A program made the translations under genes and the position numbers. The notes under the pieces were generated by a model. The model searched no databases. It was not told the DNA's origin and saw nothing but the letters and a program-made list of their open reading frames with translations. A stretch of DNA of 46,491 nt, taken from Archaeoglobi archaeon (GTDB lineage Archaea > Halobacteriota > Archaeoglobi > Archaeoglobales > Archaeoglobaceae). This document shows, piece by piece, positions 1 to 46,491 of this stretch; position 1 is the first letter of the stretch; every line of letters begins with the position of its first letter. The DNA lies in NCBI GenBank assembly GCA_029259415.1, contig JAPDIW010000031.1, forward strand, positions 1 through 46,491. Direction: 5' to 3'.

Positions 1-397
1 ATCTGAGAATTCTCCTGACCTGCCACGAAGAATAGCTAACTCCAAATTCTGCTTCAATGAGCTCCTGAACTTCCTTCGTCGTCCAGGAATCCTTTTTCTT
101 TAGCATTTCCTTCAGTTTCTCTTTCTGTTCTTCCGTTAGCTTTGATGGTCTTCCTCCACCGAATTCTGGAATTAAGCCCTCGTAACCTCTGGAATTCCAC
201 CTTTTAAGCCATGCGTAGCCTGTTGCTTTTGTAACCTCCACAAATTCGGCAGCTTCTTCAACGCTCATTCCTCTGTAAAGGTGTCTTATGAAGTATAATC
301 TTTTGAGAACTCTAGTATCTTTTTCTTTTTTAATCCTTTTATCGAGCTCTTCTGCTGGCATATGCTGCACAACTTCGTAGATTCGCTTCCTACCCAT
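1..397 (-). CDS. IS630-type transposase, N-terminal part (runs off window)
   Basis: Reading the minus strand from ATG at 397 gives 132 uninterrupted codons that leave the window at base 1, so the catalytic part is not visible. The protein begins MGRKRIYEVVQ and holds two helix-turn-helix units: one around residues 40-75 (MSVEEAAEFVEVTKATGYAW) and a second around residues 85-130 (GRPSKLTEEQKEKLKEML). This is the usual DNA-binding half of IS630/Tc1-type transposases. The DDE catalytic domain would lie outside. The gene is divergent from the next transposase remnant, with about 55 bases between the two starts. Family assignment rests on the HTH pattern only. Confidence 0.75.
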   Translation of the reverse strand, partial: MGRKRIYEVVQHMPAEELDKRIKKEKDTRVLKRLYFIRHLYRGMSVEEAAEFVEVTKATGYAWLKRWNSRGYEGLIPEFGGGRPSKLTEEQKEKLKEMLKKKDSWTTKEVQELIEAEFGVSYSSWQVRRILR

Positions 398-452
398 GTA
401 TTTTGTTGTTTTGTTTTAGTATAAATAGTTTTGCTCAAGACCATAAATACTA

Positions 453-1262
453 ATGGGTTACGGCAGACTGACAGAGAGGAAGATAAGGTACATTGTAAGG
501 CACAAGAGAAGAGGAAAGAGCAAAGAGAGATAGCGTTTGAGATGAGAGTCAGCATCTCAACAGTAAAGCGAGTGTGGTCATACTGGCTTACACATAGGGG
601 GTATTTACCGATAAGAAAGAGGGGAAGGAAGGTGAAGGAATTAAGCGAGGAGGAGAAAGAGATCATAAGGGAAGCTAAAGCAAAGTACAAGCTTGGAGCG
701 AGAAGACTCGAAAAGGTGATAGAGCAGGTTTATGGCATCCACATCCTCACAATCGCATTCACAAATTTCTGTTGGAGGAAGGTTTAGCAAGAGAAGAACC
801 AAAGAAGAAGAGGAGAAGAAAACCATACAGAGCATTCGATGTCAGCAGGGCATATTGACTGGTTCGATAAGAATGGTGTTAAGTTCTGTGCAATCATTGA
901 CGATGCCTCCAGAAAGATCCTTGCAGCAGGAGAATTTCAGCATGCTAACACCGCTAATAGCATAGCTTTGGTAGATAAGCTTGTCGAAGATTACTGGGAC
1001 ATCATGCCTTTAGAAGAGCTGATCTCAGACAACGGAAGTGAGTTCGAGCAGAAGGAATGGTAAAAAGGCATGGATAGCAGATTCAAAAGGCATGTAGAAT
1101 CTTTGGGCATAAAGCTGATAACAACGTCAGATTCCATGAAAGCCTTGACACCAAACACTACCTCCAAACACCAGAAGATGCTTTCTGGAGCAGGTTGCCG
1201 GTAGAGGCAAGGTTAGGTGTTGCATTCAAGCTTTTTGATGAGGTGTTGGGGAATGAGAGGTA
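453..1262 (+). pseudogene. Decayed rve-type (IS481-like) transposase
   Basis: A transposase can be followed through three reading frames. ATG at 453 opens MGYGRLTERKIRY; the frame changes near 520 into EIAFEMRVSISTVKRVW (a helix-turn-helix). It changes again near 740 into HNRIHKFLLEEGLAREE, and the integrase core continues with HIDWFDKNGVKFCAIIDDAS and ISDNGSEF, carrying two of the DDE acidic residues. The chain stops at 1063, and another frame (LQTPEDAFWSRLPVEARLG) resembles the C-terminus up to 1262. At least three indels or stops make it inactive. A TATA-like TATAAATAG lies at about 420-428. IS481 placement is inferred from the rve motifs. Confidence 0.8.
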
Positions 1263-1282
1263 GGGTTTATAAAGTCAAAAAT

Positions 1283-1741
1283 TTCAGGACTATACAGACC
1301 GAGATAGACCTCCAAAACAATTTAAAACCTCCAAGTTTAGAGCACCCTTTTGGAACCGATAACCTAGGCAGAGATGTGTTTGCAAGAGTAATCCATGCCG
1401 CAAAAATAGATCTAGGTATAAGTTTAGTTATAGTAGGCTTGTCAGCGATAATAGGGATAGCTATAGGCCTAATCTCAGGTTATTATGGAGGTATTGCCGA
1501 TAAAATAACTGTTTGCTTAATAGACATATTTTTAGCTTTGCCCGAACTCATCTTAGCTTTGGTTATTGTAGGAGCTCTAGGTCCTGGATTATTCAACTCC
1601 GCATTAGCTTTGGTTGCGTTAGGGTGGGTGAGATATGCAAGGATTGTTAGAGGTTCTGTGATGTCAATTAAAGAGAGGCAATTTGTAGAAGTGTCTAAGG
1701 CTGCAGGAGTCGATGATTTTAATTTGATTCTTAAACACTGA
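1283..1741 (+). pseudogene. Fragment of peptide/nickel ABC transporter permease (DppC/OppC-like)
   Basis: About 150 residues match the middle of a binding-protein-dependent permease. The first visible family motif is HPFGTDNLGRDVFARVIHAA, typical of DppC/OppC. Hydrophobic helices follow (LGISLVIVGLSAIIGIAIGL and LPELILALVIVGALGPGLF), then the EAA-like loop (EVSKAAGVDDFN). The N-terminal helix is missing, and the chain stops after LILKH, where DppC proteins normally run on through another 60-80 residues. Both ends coincide with transposase remnants, so the gene was probably cut by insertion and deletion. No other transporter subunit lies nearby. Confidence 0.85.
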
Positions 1742-2515
1742 CGGTGTGAACGAAAAGCATTTATTATATAATCATACCAAAACATGCTTATGAACTGCAA
1801 ATTAGAATTGGATGAACGTCAGATACCTGCTTGGTTTACTACACAACCTTATGACAGAATCCCTGAACGAGTTGGGATTCAGCATTGCTGAGGATTTAAC
1901 TGCATATTCTCTGATAAGAACTTTTACTATAATCAGGACGATTAAAAGCATATCAGAAGACATAATCGGGAAAGATAGAACGGCAATAATCAAAAACATT
2001 CAAAGATTAACAGAAATCGAAGATCTCCTTTTTAACCAGCTTGAATTGTTTCCCGACATTCTTGACGGAAGAATCAGTCTTACGGGAATAATAGACTCGA
2101 CGTTCTTAAGGCGTTTCAGCGAAAAAGTTTACTCAGCAAAGCTCAGATGGAACTACGTCAAGGAATGCTACGAAATACTTCAGGAACAGATAAACTGCTG
2201 TTTGTTCACGGATAAAGGAGTATATACTGCCTACACTGAAATAAAACCTCCGGAAAAGAAGAGCACAGAAATCTACGCTGAGATAATAGATCATCTTTCA
2301 AAAAAAACGTGGGGAAGTTTGTAGGATGGCTTTGTGACAACGAAAGAAGTTCTGAGGAGAGCAAAGGAAAACAAGGTTGTATATATTGGGAGAGTAAAGA
2401 AGAACTGGATTGTTGAAGTGTTTGGAAAGAAATTCAGAATAGAGGAGTTATTCAAAGATGAAAAGCTCTGCAAGAGGACTGTTGAAGGAAAGGAGTTTTA
2501 TTTAGCCTTTTTGCA
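1742..2515 (+). pseudogene. Decayed DDE transposase (IS4-like) remnant
   Basis: Two open segments in different frames, 1812-2324 and 2334 to about 2515, read as one degenerate transposase. The first includes IIDSTFLRRFSEKVYS, which could hold an early DDE aspartate. The second begins GFVTTKEVLRRAKENKVVYI and continues GRVKKNWIVEVFGKKFRIEE, which resembles the region of IS4-type transposases where an exposed lysine-rich strand follows the second acidic residue. The frame breaks at a TAG near 2324. The left end touches the truncated dppC fragment and the right end runs into the truncated vapC, so this element probably caused both truncations. Family placement is tentative. Confidence 0.55.
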
Positions 2516-2661
2516 ACAGAAATTAACTCAATTAGGAATATTTTGGGTATAAAAACAGTTAAGCCCTCAATTGAACTCAAAAACTCATTTGCTGTTTTAT
2601 TTCTGTTATTATCTTCCTCAAAAAGGTAATCTACAAAAACGGAAGTATCAATAACGAGCAT
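2505..2661 (-). pseudogene. vapC: VapC-type PIN-domain toxin, truncated
   Basis: The start [17 protein letters not shown] is a classic PIN-domain N-terminus with the first metal-binding aspartate (residue 5). The second conserved acidic residue follows in FLIELISVAKRL. After about residue 52 the sequence stops resembling PIN proteins and becomes the reverse strand of the adjoining transposase remnant; the open frame ends at 2452 after 69 residues. A full VapC is about 125-140 residues with two or three further acidic residues, so this toxin ribonuclease should be inactive. It overlaps the antitoxin gene by 14 bases, implying former translational coupling. Confidence 0.8.
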
Positions 2662-2863
2662 TTCTTATCTCCTCTAATGTTTTGTAAGCTCCCTCACTTT
2701 TACTCGTCTTCCCCCTGAGTTCCTCAAGCTTGGTGTAGAATCTTTTGGTCACTCTTTTCGTTTCTTTGATCTCCACTCTAACAACTTCTCCCTCTCTTAA
2801 TTTAACTTTCTTGAGAGGCTTAAAAACGCCATCACGGTAAACCATTTCTATAGTCTCACTCAT
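2648..2863 (-). CDS. DUF104-family antitoxin (VapB partner of truncated VapC)
   Basis: This 71-residue protein begins [20 protein letters not shown] and has the [10 protein letters not shown] and [11 protein letters not shown] segments of the small beta-barrel-like DUF104 antitoxins found with archaeal VapC toxins. I chose ATG at 2863 because AAAGGTGAT is well spaced before it; an in-frame GTG at 2872 overlaps that ribosome site. The C-terminal half ([20 protein letters not shown]) is the kind of flexible segment that wraps the toxin. The antitoxin looks intact although its toxin is cut short. AT-rich TATA-like sequence lies near 2900. Confidence 0.8.
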
Positions 2864-3007
2864 GTGAATCACCTTTGTAGCTCAATATGTTTTAAAATAC
2901 TTAAAAGCTTTCAGCCTGTTGCCGTGGTATAGAATTCATTGAGGTTGAACTGCTAATTTTGAAGAACCCATGTAGTTTGTTTAACATTCCGTCCATTGCG
3001 AATACAA

Positions 3008-4049
3008 TTAGAACCCAAAAAATTTGCCAAGCTCCGTCTGAGATTGGTCAAGTTTTGGTGGAAGTTTTAATTTTTGCACTTTGTAAAAAGAATCTTTTCT
3101 ACGCTCTACCCACTTACTTCCGTACACATCTGAGAAAATTTCTCTAGCATTCTCTAGTTTGTGTTTTGGAAAGAAGCTAATATTTTGCCTTCTGTGGTAA
3201 TTGAAAGAGCTGTTTGGGTTGGCAGGATTAAGCAACAAACGTTCAACAAGATCCCGTAAAATCCACGCAAGCTCTTTTTTAAATGGATCTTCTGAGGGGC
3301 AGAATATGCTTTGTGTTGTTGCTCCTAGCACAAGATCCACAAGTTGGAGAACTTGGCAATCTAACCGTTCCTCTTCGTTAGATGCTTTTTTGTGATCTGA
3401 ATCAAGAAAAATGATTTTAGTAGGAAAAACAACCTTTTTCTTTAACTCCGATTTTAATTCGTCTTCAAGCCTTCGAAGATTGTCTTTCGGGAAATACTTA
3501 TGAAATGCCAATCCTGTACTATTATCGTGTATGATGGTTTTTATTTCGATTTTATCCTTGAACCCAAAAGAGAAGAACTTTAATCCGTATTTTATGTTAC
3601 TTCTAAAAAATCGAGTGTAAACGTTTTCGTGCCATTTCGATTGCTCTACGTCTTCCGAATTTTGATATGTCGAGATTATTTAGATTGAGGTAGAGTATGT
3701 TAAATTTTATTGATTTGTTTTGTTTGTTTCTGTTAATAAAATAGTTCAACCATTTTCTTGAAATTTCTTGCTTCGATTTACTTGATTTCTTACGTAAATT
3801 CACAAAATGAAGTTCAGAGTTATTCAAATCGTGCCATGCTTCTTTGCAATTATTTTTGAACGGACAATCTTTGAAGTCCCAATACCAATCATCGCAAGCC
3901 TCATTTAAGCATCTTAGCCTAATCAGATCATTTACTATCTCAGAAAACTCTTCTTCGAAAAGAAAGAATGATGCAATGGCCATGTACTTAACTTCATTTT
4001 CCTTATCTGTGATTTCATGCTGCTCGTCAACGTAGATCCTTAATTTCAA
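3008..4049 (-). pseudogene. DUF3800-family protein, split by one frameshift
   Basis: Two minus-strand frames, 4049-3603 and about 3611-3008, make one protein. The N-terminus MKLRIYVDEQHE carries the acidic strand typical of DUF3800, a predicted RNase H-like fold. The C-terminal half has FLDSDHKKAS and LDCQVLQLVDLVLGATTQ, matching the family's closing aspartate and 'LQLADLLLGA' segment. The break lies in a six-base homopolymer at 3605-3610; removing one base joins the frames into about 346 residues. A ribosome site GGGGGTAA precedes the TTG start at 4049. Only 11 bases separate it from hsdM upstream, so the two probably form one operon. Function is unknown; DUF3800 genes are common on mobile elements. 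Confidence 0.7.
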
Positions 4050-4060
4050 TAAATTACCCC

Positions 4061-5587
4061 CTAGTTTACGTTGTAACTGAGCTCAACTAAATAAGAAGCA
4101 ATTTTTTCCTCAACCTTTGCAATCTCCCCTTCAATCTCCTTCAACTCTCTCCACTCCTTAGCAACATCAATCTCCTCAACCTCCTCCTGCGGAAATACGT
4201 AGAGCGTAACATTCAGATTGTAGTCATTCTCCTTGATCTCATCAAGAAAAACAACCCTGCAGAATCCATCCCCATCCTTAAACTCCCTGTAGGCATTCAC
4301 GATCTTCTCAATATGCTTCTCTCCCAAACGATTCAGCTTTCTAACTTCTGGATGCTTCTCGAATTCATTGCTCGCATTTATGAACAGAATCTTGCCTTTC
4401 CTCTCTTCGGGTCTCTGCTTGTTGAAAATTATGATTGCTCCTGGAGCTCCAGTATTGTAAAACAACTTCTCTGGCAGCAGTATCACACATTCAATCAGAT
4501 CATCCTCAATTACAGCCTTCCTTATCTGCTTCTCCTTCCCACCTCTGAAAAGGCATCCGTTATCTATTACAACCCCAACCTTTTTCTTTGCAGAAGCGAG
4601 CATATGCTGAATCCACGCCCAATCGGCTGATTGCTTTGGAGTGAAGCCATACCTAAACCTCTCATCGTAGAATTCCGCCTTCTTCAGCTCCTCCTCTCCA
4701 TAACCATCCTGATTCCATGGTGGATTAGCTATTACTATATCAAATTTCCTGAACGTCTCTCCTTCCTTAAATCTCGGATTCTTCAGCGTATCCCCAACTT
4801 CAAGCTTAATGTCTTTTATACCGTGAACTATTGCATTCATCTTCGCTATAGCGTAGGTTGTGGGGTTAACTTCTTGGCCGTAAAGAAACAGCTTCTTCGC
4901 CTCTTCTTCCCCATACTTCTGCTTCACATAATCGTACGCTCTAATGAGCATCCTCGCATAGCCAGCAGCAGGATCGTAAACGCTATCCATCGGCTTCGGA
5001 TCAACAATTTTAACAATCAGCTCCACAACCTCAGATGGAGTGAAAACCTCTCCTTCCTTCGCCTTTTGTGGAGCGAAGTAACCTATAATCCACTCGTAGG
5101 CATCGCCAAGAATGCTATCACTCGTTCTTCCCAAATTGAGCCCGCTGAAAAGCTCGAAAAGCTGGGCAAGAATGTCGAAGTTATCCCTATGCCTCGTAAA
5201 CTCAAGAAAATCGAGCCTGTCAACAACTCCCTGCAGTTCAGGATTTTTCTCGGCAAGGAGCTTTAAAGCTTCGGAAAGCTTAACGGGCAACTCGTTAATG
5301 TTCTTTCTCAGCTCTTCCCAAGTATATTTCTCAGGATACTCAAACCTGTGGAAGGATTTATCTTTGGCAAGCTTTTCAGCCTCTTCCTTGCTTAATCCCT
5401 TTTCGAGAAGAGTTTTCAAAGCTTCGTTGTACTCTCTCTTCCACTCATCGCTTAATCTTTTCAGGAAAAGGAGAACGAGAATGTATTTGTAATCAACTCT
5501 TGTTCTTATCAGATCAGCAGCCTGCTTGCAGGCTCTTATCAGCTCATCTCTTGTTGTCTCAATATCAATGTAATCAGCAAGAGTCAT
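4061..5587 (-). CDS. hsdM: Type I restriction-modification methyltransferase subunit (HsdM-like), solitary
   Basis: About 508 residues. The N-terminal helical domain (ETTRDELIRACKQAADLIRT then LVLLFLKRLSDEWKREY) and the adenine-methylase core are those of HsdM. Motif IV is intact in DIVIANPPWNQDGYGEEE, as expected for an N6-adenine methylase. Motif I is unusual: DPAAGYARML where HsdM proteins have a DPACGSGG-like SAM loop, so the glycine-rich turn is lost. The C-terminus (EWRELKEIEGEIAKVEEKIA) is a coiled coil like the one that contacts HsdS. No hsdS or hsdR is present. I start at ATG 5587 because an AT-rich TATA-like stretch lies about 27 bases upstream; TTG 5608 would add seven residues. 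Confidence 0.85.
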   Translation of the reverse strand: MTLADYIDIETTRDELIRACKQAADLIRTRVDYKYILVLLFLKRLSDEWKREYNEALKTLLEKGLSKEEAEKLAKDKSFHRFEYPEKYTWEELRKNINELPVKLSEALKLLAEKNPELQGVVDRLDFLEFTRHRDNFDILAQLFELFSGLNLGRTSDSILGDAYEWIIGYFAPQKAKEGEVFTPSEVVELIVKIVDPKPMDSVYDPAAGYARMLIRAYDYVKQKYGEEEAKKLFLYGQEVNPTTYAIAKMNAIVHGIKDIKLEVGDTLKNPRFKEGETFRKFDIVIANPPWNQDGYGEEELKKAEFYDERFRYGFTPKQSADWAWIQHMLASAKKKVGVVIDNGCLFRGGKEKQIRKAVIEDDLIECVILLPEKLFYNTGAPGAIIIFNKQRPEERKGKILFINASNEFEKHPEVRKLNRLGEKHIEKIVNAYREFKDGDGFCRVVFLDEIKENDYNLNVTLYVFPQEEVEEIDVAKEWRELKEIEGEIAKVEEKIASYLVELSYNVN

Positions 5588-5715
5588 TAAATGGTGTAAT
5601 TCAATCAATTATTTTTAGTTTTCTGAGAAGTTTTACTGGTTAGTTCCGATAATGCCAGATTTTGTTGATCAATCCCCCATTGTTGATTTGCTGCTGAACC
5701 GATTTAGATGGCAAA

Positions 5716-6020
5716 ATCAACCTCTATCAACAAATCAATCAACACTCATCAACTGCGAATCAATCTGAATCAACTTTCTATCACCCTCTCAATCAACCCC
5801 TATCAACACTCAATCAACAAGTCAATCAACAGGAGATCAACCCAAATCAACGTTAAATCAACTCTATTCAACAACTAAATCGCTACCAAATCAAAGCCAA
5901 TCAACCTTAAATCAACAGTGATCAACTCTATCAGCGATAAATCAACTTCTATCACCAAGGAATCACCCTATCAATCCCCTGGTGATTACCCTTGATCCCC
6001 TTTAATCACTCTTCATCCCC
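5716..6020 (+). repeat. Helically phased hexamer array (ATCAAC and variants)
   Basis: Exact ATCAAC begins at 5716, 5726, 5738, 5748, 5769, 5792, 5802, 5813, 5825, 5836, 5846, 5857, 5900, 5911, 5921 and 5941. Variants fill the missing phases: ATCAAT 5759, ATCACC 5780, 5951 and 5962, TTCAAC 5867, ATCGCT 5879, ATCAAA 5890, ATCAGC 5930, then ATCCCC 5995, ATCACT 6005 and ATCCCC 6015. From 5716 to 5962 there are 23 steps averaging about 10.7 bp, so the motifs lie on one face of the helix. Two copies in opposite orientation (GTTGAT, 5664 and 5682) flank the left end. Steps of 10, 11 and 12 rule out a coding repeat. It lies upstream of hsdM and abuts the RHH gene. Confidence 0.9.
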
Positions 6021-6249
6021 ATAACCCCCCATAAGAAATTGAAGATGGCTTTTTGCTTAGTTTTGAAAGTATGTGTTGCAAACTTTGTGTGTGTGCATAG
6101 CGGGAATCTCTAAGGTAATCTTCCAAAGCTTTAGTTAATAACTCTTCAAAATATTTATGGAGAGTTCAGTATTTGGCGAATACGTAATCCCTGAAAGCTT
6201 CTAATACTTCATCATCCACATGGATGTACATTTTCTCTTTTTGAGACAT
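6013..6249 (-). pseudogene. Ribbon-helix-helix DNA-binding protein interrupted by a TGA codon
   Basis: ATG at 6249 follows a strong ribosome site (GGAGG, six bases away). The frame reads MSQKEKMYIHVDDEVLEAF and RDYVFAKY, meets TGA at codon 28 (6166-6168), then continues in the same frame as TLHKYFEELLTKALEDYL up to a stop at 6013. The strand-turn-helix-helix order, and a stop exactly where RHH proteins have Gly (one G-to-T change from GGA), indicate a 78-residue RHH regulator of the plasmid copy-control/partition type with one nonsense mutation. Its 3' end touches the phased hexamer array, a plausible binding site for such a protein. It lacks a companion ATPase here. Confidence 0.65.
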
Positions 6250-6517
6250 TTAGAACCTCCCTCCTTAGTTCACCAAAAAATGCGTTTTGGATACCAACTT
6301 GCATGTTTTTAGGGAAATTTTTGCAAGTTGGTTACTTGGTAACCAAGTTTGGTAACTTAGTAACCGATTTGCAAAATATAGGTATAGATATAATAAAGAG
6401 TTTATGCATCTTGGCAACCAACTTGCAGTATTTGAACCCATGATAATTTCCCTGAGAGCTTCTTTTGATAGTGTTATACTCCTGTTCTCTCGTTGTGCAC
6501 ACACAAACTTTGCAACA
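6074..6517. repeat. Long-range inverted repeat, arms 6074-6098 and 6494-6517
   Basis: The left arm begins TGTTGCAAACTTTG and the reverse complement of the right arm begins TGTTGCAAAGTTTG; both go on into GTGTGTG and CA. Over about 24 bases there is one mismatch and one 2-base length difference. The left arm lies inside the 3' part of the RHH pseudogene; the right arm lies upstream of it. The arms enclose the RHH 5' half and the palindrome-rich region, so this may be an inverted partial duplication or the ends of a lost mobile unit. Confidence 0.6.
6293..6427. repeat. Cluster of short palindromes upstream of the RHH gene
   Basis: ACCAACTTGCA occurs at 6293-6303 and 6417-6427, and its reverse complement at 6322-6332. 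Between them GGTTAC or its complement GTAACC recurs: GGTTAC, TTG, GTAACC forms a clean palindrome at 6330-6344, with further half-sites at 6351 and 6360. AT-rich sequence follows (around 6370-6402). The cluster lies 45-180 bases upstream of the RHH start, so it may be an autoregulatory operator or replication iterons. No protein is identified for it. Confidence 0.65.
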
Positions 6518-6753
6518 TCAAAGTTCATCTTCTCTTCTTCTTGCATAACGCCCTTGGAATATCCTTACAGGGCAAGGGTTGATTGATAATCTTCAGAATA
6601 GATGGTTTGCAGCAATAGTTATCCCCTCTTTTCCATCCACATCTCATGTTTATTGAACTTCATCTCTACGTTTTTTCTTACTTTCCTGAATTCTTTTCCT
6701 TTCGGAACATTCAACGCTAAATTTTCCTATCGTTACATCCATCCCACGCCCTA

Positions 6754-6769
6754 TGTTCCACATGGAACA
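6754..6769. other. parS-like palindrome
   Basis: TGTTCCACATGGAACA is a 16-base palindrome with 7-base arms. From memory of the bacterial ParB site (TGTTCCACGTGAAACA in Bacillus subtilis) it matches 14 of 16 positions. A further half-site GGAACA follows at 6774 and another lies at 6704. No ParB gene is in the window, so a centromere role is inferred from sequence resemblance and from the neighbouring RHH gene and phased array. It could instead be the operator of an unrelated dimeric repressor. Confidence 0.4.
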
Positions 6770-6976
6770 ATCTGGAACATACTCTGAATCAACCTTTAAA
6801 AGGGAGATTTCGGCAAAAAACGACCGTAGAAGGGTTGATTTACGCATCAAAATTTTTAAGAAATAGCTGTATATTTCTGAAATAAGATTCCAAAAACCGA
6901 TTTTCTAAAGCTATAAACGAACCTATGGACTTCTTAAAACCTAAAAATCCATCAAAACTCACAATTTTAAGAATAG

Positions 6977-7049
6977 TGGGCTCGCCCGGATTCGAACCGG
7001 GGACCTTCGCCTCGTCAAGGCGACGTCATAACCCCTAGACCACGAGCCC
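6977..7049 (-). tRNA. tRNA-Val (anticodon GAC)
   Basis: On the minus strand the gene starts GGGCTCG at 7049, paired with CGAGCCC at 6984-6978 (7-bp acceptor stem). The discriminator is A at 6977, and CCA is not encoded. The anticodon arm is TCGCC, loop TTGACGA, GGCGA, giving anticodon GAC (valine). The T arm contains GGTTCGAATCC. All arms fold without an intron. The 3' end faces the accessory region, the usual orientation when an element integrates at a tRNA 3' end; I did not find a duplicated 3' segment in the window. Confidence 0.95.
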
Positions 7050-7229
7050 TCCAAGATGTGGTTTAGCAGCAGTCTTATGAATTTTACGGTTGTTCGGTGT
7101 GGGTTTTCAGAATTTTCAAATTTCCATGATTAAAGCATTTTTCCCATATTTTGTGAATAGTCTCGCAAAAGAAGCTTTAATCCAAATTAAGGGAAAGACT
7201 TTTAAATCAACGACTCCTTCTTTACTAAC

Positions 7230-8471
7230 ATGACAGAGGTTGAAAAAGGTATATACTTCCCACGTAGTAAGATTGATGAAATCAAGCGGAAAAGGTTCAG
7301 GAGTATTCTGAAGTACGTTTACGATAACTCTCCGTTTTACAGACGGCTTTTCAAGGATAACGGCATAGATGTAGATTCCGTAAAAGGTCCTGAGGACATT
7401 AGCAAGCTTCCCTTGACAACAAAACAGCACCTCCGGGATGCTTATCCACTTAAAATGGCGTGCGTTTCCAAAGAAAAGATCGTAAGGATTCAGATGAGTG
7501 GTGGGACGACGGGACAGCCTGTAATCATTCCTTACACTCGCCACGATGTGGAGCAGTGGAAGGAAATGCTTCTGAGAGATTTTCACCTTGCAGGAATAAC
7601 GTCTAAAGATGTAATCCAGATCACTCCAGCCTTCGGTCTGTGGAATGGAGGCTTTGGATTCCATTTTGCCGCAGACGCGATAAACGCCTTCGTAATACCT
7701 ATCGGAGCCGGAAACACCAGAAATCAGGTCAGGTTCATGGTTGACTTCGGCACAACTGTTCTGTGTGCGACTGCGAGCTATCCTTTGAGGATTGCCGAGG
7801 TTGCGGAGGAAATGGGATACAGTCCAGCAGAGCTTCCAGTTGAGAAAATGCTGCTTGGTGCTGAACCATGGAGCGAAGAGATGAGGAGACAGATTGAGAA
7901 AACATTTGAATGCAGAGCATACGATATCCCCGGCTTAACAGAAATGGGGGGTGTTGGAACAGTAGGCTTTGAGTGTCCCCACCGTAATGGTCTGCACATC
8001 TGGGAGGACAACTACATCGTCGAAATAATCGACCCCGAAACAGGAGAGGTTGTTGAAGACGGAGAAGAAGGAGAGATAGTCTACACATCCCTCAACAGGG
8101 AGGCGATGCCCCTCATAAGATATCGGAGTGGTGAGATTTCTGCTGTTGTTTCAAGGGAAAAATGTGAATGCGGAATTGAGCACATGACGATAAAGCGGAT
8201 AAGGGGTAGAACTGACGATATGGTGATTTACAAGGGTGTCAAGTTCTATCCGAGTGATATCGAGCAGATTCTTGCCTCATACGGCGTTAGGCACTACAGG
8301 ATAGAGGTGGGTAACGGAATAAGGGTGATTTTCGAAGGTGAAAACGGGCTTGCAGGGAAAGTAGCGAAGGACATCAAGGAGTTCTTGGGATTCAGTCCAA
8401 GAGTTGAGGTTATGCAGCCCGGATCGCTTGAGAGGTTTGAGGGTAAGGCTAAGAGACTTTTCAGGGGGTGA
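7230..8471 (+). CDS. Phenylacetate-CoA ligase family adenylate-forming enzyme (PaaK-like)
   Basis: 413 residues, normal for the PaaK branch of acyl-CoA synthetases, which activate a carboxylic acid via an acyl-adenylate to a CoA thioester in the cytoplasm. The ATP-binding loop is SGGTTGQP (about residue 90). DIPGLTEMGG resembles the adenylate-binding turn, and YRSGEISAVV and RIRGRTDDMVIYKGVKFYP mark the hinge and mobile C-terminal domain. TTTAAAT at about 7200-7206 sits near 27 bases before ATG 7230, so the mRNA may be leaderless. A membrane microprotein and a sodium symporter follow directly, so the operon probably imports and activates an organic acid. The substrate cannot be read from the sequence. 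Confidence 0.85.
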   Translation: MTEVEKGIYFPRSKIDEIKRKRFRSILKYVYDNSPFYRRLFKDNGIDVDSVKGPEDISKLPLTTKQHLRDAYPLKMACVSKEKIVRIQMSGGTTGQPVIIPYTRHDVEQWKEMLLRDFHLAGITSKDVIQITPAFGLWNGGFGFHFAADAINAFVIPIGAGNTRNQVRFMVDFGTTVLCATASYPLRIAEVAEEMGYSPAELPVEKMLLGAEPWSEEMRRQIEKTFECRAYDIPGLTEMGGVGTVGFECPHRNGLHIWEDNYIVEIIDPETGEVVEDGEEGEIVYTSLNREAMPLIRYRSGEISAVVSREKCECGIEHMTIKRIRGRTDDMVIYKGVKFYPSDIEQILASYGVRHYRIEVGNGIRVIFEGENGLAGKVAKDIKEFLGFSPRVEVMQPGSLERFEGKAKRLFRG

Positions 8472-8475
8472 TAAA

Positions 8476-8565
8476 GTGGTAATTGCGGTTGTTTACGCCG
8501 CATCTATTGGCCTTATGATTTTTGGATTTGCCGCGGCGCTGTTTAAGGCGAGGAGAGTGGAATGA
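8476..8565 (+). CDS. 29-residue single-span membrane microprotein
   Basis: GTG at 8476 follows a ribosome site (GGGGGTGAT) that overlaps the PaaK-like stop. It encodes 29 residues: a hydrophobic helix (VVIAVVYAASIGLMIFGFAA) then a basic tail, KARRVE. Its TGA overlaps the ATG of the symporter (ATGA), so it is translationally coupled. Small membrane partners occur with some symporters of this superfamily, so an accessory subunit is a reasonable guess. It is too short for most gene finders. Confidence 0.65.
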   Translation: MVIAVVYAASIGLMIFGFAAALFKARRVE

Positions 8566-10037
8566 TCATCGAGAGTGTGCTTATTGGTTACCTCGCATTG
8601 GTTATACTCATTGGTGTTTACGAATACAGGAAAACCAAGGGTTTGCTTGATTATTACCTCGCCGGCAAGAAGCTCGGAACGTTAGTGGTGAGCTTCTCCT
8701 TCTTCGCCACGTATTTCAGCACGGCGGCGTTTCTTGGCGGGGGAGGAACCGGATTCCTTCTTGGCTTTCAGTGGTCGGCTTTTCTGACATTCTTCCACAT
8801 ACTGTTCGCAATACTGGCGTGGATGGTTATAGCACCTCCGATGAAGAAGGTTGCGGATGAATACGGAGCAATAACGATTCCAGAGCTTTTCAGAAAAAGG
8901 GCGGGAGTTTTAAGCCAGGTTATCGCTGCTCTGGTGATAATTGTATTTTTTGAACTTTACATGGTCTCGATATACAAGGGAGCCGGAAACTTGCTTCAGG
9001 TCATGCTGTCAATGGACTACACAACAGGACTCGTGATTACGGCCTTAATCGTGATGGTTTACACCGCAATTGGCGGTTTCAGGGCGGTGGTGATGACTGA
9101 CCTCATTCAGGGCATAATCGTGCTCGTTGGCGGTGTTGCCCTCTTTCTAACACTCATTTACTCACTTGGTGGTTTAAGTTCTGCAATTGATGCCTTAAGC
9201 AACGCTAAAATATTAGGAGGGATGGATGGAAAGGCTCTCTTTGAGATTGGTAAAGTCGGCCCTCCACCGATACTGAAGGCTGGAATGATCGTCCCGTTCG
9301 TCCTGAGCCTTACCTTTGCCATAAGCGTCGCTCAGCTTGCCAGCCCACAGCTTGTTGTTAGATTTGTTGCAGCAAAGGACAGCAGGGTTATTGCAAACGG
9401 GATGATCCTGACACCGCTGATTATCGGAATTTTTGCAATCTGCGTTTTCAGCATCGGACCATTCGGCTGGGTTGTAATTCCAAAATATACAGATGATATT
9501 ACAGCTTTCCTTAAAGATACGGATTTGGTAGTGCCCTTTATCGCAATGAAGCTGTTTCCAGCCGGAATCAATGCTTTGCTTCTAACAGCAATAATCGCAG
9601 CGGCAATGTCAACGATAAACTCCCTGATCCACTTGGTAGCGACAGCTTTTGTAAGGGATTTGGTGCAGAACGTGAAAAGTCTTGAGGAAAAAGCAGCATT
9701 AAACCTGACGAGGATAGCTGTCTTTATATTCGCTGCAGTGCCTGTGGTTTTTGCAGTTAAGCCCATGGGAGTCATCGTTGAGATTGTGGGAGTGAGCTTC
9801 TCAGTAATAACCTCTGCATTCCTCGTTCCACTAATAGCCTGCCTTTACAGTGAGAGACCAAATTCTGCAGCAATCTCAGCCTCAATGGTTGCTGCAGTGA
9901 TTACGAGCGTTCTCTGGTACTTTTACTATTACAAGGTCTACTGGATTTATCCAGTTGTGCCAGGATTGGTTGTATCGGTTGCGGTGTTTGTGTTGTTCAG
10001 TCTCGCGTTTCCGCAGCCTTCAAAGGCCGAAGCGTGA
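8562..10037 (+). CDS. Sodium:solute symporter family (SSF) transporter
   Basis: 491 residues with about 13 hydrophobic helices. The N-terminus (ESVLIGYLALVILIGVYEYR) and the segments YYLAGKKLGTLVVSFSFFAT and AIGGFRAVVMTDLIQGIIVL are diagnostic of the SSF (PutP/PanF-like) family, which couples solute uptake to sodium. AAAMSTINSLIHLVATAFVRD matches the helix that carries sodium ligands. Its start overlaps the microprotein gene by ATGA. Location beside the CoA ligase points to a carboxylic acid as substrate, but this is inference. The last 41 bases overlap the convergent DUF371 gene. Confidence 0.92.
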   Translation: MIIESVLIGYLALVILIGVYEYRKTKGLLDYYLAGKKLGTLVVSFSFFATYFSTAAFLGGGGTGFLLGFQWSAFLTFFHILFAILAWMVIAPPMKKVADEYGAITIPELFRKRAGVLSQVIAALVIIVFFELYMVSIYKGAGNLLQVMLSMDYTTGLVITALIVMVYTAIGGFRAVVMTDLIQGIIVLVGGVALFLTLIYSLGGLSSAIDALSNAKILGGMDGKALFEIGKVGPPPILKAGMIVPFVLSLTFAISVAQLASPQLVVRFVAAKDSRVIANGMILTPLIIGIFAICVFSIGPFGWVVIPKYTDDITAFLKDTDLVVPFIAMKLFPAGINALLLTAIIAAAMSTINSLIHLVATAFVRDLVQNVKSLEEKAALNLTRIAVFIFAAVPVVFAVKPMGVIVEIVGVSFSVITSAFLVPLIACLYSERPNSAAISASMVAAVITSVLWYFYYYKVYWIYPVVPGLVVSVAVFVLFSLAFPQPSKAEA

Positions 10038-10434
10038 AAACGAGTTCTGTATTTTTCTCCTTTAAATATTCAACCATTTCTCTGTTTAAGTCGCATGCTG
10101 CCTTGTTTGCCCTAACAAGCAAGGTTCTGGAGCAGGTGTAGTTGCTCTTCCTCACCACGATATCTTCCGGATGGCTTAGGGTGAGGCTGCTGTCTCCCTT
10201 CCCGACTACCTTTTCTGAGATACCGTAGTCGGGGAGATGGAGTTCAACTTCGAAAGAATGCCCCGCTTTCAAAAGCGATTTCAAGTTTTCCGGTAAATCG
10301 AGAAGGCTTTTGTCCGCTCCAACACCAATTATACAATCTCCTCTCGGTGTTAAATGCTCGCTCTTCGTTATTTCAAAAGTGGTTCTGTGAGTTGCCCTGA
10401 TATTTTTATGGCCATGTGCAAAAATTTTAAACAT
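9997..10434 (-). CDS. DUF371 family protein
   Basis: 145 residues. MFKIFAHGHKNIRATHRTT, GDCIIGVGADKSLLDLPE and EDIVVRKSNYTCSRTLLVRA are the conserved segments of DUF371, a small archaeal family without established function. It has no signal peptide or membrane span. It starts 15 bases after the alba stop, so the two are probably co-transcribed. That links it loosely to chromatin or RNA biology but proves nothing. Its last codons overlap the convergent symporter gene by 41 bases. Confidence 0.85.
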   Translation of the reverse strand: MFKIFAHGHKNIRATHRTTFEITKSEHLTPRGDCIIGVGADKSLLDLPENLKSLLKAGHSFEVELHLPDYGISEKVVGKGDSSLTLSHPEDIVVRKSNYTCSRTLLVRANKAACDLNREMVEYLKEKNTELVFTLRPLKAAETRD

Positions 10435-10449
10435 GAAAAAGAGAAAAAA

Positions 10450-10719
10450 TTACTTCTTGGCGAGAGTTATCTCGATAGCCGAAACGTTTGCGGTTCCCTG
10501 CTCGCCCTCTATCTGTTCAGTTGAAATCTTAATGTCCTTCACATCAACATCTGGCAGGAAGCGCTTTCTGACAATCTCTGCAACATCCACTGCTCTGCTG
10601 ATGGCCCTACCTCTCGCCTTAATCGAAACTTCCGTCGCTCCACTGTTGAACTGCGTCAACACAGCCAGCACGTAATTCATCACAGGCTTGTTCCCAACAA
10701 ACACCGAATTCTCTGCCAT
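10450..10719 (-). CDS. albA: Alba chromatin/RNA-binding protein
   Basis: 89 residues, the standard Alba length. The start [20 protein letters not shown], the segment [19 protein letters not shown] and the EIVRKRF loop are the hallmark of this dimeric protein that coats DNA and RNA in archaea; the lysine of the FVGNKP loop is the one acetylated or contacting DNA in studied members. GGGGGTCGAG lies just upstream of ATG 10719, and a TATA-like AATTTAATATAA lies at about 10768-10780. DUF371 follows in the same direction. Confidence 0.97.
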
Positions 10720-10892
10720 TTTTCTCGACCCCCTTTTGTTTTTTGTGATAAGAGGAAAGTATGGGAGTTATATTAAATTTTCTACGCTAGGAGCCTTTCG
10801 GTTTGATTTCCGTTCATACAATCATTATTAAAAATTAGAATGAAGGAAATATTATGAACTCAACCGTGACCATGTGGCGGAAAATCCACTCA

Positions 10893-12095
10893 TTATCCTC
10901 CCAACCACTCTTTTTTAAGTACGTAAAAAGTCCCTTCGATTATGGAATTTCTTATCTTCTCCATAAGTTTGAGGATAAAGTAGAGGTTGTGGTAGGTGGC
11001 GAGGCGGAAGTAAAGCAGCTCGTTTGCTTTGTAGAGGTGCTTTAAATACGCTCTGGAGTAGTTCTGGCACACGAGGCACTCGCAGGTTCTGTCCACCGGC
11101 CTCGTGTCTCTCGTGAAGGACGAATTTTTGATGTGTATTCTGAATTTGTTCTTGACATTTCCGCCTTCAGCCGGGCTGACGTAGAGGTGCCCCCTCCTAG
11201 CCCATCTCGCTGGAGCTACGCAGTCGAACATGTCGATTCCCTTTTCCGTGCAGTTGAACAAATCTTCAACAGCACCTATACCGAGAAGGTGCCTTGGTTT
11301 CTCTTCGGGAAGAAGTGGAATGACCCAGTCGAGAATGTTGAGCATGTCCTGCTTGCTTTTTCCCAACGACCCTCCAATGCCGTATCCAGCAAAATCCCTC
11401 TCAGCCATGAACTTTGCCGACTTCTCCCTCAAATCCCTGTACTCACCACCCTGCACAACTCCAAATAAAGCCTGCCTTTTGTCGTAGTATTCTAAACACT
11501 CCTCAGCCCAGCGATGGGTTCTTTCCAGAGCCTTCTCCGTGTATTTTCTGTCCGAGAGGGGGGATGTGCACTCGTCAAAGGCGAAGATTATGTCCGAGCC
11601 GAGGTTAGACTGAATTTCCATGGACTTTTTTGGCGTTAGCTCCACGATCCTTCCAGATTTGGGGTCTTTAAACCTGACTCCTCTATCATTTACAAAGGCA
11701 AACTTCTCTCTCTCCACCTCCTTGAGCTTCTCCTCCTTCAACCCCTCAAGGAAGATGTTGTTTGCGATCTTTCCAACTCCATGCTCAAGTCCGTAGCCAA
11801 GGGAGAATGCCTGAAAACCGCCTGAATCTGTAACAATGGGCCCACCAAAGTTCATAAATTTGTGCAACCCTCCAAGTTCCCTGATAAGCTCATCTCCAGG
11901 TCTTAAGTGTAGATGGTATGTGTTTGCCAGGATAACTTCGACACCCATGTCTTTCAAATCTCTGTTGTCCAACCCTCTGATGGCTCCGAGAGTGGCCACA
12001 GGGATGAAAACTGGCGTTTTAAAGCTTCCATGCCTTGTCTTGACCACTCCAACTCTCATTCTGTCCAGTGTTGCCTTTATCTTGAATTTCAACAT
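10893..12095 (-). CDS. tgt: tRNA-guanine transglycosylase, bacterial (queuine) type
   Basis: 400 residues. The enzyme exchanges a guanine base of tRNA for a deazaguanine. VTDSGGFQAFSLG carries the general-acid aspartate, IDMFDCVAPARWARRGH the nucleophilic aspartate region, LFGVVQGGEYRDLR and GIGGSLG the substrate pocket, and CECLVC with YHNL the zinc site. These follow bacterial Tgt (position-34 queuosine) more closely than archaeal ArcTGT, which is longer and carries C-terminal PUA domains that are absent here. Bacterial PTR is PAR here. TATA-like TTTTAAG lies about 25 bases before ATG 12095, suggesting a leaderless mRNA. Whether it inserts preQ1-type bases in this archaeon is unknown. Confidence 0.85.
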   Translation of the reverse strand: MLKFKIKATLDRMRVGVVKTRHGSFKTPVFIPVATLGAIRGLDNRDLKDMGVEVILANTYHLHLRPGDELIRELGGLHKFMNFGGPIVTDSGGFQAFSLGYGLEHGVGKIANNIFLEGLKEEKLKEVEREKFAFVNDRGVRFKDPKSGRIVELTPKKSMEIQSNLGSDIIFAFDECTSPLSDRKYTEKALERTHRWAEECLEYYDKRQALFGVVQGGEYRDLREKSAKFMAERDFAGYGIGGSLGKSKQDMLNILDWVIPLLPEEKPRHLLGIGAVEDLFNCTEKGIDMFDCVAPARWARRGHLYVSPAEGGNVKNKFRIHIKNSSFTRDTRPVDRTCECLVCQNYSRAYLKHLYKANELLYFRLATYHNLYFILKLMEKIRNSIIEGTFYVLKKEWLGG

Positions 12096-12249
12096 CTGCC
12101 TGAGATTTTGACCTGAAACTTAAAAGTCATTCGTACTCAATATACTTCAACCGCACTTGCCCAAATTTCTCAAGGCGAAATTTTATATATGTTCAGAATG
12201 TTAAATGAATGCTAGGCCTGCAAAATTAAAAATCAGGAGGATGAAAATT

Positions 12250-12734
12250 ATGCATAAGAAAAGTCATGCTCACCTGCTTGGCCACATAGCATATGCCGGA
12301 CTGTATGGAGTTCTGATAATATCGACTATTTTTCTTTACAATCTGCCAATTTGGCGAGCCTACTTTACGCCGGATGGATAATTTTATTATTGGGAATCGC
12401 TTTTTTGTTGTGGTCAAGCAAATCAAGAAAGAGAAGATACATTGAAGGTAATGGCAGAGAAGCTCTTGTAGAAAGTGGCATGTATGCTCTTGTCCGTCAT
12501 CCTGAATTCTTGGGGCATATACTGATAATTTTTGCGCTTATCGTTATTTCCCAACACTGGATCAGCTTGACTGTTGGTGCAATCTTAATAGTCTTATTGT
12601 GTCTTGCCATGATAGAAGAAGAAAAGAGAAACATGGAAAAGTTTGGTGATGCATACAGAGATTACATGAAAAGAGTTCCGAGAATAAATTTAATAGCCGG
12701 AATTATTAGACAAATACAAGCCAAAGAAAAATAA
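12250..12734 (+). pseudogene. Isoprenylcysteine/phospholipid methyltransferase-like membrane protein, frameshifted
   Basis: AGGAGG at 12235-12240 precedes ATG 12250, and TTTTATATAT at 12181-12190 is a good TATA box. The first frame gives KSHAHLLGHIAYAGLYGVLI and ends at 12380. The second, from about 12346 to 12734, reads LASLLYAGWIILLLGIAFLL then MYALVRHPEFLGHILIIFAL. The RHPEFLGH motif, with EEEKRNMEKFGDAYRDYMKR, is that of ICMT/PEMT-type membrane methyltransferases that bind SAM. One added base near 12345 would restore about 161 residues. It may be a real pseudogene or a sequence error. Confidence 0.75.
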
Positions 12735-12817
12735 AGACAGGTGATAAAAGTCTGCTATCCTTTTAAACAAAAAAATAAAAATAAAATAAATTAAACTAAA
12801 CTCTATCATCGAGTCTG

Positions 12818-13271
12818 CTACCCATTGGCATATGTGGAGAGTCCTGCACCCTCCAAAATTCCTCTAACCTCTTTCATGATTTCTCTCAATTCCTCCATGC
12901 TTGTTGCCTGACTAACTTCCTCCTTCAGGGATTCGAGTTTGCTAACTGCATCGGTGTTATTGCTCTTCTCAAGTCTCTCGATTGCTCTCTCAATCTGCCT
13001 CAATGACATTTCCTTAGCTCTGTCCAACGCATGCTCCTCCATAATGCTCTTCAGTTCATCTGCTGAGTTCGCACTCTCAACGCTTCTCCTTCAGCGTTTG
13101 GAGTTTGCTTATTTTCATCTCAATTTCGCTGAGAATCCTTTCCTTCACTTCCTCGAAGTTATCCTCGTTTATTTCCAGCTTTGGCAATCCAGATTGCTGG
13201 TGTTCTATGGCAGCTGCCGATGCGACTCCTACAACCACCAGAACCAGCAATCCTAGCAGTATTTTTCTCAC
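12818..13271 (-). pseudogene. Secreted helical (coiled-coil) protein, frameshifted
   Basis: GTG 13271 opens a signal peptide (KILLGLLVLVVVGVASAAA), then acidic and helical sequence (NFEEVKERILSEIEMKISKL) to TGA at 13077. A second frame, entered by dropping one base at 13079-13080, continues ESANSADELKSIMEEHALDR and further heptad-like helices to 12818. Joined, the product is about 150 residues and would be exported. The pattern (ERLEKSNNTDAVSKLESLKE) resembles small helical surface proteins of Archaeoglobus and methanogens, function unknown. Its promoter carries the 40-bp element shared with the redox operon. Confidence 0.65.
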
Positions 13272-13318
13272 TTTGCATCACCCCCCCTCTTCTTTAACAA
13301 TTACAGGAACTCCGGTTA

Positions 13319-13358
13319 TATAAGTAGGAAGAAATGAAAATGTGCATCTTTGATCCAT
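13319..13358 (-). promoter_or_regulatory. Shared promoter element, copy 1 (secreted coiled-coil gene)
   Basis: On the minus strand the element starts ATGGATCAAAGATGCACATT and ends at the TATA box CTTATA. It matches the copy at 16028-16067 at 39 of 40 positions. It lies directly upstream of the TATA box that serves the gene starting at 13271, where an activator would bind. The conserved core is ATGGAYC and ATGCACAT. Confidence 0.8.
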
Positions 13359-13424
13359 CTTCAGGCGACAGAATTTTATTGTAAAAGTGAGAAAATGTCA
13401 GAAGTCAATAAAAATGAGAAAAAT

Positions 13425-15122
13425 TTACCCCTCAATAGGTTCTCCATTTGGCCAGTAGCCGAAGGGTTGCTTTTCCAGCTTCATCTCACCGTCAGATCCT
13501 TTGTAGATGTTTACCCAAACACGCCAGTTCTCATCATCCATATCGGGGAAGTCAAGGCGGAAGTGGCTTAAGCGACTCTCCTCTCTGAAAAGTGAGGCTC
13601 TCAACTTCATCTCTGCGTTAATTATCATGTTTTTGGTTTCATGGGCCAAACGCAACTCATGCAAGTCTCTTGCAACCAGCATCGGCACGTGATGGTCTCT
13701 TAGCTCTTCGACGTAAGTCAGAGCTGCACTGTAACCGGAATCTCTGCTAAGGGGCGCGAGAATTTCCTTCCTTATGCTGCTCATTGTCGAGTCTGAAATG
13801 TTCTGAACCTCAACCTGCTTTGCATAGTTTGCTGCCTCTTCTCCTGCAATCGCTCCCTGCACCGCCGAACCTGCGAGTGAGGAGCCGATTTGCGTGTATA
13901 TCCCTCCCGATTGATGCGATCCGAGCGCATCACCAGCTGCATACAGTCCCGGGATGTCAGTCGCGCATCTGTCATTAATCGGCACCAACCCTTCTGATTT
14001 GTGGATTGCCAAACCGGCTGAGGCTCCACCAACGATTTCACCCATCATTCCAGGACCCCCTCTTCCGAGCTCACCATCCTGTGGCGGTCTCATGTCTGAA
14101 GGAGGTCCACTTTCCCCCATGGAGACCTCTCTTCTCTCTGGTGCAGTTCTTCTGAACTCCTCAGGAACATATGGCCCTCCTGAGATGTCAGATTGGGAAA
14201 GTTGTTCCCCCATAGAGACCGGTCCTCCTTTCACGTATGCTATGTAGTTCAGTTCAACTCCTAAGTCATGATGCACTTCTACACCAGTTATGGATGGTTT
14301 ATTTTCGAAAATTCCATGCCATGAACTGTAGCAGTCAGCCGGATTTTGTGCTTGCGTCGTGTGGCCATCGTTCCACTCCTTACCTGTTATCCGAGCGCCA
14401 ATCTCGTACGCCATAACACTCCCATCGTGCGTTAAGTCACGAATGGGAAATCCGTACGGCTTGAATCCCCCTGCACCGGTGCAGAGAATCACGCTCTTAG
14501 CATTGAAAAAGTAAATCTTCTCCTCGTCCAAGCTGAATCCTGCAGCTCCAGCGATCACACCATTCTCCTTTATAAGGTGTGTAACCATAACACGCTCCTT
14601 GACTTCAATACCTCTCTCTTTGATCGGTCTGAGAAAAGGTTTGTGGCAAAGCGATGAATCAAAGAATCCCCATTTTTTGAGTTCTTCAGCCCTATCTTTT
14701 GAGTACATTGCGACCTGCCTTGTATATGCTCGGTTGTTTGAGCCCAATGCTGAGCGTGTAACGGCATCCACGTACTCATCCAGTGTGTAAGGACTTGTTT
14801 TCTCATCGAAAACAAAAAATCCCTTCGCAAACGGTGTCTGTCCAGAACACCCCAGACGCCCTTTGGAAACTATCAGAACCTTCGCACCTGCGTCGTGAGC
14901 CTTTACAGCAGCGAACAACCCTGCCATACCACCACCAATTACCAAGACGTCGGTTGTGACGAACTCCTCTGTGAACTTATCTTCATCAATATCCGACTCG
15001 TTTTCAATGAACGGCTCGCGGCTAAACCACCTGAATGCATAACCCATTGCAGCTATACCAGCAGTGGCTCCAGCTATGGTAAGGAACTGTCTTCTACTGA
15101 TTTTGAATCTCGAATCCTCCAC
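13425..15122 (-). CDS. Tat-exported FAD flavoprotein of the fumarate reductase/APS reductase family
   Basis: 565 residues. The N-terminus has a twin-arginine signal, SRRQFLTIAGATAGIAA, so the folded flavoprotein acts outside the membrane. TTDVLVIGGGMAGLFAAVKA is the FAD-binding fold, and GLYAAGDALGSHQSGGIYTQ the second FAD-contact motif. The insert around residues 300-360 (rich in Gly, Pro, Met) is unusual. There are no CxxCH heme motifs, unlike periplasmic flavocytochromes. I start at GTG 15122, which follows AGGAGGGGAGATAA; the gene overlaps the cytochrome b gene by 49 bases. It is probably the outer oxidoreductase subunit of the ferredoxin-cytochrome-flavoprotein operon. Its substrate is unknown. 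Confidence 0.85.
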   Translation of the reverse strand: MEDSRFKISRRQFLTIAGATAGIAAMGYAFRWFSREPFIENESDIDEDKFTEEFVTTDVLVIGGGMAGLFAAVKAHDAGAKVLIVSKGRLGCSGQTPFAKGFFVFDEKTSPYTLDEYVDAVTRSALGSNNRAYTRQVAMYSKDRAEELKKWGFFDSSLCHKPFLRPIKERGIEVKERVMVTHLIKENGVIAGAAGFSLDEEKIYFFNAKSVILCTGAGGFKPYGFPIRDLTHDGSVMAYEIGARITGKEWNDGHTTQAQNPADCYSSWHGIFENKPSITGVEVHHDLGVELNYIAYVKGGPVSMGEQLSQSDISGGPYVPEEFRRTAPERREVSMGESGPPSDMRPPQDGELGRGGPGMMGEIVGGASAGLAIHKSEGLVPINDRCATDIPGLYAAGDALGSHQSGGIYTQIGSSLAGSAVQGAIAGEEAANYAKQVEVQNISDSTMSSIRKEILAPLSRDSGYSAALTYVEELRDHHVPMLVARDLHELRLAHETKNMIINAEMKLRASLFREESRLSHFRLDFPDMDDENWRVWVNIYKGSDGEMKLEKQPFGYWPNGEPIEG

Positions 15123-15763
15123 TTATCTCCCCTCCTAATATCAGAAATGTATGTCCTGACAATCGTCACATACCCTCCAGCCATCAAAACCAGGTATAAA
15201 GCTTTCATCACTAAGTTCGAATGTCTTCCCAGAAGTAAAACGTGGTATCCCAATATAGTTAGAGAAACAATGGCCAGAACACCGTGAAACGTCCTCCACT
15301 TAATGTAATTTTTGAAAAGTTTTCTCCGATATGCAGAAGTTACTGCCATTGTCAAGATAGCAGCCCACCCACAAATTCCCAACAAAACAGCTGGATTGTT
15401 GTAGGTAGAGATAATCTCCCAAAAAGCTGTTATTGGCTTAACTCCCCCTTCAAATTGTCTCGGCAAAACTACCAAGAATGGATGGATCAGCAGAATGCTA
15501 ACTGAAAGGTAACCGATTAACTTATGCATTCTCACGATATCACTCATTCTGCCTTTTCCATCTATAAACCTGAACCCTCTTGTAAGGTAGAACTGGTTGA
15601 TCATTAGGATGAATGATATGATTGTCAGCAACGAAATGGTCTCTTTCAAAGCATTTCGCCTCGGAAAATCTCCCAGCAAGTAGATCATCAGAGCAACAAA
15701 AACAAATAGAAGACTTTTCCAAAGGAAACCGTATTTTTCCACAAGCTTTTTCATAGACCTCAT
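15074..15763 (-). CDS. Membrane cytochrome b-like (ferric-reductase-like) protein
   Basis: About 229 residues with six hydrophobic helices (for example SLLFVFVALMIYLLGDF and VRMHKLIGYLSVSILLIHPF). Paired histidines in RMHKLIGYLSVSILLIHPF and RTFHGVLAIVSLTILGYHVL sit on facing helices as expected for two hemes b, as in ferric-reductase-like transmembrane proteins. It lies between a ferredoxin gene (stop at 15771) and the exported flavoprotein (49-base overlap), so it likely carries electrons across the membrane. ATG 15763 follows GGGGATGAT; GTG 15769 and ATG 15754 are alternatives. Confidence 0.8.
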   Translation of the reverse strand: MRSMKKLVEKYGFLWKSLLFVFVALMIYLLGDFPRRNALKETISLLTIISFILMINQFYLTRGFRFIDGKGRMSDIVRMHKLIGYLSVSILLIHPFLVVLPRQFEGGVKPITAFWEIISTYNNPAVLLGICGWAAILTMAVTSAYRRKLFKNYIKWRTFHGVLAIVSLTILGYHVLLLGRHSNLVMKALYLVLMAGGYVTIVRTYISDIRRGDKWRIRDSKSVEDSSLP

Positions 15764-15770
15764 TTCCACA

Positions 15771-15986
15771 TCATCCCCACGAAACGATTACCGGGAGTGA
15801 TTTTTCGGGAGTGATTGTTATTGCATCGACCGGACAGTACAGCCTGCACAGGTGGCAAATTTGACAGTCCTCTGGATACTTGACGATGGCTTTTCCGCTT
15901 TTCGAATCGAGCCGGAAGACATCTGTGGGACAGACTTTCACACAAGTGCCGCATCCGATGCAACCGTTTATTTGCTCCACAACCAC
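15771..15986 (-). CDS. 2[4Fe-4S] ferredoxin
   Basis: 71 residues with two complete cluster motifs, CIGCGTCVKVCP and CQICHLCRLYCP. GGAGGTGA lies seven bases before the GTG at 15986, which I chose as start; GTG 15980 would remove two residues. There is no signal peptide, so it acts in the cytoplasm. As first gene of the redox operon it may feed electrons to the cytochrome b-like protein. Its promoter, with TATA at about 16025-16033, carries the shared 40-bp element. Confidence 0.9.
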   Translation of the reverse strand: MVVEQINGCIGCGTCVKVCPTDVFRLDSKSGKAIVKYPEDCQICHLCRLYCPVDAITITPEKSLPVIVSWG

Positions 15987-16027
15987 CCTCCTCTCACCTC
16001 CGCGGTGCAAATTTTGAGGATTTGGTT

Positions 16028-16067
16028 TATAAGTAGGAAGAAATGAAAATGTGCATCTTTGGTCCAT
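16028..16067 (-). promoter_or_regulatory. Shared promoter element, copy 2 (divergent redox/sensor promoter)
   Basis: Read on the minus strand, ATGGACCAAAGATGCACATT through CTTATA matches copy 1 at 39 of 40 positions. It sits upstream of the minus-strand TATA for the ferredoxin operon. On the other side a plus-strand TATA (GTTTATAAAC, about 16071-16080) serves the membrane-protein gene at 16101. One bound regulator could therefore control both directions. Confidence 0.85.
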
Positions 16068-16100
16068 TTTGTTTATAAACACCTGTCCAAAATTAACAGC

Positions 16101-16775
16101 ATGCCACCACCCAAGCCATTGCCGCCAACAGAGTTTATCGCTTTTGAAGCCCTTTACTTTTCGGTAATCTTCTTGCTCTGTTTCATCCTCTATTACAAAC
16201 TGAGAGAGGTTTACAAGATCACCGACTACAAAGGATTCCATTTTTTCTCAAACACCTTCCTCTTTCTCGGTGTCGCATACTTTCTCAGGTCTGTGACCTT
16301 CCTACTGTTTACTTCAGGAGTTTTGTTGGATGAATTAAGCTTTGAGGGAGTTAGAGGATTAATGCTGTTCAGCGTTGCCTTTCTCGCTTATTCGGGATCC
16401 GTAGCTATCCTCTACAACATCTACAGCCTGCTGTGGAGGTGGCTGGAGAAGATTCCGAGTGAGGCTCTAATCCACATCATTGCAGTGCTTATAGCCCTAA
16501 TATCTATAATCGCAAGGTCACCACTCGCATTCGTAACATCTCAGCTTATCCTCATCCTCTTTTTGCTGATGGCAATATTCATCAACTACAGACATTACAG
16601 GTTCGACGGGAAGGTGAAGAGAGCCTACCCGCTCTACATCCTTCTGTTCGTCTTCTGGCTGCTCAATCTTTCACTGACATTCCGCCTCCTCCCTATTGAA
16701 TGGAGGTTCACTATCTACGGACTCTCCGTGGCAGTACTTCTCGTAATTGCGTACAGAGTTCTTAAAAAGCTCTGA
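16101..16775 (+). CDS. Seven-helix integral membrane protein, putative sensor
   Basis: 224 residues from ATG 16101 (MPPPKPLPPTEF), about 25 bases after a plus-strand TATA box. About seven hydrophobic helices fill the protein (for example ALYFSVIFLLCFILYY and HIIAVLIALISIIARSPLA), with short loops and a basic C-terminus (YRVLKKL). No enzyme motif is visible. Nine bases separate it from a winged-helix regulator gene; such archaeal pairs suggest a membrane sensor that signals to the regulator. The position opposite the redox operon supports a role in sensing its substrate or redox state. Function is inferred from context only. Confidence 0.7.
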   Translation: MPPPKPLPPTEFIAFEALYFSVIFLLCFILYYKLREVYKITDYKGFHFFSNTFLFLGVAYFLRSVTFLLFTSGVLLDELSFEGVRGLMLFSVAFLAYSGSVAILYNIYSLLWRWLEKIPSEALIHIIAVLIALISIIARSPLAFVTSQLILILFLLMAIFINYRHYRFDGKVKRAYPLYILLFVFWLLNLSLTFRLLPIEWRFTIYGLSVAVLLVIAYRVLKKL

Positions 16776-16784
16776 GGTGGTAAA

Positions 16785-17057
16785 ATGACGCGGAGAGACA
16801 GACTTGAGATCATCCACGACATCCTCTCAATAATAAGGAAGCATGGAAATTCGATTCTGCCCACTCCACTCCTGCGGTACTCCAATCTCTCAACTCAGAA
16901 CTTCAACCGGTACATGAGCGAGTTAATTGAGAAGGGGCTCGTGAGAGAAGTTCAGGATGAAAATGGGAGGAGATACTACACTCTCACCGACAAGGGCTTC
17001 AAATTCCTTGAGAAGTATCAAAAAATAAGGGAGTTCATTGAGGAGTTCGGGCTTTGA
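16785..17057 (+). CDS. Winged-helix transcriptional regulator
   Basis: 90 residues, a single winged-helix domain: helix 1 RRDRLEIIHDILSIIRKH, recognition region SNLSTQNFNRYMSELIEKGL, and wing VREVQDENGRRYYTLTDKGF. This is the archaeal HTH_45-like type. AGGTGG lies just before ATG 16785. It follows the seven-helix protein by 9 bases and ends 5 bases from the convergent DUF1566 gene. It is the best candidate to bind the 40-bp element found at three local promoters. Confidence 0.85.
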   Translation: MTRRDRLEIIHDILSIIRKHGNSILPTPLLRYSNLSTQNFNRYMSELIEKGLVREVQDENGRRYYTLTDKGFKFLEKYQKIREFIEEFGL

Positions 17058-17062
17058 GGACT

Positions 17063-18401
17063 TTAAGTTGACCTTACGAGCCTAACGAAGTTACAGATTC
17101 TCACAACATCGCCCTGCGGGCCGCGTCCATATGGGTAATCATCTGGATCGCCTGTTTTCGGGTCCGATCTCTGAGCGCCTGCCCCATGGACGTTGAATAG
17201 CTTGTAATCACCACCGAGTGTCTGCATCCAGCCAAGGGCTTTACCAAAGGCTATATAGACTGCATTTTCCCCGCCATGCATGGAGGCGTGGGTTGTGCTC
17301 GTCCAGTAGTATGGAAAGTCAACCTCTCCACCTTCGTTGATTATCGGTGTAATGTTGAATACCGGGTCTATTGCTGGCCCCCTCTTTGATGGGTCTACAG
17401 CATCGGGAGCGCGAGTGTAGTCCACTATCGACTGAAGCTCCTTCGCGTTTGGCAGTCTCCAGTTGCTGTAGCCGAGGTAGTTCTGCTCGTTCATTTTCTG
17501 AACATACGCCAAAGCTTCCTCCCATCGTCATGCAGTAGCTGCTGTCGTCCTTGGCCCACATGAGACCTGTAGCTCTGTCGGTTATTGTGCCGTCGCCGTT
17601 ATCAACGATGTCATTCTTCCCGTAGTCTGGGTTGCCCCTCACAAACAGGACGTAGAACTTTTTGGTTGCGGGATAGCCCTTAATCCTGCCGTCCGCAAAA
17701 TTAACGCCAAAAACAGCCTCCTGGCCGTTCATCACTCTTCCCACGTACTTCGTCGAGGAAAGGAACTGGGCATCTATTATCCTCTCTCCAGCGTTGATAT
17801 CTCCGTAGGCGAATTCAAAGTAAGCGGTGTTTATGAACGGCACGAGCCCCTCTCCGCTCCCCTCGCTGTACCCGCTCGGATCAATGCCACTGAACTGGAT
17901 GAGGGAGTAGAGCTCCTTTATCGAGGGTAATCGCCAGTCATCGTAGCCAAGATACTTTTCTTCGTTCAGCTTCTTCACGAAATCAAGAACTTCCTCGTAA
18001 GTCATCTTGTCGTCGTAGTTAATTACACCATCTCTGTTCCAGTCCGGAGTTTTGGTCCACATCAGCCCTGTGTTGAGGTCAGTAACTGTTCCATCACCGT
18101 TATCGACGTAACTTGGCTGATATCCTTGATACTGTGCGTCCTGACCATAGAAAGGCTCCCCCGGATTGGGACATGGAATCTCTCTGAAGTTGTCGTAGCA
18201 CTTCTCCTGAGCGGTATCGACTATCCTGTAAGGTATTTTTATGGACTCAGGCTCGCTCTCCGTGTCACTACCATGGTTTTCGATGTTAACCTCTTTATTC
18301 TCCAACGTTATTTCTTTGGAGACGTTCTCGGTTTTTACTAAGTGGTAGCCTACCACTCCTGCAAGCACTAACATGGCAATTGCAAAGACCATTTTTCTCA
18401 T
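17063..18401 (-). pseudogene. Exported tandem DUF1566 (Lcl C-terminal) protein, frameshifted
   Basis: The N-terminus MRKMVFAIAMLVLAGVVGYH is a signal peptide or anchor. Two DUF1566 domains follow, each opening with DNGDGT(V/I)TD and (N/R)(T/A)TGLMW and containing YLGY(D/S)(D/N)WRLP. One extra base near 17525 shifts the frame: without it MT is followed by WEEALAYVQKMNEQNYLGYS, giving about 445 residues. DUF1566 domains occur in surface proteins and are thought to bind ligands through a C-type-lectin-like fold. ATG 18401 lies about 27 bases after TATA CTTATATA, so the mRNA may be leaderless. The promoter carries copy 3 of the shared element. Confidence 0.8.
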
Positions 18402-18426
18402 TTCAGGTAGTTGAATCTTTAGGATA

Positions 18427-18466
18427 TATAAGCGAGGAGAAAAAGAAGTGTACATTTAAAGTCCAT
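18427..18466 (-). promoter_or_regulatory. Shared promoter element, copy 3 (DUF1566 gene)
   Basis: Aligned without gaps to copies 1 and 2 from the TATA outward, it matches at about 27 of 40 positions. Best conserved are TATAAG at the promoter end, the TGT(G/A)CAT core and GTCCAT at the far end. It has the same distance to the TATA box, which supports a common regulator. Confidence 0.6.
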
Positions 18467-18657
18467 CATTGCGCTGGTAGTATGAGGACACTTGTAGTTT
18501 TTGAGAATTTTGCCTTTGTTAAGCTTTAGGATGCTTTAAAGCTTGGCTATTGCCGATGAATTATTCTGATCAGTCGGATGAAGGGTCCAAGTACAAGTGG
18601 GAATCTTGGTGCATCTCATTGAAAATCTTTTAATAGTATAAAATGTCAAATCATAGC

Positions 18658-19293
18658 ATGCCAACTGACTCTGCCTTGCAGGCTTTGGCTATACTGAGGG
18701 ACGCGGGACAGTTCAAGTGGTATGTCATCACTCTGCTTCTGGTTGTGATTTATGTCTATGCGGTTGAGTTGGAAAAGAAGAACTACAGAGCTGTCTTTGC
18801 AGGCCTCGCCTTCTGGGGTATGGACTGGTTCAACGAGATCTGGAATGCTTTAGTTTTCCACTTCACGAACTACGCTGCAGTGTGGATGGCTCCTGGAAAT
18901 ACTGCCTACCTCATCCTGATTGGTTTGAATATCGAGATTTCGATGATGTTCGCAATTATGGGCGTTGCTGCGACCAAACTTCTTCCGGAAGACAAAAACG
19001 CCAGAGTCCTTGGAATCCCCAACAGGTTTTTCTATGCGGTTGTGCTTTCTGCAGCCTGCGTTGCTGTTGAAGTTATTCTCAATGCTGCTGGAGTTCTCGT
19101 CTGGGAATATCCCTGGTGGAACGCCGGAATGCCCGTCCTTATTTTCTTGATAGGCTACCTGCCGTTCTTCCTTGTTGCCTACTGGGTTTACGACATGGAT
19201 TCGACGAGAAAACAGGCCATGACGGCTGGTGCAATACTGTCTTTCGATGCTGCACTGCTTGTAATCTTTGGCGGAATTCTTGGATGGATTTAA
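18658..19293 (+). CDS. Multi-spanning membrane protein of unknown function
   Basis: 211 residues from ATG 18658 (MPTDSALQALAILRDAGQFK); ATG 18643 would add five. I prefer 18658 because the TATA-like TTTTAATA at 18628-18634 then lies about 27 bases upstream, fitting a leaderless mRNA. There are six hydrophobic helices (WYVITLLLVVIYVYAVELEK; NRFFYAVVLSAACVAVEVIL; PVLIFLIGYLPFFLVAYWVY). FWGMDWFNEIWNALVFHFTN is rich in aromatic and acidic residues and may line a polar site. I do not recognise the family. It stands alone between the surface-protein region and engB. Confidence 0.7.
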   Translation: MPTDSALQALAILRDAGQFKWYVITLLLVVIYVYAVELEKKNYRAVFAGLAFWGMDWFNEIWNALVFHFTNYAAVWMAPGNTAYLILIGLNIEISMMFAIMGVAATKLLPEDKNARVLGIPNRFFYAVVLSAACVAVEVILNAAGVLVWEYPWWNAGMPVLIFLIGYLPFFLVAYWVYDMDSTRKQAMTAGAILSFDAALLVIFGGILGWI

Positions 19294-19322
19294 TTATTAA
19301 GCCATTCTACATTTTTTGAGTC

Positions 19323-19916
19323 ATGAAGGCAAAAGAGGTCATACTTGCTGGCAGATCGAACGTGGGGAAATCAACATTATTCTCCTCTCTGCTAAAAGTT
19401 GAGGTGAGGAAGGGGAAGAAGCCCGGAACAACGATCAAACCCAACTCTTTTCAGTTTGGGAAGGTGATCTTCACCGATCTGCCGGGATTCGGTTACGTAA
19501 GCGGTTATAAGAGGAGTTTCAGCGAGAAGGTTAAGGACTTTGTTGTGGAATACATTGAAACAAATGCCAGAAGAATAGTCGCCTCTGTGGAGGTAATCGA
19601 TGCAAGCTCCTTCCTTGAAATCGCCGAGAGGTGGGAGAGAAGAGGTAACATCCCGGTCGAGATAGAGATGTTTGAGTTTCTGAATGAAGTTACCCCAAGG
19701 GTTTTCCTTGCAGCTAACAAGATGGACAAGGTTGACGACTATTCAATCCTTAACAAAATCGCTGAGAAGCTCGGAATGCAGCCGCCGTGGGAGAACTGGA
19801 AGCACGTCATTTATCCGGTCTGTGCTAAAAAGGGTGAGGTTTCAACCCTTAAGCGGGATTTAAAACAATACCTTCTATCTCTCAACCTTAAAGATGCGGC
19901 CAAAGCGTTTAGGTAG
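19323..19916 (+). CDS. engB: EngB-family GTP-binding protein
   Basis: 197 residues. It carries the GTPase motifs G1 GRSNVGKST, G2 region KPGTTIKPNSF, G3 DLPGFGYVSG and G4 NKMDKVDDYS. The PGTT and DLPGFGY pattern is that of EngB/YihA, which in bacteria assists large-subunit assembly; archaeal members probably act on ribosomes too. Its last 42 bases overlap the convergent MFS gene. The length is normal. Confidence 0.92.
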   Translation: MKAKEVILAGRSNVGKSTLFSSLLKVEVRKGKKPGTTIKPNSFQFGKVIFTDLPGFGYVSGYKRSFSEKVKDFVVEYIETNARRIVASVEVIDASSFLEIAERWERRGNIPVEIEMFEFLNEVTPRVFLAANKMDKVDDYSILNKIAEKLGMQPPWENWKHVIYPVCAKKGEVSTLKRDLKQYLLSLNLKDAAKAFR

Positions 19917-20993
19917 TGTCAGAGGAGAAAAGGCAAGGGTTACAACGGCAAGAGTCAGCATCATGCTCTGGTAGCTAAGAAATCCAGCCATGTAGCCAGC
20001 CAAAGCTGTTCCCACAAAAATCCCTGCATTGAGAACCGTGTTGGCCACACCCATCGCATAACCCCTGTTCTCGTAGTCTGACGCAGCAGCAAAAACTGCT
20101 GTGTTGACAATCCCGTTTCCAGCACCACAGAGCAGAGAGGCGAAGAAAAGGAAGATCAAATCTGACTTTGTAGCTGAAAAAAGCCCGATTGCAGTGACAG
20201 CCATCCCGAAGACTGCAACCAAACCCCTTCCAGCCATATCAGCCATTATTCCTGCGGGTATTCGTATTAAGGCAGAGAAAAAGAAAAGCACAGCCACCAG
20301 TATTCCAGCCTGCTGAGGTGAAAGTCCCATATCCGGAGCGTAATATGGGATTGCGAAAAGAGCGAGAGAGGAAGACGTCGCCGTTCCTACAAACATGACG
20401 GCATAAAATGAAGCCAACTCCTTCGGAAAGATGAGCTTGGGTCTTGCCATATCTTTGGGTTTGCAACTATCTCTAACTCCGACAAGCAGAGAAAGAGCCA
20501 GTAGTGAGAAAAAGAGAGCCAAAATGAATGCAGATTTCATCCCATACAAATCCGAAACAGATCCTCCTGCAAGTGGCCCGGCAAAGAAGCCAAGCATGAG
20601 TGCGGTCTGCAACCTTCCTATGGCCTCACCTCTTTTACCCTCTTCCGAAATGTCTGCTACCAGAGCGTTCAGAGAGGGGACGTAGAGAGCGCTTCCCAAA
20701 CCGTGAAGAGTTCTCGAAAAAATTAGAAGTGAGGGGGTGTTTGACTGCAGATACAGGAATGAAGCAAAAACGCTCGTTAAAGCCCCACCAACCAAAAAAC
20801 GCCTTCTCCCATACAGTTCACTGAGGAAGCCAAATGGAGTCATGGCTAATGCAGGAACCAGGGCAAAAACTCCTGCTGCGATTGCCGACAAAAGAACAGA
20901 AGCTCCGAGGGATGATGCGTAAGAGGGGATTATAGGAATAACGCAGCTAAGTGCGGCATATGCGAAGAATCCAGAAAGTATGAGTCTTAGCAT
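19875..20993 (-). CDS. Major facilitator superfamily transporter
   Basis: 372 residues, twelve hydrophobic helices. The signature loop between helices 2 and 3 is GFLSELYGRRRFLVGGAL, the MFS G-x-x-x-D/E-x-x-G-R-R motif. LHGLGSALYVPSLNALVADI and GFFAGPLAGGSVSDLYGMKS match the antiporter motif (motif C) of drug/proton exporters. A repeat of the loop occurs in the second half (GIMADMAGRGLV). It is probably a proton-coupled exporter; the substrate is unknown. It converges on engB with a 42-base overlap. Confidence 0.9.
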   Translation of the reverse strand: MLRLILSGFFAYAALSCVIPIIPSYASSLGASVLLSAIAAGVFALVPALAMTPFGFLSELYGRRRFLVGGALTSVFASFLYLQSNTPSLLIFSRTLHGLGSALYVPSLNALVADISEEGKRGEAIGRLQTALMLGFFAGPLAGGSVSDLYGMKSAFILALFFSLLALSLLVGVRDSCKPKDMARPKLIFPKELASFYAVMFVGTATSSSLALFAIPYYAPDMGLSPQQAGILVAVLFFFSALIRIPAGIMADMAGRGLVAVFGMAVTAIGLFSATKSDLIFLFFASLLCGAGNGIVNTAVFAAASDYENRGYAMGVANTVLNAGIFVGTALAGYMAGFLSYQSMMLTLAVVTLAFSPLTLPKRFGRIFKVER

Positions 20994-21081
20994 TACTCAA
21001 AGTCTTTCTGTAGGTATTTAAAGTTAGGGCTTTATAGTTAATTGTAGAAAATTATAAATATTTTGCCACCAAATATTTTTG

Positions 21082-22599
21082 ATGAGTTCAATTCTTGCAG
21101 TTGATGTTGGAACGACCTCCATCAAGGCTGGCATAATTAATACCAAAAATTTCGAAGCAGAGCTTACTGAGTCAACAAAGGCTGTTGTGGAGTATCCCAA
21201 AAAGCACTGGGCCGAGAAGAATCCCGATAAGCTTTGGAACAGCATTGTTGAGGTTTGCAGACCTCTTGCAGAAAAGGTGAATCCTGACGCCATCGTTTTC
21301 GGAGCGCACATGGCTGGTGTTGTTCCGGTTGATGAGGAAGGCAACGCGCTGAGGAACATAATAACGTGGCTTGATGAGAGAGCTGCAGGTCTGCCAGAGG
21401 ACATATGGAAGGGGTTGGTTAAGATTCAGGGGTACTCTCTGACAAAGCTCATAAAGTTCCTTCGCCTAACTGGTGGAGCGCCATCGAGGACAGGGAAGGA
21501 CCCAATTTCCAAAATTGTCTGGATAAGGGAGAACGAGCCTGACGTTTTCAACAAAACCTACAAAATGCTGGATGTGAGAGGTTACATTGTTGCGAGGGCA
21601 ACCGGAAGTTTTGTAACATCTCCCGACGAGGCTCACCTTACGTGGCTTGCAGACACTCGCGGTGGGAAGGCGAGATGGTCAGAAAGCATTCTGAAGGACT
21701 ACGATTTGCTAATATCGCTTTTCCCTGAAATAAAGAACTCCACAGAAATTGCAGGTTACCTACGCCCGGAGGTGAGGAAAGAACTTGGAGTTAGCGGAGA
21801 AGTTCCGGTTATGGTCGGCTCAGGAGATATTGCTGCAGCAGCCATCGGCTCTGGAGCTGTTAGGGACAACGAGTGCCACATTTATGTTGGAACGAGCGAC
21901 TGGGTCGCTACCCACATTCCAAGCAGAAAGACGGATATCTTTCACTTCATAGGGAGCCTTATGAGTGCTATCCCTGAAAAATACCTCCTCATTGCAGAGC
22001 AGGAAGTGGCGGCAGGAGCTTTGGAGTGGGCGATGAAGCTGGTGGGCATAGAGGGGGACTACGATTTGGTCAAGGAGCTTGTTGAGAAGTCACCACCTGG
22101 AAAGCTGATCTTCATGCCGTGGTTCTACGGGGAGAGGGCTCCGATTGACGATCCTTACGTCAGAGGAGGGCTGGTGAACGTTGGGCTTGACAGCGGGAGA
22201 GAGGAGGTGCTGAGGGCAATGATGGAAGGAGTTGCGTTAAACATCAAGTGGGTCTTTGGTTACGTCGAAAAGATGACCGCTCCGCAGGAGATGGTCAGTA
22301 TAGTCGGAGGAGGAGCGCTTTTTGACATCTGGTGTCAGATTATAGCCAACGCCGTCAAAAGACCGCTGAAAAGGATAAAGCATCCTGAGCAGACCGGTTT
22401 GAGAGGCTTGGCGACCATGGCTGCCGTTGGGCTGAGAGAAGAGAGTTTTGAAAGTGCTGCAGCGAAGTTCGAGGTTGACAGAATCTTTAAGCCAGTTGAG
22501 GAGGAGGCAAGAGTTTACGACAGGCTTTTCGAGTACTACAAGGAGCTGTACAGCAGGCTGAAAAAGGTTTACAGAAAGCTGAACTCAGCGGAATATTAG
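21082..22599 (+). CDS. FGGY-family carbohydrate kinase (xylulokinase-like)
   Basis: 505 residues, the usual length. SSILAVDVGTTSIKAGI is the phosphate-1 loop of the actin-fold sugar kinases, NIITWLDERAAG holds the conserved aspartates near the substrate, and IYVGTSDWVATHI and VSIVGGGALFDIWCQI are the phosphate-2 and adenosine regions. The closest overall layout is xylulokinase, but the sugar cannot be fixed. ATG 21082 lies about 25 bases after TATA ATTATAAATA. It converges with a PLP enzyme gene, overlapping 15 bases. Confidence 0.9.
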   Translation: MSSILAVDVGTTSIKAGIINTKNFEAELTESTKAVVEYPKKHWAEKNPDKLWNSIVEVCRPLAEKVNPDAIVFGAHMAGVVPVDEEGNALRNIITWLDERAAGLPEDIWKGLVKIQGYSLTKLIKFLRLTGGAPSRTGKDPISKIVWIRENEPDVFNKTYKMLDVRGYIVARATGSFVTSPDEAHLTWLADTRGGKARWSESILKDYDLLISLFPEIKNSTEIAGYLRPEVRKELGVSGEVPVMVGSGDIAAAAIGSGAVRDNECHIYVGTSDWVATHIPSRKTDIFHFIGSLMSAIPEKYLLIAEQEVAAGALEWAMKLVGIEGDYDLVKELVEKSPPGKLIFMPWFYGERAPIDDPYVRGGLVNVGLDSGREEVLRAMMEGVALNIKWVFGYVEKMTAPQEMVSIVGGGALFDIWCQIIANAVKRPLKRIKHPEQTGLRGLATMAAVGLREESFESAAAKFEVDRIFKPVEEEARVYDRLFEYYKELYSRLKKVYRKLNSAEY

Positions 22600-23958
22600 C
22601 TCGTTGATGAAATGTTTGAACACACTTTCGACGACTTCTGGCGGCATTGAGTGGATAAGCTCTGAAATCAGCTCGGAATCCTCGGGAAGTCCATCCTCTC
22701 TGAACTTAAGGTTGGAGAGGTCGAACGATGAAACGTCCGGATAGCTTTCCACGGCTTTGGGCAGCACCTCCTCCATATCTTTGATAAACTCGTCAACTAC
22801 ATCCGCATGGGCAGGGATGACTGAGAAATGCAGGCTGCGCGGAAAGCCAAGAGCCTTGGAGCCCGGCTGTGACTGTACATACCACCCTTTTTCAGCCATA
22901 AGCGTGCTCACCTTGAAGAGATTGTGCTTGTCTGAGGTGAAGGCCATAACCGCCCCCTCTGGCTTCCCTATTAGCTCCAAGCCCAGCTCTCTAAGACCTT
23001 CAATCAATCTTTTCTTGGCGTAGAGCGTCTTCTCTGCAAGTCTGAGGTAGCCATCAAATCCAAGGTAGTTCATCACTGCCCATGTCGCAGCGAGTGTTCC
23101 GGCGGAGCGGGTTGAGAGTACGGCAGTATTGACTAGCGGATAACCCGGCCAGGAGGCCATGACGAAAATCTGCCCCTCTCTCAGCTTCGCATTTCTGTAT
23201 AGTATCACAGAAGCACCTCTTGGAGACAGGCCGTACTTGTGGAAGTCGGCAGAGATGGAATGAACACCCTCAACGCTGAAGTCAAAATCGGGAATTTCCT
23301 CTCCAAGCTCTCTGAAGAAGGGGAGGTGAAATCCACCCAGACAGGCATCGACGTGCAGCCAGACTTTATGGTCATTGGCAACGTCAGCAAGACTGTTAAT
23401 ATCATCCACAACGCCAAAAGGATAGTTTGGTGCTGAACCAACGATCATCGCAGTTTTGCCGTTAACAAGCCCCTTCACACTTTCAACATCAGCTCTCAGC
23501 TCATCATCGAGTTTTGCTCTTAAACACTTCATTCCTAAGTACTCCGCACTTTTCCAGAAAGCAGGATGGGCAGTTGCTGGTAAAACAACCTCAGGAACCA
23601 CGTCTTTCCCCCTCTCCTTCCTGAACTTCTCCCTCGCAGCTTTCATGGCGAGCATTATGCTTTCTGTCCCTCCGTAGGTGAAGTTTCCCACAGTCTCTTC
23701 ATCCCCTTGCAGCAGTGATGCCGTCATTCGCACAACTTCTTTCTCCATTCTCAGGAGGCTTGGGAAGCACGTGAAGTCGAGCATTGTCTTGTCCATGTAC
23801 ATCAGGTATGCCTTTCTTGCGAGTTCCACAACATCCTTCAGCCCGGCGTAGTAGATGTGTCCCCACATCCTCTTGCTGTGGGGATCAAAGTCGTTCTTCG
23901 CGAGATCATTGAGCTTTCTTATAATTTCTTCCGCATCGTTTCCTTCAGGAAAGTTCAT
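22585..23958 (-). CDS. PLP-dependent group II decarboxylase / sphingosine-phosphate-lyase-like enzyme
   Basis: 457 residues. NFTYGGTESIMLAMKAAREK is the PLP-phosphate and substrate loop, WLHVDACLGGFHLPF has the aspartate that holds the PLP ring nitrogen, and ISADFHKYGLSPRGASV contains the Schiff-base lysine. The HKYG and VDACLGGF forms are those of sphingosine-1-phosphate lyase relatives rather than glutamate decarboxylase. In archaea the true substrate of this group is not settled; a lyase on a phosphorylated amino alcohol or an amino-acid decarboxylase are both possible. Confidence 0.85.
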   Translation of the reverse strand: MNFPEGNDAEEIIRKLNDLAKNDFDPHSKRMWGHIYYAGLKDVVELARKAYLMYMDKTMLDFTCFPSLLRMEKEVVRMTASLLQGDEETVGNFTYGGTESIMLAMKAAREKFRKERGKDVVPEVVLPATAHPAFWKSAEYLGMKCLRAKLDDELRADVESVKGLVNGKTAMIVGSAPNYPFGVVDDINSLADVANDHKVWLHVDACLGGFHLPFFRELGEEIPDFDFSVEGVHSISADFHKYGLSPRGASVILYRNAKLREGQIFVMASWPGYPLVNTAVLSTRSAGTLAATWAVMNYLGFDGYLRLAEKTLYAKKRLIEGLRELGLELIGKPEGAVMAFTSDKHNLFKVSTLMAEKGWYVQSQPGSKALGFPRSLHFSVIPAHADVVDEFIKDMEEVLPKAVESYPDVSSFDLSNLKFREDGLPEDSELISELIHSMPPEVVESVFKHFINELIFR

Positions 23959-24028
23959 GATTTAAGTTGAATTGAATTCAAAAAATTTTACCTCAAAGCT
24001 TTTATTATGCTCACTCTTATTTAAATCA

Positions 24029-25534
24029 ATGCCCACCGAAACAGAATCCATTGCCCTCGCACTGATAGCTTTTGGAGTCTACTGGGGAGTTGTTGAGTGG
24101 CTTAGAAGAAGGGGAACTCTTGAGAAATTCAACATAACGGCCTACGGCCCAATTTTGATGATCAGGACTAAGAAGGGGCTTGAGCTACTTGAAAAGCTTT
24201 CAAGGCCAAAAAGATTCTGGAGGCTTTTTGCTGACCTTGGTCTTCCAGCAGTTTTTGCCGGAATGGTTTTCATGTTCTCCTTAATTCTGATTGCCGATTA
24301 CGTCATGCTCACCAATCCTCCCGAGCCATCGGAATTGACAAGCCCGAGAGCCGCTCTGCTTTTGCCCGGCGTTAATCCCTTCATCCCAATTGTCTGGGGG
24401 ACGATAGGGCTTGTTGTTACTCTAATCGTCCATGAGTTCAGCCATGCTATCCTCTGCAGGGTTGAGGGTGTTACTGTAAAATCGTTGGGGATTATTCTCG
24501 CTTTTATCCCCATAGGCGGGTTTGCCGAACCTGAAGAGAGCGAAATAATGGACAAGGAGAGGACAAAAAGCTCTGCCAGAATCAGAATTTTCTCTGCTGG
24601 AGTTGTGAGCAACTTCGTTGTGGCATTTATCGCATTTGCTCTCTTCTTCTCCATGCTCCCCTCAGTCCAGCCTGCACTTGTGGCGGTAAATGACAGTGGG
24701 GTTGTGCATGGGAGGATTGTTGAGGTTAACGGTGTAAAGGTTGCGGACATCGAAGATGTGAAGGCTGTTTTGCAGAATGCGGAGATTGCGGAAATAACTA
24801 TTGAGAAAGACGGGGAACTGGAGAAGCTTAGCGTTCCGGCGGTGATGGGCGTAAAGGTGATAGGCCTCTACTCTGAAAATGGCGAGAAATTCCCTGCGGA
24901 GCTTGCAGGGATGAAAGCGGGTATGCTGATAGTGAGGATAGACGATACGCCAATTAACGGTTACAGTGATTTTCAGAGGAAGATGCAGGAAACTAAACCT
25001 GGCCAGAAAGTCAGTGTGGTCGTTTACGACAACGGAACCTTCAGAACTTTCAATGTGACGCTTGCGGGAAAAGGTGAGAAAGGATTTTTAGGGGTTTATG
25101 TCAGCACCTTTGACTCTATCGACGGTGTAAATGTCTTCTACTCCAAACCGATGCTCGACGAGTTGAAATCTGTGCCTGAACTCATCAAATCCGTTGGAGG
25201 GTGGCTTTATCTCATCGCGATGCCCTTCAGATTTCAGGGCTTTACAGGAGCCTTCGAATCTCTCTTCATCGCCCCTCAGTGGGTTTTCTGGACTCTCAAC
25301 ACTCTTTACTGGGTGGGGTGGATTAACTTCTACGTTGGACTCTTCAACTGCCTTCCGGCAATTCCGCTTGATGGTGGGAGAGTTTTCCACGAAGTTTTCG
25401 CAAAACTGCTTGCGAGAAAGTATGGCGAGAGGGCTGAGGAAATTTCCATGAAAGTTGTCAAGTTCTTCGCGTTTATCGTCTTCTTTTCCATCCTTATGTC
25501 GATAACAATTCCCAACATCGAGGGGCTGATATGA
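24029..25534 (+). CDS. Site-2 protease family membrane metalloprotease with PDZ domain
   Basis: 501 residues from ATG 24029; a TATA-like TTTTATTAT at about 24000-24007 fits a leaderless start, and the longer upstream frame is unlikely. VVTLIVHEFSHAILCRVEGV has the HExxH zinc site within a membrane helix, and FNCLPAIPLDGGRVFHEVFA the third ligand (LDG). Between them is a PDZ-like domain (about residues 235-380; PAELAGMKAGMLIVRIDDTP). These enzymes cut membrane-bound regulators or signal remnants inside the bilayer. ATGA overlap with the next gene shows coupling to the tRNA thiolase. Confidence 0.92.
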   Translation: MPTETESIALALIAFGVYWGVVEWLRRRGTLEKFNITAYGPILMIRTKKGLELLEKLSRPKRFWRLFADLGLPAVFAGMVFMFSLILIADYVMLTNPPEPSELTSPRAALLLPGVNPFIPIVWGTIGLVVTLIVHEFSHAILCRVEGVTVKSLGIILAFIPIGGFAEPEESEIMDKERTKSSARIRIFSAGVVSNFVVAFIAFALFFSMLPSVQPALVAVNDSGVVHGRIVEVNGVKVADIEDVKAVLQNAEIAEITIEKDGELEKLSVPAVMGVKVIGLYSENGEKFPAELAGMKAGMLIVRIDDTPINGYSDFQRKMQETKPGQKVSVVVYDNGTFRTFNVTLAGKGEKGFLGVYVSTFDSIDGVNVFYSKPMLDELKSVPELIKSVGGWLYLIAMPFRFQGFTGAFESLFIAPQWVFWTLNTLYWVGWINFYVGLFNCLPAIPLDGGRVFHEVFAKLLARKYGERAEEISMKVVKFFAFIVFFSILMSITIPNIEGLI

Positions 25535-26397
25535 AGTGCAAGAAGTGTGGAAGAAAAGCTGTTGTGAACCTGAAAGCCTACGGTATCTCCCTGTGTGAGA
25601 AATGCTATCCGGAGTTCTACAAAAACCTCGTCAAGAGGAGCATAAAGAGATTCAGGATTCTCAATCAGCATGAGAGGGTGCTTGTAGCCGTTTCGGGTGG
25701 GAAAGACAGTTCTGCAATGGCTGCTGTGCTTAAAGAGCTTGGATACGATATTGAGCTGCTTTACATCGATTTGGGGATTGGTGATTACTCGAAAGTCTCG
25801 GAGAAAGTCGTGAAGGACCTCTCAAAAAATCTCGGTGTAAAGCTCAACGTTGTGAGGCTGAGAGACTACGGGTTTACAGTCGACGATGTTGCAAGGAGAA
25901 TGAGGAGAAAAACCTGCTCTGCATGCGGTACGGCGAAGAGGTACATCATGAACAGATTTGCGAGGGAGAATAGTTTTGAAGTTGTTGCTACTGGCCACAC
26001 TGCTGAAGATGTCGTTTCTTTCTACATCAAGAATGTTGCTGGAGGGACAAAGGTTTGGGCGGAAAAACTAATGCCTAGAAACGATCCATTCGACGAGAAG
26101 ATTGTTGCGAGAGCAAAGCCGCTCTTTGAGATGAGCGAGAAGGAGAACATGCTCTACGTTCTCATAGAGACAATCCCTTACACTCCGATGGAATGCCCCC
26201 ACGCCCCTGAACCGGAGTGGAAGGAGATTGTTTATGAAATAGAGAGACGAAAGCCGGGCTTCGTTAAGAACTTCGTTAGGGGGCTTGTGAGACCTGCAGA
26301 GGAGTTTGAGGAGATAAGATACTGCAAAATTTGTGGGGAGGTTGCGAGCGGGGAAATTTGTGCATTCTGCAGGTTGAAGGAGAAGCTTACCGGCTGA
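25531..26397 (+). CDS. TtuA/Ncs6-type tRNA 2-thiolation enzyme
   Basis: 288 residues. It has an N-terminal zinc finger (CKKCGRKA then CEKCYPE), the PP-loop ATP motif VLVAVSGGKDSSAMA, the cysteine motif TCSACGTAKRYIMNR, and a C-terminal zinc finger (CKICGEVASGEICAFC). This order is that of TtuA/Ncs6 proteins, which adenylate and thiolate a tRNA uridine (U54 or U34), with a cluster on the central cysteines. Thermophiles use such thiolation to stabilise tRNA. It starts inside the S2P stop codon (ATGA). Confidence 0.9.
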   Translation: MKCKKCGRKAVVNLKAYGISLCEKCYPEFYKNLVKRSIKRFRILNQHERVLVAVSGGKDSSAMAAVLKELGYDIELLYIDLGIGDYSKVSEKVVKDLSKNLGVKLNVVRLRDYGFTVDDVARRMRRKTCSACGTAKRYIMNRFARENSFEVVATGHTAEDVVSFYIKNVAGGTKVWAEKLMPRNDPFDEKIVARAKPLFEMSEKENMLYVLIETIPYTPMECPHAPEPEWKEIVYEIERRKPGFVKNFVRGLVRPAEEFEEIRYCKICGEVASGEICAFCRLKEKLTG

Positions 26398-26949
26398 TTA
26401 CTTCTTGCAAATCTTAACGAAGTTTCTGTAAAGTTCCACACCATACTGGGAGTGATAAACTTCAGGATGCCACTGCACACCGTAAAGTGGCTTTTCTTTG
26501 TGCTTCATTGCCTCGATCTTGCAGATGTCTGACTCTGCGAGAACCTTGAAGTTTTCGGGAATCTTTTTCACTTCATCCATGTGGCTTGCCCACACCGTTA
26601 TCTCCTTTGGAATCCCCTCAAAAAGCTCGTCGTCTTCGATGATTCTAACCTTTACCTCTGAATAACCGCCCATTGTTCCCTTCCCAACTTCACCGCCGAA
26701 TACCTTCGCCATAAGCTGGTGACCGAGGCAGATTCCTATCATCGGAATGTCAAGCTCCTTCAAATACTGCTCGCAATTTCCCGTCTTGTCGAGAGATGGT
26801 CCTCCACCAATGACAAGTCCGTCCAAGTCCCTGAGCTCCTCAACTGGAGTTGTGTTCTCGATGAGCTTCGTTTCGACCCCCAAATCCCTTAAGGTTCTGT
26901 GGATGAGGTGGTTGTACTGGCCGTAGTTGTAGACAACGTAAATTTTCAT
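26398..26949 (-). CDS. guaAA: GMP synthase, glutamine amidotransferase subunit
   Basis: 183 residues, a stand-alone class I glutaminase. PMIGICLGHQLMAKVFGG contains the nucleophilic cysteine, and YGVQWHPEVYHSQ the catalytic histidine and glutamate. In archaea the ammonia it releases goes to a separate GuaAB synthetase to make GMP from XMP. LDGLVIGGGPSLDKTG forms the oxyanion strand region. The stop codon directly abuts the convergent TtuA-like gene. Confidence 0.93.
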   Translation of the reverse strand: MKIYVVYNYGQYNHLIHRTLRDLGVETKLIENTTPVEELRDLDGLVIGGGPSLDKTGNCEQYLKELDIPMIGICLGHQLMAKVFGGEVGKGTMGGYSEVKVRIIEDDELFEGIPKEITVWASHMDEVKKIPENFKVLAESDICKIEAMKHKEKPLYGVQWHPEVYHSQYGVELYRNFVKICKK

Positions 26950-27163
26950 GGTGTCAAGTTGGTGAAGGAAAAATTAATTTTTAGGTCTTTTTTATCTTAG
27001 TTCTAATTTTAGGGATACTTCTTTTAAAACTGCCTAACATAATCCTAGTTAAAACAAAAGAGCTTCTTTTTTCAAAACTTTCCGCATTTTCCAAAACCTG
27101 AATCTCCTCAGGAGATTTCTACAAGGAGGATGTATAACTTATTGATGGAGCTAAAAAATAGCT

Positions 27164-27427
27164 TTAGAAATCGAGTGGCTCAGCGGGCTGGAGGCTAAGT
27201 TTCGGCCTCTCGTTCGTGGCAAAAAACAGGTACCTGTATACTCTATACATCAGCGAAACGTAGCCGTTCATAAACTCTGCTGCACCTCTATGCCTCTTTC
27301 CAAGAATCAGTGTATGCAGGAAGAGAAATATCCACAGCACAGCCACTACAATCCCCAGCACGTCCAAAATCAGCCCGTAGAATATTCCGAGCGGAATCCT
27401 CAAAACCGCCTCTACTCTTTCACCCAT
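27164..27427 (-). CDS. DUF4389-like small membrane protein
   Basis: 87 residues from ATG 27427 (MGERVEAVLRIPLGIFYGL). Two hydrophobic segments follow one another (FYGLILDVLGIVVAVLWIFL) and a polar tail (HRGAAEFMNGYVSLMYRVYR) matches the shared motif of DUF4389 proteins. TATA-like TTATATG lies about 25 bases upstream, so the longer open frame starting at 27475 is unlikely. Function is unknown. Confidence 0.65.
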   Translation of the reverse strand: MGERVEAVLRIPLGIFYGLILDVLGIVVAVLWIFLFLHTLILGKRHRGAAEFMNGYVSLMYRVYRYLFFATNERPKLSLQPAEPLDF

Positions 27428-27502
27428 GCATGAGTATAGCAACAGACACATATAACTTTTTGGATTGTAGTTCAAGGATGATTTATAGAGATCGCAGATA
27501 AA

Positions 27503-27598
27503 CTACTCGCACCACTCTTCTCCAATGCTAAATTTCATCAAGGCGTAATTTAACCTTTTCAGTTTGTAGATCTTGGAATCAATCAAACACTCATCCAT
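27503..27598 (-). CDS. Possible 31-residue ORF upstream of tbp
   Basis: ATG 27598 to TAG 27503 encodes a compact, charged, protein-like sequence (MDECLIDSKIYKLKRLNYAL and a tail ending IGEEWCE). No ribosome site or family match is evident. It lies in the 280-base gap between the DUF4389 gene and tbp. It may be a real microprotein, the remnant of a longer gene, or chance. Confidence 0.25.
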   Translation of the reverse strand: MDECLIDSKIYKLKRLNYALMKFSIGEEWCE

Positions 27599-27659
27599 TA
27601 GACTCTGACACGCCTAGGGATTTCTAACCCCGCAGCAGTTCAGTACGAATTCTATCACA

Positions 27660-27680
27660 ATACCAAAGGTATTTATATGG
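27660..27680 (+). promoter_or_regulatory. tbp promoter with overlapping palindrome
   Basis: The palindrome ATACCAAAGGTAT (27660-27672) runs straight into a TATA box, TTTATATGG (27672-27680), 29 bases before ATG 27709. A further half-site GGTAT follows at 27679. A repressor or TBP-autoregulation site is plausible from the position alone. Confidence 0.6.
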
Positions 27681-27708
27681 TATTTAAGTCTTTTAAAATG
27701 GTGGTGTT

Positions 27709-28260
27709 ATGCAGGATTACAAGATAAAAATAGAGAATGTTGTGGCATCAACCCAGATTGGCGAAAATATAGATCTGAACAAAATTTCAAGGGAAATTAA
27801 AGACTCTGAATACAAACCTAAGCAATTTCCGGGGCTGGTTTTGAGAACAAAAGAGCCGAAGGCTGCTGCTCTCGTTTTCAGAAGTGGGAAAGTAGTGTGC
27901 ACAGGCTCCAAGAGTGTGGAGGATGCAAGGAGAGCAGTAAAGCAGATTGTAAAGATGCTCAAGGAAATCGGCATTTCTGTGATTGACGAGCCTGAGGTAA
28001 AGGTTCAGAACATTGTCGCATCAGCAGATCTCGGAGTTGACCTCAACCTCAACGCAATTGCCATAGGTCTAGGGCTTGAAAACATCGAGTACGAGCCTGA
28101 GCAGTTTCCGGGGCTGGTGTACAGGCTTGACAACCCAAGAGTTGTCGTGCTGATTTTTGGGTCTGGCAAAATGGTTGTTACGGGTGGAAAAAGCCCGGAT
28201 GATGCGAGAAAGGCTGTTGAGAGAATTTCGGAAGAGCTGAGGACATTAGGACTGATGTAA
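27709..28260 (+). CDS. tbp: TATA-box-binding protein
   Basis: 183 residues made of two direct repeats of about 90. The first contains [20 protein letters not shown] and [20 protein letters not shown]; the second [20 protein letters not shown] and [20 protein letters not shown]. Each ends in a FxSGK and TG(S/G)KS segment. This is the saddle that bends TATA promoters for archaeal RNA polymerase. The HAD phosphatase gene starts at the very next base, so they are probably one operon. Confidence 0.98.
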
Positions 28261-29049
28261 ATGAGGCCTGACAAAAAAGGCTACATAATTGACATAGACG
28301 GTGTTATCGGCAAGAGTGTAACACCTATCCCAGAGGGCGTAGAAGGGGTAAAGAGACTCAAGGAGCTTGGCAAGAAAATAATCTTCGTTTCAAACAACTC
28401 AACGAGGAGCAGGAGAATCCTGCTTGAGAGGTTAAAGAGCTTTGGCCTTGAAGTTAGCGAGGATGAAATTCTTGTAGCCACCTACGCAACTGCAAGGTTT
28501 ATTGCAAAAGAGAAGCCGAATGCCAAGGTTTTCACGACCGGCGAGGAAGGGCTAATTGAGGAGTTGAAACTTGCAGGACTGGAAATTGTTGATTACAATG
28601 AGGCAGAATATCTGGTCGTTGGGTCAAACAGAAAGATAAACTTCGAACTAGTGACTAAGGCCCTGAGAGCATGCTTGAAAGGGTTAAGATACATCGCAAC
28701 TAATCCCGACAGAATTTTTCCGGCAGAAGATGGGCCTATTCCCGGAACGGGGATGATCATAGGAGCTCTTTACTGGATGACGGGTAGAGAGCCTGACGTT
28801 GTGGTCGGAAAGCCTTCAGAGGTGATAATGCGCGAAGCACTCGAAATTCTTGGCCTTGAGGCAAAGGATGTTGCAGTCGTGGGAGATCAGGTAGATGTTG
28901 ATGTTGCTGCTGGTAGGGCAATAGGCGCGGAAACTGTTCTGGTTCTTACGGGCGTCACCACCAAAGAGAACCTGAACCAGATGATTGAAAGACACGGAAT
29001 TAAACCTGACTATGTTTTCGACTCCCTCAAAGATATGGTGGAGGGGTAA
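28261..29049 (+). CDS. HAD-superfamily phosphatase, NagD/p-nitrophenylphosphatase-like
   Basis: 262 residues. GYIIDIDGVIGKS has the nucleophilic and acid/base aspartates, FVSNNSTRSRRILL motif II, VVVGKPSEVIMREAL the motif III lysine, and DVAVVGDQVDVDVAAGRAIG the motif IV aspartates that hold magnesium. The cap between residues 75 and 180 is the C2 type of NagD phosphatases, which act on small phosphate esters. It follows tbp without a gap and precedes the OB-fold gene by one base. Confidence 0.92.
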   Translation: MRPDKKGYIIDIDGVIGKSVTPIPEGVEGVKRLKELGKKIIFVSNNSTRSRRILLERLKSFGLEVSEDEILVATYATARFIAKEKPNAKVFTTGEEGLIEELKLAGLEIVDYNEAEYLVVGSNRKINFELVTKALRACLKGLRYIATNPDRIFPAEDGPIPGTGMIIGALYWMTGREPDVVVGKPSEVIMREALEILGLEAKDVAVVGDQVDVDVAAGRAIGAETVLVLTGVTTKENLNQMIERHGIKPDYVFDSLKDMVEG

Positions 29050-29050
29050 G

Positions 29051-29695
29051 ATGGATACTGCAAACGACTTCAGAATTTTGCTTGCTGAGAAAGGTATTGA
29101 AGAATTATCGAGAGTGTCGCAGTCATTGCAGATACCGGGAAGAAAGAGATTCATTGAAGAGCTGAAATCCATTTCTTCAGAAATTCAAAACGTGAAGTAC
29201 TGCTATCTCAGCGTTGATGAGCTGCTTGAATTCGACAGCTTCCTGAAAATCGTCGAAACTGCACGTAGCTTGAAGGACATGCTGCCAGATTCTAAGGACT
29301 ACAACACAGCTTTAGCGGATTACTGGCTCGAATACATTGCCTACCTCCCTAAACTCATGAAGAGGGGTGAAATAGAAAGAATTGGAGAGGCAATAAGGTA
29401 TTTTGTAGGCGAAATCATTTCGAGAAGTGAACTCGACGGTTTGTGGCTGTGCATTTTTGACTACGGCGACAGACTTGAGGTTGTTACCAACAGCGAGGAA
29501 TATAAGCAGGGAAAGAAGGCAGTTGTTGCATATCTTCCGCCAAGAAGGTTTGGTAAGGTTGTTAGCAGAGGTATGTTCGTTCTGCAGCACGACAGAATTG
29601 CGAAGAAAGGGGAGCTTGACCTGGCGGACATTAGGAGCATAAGAAGGTGGCTCGGAGAAGTTGAATCGATTTTAATGGACTTAATAAAAAGGTAA
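29051..29695 (+). CDS. Protein with C-terminal OB-fold resembling the tRNA-binding (EMAP-II-like) domain
   Basis: 214 residues. The N-terminal two-thirds are helical and not recognised (GIEELSRVSQSLQIPGRKRF; ALADYWLEYIAYLPKLMKRG). The region from about residue 130 (LDGLWLCIFDYGDRLEVVTN, then VVAYLPPRRFGKVVSRGMF) follows the pattern of tRNA-binding OB folds, with 'DxLxxCxxDxG' and 'GVVSEGM'-like turns. An RNA-binding role is inferred. It is the last gene of the tbp transcription unit and ends close to the convergent cdh operon. Confidence 0.55.
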   Translation: MDTANDFRILLAEKGIEELSRVSQSLQIPGRKRFIEELKSISSEIQNVKYCYLSVDELLEFDSFLKIVETARSLKDMLPDSKDYNTALADYWLEYIAYLPKLMKRGEIERIGEAIRYFVGEIISRSELDGLWLCIFDYGDRLEVVTNSEEYKQGKKAVVAYLPPRRFGKVVSRGMFVLQHDRIAKKGELDLADIRSIRRWLGEVESILMDLIKR

Positions 29696-29696
29696 A

Positions 29697-29711
29697 ATAA
29701 AAATTTTATTC
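29697..29711. terminator. Shared AT palindrome between convergent genes
   Basis: AATAAAAATTTTATT lies exactly between the stop of the OB-fold gene (29695) and the end of cdhE (29706). T-tracts on both strands fit archaeal intrinsic termination. The assignment is from composition and position only. Confidence 0.45.
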
Positions 29712-31118
29712 TTTGGGTGGCCAGTTCTTCTCAAGCCACCCCTTGATTCTTCCTGAGTCCATTGGACCGACAAGCACTTTCCAGCCAGTCTCGTCCTCAA
29801 TTGCACCCTGCAGCCTCGCAGCCAACCCTGGAATAACGAGATATCTGTGGTTCACCTTCTCCTCGATTTTCGTCTCCTCTATGAGCTCTTTAACCTTCGA
29901 TGCTGTGAACTGCCCGCCTGCAACGCTAACCTCAACACCCAGTCCCTCGGTGTTAAGTACGAGCAGCCATCCCTTGATTCCACCACTGGTAAGGTCGCTC
30001 TCGACAGTGTAGTATGTCAGGGCGAAGTTGGTTGTGATGAACACGGGATCGTCTGGTCCTGGGTCGTTGATCGCTCTCAATCCAGGCTCTACCTGCACGG
30101 GTGTTCTCGGGTCGGTGTATATGTTGAACCTGAGCGTTATTGTTGGCATAACCACATGCTGGTCAAGGCTCCTGAAAATCATGACGTCTCCATATTTCAC
30201 AATGAACATGCTCGCGATAACAGCCTCCCAGTATGATTTGGTGACTTCATCTCCTTCAATTAGCCATGCTGCAATGGGCGTGATCATAATTGGATACGCA
30301 ACATCCTTGTCCTGTCCTGCAATTGCTGTTCTGCGAAGCTGGATTACCCTCTCAAAGGTTCCCTTGAGCCCCTCTCCAAGTGGCTCGGTTACAGGGTCAA
30401 GAACGATATCCTTCACACCAGCCTGCTTGAATGTGACCGCCATGCTCTTGAGAACATCCAAATCTTTGGCTCTCAGCGTTACGGGAACTTTGTATTCGAG
30501 GGCCATCTTCAGGAACTCTTTCCAGTTCCCTTCAGTTGCTGCATACATCAAAGGCCTCTGGTCAGCCACCTCTTCAAGAGCAGCTTTCATGCATTCCGGA
30601 TCAAGGGCCACAAGAATCATTGGTTTGCCGTATGATGCAACCTTCTTCACAACCTCTCTGTACCTCTTTGGATCTCCAGAAGTGCATCTCACAGCAAAGC
30701 CATCAAGAGTCAGGAAGTTTCCGACATAGAATTTCTTGTAGCTTACAACCCTCTCGCATCTCTCTTCTAAGGCTTTGTCATCCATCGTGTCCCAGACATC
30801 GTAGAAGAAACCTGTTGGGTTGAAGAAGGTAAGCTCGTGTCTGTGCAGCACTTCCTCTCCGCCGATCTTTACAGCATTATCTCCAACACCGATTACAACC
30901 TCGGCTATTTCTGGAGCGGTAAGCTCAAGGAGCTCTTCAAGCTTCTTCTTCGCCTTTGGATCCTTCTTGGCTTCCTCAACAAGTGGTTTGCAGTCGAGCG
31001 GCGTTACTGATCTGTCGATGATATGTGCTGCAAAGCTCATGCAGGTATCGAATCCACACTCTCCGCAGTTTGTTCTCGGCAAGTAGTTGTAAACCTCAAG
31101 CGGGCTCTTTACCTTCAT
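29706..31118 (-). CDS. cdhE: Acetyl-CoA decarbonylase/synthase, gamma subunit (corrinoid Fe-S protein)
   Basis: 470 residues. With CdhD it carries a corrinoid that passes a methyl group from tetrahydromethanopterin to the acetyl-CoA-forming subunit. YNYLPRTNCGECGFDTCMSF and a later C in LDCKPL form the N-terminal 4Fe-4S site. A TIM-barrel-like centre (VTLRAKDLDVLKSMAV; VKDIVLDPVTEPLGEG) and a C-terminal cobamide-binding domain (FALTYYTVESDLTSGGIKGW) follow. It is the last gene of the minus-strand cdh operon, three bases after cdhD. No cdhA or cdhB is in the window. Confidence 0.96.
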   Translation of the reverse strand: MKVKSPLEVYNYLPRTNCGECGFDTCMSFAAHIIDRSVTPLDCKPLVEEAKKDPKAKKKLEELLELTAPEIAEVVIGVGDNAVKIGGEEVLHRHELTFFNPTGFFYDVWDTMDDKALEERCERVVSYKKFYVGNFLTLDGFAVRCTSGDPKRYREVVKKVASYGKPMILVALDPECMKAALEEVADQRPLMYAATEGNWKEFLKMALEYKVPVTLRAKDLDVLKSMAVTFKQAGVKDIVLDPVTEPLGEGLKGTFERVIQLRRTAIAGQDKDVAYPIMITPIAAWLIEGDEVTKSYWEAVIASMFIVKYGDVMIFRSLDQHVVMPTITLRFNIYTDPRTPVQVEPGLRAINDPGPDDPVFITTNFALTYYTVESDLTSGGIKGWLLVLNTEGLGVEVSVAGGQFTASKVKELIEETKIEEKVNHRYLVIPGLAARLQGAIEDETGWKVLVGPMDSGRIKGWLEKNWPPKE

Positions 31119-31121
31119 CCA

Positions 31122-32489
31122 TCACACCTCCATGAAGATCCATTCGCCTGGGTCAGCCACACTCTCCTTCACATTCCCGCCGAGGGTGTTGAAGACCTCC
31201 TTAAGCACTGCCACAGCAACCGGATGCATCATCATGAATAGGTCAACTCCTGCAAGTGAAAGCGTTAGACCGGTTATAATCTCCCAGATTGGACCTCTCA
31301 GCTCTCTTGGCCCCCATGGTGTGTCCTCCTCAATCGGTGAGTCTATCATCCATGCTTCTCTCGCTCCCCAAGCGTTCGTGGTTCCGCTTGACATCGGGAA
31401 GTTGAGATCAGTGTCACCCTTCAATCCACTTATTCTGATCCTCTCCATGTTTGTGAAAGCATAATCCAAACCGTAACCCAACGCTGCTGTTGTTGGATCC
31501 ATAACGATGCTGTCTCTCGGCATACCAACCCTCTTCAGGAGGTATCTGTTCAGCGTCTTCTGGTTGTTTATGTCCATCTGGGTCCAGCTAAGCACCACAT
31601 GCCCGTACTTCTTTGCAGCGTTGGCAATCCTCTCCCAGTCCATATCGAGAGTTGCTGAGGCAAGCATGATCCTCTCTCCCTCTGCAACCTCCGCTGCTTT
31701 TTCGAGAACTTCTGGGTCTTTCTCCTTGTTACCGCTTCCACCAACAATGATTGGACACTTAACTGCCTGCAAAACGTCCTCAAGGACCTTCACGGCCTCG
31801 CTTGCTGGAGTATCATCCAGCAGAGGATCAGTGCTGATGAGGTGGAGCGTTACGAGGTCAGCACCGAACTTCTTGACACACTTCCTTGCCCACTCTGCTG
31901 GGTTGTCAAGCACATCTTCATAATGCACTCTCACAGCCTTAGCAAGCATCGGCTTTCTGTCGAAGACGTCAATTGCTATTGCAGGCAGATGGGGCTGGGG
32001 AGCGTCAAAGGTGTAGAATGCTAGACTTCTCTCTCCACCAAGCGTGATAGTGTAGTCTCTGCTCCCCCCATCCGCCTTAGTTGCACCCAACACAACCTCC
32101 TCGATCTTACTTGGATACTCCTCCTTGTACGGTTCAAACTTTGCCTTTACGAGCTCTGTCGGAAGCTTGAGCTCCTCAACTGCCGGAGCAGCTTCAGGTG
32201 CTGCGGGAGCAGCAGGGGCAAGCTGGGGCTGTGCAGCGAAGGGCGTGGGTATGCCAAGAGCTGCAGAGAGCCTTTGCAAGTATCCAAGCGCCATGTTTGC
32301 GTGATACAGGAAGTTGCCGAATTCAGAGAGCATTGAGTAGAGAGGGGCTATTGCGGACAGGTCTACAGATGAGCCTTCAAGCTCTATTTCGAGGTCTCCC
32401 TCAATCTTCACCCCTTCAATCTCTTCTACATTATATTTTTTCAGTAACTCCAAAAACTCCTCAAGCGTGAACTTTTTCAAATTAATCAC
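31122..32489 (-). CDS. cdhD: Acetyl-CoA decarbonylase/synthase, delta subunit
   Basis: 455 residues. A short N-terminal domain (FTLEEFLELLKKYNVEEIEG) is joined by an Ala/Pro linker (about residues 88-110) to a TIM barrel: LVTLHLISTDPLLDDTPASE, CPIIVGGSGNKEKDPEV and DSIVMDPTTAALGYGLDYAF. This partner of CdhE forms the corrinoid protein of the Wood-Ljungdahl carbonyl branch. FPMSSGTTNAWGAREAW lies near the C-terminus. It starts inside the end of the CooC-like gene (4-base overlap). Confidence 0.96.
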   Translation of the reverse strand: MINLKKFTLEEFLELLKKYNVEEIEGVKIEGDLEIELEGSSVDLSAIAPLYSMLSEFGNFLYHANMALGYLQRLSAALGIPTPFAAQPQLAPAAPAAPEAAPAVEELKLPTELVKAKFEPYKEEYPSKIEEVVLGATKADGGSRDYTITLGGERSLAFYTFDAPQPHLPAIAIDVFDRKPMLAKAVRVHYEDVLDNPAEWARKCVKKFGADLVTLHLISTDPLLDDTPASEAVKVLEDVLQAVKCPIIVGGSGNKEKDPEVLEKAAEVAEGERIMLASATLDMDWERIANAAKKYGHVVLSWTQMDINNQKTLNRYLLKRVGMPRDSIVMDPTTAALGYGLDYAFTNMERIRISGLKGDTDLNFPMSSGTTNAWGAREAWMIDSPIEEDTPWGPRELRGPIWEIITGLTLSLAGVDLFMMMHPVAVAVLKEVFNTLGGNVKESVADPGEWIFMEV

Positions 32490-33262
32490 CTCGCTTTTAC
32501 TGATAAATTGAGCATTAAATTAGCTACTTCCTTCATTTTCCTATAAACTTCCGAATTCTTGTCTATTTCGCTCACAGGGCCTCCTCTCAGGTCGACCTCA
32601 GCCACACTGCTGTCGTATGGCAGCACGGCAAGTAATTCCAAACCCTCCTCTTCTGCAAATTTTCTGATCGTCTTCTCTGCATCCTCTGATGTAATTCTGT
32701 TTGCAATCAGGAAAATTTTTTTGAAATTCAGCTTTAGCTCTTTTGCAAGCTCCTTGATTCTCTTCGCTGTTGCAAGCCCCTTCCTTGACATGTCGGTGAC
32801 TATTATTATGTAATCCGCCGAATCTATCGTTTTTCTGCTGAAATGCTCCAGACCGGCTTCGGTGTCAATGATGATGTAATCGTAGTGCCTCATCAGTCTT
32901 CTCAGCACTCCACGCAGTAGGGAATTGGCAAAGCAGTAGCAACCTTCTCCCTCAGGCCTTCCCATTACCAGAAGGTCATAACGAGGACATTCGCATATGG
33001 CTTCTGCGTAGATCTTCCCTTCCAGCCACTGCTCCTTGTTCATGGTCCCCATTTCGTCTCTGCTAACCTGAAAGAGTTCTCTGATCTCACCGAGAGTCTT
33101 GTTGAGCTGGTCCTCTACACCGAGAGCTTCTGGCAGATTGCTGTCAGGATCTGCGTCAACTGCAAGAACGCTTGTTGTATGCTCAGAAATAAAATTAACG
33201 AGGAGGGCGGAAACCAGCGTTTTCCCGGTTCCACCCTTGCCTGCCACCGCTATTACTGTCAT
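32486..33262 (-). CDS. cooC: CooC/AcsF-type nickel-insertion ATPase
   Basis: 258 residues. VIAVAGKGGTGKTLVSALL is the deviant Walker A of the MinD/CooC group, VLAVDADPDSNLPEALG the next conserved loop, and YIIIDTEAGLEHFSRKT Walker B. GEGCYCFANSLLR contains the CxC pair that binds nickel in CooC dimers. It probably loads or activates the metal clusters of the CODH/acetyl-CoA synthase. It sits between cdhC and cdhD, with ATGA overlap to a 28-residue ORF upstream and a 4-base overlap downstream. Confidence 0.93.
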   Translation of the reverse strand: MTVIAVAGKGGTGKTLVSALLVNFISEHTTSVLAVDADPDSNLPEALGVEDQLNKTLGEIRELFQVSRDEMGTMNKEQWLEGKIYAEAICECPRYDLLVMGRPEGEGCYCFANSLLRGVLRRLMRHYDYIIIDTEAGLEHFSRKTIDSADYIIIVTDMSRKGLATAKRIKELAKELKLNFKKIFLIANRITSEDAEKTIRKFAEEEGLELLAVLPYDSSVAEVDLRGGPVSEIDKNSEVYRKMKEVANLMLNLSVKAR

Positions 33263-33345
33263 TCTTCTTCCTCTATTATCAGTTCTGGGATGTGAATCTG
33301 GGCTCCTTTAAGGATGAGTTTAACCTTCTTGCTTTCCTCCTCCAT
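33259..33345 (-). CDS. 28-residue ORF between cdhC and cooC, similar to the CdhC tail
   Basis: ATG 33345 overlaps the cdhC stop (TAATG) and the TGA overlaps the cooC start (ATGA), so it is stitched into the operon on both sides. The product opens MEEESKKVKLILKGAQIHIP and ends in acidic residues. VKLILKGAQIHIPELII closely resembles VKLIIKDAKITIDKVIV at the very end of CdhC. It therefore looks like a separate copy of the CdhC C-terminal beta-strand tail and may be a small subunit or assembly peptide of the complex. Confidence 0.65.
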   Translation of the reverse strand: MEEESKKVKLILKGAQIHIPELIIEEEE

Positions 33346-34901
33346 TACTTCCCACCCTTCTTCTCCTTCTCAGCCTTCCTGACGATGACTTTGTCGATCG
33401 TGATCTTCGCGTCCTTGATAATCAGCTTAACTCCTGCTGGAGCCGCTGAAGGAGCAGGCATCTGAAGGGCGGGGAGCTGGAATCCGGGCATCTGCATCGG
33501 CATTGGCTGCATCGCCGCTGGCTGGGCAGCAGGCTGAGCTGCTTCGGCTGCAGCCTCCTCAACAGCTTCTTCAGCCTCCTCCTCTTCCTCAACCCATCCG
33601 TTGGTAATCTTCTGTCCATCCACTGGCCTGACAACACCCTTCACCACTGGGTGATCCACCTTCTTCAGGAACTCTCTTAGCTCATCCAGTGTCTTGGCAT
33701 CCTCTTCAGTTGCAATCTTGTCCCTGATGTCGTCTGGAATGTACTTTGCGACTCTCTCTTTCAGCTCCTTCGGCATCCATACAGTTCTGTACCACCCACC
33801 GTCAGCCTGAATGAACTTCTTGCTCCTGAAGTAGGCGATACCGATACCAAGGAATCCAACAACCTGCTTTCCACCGCCAGTCTGTCCTGCCATTGTTGAG
33901 AACGTCAGACCGTTCGGTGCTGGCTCAGCGTAACCTCTGTGCACCCAGCCGATGCCGTCAACTTCTGGCATGTAGAATCCGATAACCTCGAAACAGCCAC
34001 AGCTTGTATGCGGATACTCAAAGAAGCTGTGCAGCTTTATCCTCTCGTACTCTCCACCGCTCTCCTGCTTCGCAAACTCGTTAACACCTGTGTATTCACC
34101 ACCGATCGGGTCGATACACTCACCTTTTGGAACAGCTCTGTTCGGACCTTCAGGGTCAACCTTTGCAGCAGCTCTGCCGTCGAACCAAGTTATCGCTCCA
34201 CAGAGCGAGGGTCTATCTGGGGAGACAATACAGACGTTTGTTGGAGCGAAACTCTGGCAGAGGGTACATGAGTAGAACTCGTCAACATCCTCATCGCTCA
34301 AAGCCTCAACTCTCGCATCTCTCTCCTCGAATATTGGCATCGCAAGCTCGTTGAGCAGCTTCTCAACCAAATCCTTATCAGTGATGTAAACAGCCTCAAT
34401 CTTCTCTATGAAAGGCAGCTCGTTCTTGTAGAGCATCATCGTTGCCTTGGCAATCTGGATGAGGCTCTTCAGACCCTTCTTAATAGCGTTCTTACCGATT
34501 CTGATCCAGATGTCATATCTCTGGTTGAGGTGCATGTAGCCTTCAATATAGTTCTGGAAGTCGTGGTTTCTTCTTTCAATGACAGGCTCTAGATCTGTCT
34601 CTACCATCTCACCGGCGATGTAGTAAATCATTGCATATGGATAGGTCGAACCCTCTTCCATTTCGTCAAGGTCAGGGCCGATGAGTGTGACCTTCATGTC
34701 CTCTACTTGGTCCACGGGCAGAGCCATAACGAGCTCAAAGCCGGGCTGTGTCGGACCACCAAGTTCGACGAACATGTCACCTTTTCTGATTCTTTCTCCC
34801 TCGTACATCGGAGATATGTCGAATGGGAACTCTGTCTCTTCCCCTACGCTCTCCTTGACTTTTACACCTTCCGGAATCTCTATTCTTTTTCTTTCAACCA
34901 T
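33345..34901 (-). CDS. cdhC: Acetyl-CoA decarbonylase/synthase, beta subunit (A-cluster)
   Basis: 518 residues. This subunit joins methyl, CO and CoA at the nickel A-cluster. FYSCTLCQSFAPTNVCIVSP and SLCGAITWFDG, then TSCGCFEVIGFYMPEVDGIG, provide the A-cluster cysteines (including the CGC pair). TMAGQTGGGKQVVGFLGIGI is a conserved C-terminal loop. A Gln/Pro/Met/Ala linker (about residues 440-490) leads to a tail VKLIIKDAKITIDKVIVRK. I start at ATG 34901 because GGAGGTGA is well spaced before it; the longer open frame begins in the leader. It is the first gene of the operon. Confidence 0.96.
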   Translation of the reverse strand: MVERKRIEIPEGVKVKESVGEETEFPFDISPMYEGERIRKGDMFVELGGPTQPGFELVMALPVDQVEDMKVTLIGPDLDEMEEGSTYPYAMIYYIAGEMVETDLEPVIERRNHDFQNYIEGYMHLNQRYDIWIRIGKNAIKKGLKSLIQIAKATMMLYKNELPFIEKIEAVYITDKDLVEKLLNELAMPIFEERDARVEALSDEDVDEFYSCTLCQSFAPTNVCIVSPDRPSLCGAITWFDGRAAAKVDPEGPNRAVPKGECIDPIGGEYTGVNEFAKQESGGEYERIKLHSFFEYPHTSCGCFEVIGFYMPEVDGIGWVHRGYAEPAPNGLTFSTMAGQTGGGKQVVGFLGIGIAYFRSKKFIQADGGWYRTVWMPKELKERVAKYIPDDIRDKIATEEDAKTLDELREFLKKVDHPVVKGVVRPVDGQKITNGWVEEEEEAEEAVEEAAAEAAQPAAQPAAMQPMPMQMPGFQLPALQMPAPSAAPAGVKLIIKDAKITIDKVIVRKAEKEKKGGK

Positions 34902-35070
34902 GTCTTGCTCACCTCCAAATCTACTCAAACTGTCTAGACTATACCCAAACCACAATTTTTGTTTATTTGTATTTATCGCTTTTAGCCTTTCCGCCAAACT
35001 ACACGATTCCTCACTAAGCCTGATTTTCTCAGGCTTCCTTTACGATTTTGGAGTCGTTAGAATTTAAATT
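34902..35070 (-). promoter_or_regulatory. cdh operon promoter and long leader with 5' hairpin
   Basis: A TATA box (AATTTAAATT, 35061-35070) places the transcript start near 35040. There a perfect 8-bp hairpin lies at 35016-35036: AAGCCTGA, loop of five, TCAGGCTT. The leader is then about 115-140 bases long before ATG 34901, unusual in a window where many promoters look leaderless. The hairpin could protect the mRNA 5' end or regulate it. A second AT-rich stretch near 34963-34980 is an alternative promoter. Confidence 0.5.
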
Positions 35071-35141
35071 AATCGAAAAATATTCCGTGTAGCAATTTTT
35101 TTGGTAATAATTACAACAAGTGTTAACAATAAAAAAATTGG

Positions 35142-37751
35142 TTATACTAAGTCAAGTTCGATCACATCTCCGTTTTGAACCTGCGACTCTTCTACTGTTA
35201 GCTCCTTCACAACATCCCCCGCTTTTATGTAGTACGGTGTTATTGGCTTGACAGGATAGTTGATGTCGTGTGAGTAGGGGAGTACGACTGTATAAGTGCC
35301 GTCTTCAACCTTAACAGTCTGCCAGTACTCAAAGGTTCTGTTTTGGTTAGTCTTGATTGCCGCGGTTACTGTGACTTCCGTTACATTGCCAGAAACTTTG
35401 CCAGTTACAACTGCTCCCTTAACTCTCTCGAAGATCTTGACGTAACCCGAGGGTGCAATTTTCACAGGTATTCCAATATTTTCCTGATAAAGCTGGTTGT
35501 AGGCGTACTTGTAGAGAACTTCTTGCGTGCCCATTGTTGGAGAGTAGCCGTACTGCGCTCTAGCTACTGATTCGTAGAGAGCCATCTGCAGAACCTGGCT
35601 TTCATTGTTTAGATCAACACTTGAAGAATAGGACTTCCACTCTCCGGGGTAATCGCTTTCGTAGATCATTCTGTAGTGAGACAGTCCGCTCCCATCAAAT
35701 AAATGCAGTTTGGCCTCCATTGTGTTGTAGTAAACCTCGCTTGGAATTCTGAGAGGGATTATGATGGAATTCATTGGCACGTCCCACTGGGAGCTTGCAT
35801 AACCAAACTTGCCAGACGGTGAGTAGTATAGAAATCCGCTGTAATATTTCTCCGCAAGTGGCAAATCACCTTCAGCCCAGACAGCCATGGCATAGAACTT
35901 TCCGGTTTCCATCTCAATGTCGCTAACGACATACCTCACGTTGAGTTCGTCAGCCACCCACTCCGCATAACTTTCGTTTTCAGCAGTAAAGAATGAAGAC
36001 GCTCCCGGAACGTTGTTGTACTTGTTTCCTATGCCTGCCTGGAATGGATTCGCTATGGGCATGCGGTGGGCGATGCTCTCAATCCAGTGTCCGTAGTCCC
36101 ACCAACTTATAACCCCATAAGTCTCAAATGGGTAGTCAAAAGGTTCTCTGTTGCTCTGAGGTGTGGGGTAGAGTTGCAGATAGTACTTATCGTATTTGTC
36201 TCCATCTGGCGTGTTCTCTTTCATCCATAACATCGCATCATACCACTGCTTGTTCGGTCCACCCGCGTAGGAACTCTGGGCATCCGCCAGGATGTAGGTG
36301 GGGTAGATTGCAGCTAAAGCGATTAAAACAGCGAATGCAACTCTGACATAGCTGAACTTGTTCTTTGCTCCTAAGGCATTCTCCAGAACTTTGTAGAGGT
36401 GTAACTTGTCGAAGACTACGGAGATAACTAAGGCGGAATACACCGCAACTACGGCTGCGAAGTAGTATGCAAACCTGTTCTGCCCCCATAGGGCTATGAA
36501 CATCAGTACAGCCCAAATCAGGATGCTCAACTCCACAAAGTTCCTTCTCCTTATAACCCTGTATGCGGAGTAAAAAATTCCTACCATTCCGAAAAAGAAC
36601 AGGCTACCGAAGTGCAGAACTGCATTCGCAAGAGTGAACTCTCCATTGTGAGTGAAGAAGAAGGGGTAAACTTCTGCAACTGTCAATGCTCCTCCCTTAG
36701 GCTGAACGACACCTATTATAGAGAGAATATTTCTCGCAAAGTCGGGCATTATAGTGAAAAATACTCCAACGATTATAGCGGTGATGACTATGACCGCCAC
36801 CGGCATTCCTTTCTTTCCCAAACCCAATTTATCAAAAAATCCTGCCTCATTCCACCTTTCTGTCTGGTAGAATACAGCAACAATCACAACTGAGCCAGCT
36901 AAGACGAGAAGTTGGAATGGTGAGTAGTGAACCCTGCTGAATCCGGGATAGTTGAAGGCAAAGGGTAGGTAAATCAGCGCAGCTACCGCAAAAGTTATCA
37001 CAGCCACAAGTGAGAGGTTTTTCCTGTCAGCATTGATGAGCTCTCCCAGAACAAAGGCAAAGAATATGAAAGACAGCAGAATTGGGGCTACGATGAATCC
37101 AGCTCCCCAGGCCAGAATGTAAAGCCCTACACAGATGCCAGCAATTACTGGATATATAAGCTGGTTTGCGTTGAGATTATCCTTAACGTCCCTATCCTTC
37201 CATCTGTTGTATGCCAGCATGAACGTTCCGAGAGCTGAGACCTGCCAGAATGCTTCCCAGATGTGGTGGTCGTTGAAGCCGAGAATGCTTCTCTGCAGGA
37301 ACTGTCCAGGAACAATAGCGATAAGAAAAGCTGCCAGTACAGCGGTTCTCTTATCGAATACTTCCCTCGTAAGCAGATAAACGGGCAAGATCGCCAGAAT
37401 GCCACCTATTGCAGGAATGAATGCAAGAACTGTTCTTAAGCTCTCACCACTTGTTGCGTTGAAAATTATCCCGGCTATTGATCCAAGGTAAACAAGGAAA
37501 GGCCCGAAGTGTGTGTAGGAGCCGTAAGGGTAGTGGGTGAAAGGATCAAACCATATTCTGTGCGGGAAGTTGTGTATTGTGTTCTCTATAAGCCTGTAGT
37601 AGTACCAAGGGTCGTTTCCACCAAGCCTTACAGTCCATGTAAACACACTATCCCAGGGATTCAGAATCCTCAGCTTTAATGAAATCAAAGCAGCGATAAC
37701 AAGGATAGGCAGGTGCCAGTATTTTTTGATCAAATCGTCAACATTCTGCAT
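35142..37751 (-). CDS. aglB: Oligosaccharyltransferase AglB (STT3 family)
   Basis: 869 residues. The N-terminal half holds about 13 membrane helices; the first outer loop has RLGGNDPWYYYRLIENTIHN with the metal-binding aspartate. The outer domain has SWWDYGHWIES, the WWDYG motif that reads the Asn of the N-x-S/T sequon. The long C-terminal beta-rich domain (about residues 680-869; VKIAPSGYVKIFERVKGAVV) fits the long AglB form. The enzyme moves an oligosaccharide from a dolichol carrier onto surface proteins. It reads away from dph5. Confidence 0.97.
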   Translation of the reverse strand: MQNVDDLIKKYWHLPILVIAALISLKLRILNPWDSVFTWTVRLGGNDPWYYYRLIENTIHNFPHRIWFDPFTHYPYGSYTHFGPFLVYLGSIAGIIFNATSGESLRTVLAFIPAIGGILAILPVYLLTREVFDKRTAVLAAFLIAIVPGQFLQRSILGFNDHHIWEAFWQVSALGTFMLAYNRWKDRDVKDNLNANQLIYPVIAGICVGLYILAWGAGFIVAPILLSFIFFAFVLGELINADRKNLSLVAVITFAVAALIYLPFAFNYPGFSRVHYSPFQLLVLAGSVVIVAVFYQTERWNEAGFFDKLGLGKKGMPVAVIVITAIIVGVFFTIMPDFARNILSIIGVVQPKGGALTVAEVYPFFFTHNGEFTLANAVLHFGSLFFFGMVGIFYSAYRVIRRRNFVELSILIWAVLMFIALWGQNRFAYYFAAVVAVYSALVISVVFDKLHLYKVLENALGAKNKFSYVRVAFAVLIALAAIYPTYILADAQSSYAGGPNKQWYDAMLWMKENTPDGDKYDKYYLQLYPTPQSNREPFDYPFETYGVISWWDYGHWIESIAHRMPIANPFQAGIGNKYNNVPGASSFFTAENESYAEWVADELNVRYVVSDIEMETGKFYAMAVWAEGDLPLAEKYYSGFLYYSPSGKFGYASSQWDVPMNSIIIPLRIPSEVYYNTMEAKLHLFDGSGLSHYRMIYESDYPGEWKSYSSSVDLNNESQVLQMALYESVARAQYGYSPTMGTQEVLYKYAYNQLYQENIGIPVKIAPSGYVKIFERVKGAVVTGKVSGNVTEVTVTAAIKTNQNRTFEYWQTVKVEDGTYTVVLPYSHDINYPVKPITPYYIKAGDVVKELTVEESQVQNGDVIELDLV

Positions 37752-37791
37752 GGCAGAAAAAGTAAAATGCTTAATTTAAACTTTCTGATAG

Positions 37792-38547
37792 ATGCTGACC
37801 TTCGTGGGGCTTGGACTGTGGGATGCAAGAGATGTCTCCGTTAAAGGGTTTGAAACTGTCAGAGAGGCCGATGAGGTCTATGTTGAGTTCTACACTTCAA
37901 AGCTTGTGAGCAGTATCGACGAAATGGAGGAGTTCTTCGGGAAGAAAATTATCGAACTTGAGAGGAGTGATCTTGAAGAAAACAGCCATATGCTGATTGA
38001 GAGGGCAAAAAACAAAAATGTTGTTCTGCTTGTACCCGGAGACCCCATGGTTGCCACAACACACTCCGCCCTCAGACTTGAGGCTGAGAGAAGTGGTGTG
38101 AGGACGAGAATAATTCACGGAGCAAGCATAATCAGCGCTGTCTGCGGGTTGACGGGACTCCACAACTACCGCTTTGGAAAGTCTGCCACTGTAAGCTGGC
38201 ACAAGTCCGAGACGCCAGTAAAGGTCGTAAATGCGAACAGAAGTATCGATGCTCACACCTTGCTGTTTCTCGACCTCCATCCAGAGCCGATGACTATAAA
38301 GCAAGCCGTAAAGCAGCTAATTTCGATGGATGATTCGATGAAGGACGTTTACGCCGTAGGCATAGCGAGAGCGGGTAGTGATGATTCGTTGATAAAATGC
38401 GACAAACTCGAAACTCTGAAAAACATCGATTTTGGCAAACCTCTCCACGTGATAGTTGTTCTTGCAAAAACGCTGCACTTCATGGAGTTTGAGTGCTTGA
38501 GAGAGTTTGCAGACGCCCCTCCTGAACTGGAGAGGCTGGTAGCATGA
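37792..38547 (+). CDS. dphB: Diphthine synthase
   Basis: 251 residues. It methylates the modified histidine of elongation factor 2 with SAM on the way to diphthamide. The start MLTFVGLGLWDARDVSVKG and VVLLVPGDPMVATTHSALRL are the SAM-binding loops of the tetrapyrrole-methylase fold. ARAGSDDSLIKCDKLETLKN and FGKPLHVIVVLAKTLHFME are typical of Dph5. ATGA overlap with a 29-residue ORF downstream begins a chain of coupled genes. Confidence 0.95.
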   Translation: MLTFVGLGLWDARDVSVKGFETVREADEVYVEFYTSKLVSSIDEMEEFFGKKIIELERSDLEENSHMLIERAKNKNVVLLVPGDPMVATTHSALRLEAERSGVRTRIIHGASIISAVCGLTGLHNYRFGKSATVSWHKSETPVKVVNANRSIDAHTLLFLDLHPEPMTIKQAVKQLISMDDSMKDVYAVGIARAGSDDSLIKCDKLETLKNIDFGKPLHVIVVLAKTLHFMEFECLREFADAPPELERLVA

Positions 38548-38633
38548 TGCTTCCGGAAAGGGAGAAGTGGGGGTTGCTCTTGCTTCTTCTTGGCTTCTTA
38601 CTCGCCGTTTACATTCACTGGAGGTATTCGTGA
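38544..38633 (+). CDS. 29-residue single-span membrane microprotein
   Basis: The ATG overlaps the dphB stop (ATGA) and the TGA overlaps the next ATG (TGATG). The product reads MMLPEREKWGLLLLLLGFLL followed by AVYIHWRYS: a polar start, a leucine-rich helix and a short aromatic-basic tail. Tight coupling on both sides argues that it is translated. Function is unknown. Confidence 0.6.
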   Translation: MMLPEREKWGLLLLLLGFLLAVYIHWRYS

Positions 38634-39277
38634 TGAAAATTCCCAGAAGCTTTGAGGAAATTTTGGAGCATTTTGGCGGGCTGATTGATGATGTAACTGC
38701 AAGACTGCTAGAAAGCTATGCAGAGGGAAAGGCTGTAAGGGTAAGCGAGGCTCTGAGCAAAAGCGGCAGGGTCGTTGTTGAGGGTAAAGTTCTGAGGGTC
38801 TTTCCCGTAAGACACTTCGATAAGAATGGCAGGAAAGGGAAAGTTGGCAGTGTAATCATTGAAGACGACCAAAAGGTCAGAGTGAACTTCTGGAATGAGG
38901 CTGCTGAGGTGATAGATGCGGGAGATATAATGGAAGGAGTGAGGGTAAAGCTGAGAGGCTACTCAAGAAACGGAGAGATACACGTCAACAGCCTTTCTGA
39001 GGTGGAAGTTTTTCTCGACTTTGTGAGCGTTTCAGAACTTGCTGAGAAAGAAGGAGAGAGAGTGAACGTTAAGGGATTTGTTACAGGCCTTGGAGAACCG
39101 GAAAAGGCGAGAGAAATTTACATTTCGGATGAAACAGGCAGGGTGAGAGTTTTGCTGGAAAACGAGAGTTTTTACTTTGCGGTTGACATAGGCACTTATG
39201 TAGAGATCTACAACGCTCTCGTTAGAGACAGCACGATTTATGTGGACAGAAATTCGAGGTTTATTGTTGGAGAATAG
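38633..39277 (+). CDS. RPA-like protein with two OB folds
   Basis: 214 residues from ATG 38633, chosen for its TGATG coupling to the microprotein; the frame open further upstream lacks support. After a helical start (FEEILEHFGGLIDDVTARLL), the first OB fold (RVVVEGKVLRVFPVRHFDKN to VRVNFWNEAAEVIDAGD) and the second (RVNVKGFVTGLGEP to YISDETGRVRVLLEN) follow the pattern of single-stranded-DNA-binding RPA/SSB proteins of archaea. The last 40 bases overlap the convergent DUF123 gene. Confidence 0.75.
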   Translation: MKIPRSFEEILEHFGGLIDDVTARLLESYAEGKAVRVSEALSKSGRVVVEGKVLRVFPVRHFDKNGRKGKVGSVIIEDDQKVRVNFWNEAAEVIDAGDIMEGVRVKLRGYSRNGEIHVNSLSEVEVFLDFVSVSELAEKEGERVNVKGFVTGLGEPEKAREIYISDETGRVRVLLENESFYFAVDIGTYVEIYNALVRDSTIYVDRNSRFIVGE

Positions 39278-39591
39278 AAGAGGTGGGATTTACACTTACA
39301 GTCGGAGCATCCGAATCCGTTAACTCTTTCAAAATTTTTGAATTTTTGGGCGAGGGTGCACTCCTGTTCTCTAAAGAGGATTGCTCCTATAACTTCCATT
39401 CTCGTCGAGATGTAGTCAATGTGCCACCTTTTTGTCTTTTTTTGAGAGAAATGCCTCTTGATTCTGTGCACACCGCTTTTGGCACTTCCAACATAGTAGT
39501 AGTAACCCTTTCTGAAGGAGATGACACCTAATGCTCCAACCTTGGTTTTGAAGTCTTTTTGGCAGTAAAGCAGAAGAACGTAGGAGGTCAT
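39238..39591 (-). CDS. DUF123 (GIY-YIG-like) protein
   Basis: 117 residues. SYVLLLYCQKDFKTKVGALG, KGYYYYVGSAKSGVHRIKRH and KTKRWHIDYI are the conserved segments of DUF123, related to the GIY-YIG endonuclease fold (YYYYVGSA replaces GIY...YIG). Cysteines near the end (GCSDCKC) may bind a metal. Studied members are small nucleases or endonuclease III-associated domains; activity here is inferred. It overlaps the RPA-like gene by 40 bases. Confidence 0.85.
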   Translation of the reverse strand: MTSYVLLLYCQKDFKTKVGALGVISFRKGYYYYVGSAKSGVHRIKRHFSQKKTKRWHIDYISTRMEVIGAILFREQECTLAQKFKNFERVNGFGCSDCKCKSHLFYSPTINLEFLST

Positions 39592-39640
39592 GTCAGTAAC
39601 TTAGAGCCAAGATTTTATATTTTGGTGATACGGGTAATCC

Positions 39641-40399
39641 ATGAGATGGTCAGTCATACTACTCGCATCACTTCTGGTTCTCTGCACGTCTCTGCCAGCT
39701 GAGGAGCTTTCAAGGGAAGAGTACTGCAGTAAAGTCTGGAGGTACGACCACGAGTGCGCTCTGGACTACCTTTTGAGTGATACGGAAGTTCAGAAGGTTG
39801 CCAGCGTTGCAGAAAAGCTGAAAGGAGAGGACTGCAAGGATACCGCATGGAAAATCCTTGAGTGGGAATATGAGCATTTGAGCTACGATTTCGAAAAGGC
39901 AAACCTCCCACCCCCGCAAATCGTTGTGAAAGGAGAAGATGTGGAAGTTTACGATTCAGGGAGATACATTCAGACGCCATATGAAACAATACTGAGAGGA
40001 AAGGGAATCTGCACGGATTACGCCTTTCTAACACTCGCACTGCTTAAATACAACGGGTGTGAAGGTTATCTGGTTAACGTAACTTTTGAGAACGATGAAA
40101 TGGGGCACGTTGCTGCAGCGATCCTCGTTAACGGAACCTACTTTATTCTCGATCAGCACCTTCCACCTTTCGACCCGGAAGACTACTTCATTAAGTGGCT
40201 TAATGACGGAAAGAGGATCAAAAAAGCTGAAATCATCATTGGCGGCAACACCACACTCCTTGACCTGACCACTGGTTACTCAGCAAGCGAAAAAGATGCT
40301 GAGTCACTTGAATCCAAGCTATACTCCTACTTTGAGAGCATGGGGATGAAGAGAGACTCAAGACTGAACGGAAAGGTTTTACCACCCGGCTTAATTTGA
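39641..40399 (+). CDS. Exported transglutaminase-like (cysteine protease fold) protein
   Basis: 252 residues. MRWSVILLASLLVLCTSLPA is a signal peptide. The catalytic triad of the transglutaminase-like fold is visible: Cys in LRGKGICTDYAFLTLALL, His in EMGHVAAAILVNG and Asp in YFILDQHLPPF. Paired cysteines at the N-terminus (EEYCSK, DHECAL, GEDCKD) could form disulfides outside the cell. Substrate is unknown; archaeal members are probably proteases rather than cross-linkers. It is followed by a 51-residue ORF. Confidence 0.8.
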   Translation: MRWSVILLASLLVLCTSLPAEELSREEYCSKVWRYDHECALDYLLSDTEVQKVASVAEKLKGEDCKDTAWKILEWEYEHLSYDFEKANLPPPQIVVKGEDVEVYDSGRYIQTPYETILRGKGICTDYAFLTLALLKYNGCEGYLVNVTFENDEMGHVAAAILVNGTYFILDQHLPPFDPEDYFIKWLNDGKRIKKAEIIIGGNTTLLDLTTGYSASEKDAESLESKLYSYFESMGMKRDSRLNGKVLPPGLI

Positions 40400-40426
40400 G
40401 AATATAACCCTCTCTGTAGCCTTGAA

Positions 40427-40582
40427 ATGTCTGAATACTATCATCCCGAATTTGAAAAGCAGTACGCCGAGCACATCTTCAAAGTCCTCAAGGGAAAAAT
40501 CGAAGACAGATACAGAGCGTTCAACCTAGATGTGTCAATTAACAGAGGTAATTTCGAAATAGTCCTTTACCTTGCAAGATAA
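40427..40582 (+). CDS. Small 51-residue protein upstream of nob1
   Basis: ATG 40427 to TAA 40582. The sequence is MSEYYHPEFEKQYAEHIFKV, then LKGKIEDRYRAFNLDVSINR and a closing beta strand (GNFEIVLYLAR): an amphipathic helix followed by two strands, compact and well charged. A TATA-like AATATAA at about 40400-40406 lies some 25 bases upstream. I do not recognise the family. Confidence 0.6.
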   Translation: MSEYYHPEFEKQYAEHIFKVLKGKIEDRYRAFNLDVSINRGNFEIVLYLAR

Positions 40583-40615
40583 GGAGAGAGTAAGGGTTAT
40601 TTATAATGGGCTTAA

Positions 40616-41104
40616 ATGAAATGTGTGGAAGTGCACGTCATAGACTCCAGTGCAATCTTCCAGAGGAAGGCCGTTTACAAAAACATGGTTACTGTGCCTG
40701 AGGTAGTGGCGGAAATCCTTGACGAGGCTTCAGCGCTCTATTTCAGCGTGAAAAACCTGAGGGTTGAGGAGGCAAGTCCGGAAAGCGTTGAGAAGGTTAA
40801 AGAGGCTGCAAGAAGAACTGGAGACATACACAAGCTTTCCGATACGGACATAAAGGTTCTGGCAAAGGCTCTTGATGAAATTGAAAAGGAAAATGAAGTG
40901 GTTCTTGTGACTGATGATTACGCAATCCAGAACGTTGCCATGAGCCTAGGGATAAGGTTCGATGGCATTCTGCACAGGCGAATATCAAAAGAGTTTAAAT
41001 GGGTAAAGGTATGTAGGGGATGTGGTAGAAAGATTGAGTCTGAAGTGTGCCCGGTTTGTGGGAGTGAAGCTGTAATTAGGAGGGTTAAAAATGACAAAAA
41101 TTGA
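40616..41104 (+). CDS. nob1: Nob1-type rRNA endonuclease (PIN domain plus zinc ribbon)
   Basis: 162 residues. VHVIDSSAIFQRKAVYKNMV opens the PIN domain with its first aspartate, KLSDTDIKVLAKALDEI and VLVTDDYAIQNVAMSLG supply the other acidic residues. CRGCGRKIESEVCPVCGSE is the zinc ribbon. Archaeal Nob1 cuts the 3' end of 16S rRNA during small-subunit maturation. ATG 40616 is close to TATA TTATTTATAA; GTG 40625 could be a leaderless start. It overlaps the next gene by 14 bases. Confidence 0.93.
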   Translation: MKCVEVHVIDSSAIFQRKAVYKNMVTVPEVVAEILDEASALYFSVKNLRVEEASPESVEKVKEAARRTGDIHKLSDTDIKVLAKALDEIEKENEVVLVTDDYAIQNVAMSLGIRFDGILHRRISKEFKWVKVCRGCGRKIESEVCPVCGSEAVIRRVKNDKN

Positions 41105-41678
41105 AACTTTAGTTGAGAGGGCCAGAAGGCTTAAGGAGAAGGGTTTAACGACCGAGGAAATTGCGGACGAGCTGAACGTGTCGAGAGAGACAGCTTTGTG
41201 GCTAATCACAAGGGTTGGTGAGACTCCACCTTCTGATATCTACGTTGAGTGGAGGGAGCTAACGAAGCCTTCAAGGCTTAGGCTGATTGCAATGGCAATG
41301 GTGGATATGATAGCGAATGAAGTGAGAGAGGATATTGATGTCGTGGTCGGCATTGCTACAAGCGGAATCCCTCTTGCGGCACTGGTTGCGGAAGAACTGG
41401 GATGTGAGTTCACAATCTACTATCCAAGAAAGTTCAAGACCGAGGAAGAGAAGCCGAAAGGCGGAATTCTCAGCGAAAACTTTGCCAGAGTTGCGGGGAA
41501 GAAGTGTGCAATTGTTGATGACATCACCTCTACCGGGAGGTCGATAAAGGAGGCTATAGAGGTCATTGAGGCTAACGACGGAAAAGCTGTTTGTGCAGCA
41601 GTAATTGTAAACAAAAGAGGAGGAAACGAGATAGAGGGGATTCCACTGCTAAGTATGCTGAAGATTCTGAGGATATAA
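41091..41678 (+). CDS. PyrE-like regulator with HTH and phosphoribosyltransferase domain (GfcR-like)
   Basis: 195 residues. An N-terminal helix-turn-helix (LTTEEIADELNVSRETALWL) precedes a type I phosphoribosyltransferase fold. CAIVDDITSTGRSIKEAIEV is the PRPP-binding motif, and VVVGIATSGIPLAALVAEEL the pyrophosphate loop. This is the architecture of archaeal GfcR proteins, one-component regulators known from haloarchaeal sugar metabolism and annotated as orotate phosphoribosyltransferase-like. The stop overlaps the glycosyltransferase start (TAATG). Confidence 0.88.
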   Translation: MTKIETLVERARRLKEKGLTTEEIADELNVSRETALWLITRVGETPPSDIYVEWRELTKPSRLRLIAMAMVDMIANEVREDIDVVVGIATSGIPLAALVAEELGCEFTIYYPRKFKTEEEKPKGGILSENFARVAGKKCAIVDDITSTGRSIKEAIEVIEANDGKAVCAAVIVNKRGGNEIEGIPLLSMLKILRI

Positions 41679-42595
41679 TGGATGTTACAGTTGTTATCCC
41701 AACACTCAACGAGGAGGAGGCTATCGGAGAGGTTGTTGAAGGATTTGTTAAAAAAGGCTTCAAGGTACTCGTAATCGACGGAAACAGTAAGGACAGGACA
41801 AGGGAGATTGCGAGGGAAAAGGGTGCTGAGGTTGTTATTCAGAGCGGGGAGGGGAAGGGACAGGCTGTTGCGGAGGCGTTTGAGATTGTTGACAGTAACA
41901 TACTCGTGCTTGTGGATGGTGACGGGACTTACCTTCCAGAGGAGGTGGACAGACTCCTCGAGCCCATTTTGAAGGGCAAAGCGGAGCATGTAGTAGGGAA
42001 TAGGTTCGCGAACTTCGAAAAGGGTGCCTTCACAAAGCTCAACCTCATCGGCAACAAGCTGCTCAACATGTTCTTTCGGCTCGCCTATGGAGTGGAGCTC
42101 AGAGACATCCTTTCAGGTTACAGAGCTTTGAAAAGAGAAGTTTACAAATCCGTAGAACTGACGAAGCCGGGTTTCGAGGTTGAGACTGAGCTTACAGTTG
42201 AGACTCTGGCAAAAGGATTCAGAATCGTCGAGGTGCCGATAACGTACAGGAAGAGGGGTGGTAAAACGAAGCTTAACCCGCTGAGGGACGGATTCAGGAT
42301 AGGCAGAACGATTTATGAGCTAATGAGCCGGTACAGCCCGGCAAGATACCTCTACCTTTTCGGACTTGTTTTTATTATCGCGGGAATACTAGCGGGAGCG
42401 TTTGTCGTTTATGAATGGTTTCTCAGGATTACACACTATCTGCTCGCCATACTGACCACTCTTTTCATTATTACGGGAGTTCAGCTTATTATGTTCGGTC
42501 TTATTGCAGACTTCATATTCAGAAGCAACGTGGAGTTCAGGAAGGAGCTTAGAAGGCTGAGAGAGGCGATAGAGAGTGAAGGTAAGAGAGATTGA
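41678..42595 (+). CDS. Family 2 glycosyltransferase, dolichol-phosphate sugar synthase-like
   Basis: 305 residues. VTVVIPTLNEEEAIGEVVEG is the GT2 nucleotide-sugar start, ILVLVDGDGTYLPEEVDRLL the DxD metal motif, and GFEVETELTVETLAKGFRIV the acceptor region. Two C-terminal membrane helices follow (YLYLFGLVFIIAGILAGAFV and YLLAILTTLFIITGVQLIMF), the layout of lipid-carrier glycosyltransferases such as AglJ or dolichol-phosphate mannose synthase. It may make lipid-linked sugar for AglB, 4 kb away. The end overlaps mqnE by 20 bases. Confidence 0.9.
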   Translation: MDVTVVIPTLNEEEAIGEVVEGFVKKGFKVLVIDGNSKDRTREIAREKGAEVVIQSGEGKGQAVAEAFEIVDSNILVLVDGDGTYLPEEVDRLLEPILKGKAEHVVGNRFANFEKGAFTKLNLIGNKLLNMFFRLAYGVELRDILSGYRALKREVYKSVELTKPGFEVETELTVETLAKGFRIVEVPITYRKRGGKTKLNPLRDGFRIGRTIYELMSRYSPARYLYLFGLVFIIAGILAGAFVVYEWFLRITHYLLAILTTLFIITGVQLIMFGLIADFIFRSNVEFRKELRRLREAIESEGKRD

Positions 42596-43574
42596 GGATT
42601 TGTTTCACCAGAACCTTCACGAGCTTGGAGAGAAGGCTGATGCCCTGAACGATAGGGTAATGTTCGTTGTTAACAGGCACATAAACTATACCGATGTTTG
42701 CGTTTCTAAATGCCCTTTGTGTGCTTTCAGCAACAGGGAGGGGTATTTGCTAACTCCTGATGAGATTTTGAGGAAGGTAAAAGAGGTTGAAGGGATTACG
42801 GAGGTTCACATTGTAGGAGGGCACAATCCCAATGTGGGTGTGGAGTACTTCGAGGAGGTTTTCAGCAGAATAAAGAGAGAGATGCCGGTCGTTATCAAGG
42901 CCTTGACCGCCACTGAAGTATATTATTACGCCAAAAAGGAGAAAATGGGCATAAGAGAGTTCCTGAGCAGGCTTAAGGATGCTGGCCTTCAGGCGATGCC
43001 TGGAGGTGGGGCTGAGATTCTTGTGGATGAAGTCAGGAAGAAAATAAGCCCGAACAAGTGCTCAAGCGAGGAATGGCTGAGGGTTATGAAAATTGCACAC
43101 GAACTTGGAATCAGAAGCAATGCGACAATGCTTTTCGGCCATATTGAAAGCATAAGGCACAGAGCCATCCATCTTTACAAGTTAAGAAAACTCCAGGAAA
43201 AGACGGGGGGATTTGTATCATTTATTCCGCTTGTTTATCATCCGGAAAACACACCCCTTGGGAAAGTCGTGAAGGAAAAGACGAATCCGGTTGATATTCT
43301 GAAAACGATAGCTGTATCGAGGATTGTTCTTGACAATTTCAGGAGCGTTAGAGCTTACTGGGTTATGCTCGGAGAGAAGCTGACAGAGGTAGCTCTGAGG
43401 TTCGGGGCGAACGATATAGATGGAACGGTTGTGGAAGAGAGGGTAACGCATGCTGCTGGTGCTGAAACACCAAAGGGTTTGACGGTTGAGAGGTTGGTGG
43501 AGATTGGGAGAGGTGCGGGAAAGAGGGTGGGGCAGAGAGATACATTCTGCAACATTTTGAAGTGGTATACATGA
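42576..43574 (+). CDS. mqnE: Aminofutalosine synthase (radical SAM)
   Basis: 332 residues from GTG 42576. HINYTDVCVSKCPLCAFSNR has the CxxxCxxC cluster motif. EVHIVGGHNPNVGVEYFEEV, MPGGGAEILVDEVRKKISPN, TMLFGHIESI and YWVMLGEKLTEVALRFGAND match MqnE. It joins an adenosyl radical to the product of chorismate dehydratase in the futalosine route to menaquinone. It lies in an overlapping run with mqnA and mqnC. The VMLGEKL segment separates it from CofH/CofG relatives. Confidence 0.92.
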   Translation: MKVREIEDLFHQNLHELGEKADALNDRVMFVVNRHINYTDVCVSKCPLCAFSNREGYLLTPDEILRKVKEVEGITEVHIVGGHNPNVGVEYFEEVFSRIKREMPVVIKALTATEVYYYAKKEKMGIREFLSRLKDAGLQAMPGGGAEILVDEVRKKISPNKCSSEEWLRVMKIAHELGIRSNATMLFGHIESIRHRAIHLYKLRKLQEKTGGFVSFIPLVYHPENTPLGKVVKEKTNPVDILKTIAVSRIVLDNFRSVRAYWVMLGEKLTEVALRFGANDIDGTVVEERVTHAAGAETPKGLTVERLVEIGRGAGKRVGQRDTFCNILKWYT

Positions 43575-44311
43575 GGGTCGGAAAGTTTGGGTATCTGAAC
43601 AACTTCCTTCCTTACTACTTTCTCAACGAGAGTGTCGAGATTGTTGAGGCGAATCCGAGGAGAATGGCATCTATGCTGCTTGAAGGCGAAATTGACTACG
43701 CTCCCGTTCCTGCTTTCTTTTATCTGAAGAATAAAGAGCAGTTGAGACACTATGAATTCTGTGTCGCTTCCGAGGGTAAGGTTCTGAGTGTTGTGGTGGT
43801 TTCAAAAAAGAAGGAGCTTGATGATGATGCCATTGCCATAACTCCTCACTCCCTGACTTCGGTTAATCTCCTCAGAATATTGCTGGCGGAGAAGGGAATG
43901 GAGAACAGGCTTGTTGAGGTGGAAACTCCTAAAGCTTCTAAGATGCTCGAAATCTGTCCACATGCTTTGGTAATAGGGGATGAGGCGATTAAGGCGAGAA
44001 TGATTTACAGAGTTGTGATGGATTTGGGAGAGGAGTGGTATGAACTAACTTCACTGCCGATGGTGTTCGGAATCTCAGCATCTCTGAAGAACGTTGATGC
44101 CACGGCAATAGACAGGAAAATTCTTGATGCAACAGACGAAGGTTTCAGAAGGATTGAAGAGGTCGTGAGGGAGGCGGAGAAAACATTTAAGATGCCGAGA
44201 GAGTTTCTTGAGGAGTACTTCAGAACTTTGAAGTTCAGGCTGGGAGGGAAAGAGGAGAGGGGGCTTTATGAGTTCGAAAAGTACTGCAGAGATTACGGAC
44301 TACTTGACTGA
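43571..44311 (+). CDS. mqnA: Chorismate dehydratase
   Basis: 246 residues from ATG 43571, overlapping the mqnE stop (ATGA). MRVGKFGYLNNFLPYYFL and LEGEIDYAPVPAFFYLKNKE follow MqnA, a periplasmic-binding-protein-like fold that removes water from chorismate as the first step of the futalosine pathway. ICPHALVIGDEAIKAR and EWYELTSLPMVFGISASLKN are further family segments. It overlaps mqnC by 44 bases. Confidence 0.93.
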   Translation: MRVGKFGYLNNFLPYYFLNESVEIVEANPRRMASMLLEGEIDYAPVPAFFYLKNKEQLRHYEFCVASEGKVLSVVVVSKKKELDDDAIAITPHSLTSVNLLRILLAEKGMENRLVEVETPKASKMLEICPHALVIGDEAIKARMIYRVVMDLGEEWYELTSLPMVFGISASLKNVDATAIDRKILDATDEGFRRIEEVVREAEKTFKMPREFLEEYFRTLKFRLGGKEERGLYEFEKYCRDYGLLD

Positions 44312-45335
44312 GAAGCTTGGGAGAAGGGAAGCACTGGAGCTTTTCAAACTGTCAATTCACGAGGTAGGAAAAATTGCGGATGAGATAAGAAAGGCAAGGT
44401 GTGGAGACCTCGTTACCTTTGTCAACGACACCAACATCAACTACACCAACATCTGCACTTCAAAGTGCAAATTCTGTGCGTTTTATGCAAGAAACGGCGG
44501 GTATGTTCTCTCCCATGAGGAGATTTTGAGAAAAATCGACTATGCTGCAAGAATGGGAGCGACGCAGATCATGCTTCAGGGCGGGATGAATCCGGAGCTT
44601 GGGATTGAGTGGTTCGAGGAGCTTTTTGCCAAAATAAAGGCTAAATTTCCGAACGTCCATGTCCACAGCCTTTCTCCTCCCGAAATCGTCTTTCTGTCAA
44701 AGCTGGAGAAATGCAGCATAAGAGAGGTTCTGGAAAGGCTAAAAAATGCCGGACTCGATTCCTTGCCCGGCGGTGGGGCGGAGATTCTTGTAGATGATGT
44801 CAGGAAGAGAATAAGCCCGAACAAGTGTTCAAGCGAGGAGTGGTTAAAAGTAATGGAAGTTGCTCACAGCCTTGGAATGCCCACCACAGCCACAATGATG
44901 TTTGGACATGTGGAGAGCGATGAGGATATAGTTGAACATCTGCTCAAGATAAGGAAATTGCAGGAAAAGACCAAAGGATTTACGGCCTTCATCCCGTGGA
45001 CTTTCCAGCCCGGAAATACGGAGCTTTATGGAGAGATAAAGAGGCCCGTTTCCCCCCTCAGATACCTGCAGGTTGTTGCTGTGTCCAGAATAGTCCTGAA
45101 CAACTTCAGGAACATTCAGGCCTCCTGGCTAACTCAGGGGTTTGAAATAGCAACTCTCAGCCTTTTCTTTGGTGCGAACGACTTTGGAGGGACGATGCTT
45201 GAAGAGAACGTTGTCAGGGCAACGGGAAAGGATTTCAGGCCTGCCAAGGTTGATGAAATAGTAAAAGCCGTTAAGGCCGTTGGTAGGCCGGTTGCGCTTC
45301 GCGATACGTATTACAGAATTCTGGAGTGGTTCTGA
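44268..45335 (+). CDS. mqnC: Cyclic dehypoxanthinylfutalosine synthase (radical SAM)
   Basis: 355 residues. NINYTNICTSKCKFCAFYAR is the radical-SAM CxxxCxxC site. TQIMLQGGMNPELGIEWFEE, HSLSPPEIVFLSKLEKCSIR and AFIPWTFQPGNTELYG are typical of MqnC, which cyclises dehypoxanthine futalosine. A 68-base block near its middle is almost identical to the matching block of mqnE. The TGA overlaps the next ATG (TGATG). mqnB and mqnD are not in the window. Confidence 0.93.
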   Translation: MSSKSTAEITDYLTEKLGRREALELFKLSIHEVGKIADEIRKARCGDLVTFVNDTNINYTNICTSKCKFCAFYARNGGYVLSHEEILRKIDYAARMGATQIMLQGGMNPELGIEWFEELFAKIKAKFPNVHVHSLSPPEIVFLSKLEKCSIREVLERLKNAGLDSLPGGGAEILVDDVRKRISPNKCSSEEWLKVMEVAHSLGMPTTATMMFGHVESDEDIVEHLLKIRKLQEKTKGFTAFIPWTFQPGNTELYGEIKRPVSPLRYLQVVAVSRIVLNNFRNIQASWLTQGFEIATLSLFFGANDFGGTMLEENVVRATGKDFRPAKVDEIVKAVKAVGRPVALRDTYYRILEWF

Positions 45336-45775
45336 TGTTTGAAGATCTGATTGAGAAGTACGGCCTTAAAGTCAATGTGGAGGTAATTGATCCAGCAAAG
45401 CTCAGGCTGGACTTGAGGGCGAGATGGAAGTGCATGTTTGGGTGCGAGAGCTTCGGAAAACCATCCTGCCCGCCGAACGTTCCGGATTTTGAAGAATGTG
45501 TAAAGTTTGTGAAAGCCTACAAAAAGGCAATTCTCTTCAGGTTTAAGGTTAAGGGAGTGGAGGATATAAGAAAAGCTCAGGAGCTTATGCTTGAGGCCGA
45601 GTTAAGTCTTAAAAAGCCCTACGCCTTCGCAACATTTCCGGGGGGCTGTATGCTCTGCGAGGAGTGCAGAGGGAGATGTGAAAAAGCGAGACCTTCGATG
45701 TCAGCACTTTGCATCGATGCAACTCAGTTTGGGTTAAAGGATTATGAAATGGCAGCAGTGCTTTTTGTCAAATAG
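45335..45775 (+). CDS. DUF2284 cysteine-rich metal-binding protein
   Basis: 146 residues from ATG 45335, coupled to mqnC (TGATG). RWKCMFGCESFGKPSCPPNV and GGCMLCEECRGRCEKARPSM are the conserved cysteine clusters of DUF2284, likely to bind an Fe-S cluster or zinc. Function is unknown. The position as last gene of the menaquinone operon hints at a redox or maturation role, but the family is widespread. Confidence 0.85.
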   Translation: MFEDLIEKYGLKVNVEVIDPAKLRLDLRARWKCMFGCESFGKPSCPPNVPDFEECVKFVKAYKKAILFRFKVKGVEDIRKAQELMLEAELSLKKPYAFATFPGGCMLCEECRGRCEKARPSMSALCIDATQFGLKDYEMAAVLFVK

Positions 45776-45807
45776 TAAGAATTATTAATCGAACACTACT
45801 CTAAATC

Positions 45808-46340
45808 GTGGAGGCAAGGCTATACAGAAAGCTTAATGGAAAGTGCGTCTGCCAGCTATGCTGGAGATTCTGTAAGATTGGGGAGGGGGAGTCTGGGTTC
45901 TGCAACGTCAGAGTTGTGGAGAAAGGCAGAGTCTACACGCTCAGCTACGGCAAGCTGAGTTACCTTGAAAGCAGGCCGATTGAGATAAAGCCATTCTTCC
46001 ACTTCCTTCCCGGCAGCACCAGCATGACCTTTTCAGGCTATTCTTGCAACCTCGACTGTCCGTGGTGCCAGAACTGGCAGATCTCCAAATCTCCTCCTGT
46101 AGGTGGGAAAATCACTCCGCCTGAAAAGGTTATAGGGGAAGCGTTTTGAGGCACGGTGATGAGAGCACGTGTGCGAGCCTGAACGAGCCGACTTTGCTTT
46201 TTGAATACCTCCTTGACGTTTTTCCCCTTGCAAGAGAGGAGGGGTTAAGGAACACGATGGTATCGAATGGATATATGAGCATAATGGCCCTTAGAGAGTT
46301 AAGAAAAGCTGGACTGGATGCAATTAACATAGATGTAGGG
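45808..46340 (+). pseudogene. Radical-SAM protein (AmmeMemoRadiSam / COG1180-like), frameshifted and truncated
   Basis: GTG 45808, about 25 bases after an AT-rich TATA-like stretch, opens RLYRKLNGKCVCQLCWRFCK with a cysteine-rich N-terminus. TFSGYSCNLDCPWCQNWQIS carries the radical-SAM CxxxCxxC motif. TGA at 46147 follows a run of four T; adding one T restores LRHGDESTCASLNEPTLLFE, SNGYMSIMALRELRKAGLDA and INIDV. There the match ends at an insertion sequence boundary near 46340. Two lesions make it nonfunctional, though the first could be a sequencing error. Relatives are glycyl-radical-activase-like enzymes of unknown substrate. Confidence 0.8.
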
Positions 46341-46491
46341 TCCTTACCAAATCACATCTCAGCCAATCTCTGCAGTACCTTCTTTTCCCTAAAGCCCAGA
46401 GCAGCAACCAAGCCAATCAAAAGGACGTTCAGAACTGCATACTTATACACGGATCTACTCGTATAGCGGTGCAATCGTCGCAATCCGAATG
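46338..46491 (-). mobile_element. Insertion sequence end with transposase C-terminus (runs off window)
   Basis: On the minus strand an open frame enters from the window edge and ends at TGA 46352: its last 45 residues include RRLHRYTSRSVYKYAVLNVL, LIGLVAALGFREKK and VLQRLAEM. The hydrophobic helix after a basic stretch resembles C-termini of archaeal DDE transposases, as judged from pattern only. The radical-SAM homology stops exactly where this begins, so GGGTCCTTACC (from about 46338) is probably the element's terminal sequence. Confidence 0.55.

Follow-up and report, generated by a model that had tools for sequence, protein, structure and literature searches.

The window, a 46,491-nucleotide stretch of an Archaeoglobaceae genome, contains an array of about 26 exact and variant copies of the six-base word ATCAAC, and this array is part of a mobile element, not a chromosomal feature. 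The host element is decayed and integrative, with an SSV-type split integrase, and is inserted at tRNA-Val(GAC); we assign the array to it, rather than to the chromosome, because of the att-bounded relatives and the SSV-type PF16795 integrase. It seems, with about as much reason to believe as to doubt, that the array is a cis-acting multi-copy site for a neighboring RHH-like protein, which would form on it a cooperative, wrapped nucleoprotein complex for maintenance of the element.

The coordinates of the array and its neighbors are collected in Table 1. On recount, the sequence-only reading had described the array accurately, with 16 exact copies and degenerate ones in phase with them, and all copies indeed point the same way apart from two GTTGAT at the left edge (5664 and 5682). 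The variants ATCAAT, ATCACC, ATCAGC, ATCCCC and TTCAAC occupy most of the empty slots in phase, out to 6015, and the steps are 10 to 12 bp except at the overlapping variants 5734/5738, 5867/5870 and 5970/5974; the stretch 5870-5890 is sparsely occupied. Tested against a null model in which the same number of non-overlapping sites was placed randomly over the same span, the best period was 10.80 bp (Rayleigh R=0.909, p=0.00025). The 18 copies of ATCAAC/GTTGAT per 300 bp compare with a maximum of 4 in 200 dinucleotide shuffles of the window and with a mean of 0.7 and a maximum of 4 in local 557-bp shuffles, so the periodic clustering claimed earlier stands against shuffled and random sequence. 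In a ranking of hexamers over the whole window, ATCAAC clusters most strongly of all. The segment 5951-6020 is what truncation has left of another, GC-richer block of ATCACC/ATCCCC, which is longer in G002:C33 and G002:C19 and there contains GGTGATCACC and CACCATGGTG palindromes.

Table 1. Features in and around the hexamer array of the window (G000:C9)
Feature	Coordinates	Strand	Basis
Intact hsdM (methyltransferase subunit of a type I RM system), cargo gene beside the array	4064..5587	-	
TATA-like CTAAAAATAAT, about 22-30 bp before hsdM ATG; array starts some 46 bp upstream of it	5608..5618	-	
Inverted GTTGAT pair	5664..5687	-	Same place kept in G002:C33
Main array, 16 exact ATCAAC, period 10.8 bp, one orientation	5716..5946	+	Count and phase test
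Variant block ATCACC, ATCAAT, ATCCCC, ATCACT, steps of about 10 bp	5951..6020	+	Comparison with G002:C33 and G002:C19
RHH-like gene with one in-frame TGA	6049..6249	-	Relatives adjoin array in G008, G020, G002:C33
Leader repeat of RHH-like gene, CAAGTTGGTAACTTAGTAAC x2, GGTAAC-rich	6324..6365	.	Repeat search
int(N), frameshifted N-terminal fragment of split SSV-type integrase, runs into tRNA gene	6729..7035	+	Intact counterpart L076:7211-7522
tRNA-Val(GAC), integration site; element on its 3' side (lower coordinates)	6976..7049	-	

Several simpler descriptions of the array were set aside. TRF returned weak periods of 10, 21 and 54 alone, which does not make a simple tandem repeat, and a minisatellite with its whole unit repeated, already doubted in the sequence-only reading, is contradicted by spacers that differ in length and sequence. 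An RNA element was rejected on the lack of an Rfam match at the array and on its orientation relative to hsdM, which flips between elements, and a coding repeat on array steps that are not multiples of three. Many chance matches in IMG/VR step by 6, 12 or 18 bp, unlike the window array, and the 12-bp-step arrays of G017 are perhaps a coding repeat.

The element in the window is in decay, as seen from the stop codon in the RHH-like gene, the frameshift in int(N) and the truncated second block; a present function here would therefore depend on a trans-acting protein. A second att copy of the element was looked for without success, and the int(N)/tRNA end alone is recognizable. Its left side is heavily decayed and contains transposase fragments, part of an ABC permease gene, a PIN ORF cut short and an unassigned ORF in two parts (431-1063, 1217-1741, 2452-2661, 3008-4049). 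No hsdS or hsdR ORF was recognized beside hsdM, which may be a solitary methyltransferase; the G002:C33 relative of the element carries hsdS. The TATA-like reading of 5608-5618 depends on the usual spacing of archaeal promoters. The leader repeat at 6324-6365 is a possible operator of the RHH-like gene, and the leader (6300-6400) has a single mismatch to that of G002:C33, though the RHH-like gene itself has diverged by 16%. Palindromic TTGGTAACC-type repeats are present in the same leader (window 6290-6430), and at L241 an RHH relative is preceded by a similar, GGTACC-rich leader.

Three phased exact ATCAAC copies occur at 12 places among 55 genomes of the family; most relatives lack them, and in the genome of the window they occur nowhere else. 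A whole-chromosome centromere or origin was rejected because there is one place in its own genome and none in most relatives, and the array sits inside integrated mobile elements. An unbiased scan, which admitted any clustered hexamer at loci with an RHH-like gene or a pattern match, returned ATCAAC as the top hexamer in 11 loci and AATCAA, offset by one base, in the twelfth (L058). Most of these 12 loci are of two kinds. The RM-type elements with the array are those of the window, G002:C33, G008, G020 and G043 (hsdM), that of G007:C31 (hsdR) and that of G002:C19; the last is a helicase-defense element whose helicase and NO VEIN-domain genes have HmaA and DrmD models as their best PADLOC matches. 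The other kind comprises virus-like proviruses of G006, G007:C14, G042 and G021, whose genes include one for a packaging-type ATPase and one that is head-protein-like. In G003, what remains of a degraded element at this tRNA-Val(GAC) keeps nine ATCAAC sites on both strands (L071:11420-11615) with no recognizable RHH-like gene, and this tRNA gene looks like a repeated insertion site.

The independent arrays of G000 (the window), G002:C19, G008, G020, G043 and G007:C31 have periods of 10.5 to 10.85 bp (p 0.00025-0.02). The phased array thus recurs in independent RM-type elements of other Archaeoglobaceae, and the earlier claim that both the hexamer and its helical face matter gains from the recurrence of both. 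Provirus sites are of mixed orientation, often as GTTGATCAAC, and without phase. Direct att repeats delimit the elements of G008 (50 bp; 8.6 kb), G020 (45 bp; 15.3 kb) and G043 (51 bp; 22.8 kb). PF16795, a domain of suicidal SSV-type integrases (PMC8371274), was identified in the L070 integrase; int(N) runs into tRNA genes at most array loci, and Int(C) was identified in G008 and G020. All array copies are located in chromosomal or MAG contigs. The Archaeoglobus provirus family of L059, L060, L061, L070 and L057 has genes for an SSV-type integrase, a packaging-type ATPase, a head-protein-like product, a kinase and zinc-ribbon proteins, and many of its genes have no database match.

By comparing the window with G002:C33, we found that none of the 223 bases from 5726 to 5948 differ, against divergences of 17% at third positions of hsdM, 16% in the RHH-like gene and 25% in int(N). 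Since the spacers are kept together with the hexamers, either very strong constraint or gene conversion is implied, which are inseparable in this pair; judged from the sequence, recent gene conversion would also fit the perfect identity. In the older pair G008 and G020, hexamers are 92-93% identical and spacers 86%, and units have been gained and lost. G002:C19 has flanks in common with the window and quite different spacers. In none of the compared arrays were spacers kept and the hexamer lost, a pattern that would have spoken against selection on the hexamer.

The adjacency of the array to an RHH gene, pointed out in the sequence-only reading, proved to be a repeated association with one RHH-like gene family. 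A gene of this family is present in 9 of the 12 loci with clustered ATCAAC, and lies adjacent or within 3 kb at 6 of the 12 phased-triple places in the 55 genomes. In the RM-type loci of the window, G008, G020 and G007:C31, the array lies no more than about 150 bp from the end of the RHH-like gene. Conversely, proteins at least 61% identical to the query occur at nine loci, seven of which have an ATCAAC cluster (9-20 sites per 400 bp); the gene is found without the array in G002:C28 and G001:C32. GATGAA was considered as a changed hexamer in G002:C28 and was unconvincing, being mostly coding. G002:C19 has the array and int(N) without a separate RHH-like gene, and G043 has other RHH-like ORFs near its array. 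Among named genome records, those that contain the protein belong to Archaeoglobus and Archaeoglobales MAGs; phage and plasmid collections gave no match for it in free plasmids or phages, and in IMG/VR it was seen on one contig, which lacks the array.

As for the protein itself, the RHH identity given earlier stands on the sequence pattern and a weak profile match; Pfam returned no RHH match, even at E 10. The profile alignment to RHH_1 relatives is collinear over 40 columns and weak (P 0.01). AlphaFold2 gave the two helices of the RHH-like N-terminus with the strand missing, at low to modest confidence, and profile and fold searches of the PDB found no RHH match. The pattern and the alignment suggest the RHH label weakly, and we write RHH-like throughout. 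The long form of the protein (AF2 pLDDT 71.6) consists of an RHH-like N-terminus, a winged-helix middle domain that the PDB searches relate to the MarR type (E ~0.01) and a helical C-terminus. RM elements mostly keep the N-terminal part alone; G007:C31 has the long form. The gene is intact in G008, where it encodes 71 aa, and the G007:C14 protein has 225 aa.

Relatives of the RHH-like gene are accompanied by other hexamers. In another genus (G068), a set of 11 ATCCGA/TCGGAT sites, whose phasing is not significant, begins 50 bp after a tandem pair of RHH-like genes, and a type III Mod gene comes next; in another family, a phased GGGCTA array (T 11.0, p 0.016) lies upstream of an RHH relative. 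Differing hexamers beside diverged RHH-like proteins would, in this small sample, fit a site with its putative binder. In another archaeal family, an RHH-like match has at a distance of about 3 kb a group of 12 CGTCAG/CTGACG copies in 280 bp (L248:11130-11411), which overlaps the end of a long ORF of 1101 aa.

We propose that the array and the RHH-like gene form a module within the core maintenance module of SSV-type elements and related proviruses in Archaeoglobaceae. Each ATCA(A/G)C would be the site of one RHH-like dimer; with a phase of 10.7 bp, 20 to 26 dimers would come to lie on one face of the helix and assemble cooperatively, and the result would be a single wrapped or filamentous nucleoprotein complex. 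Such a complex may mark the DNA of the element for segregation, replication or control of its copy state, in a centromere- or origin-like manner. We prefer maintenance because the site is common to proviruses and RM elements and sometimes lies away from defense promoters, and because the RHH-like gene with its array is the only candidate maintenance locus recognized in the complete 8.6-kb G008 element. The partition (centromere) role suggested by the sequence-only reading gained no support there: no NTPase partner (ParA, ParM or TubZ) was found in the main ORFs scanned of that element or in the sampled ORFs of G043 and the proviruses, so that the array is at most a putative partition site.

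The main rival to maintenance is regulation of the defense operon, which we regard as possible but rather unlikely. Here, the RHH-like protein would use the array as an operator to repress or time the adjacent defense operon (hsdM, HmaA-type helicase or type III Mod), and perhaps its own gene, like an RM control protein. In most RM elements, the array is flanked by the RHH-like gene and the first defense gene, which makes regulation a live alternative: it is directly upstream of hsdM in the window, G002:C33, G008, G020 and G043 and of the helicase in G002:C19, a TATA-like element stands between array and hsdM, the different array of G068 is upstream of type III Mod, and RHH centromere-binding proteins often act as repressors too (PMC5016525). 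However, the array of G007:C31 is placed where two genes converge, by the 3' end of hsdR; the proviruses, which lack RM genes, have their cluster about 2.3-2.8 kb from the RHH-like gene and overlapping coding DNA; the array faces hsdM in one orientation in G000 and in the opposite one in G008; and at least 20 sites are more than usual operators have. Maintenance and defense-operon regulation could also be combined, as with omega and ParG.

An accessory recombination site, at which the hexamers would be arm-type sites for the split integrase, whose N-terminal part looks like another RHH domain, is improbable. All phased arrays do lie within split-integrase elements, in several RM elements at 0.4-1.3 kb from int(N)/att, and int(N) occurs in G002:C19 with no separate RHH-like gene; against this, the cluster is about 6-7 kb from int(N) in G006, G042, G021 and G043, and the RHH-like family gave no convincing alignment with the int(N) domain. 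We find it very improbable that RM elements use the array as a decoy, hindering related viruses through titration of their RHH-like protein, as in satellite-like defense: hexamer, integrase type and RHH-like family are common to RM elements and proviruses, and the RHH-like copies of RM elements are short or broken with the array kept, but the proviruses have clusters of their own of similar size. Least credible is a protein-independent signal for DNA bending or nucleosome positioning through phased AA/TT steps, since a fixed hexamer recurs despite diverged spacers, which bending alone would not require, inverted GTTGAT is common in other loci and RHH relatives have GC-richer arrays (ATCCGA, GGGCTA), even though the period is close to the helical repeat and AATCAAC sets AA steps in phase.

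Returning to maintenance, we tentatively suggest, with more doubt than confidence, an undescribed class of phased hexamer sites, centromere- or origin-like, in which every site would pair a hexamer of its own (ATCAAC, ATCCGA, GGGCTA) with an RHH-like binder specific to it, and which would maintain archaeal SSV-type elements and proviruses without a dedicated partition NTPase, beside interchangeable defense systems. The replication, segregation and state control of archaeal integrative elements and viruses are a largely unknown field, and a compact, putative protein-plus-site module across several Archaeoglobaceae genera offers natural hexamer variants for their study. It also ties restriction and helicase defense systems to elements having a module in common with proviruses. 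Moreover, archaeal centromere-like sites are few, and a phased array with a candidate binder would be a good model for DNA wrapping at high temperature.

Among known systems, the omega site WATCACW resembles ATCAAC/ATCACC. Nucleation of RHH proteins on short tandem sites is established for omega, ParG and ParR, and omega of pSM19035, also a repressor, forms a DNA-wrapping nucleoprotein helix on the 7 to 10 tandem short sites of each parS (PMC5016525). The present module is like omega/parS (type Ib) in its small RHH-like protein, short tandem sites and tolerance of direct and inverted copies (PMC5016525), but differs in the 10- to 12-bp spacing of its sites, which are contiguous 7-bp heptads in parS; omega works with a ParA-type NTPase, of which we found none, and we saw no sequence homology between the two. 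In ParR/parC, the repeats are phased at 10-11 bp. That system (type II: pB171, R1, pSK41) likewise combines an RHH protein with tandem repeats in one or two blocks and a wrapped superhelix (PMC5016525), whereas its whole repeat unit is conserved and here the hexamer alone, its ParM actin was not found here, and the RHH-like gene is upstream of our array. TubR/tubC (type III) has short direct-repeat blocks, a small DNA-binding protein and a filament (PMC5016525); TubR, however, is a winged-helix protein, and TubZ was not found here. Iteron origins have multiple same-orientation repeats on one helical face, as the array has, although iterons are usually longer than its hexamer and no initiator protein was recognized in the complete G008 element. 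The portion of PMC4158269 on ArcVen-P3, a 9.5-kb Archaeoglobus veneficus provirus, mentions no phased array; as described there, this provirus has a split SSV-like integrase, 55-bp att repeats at a tRNA and two RHH proteins. With its split integrase, tRNA att site, RHH proteins and zinc-binding protein all resembling those of the present elements, ArcVen-P3 is, within the open-access literature, their closest described relative (PMC4158269).
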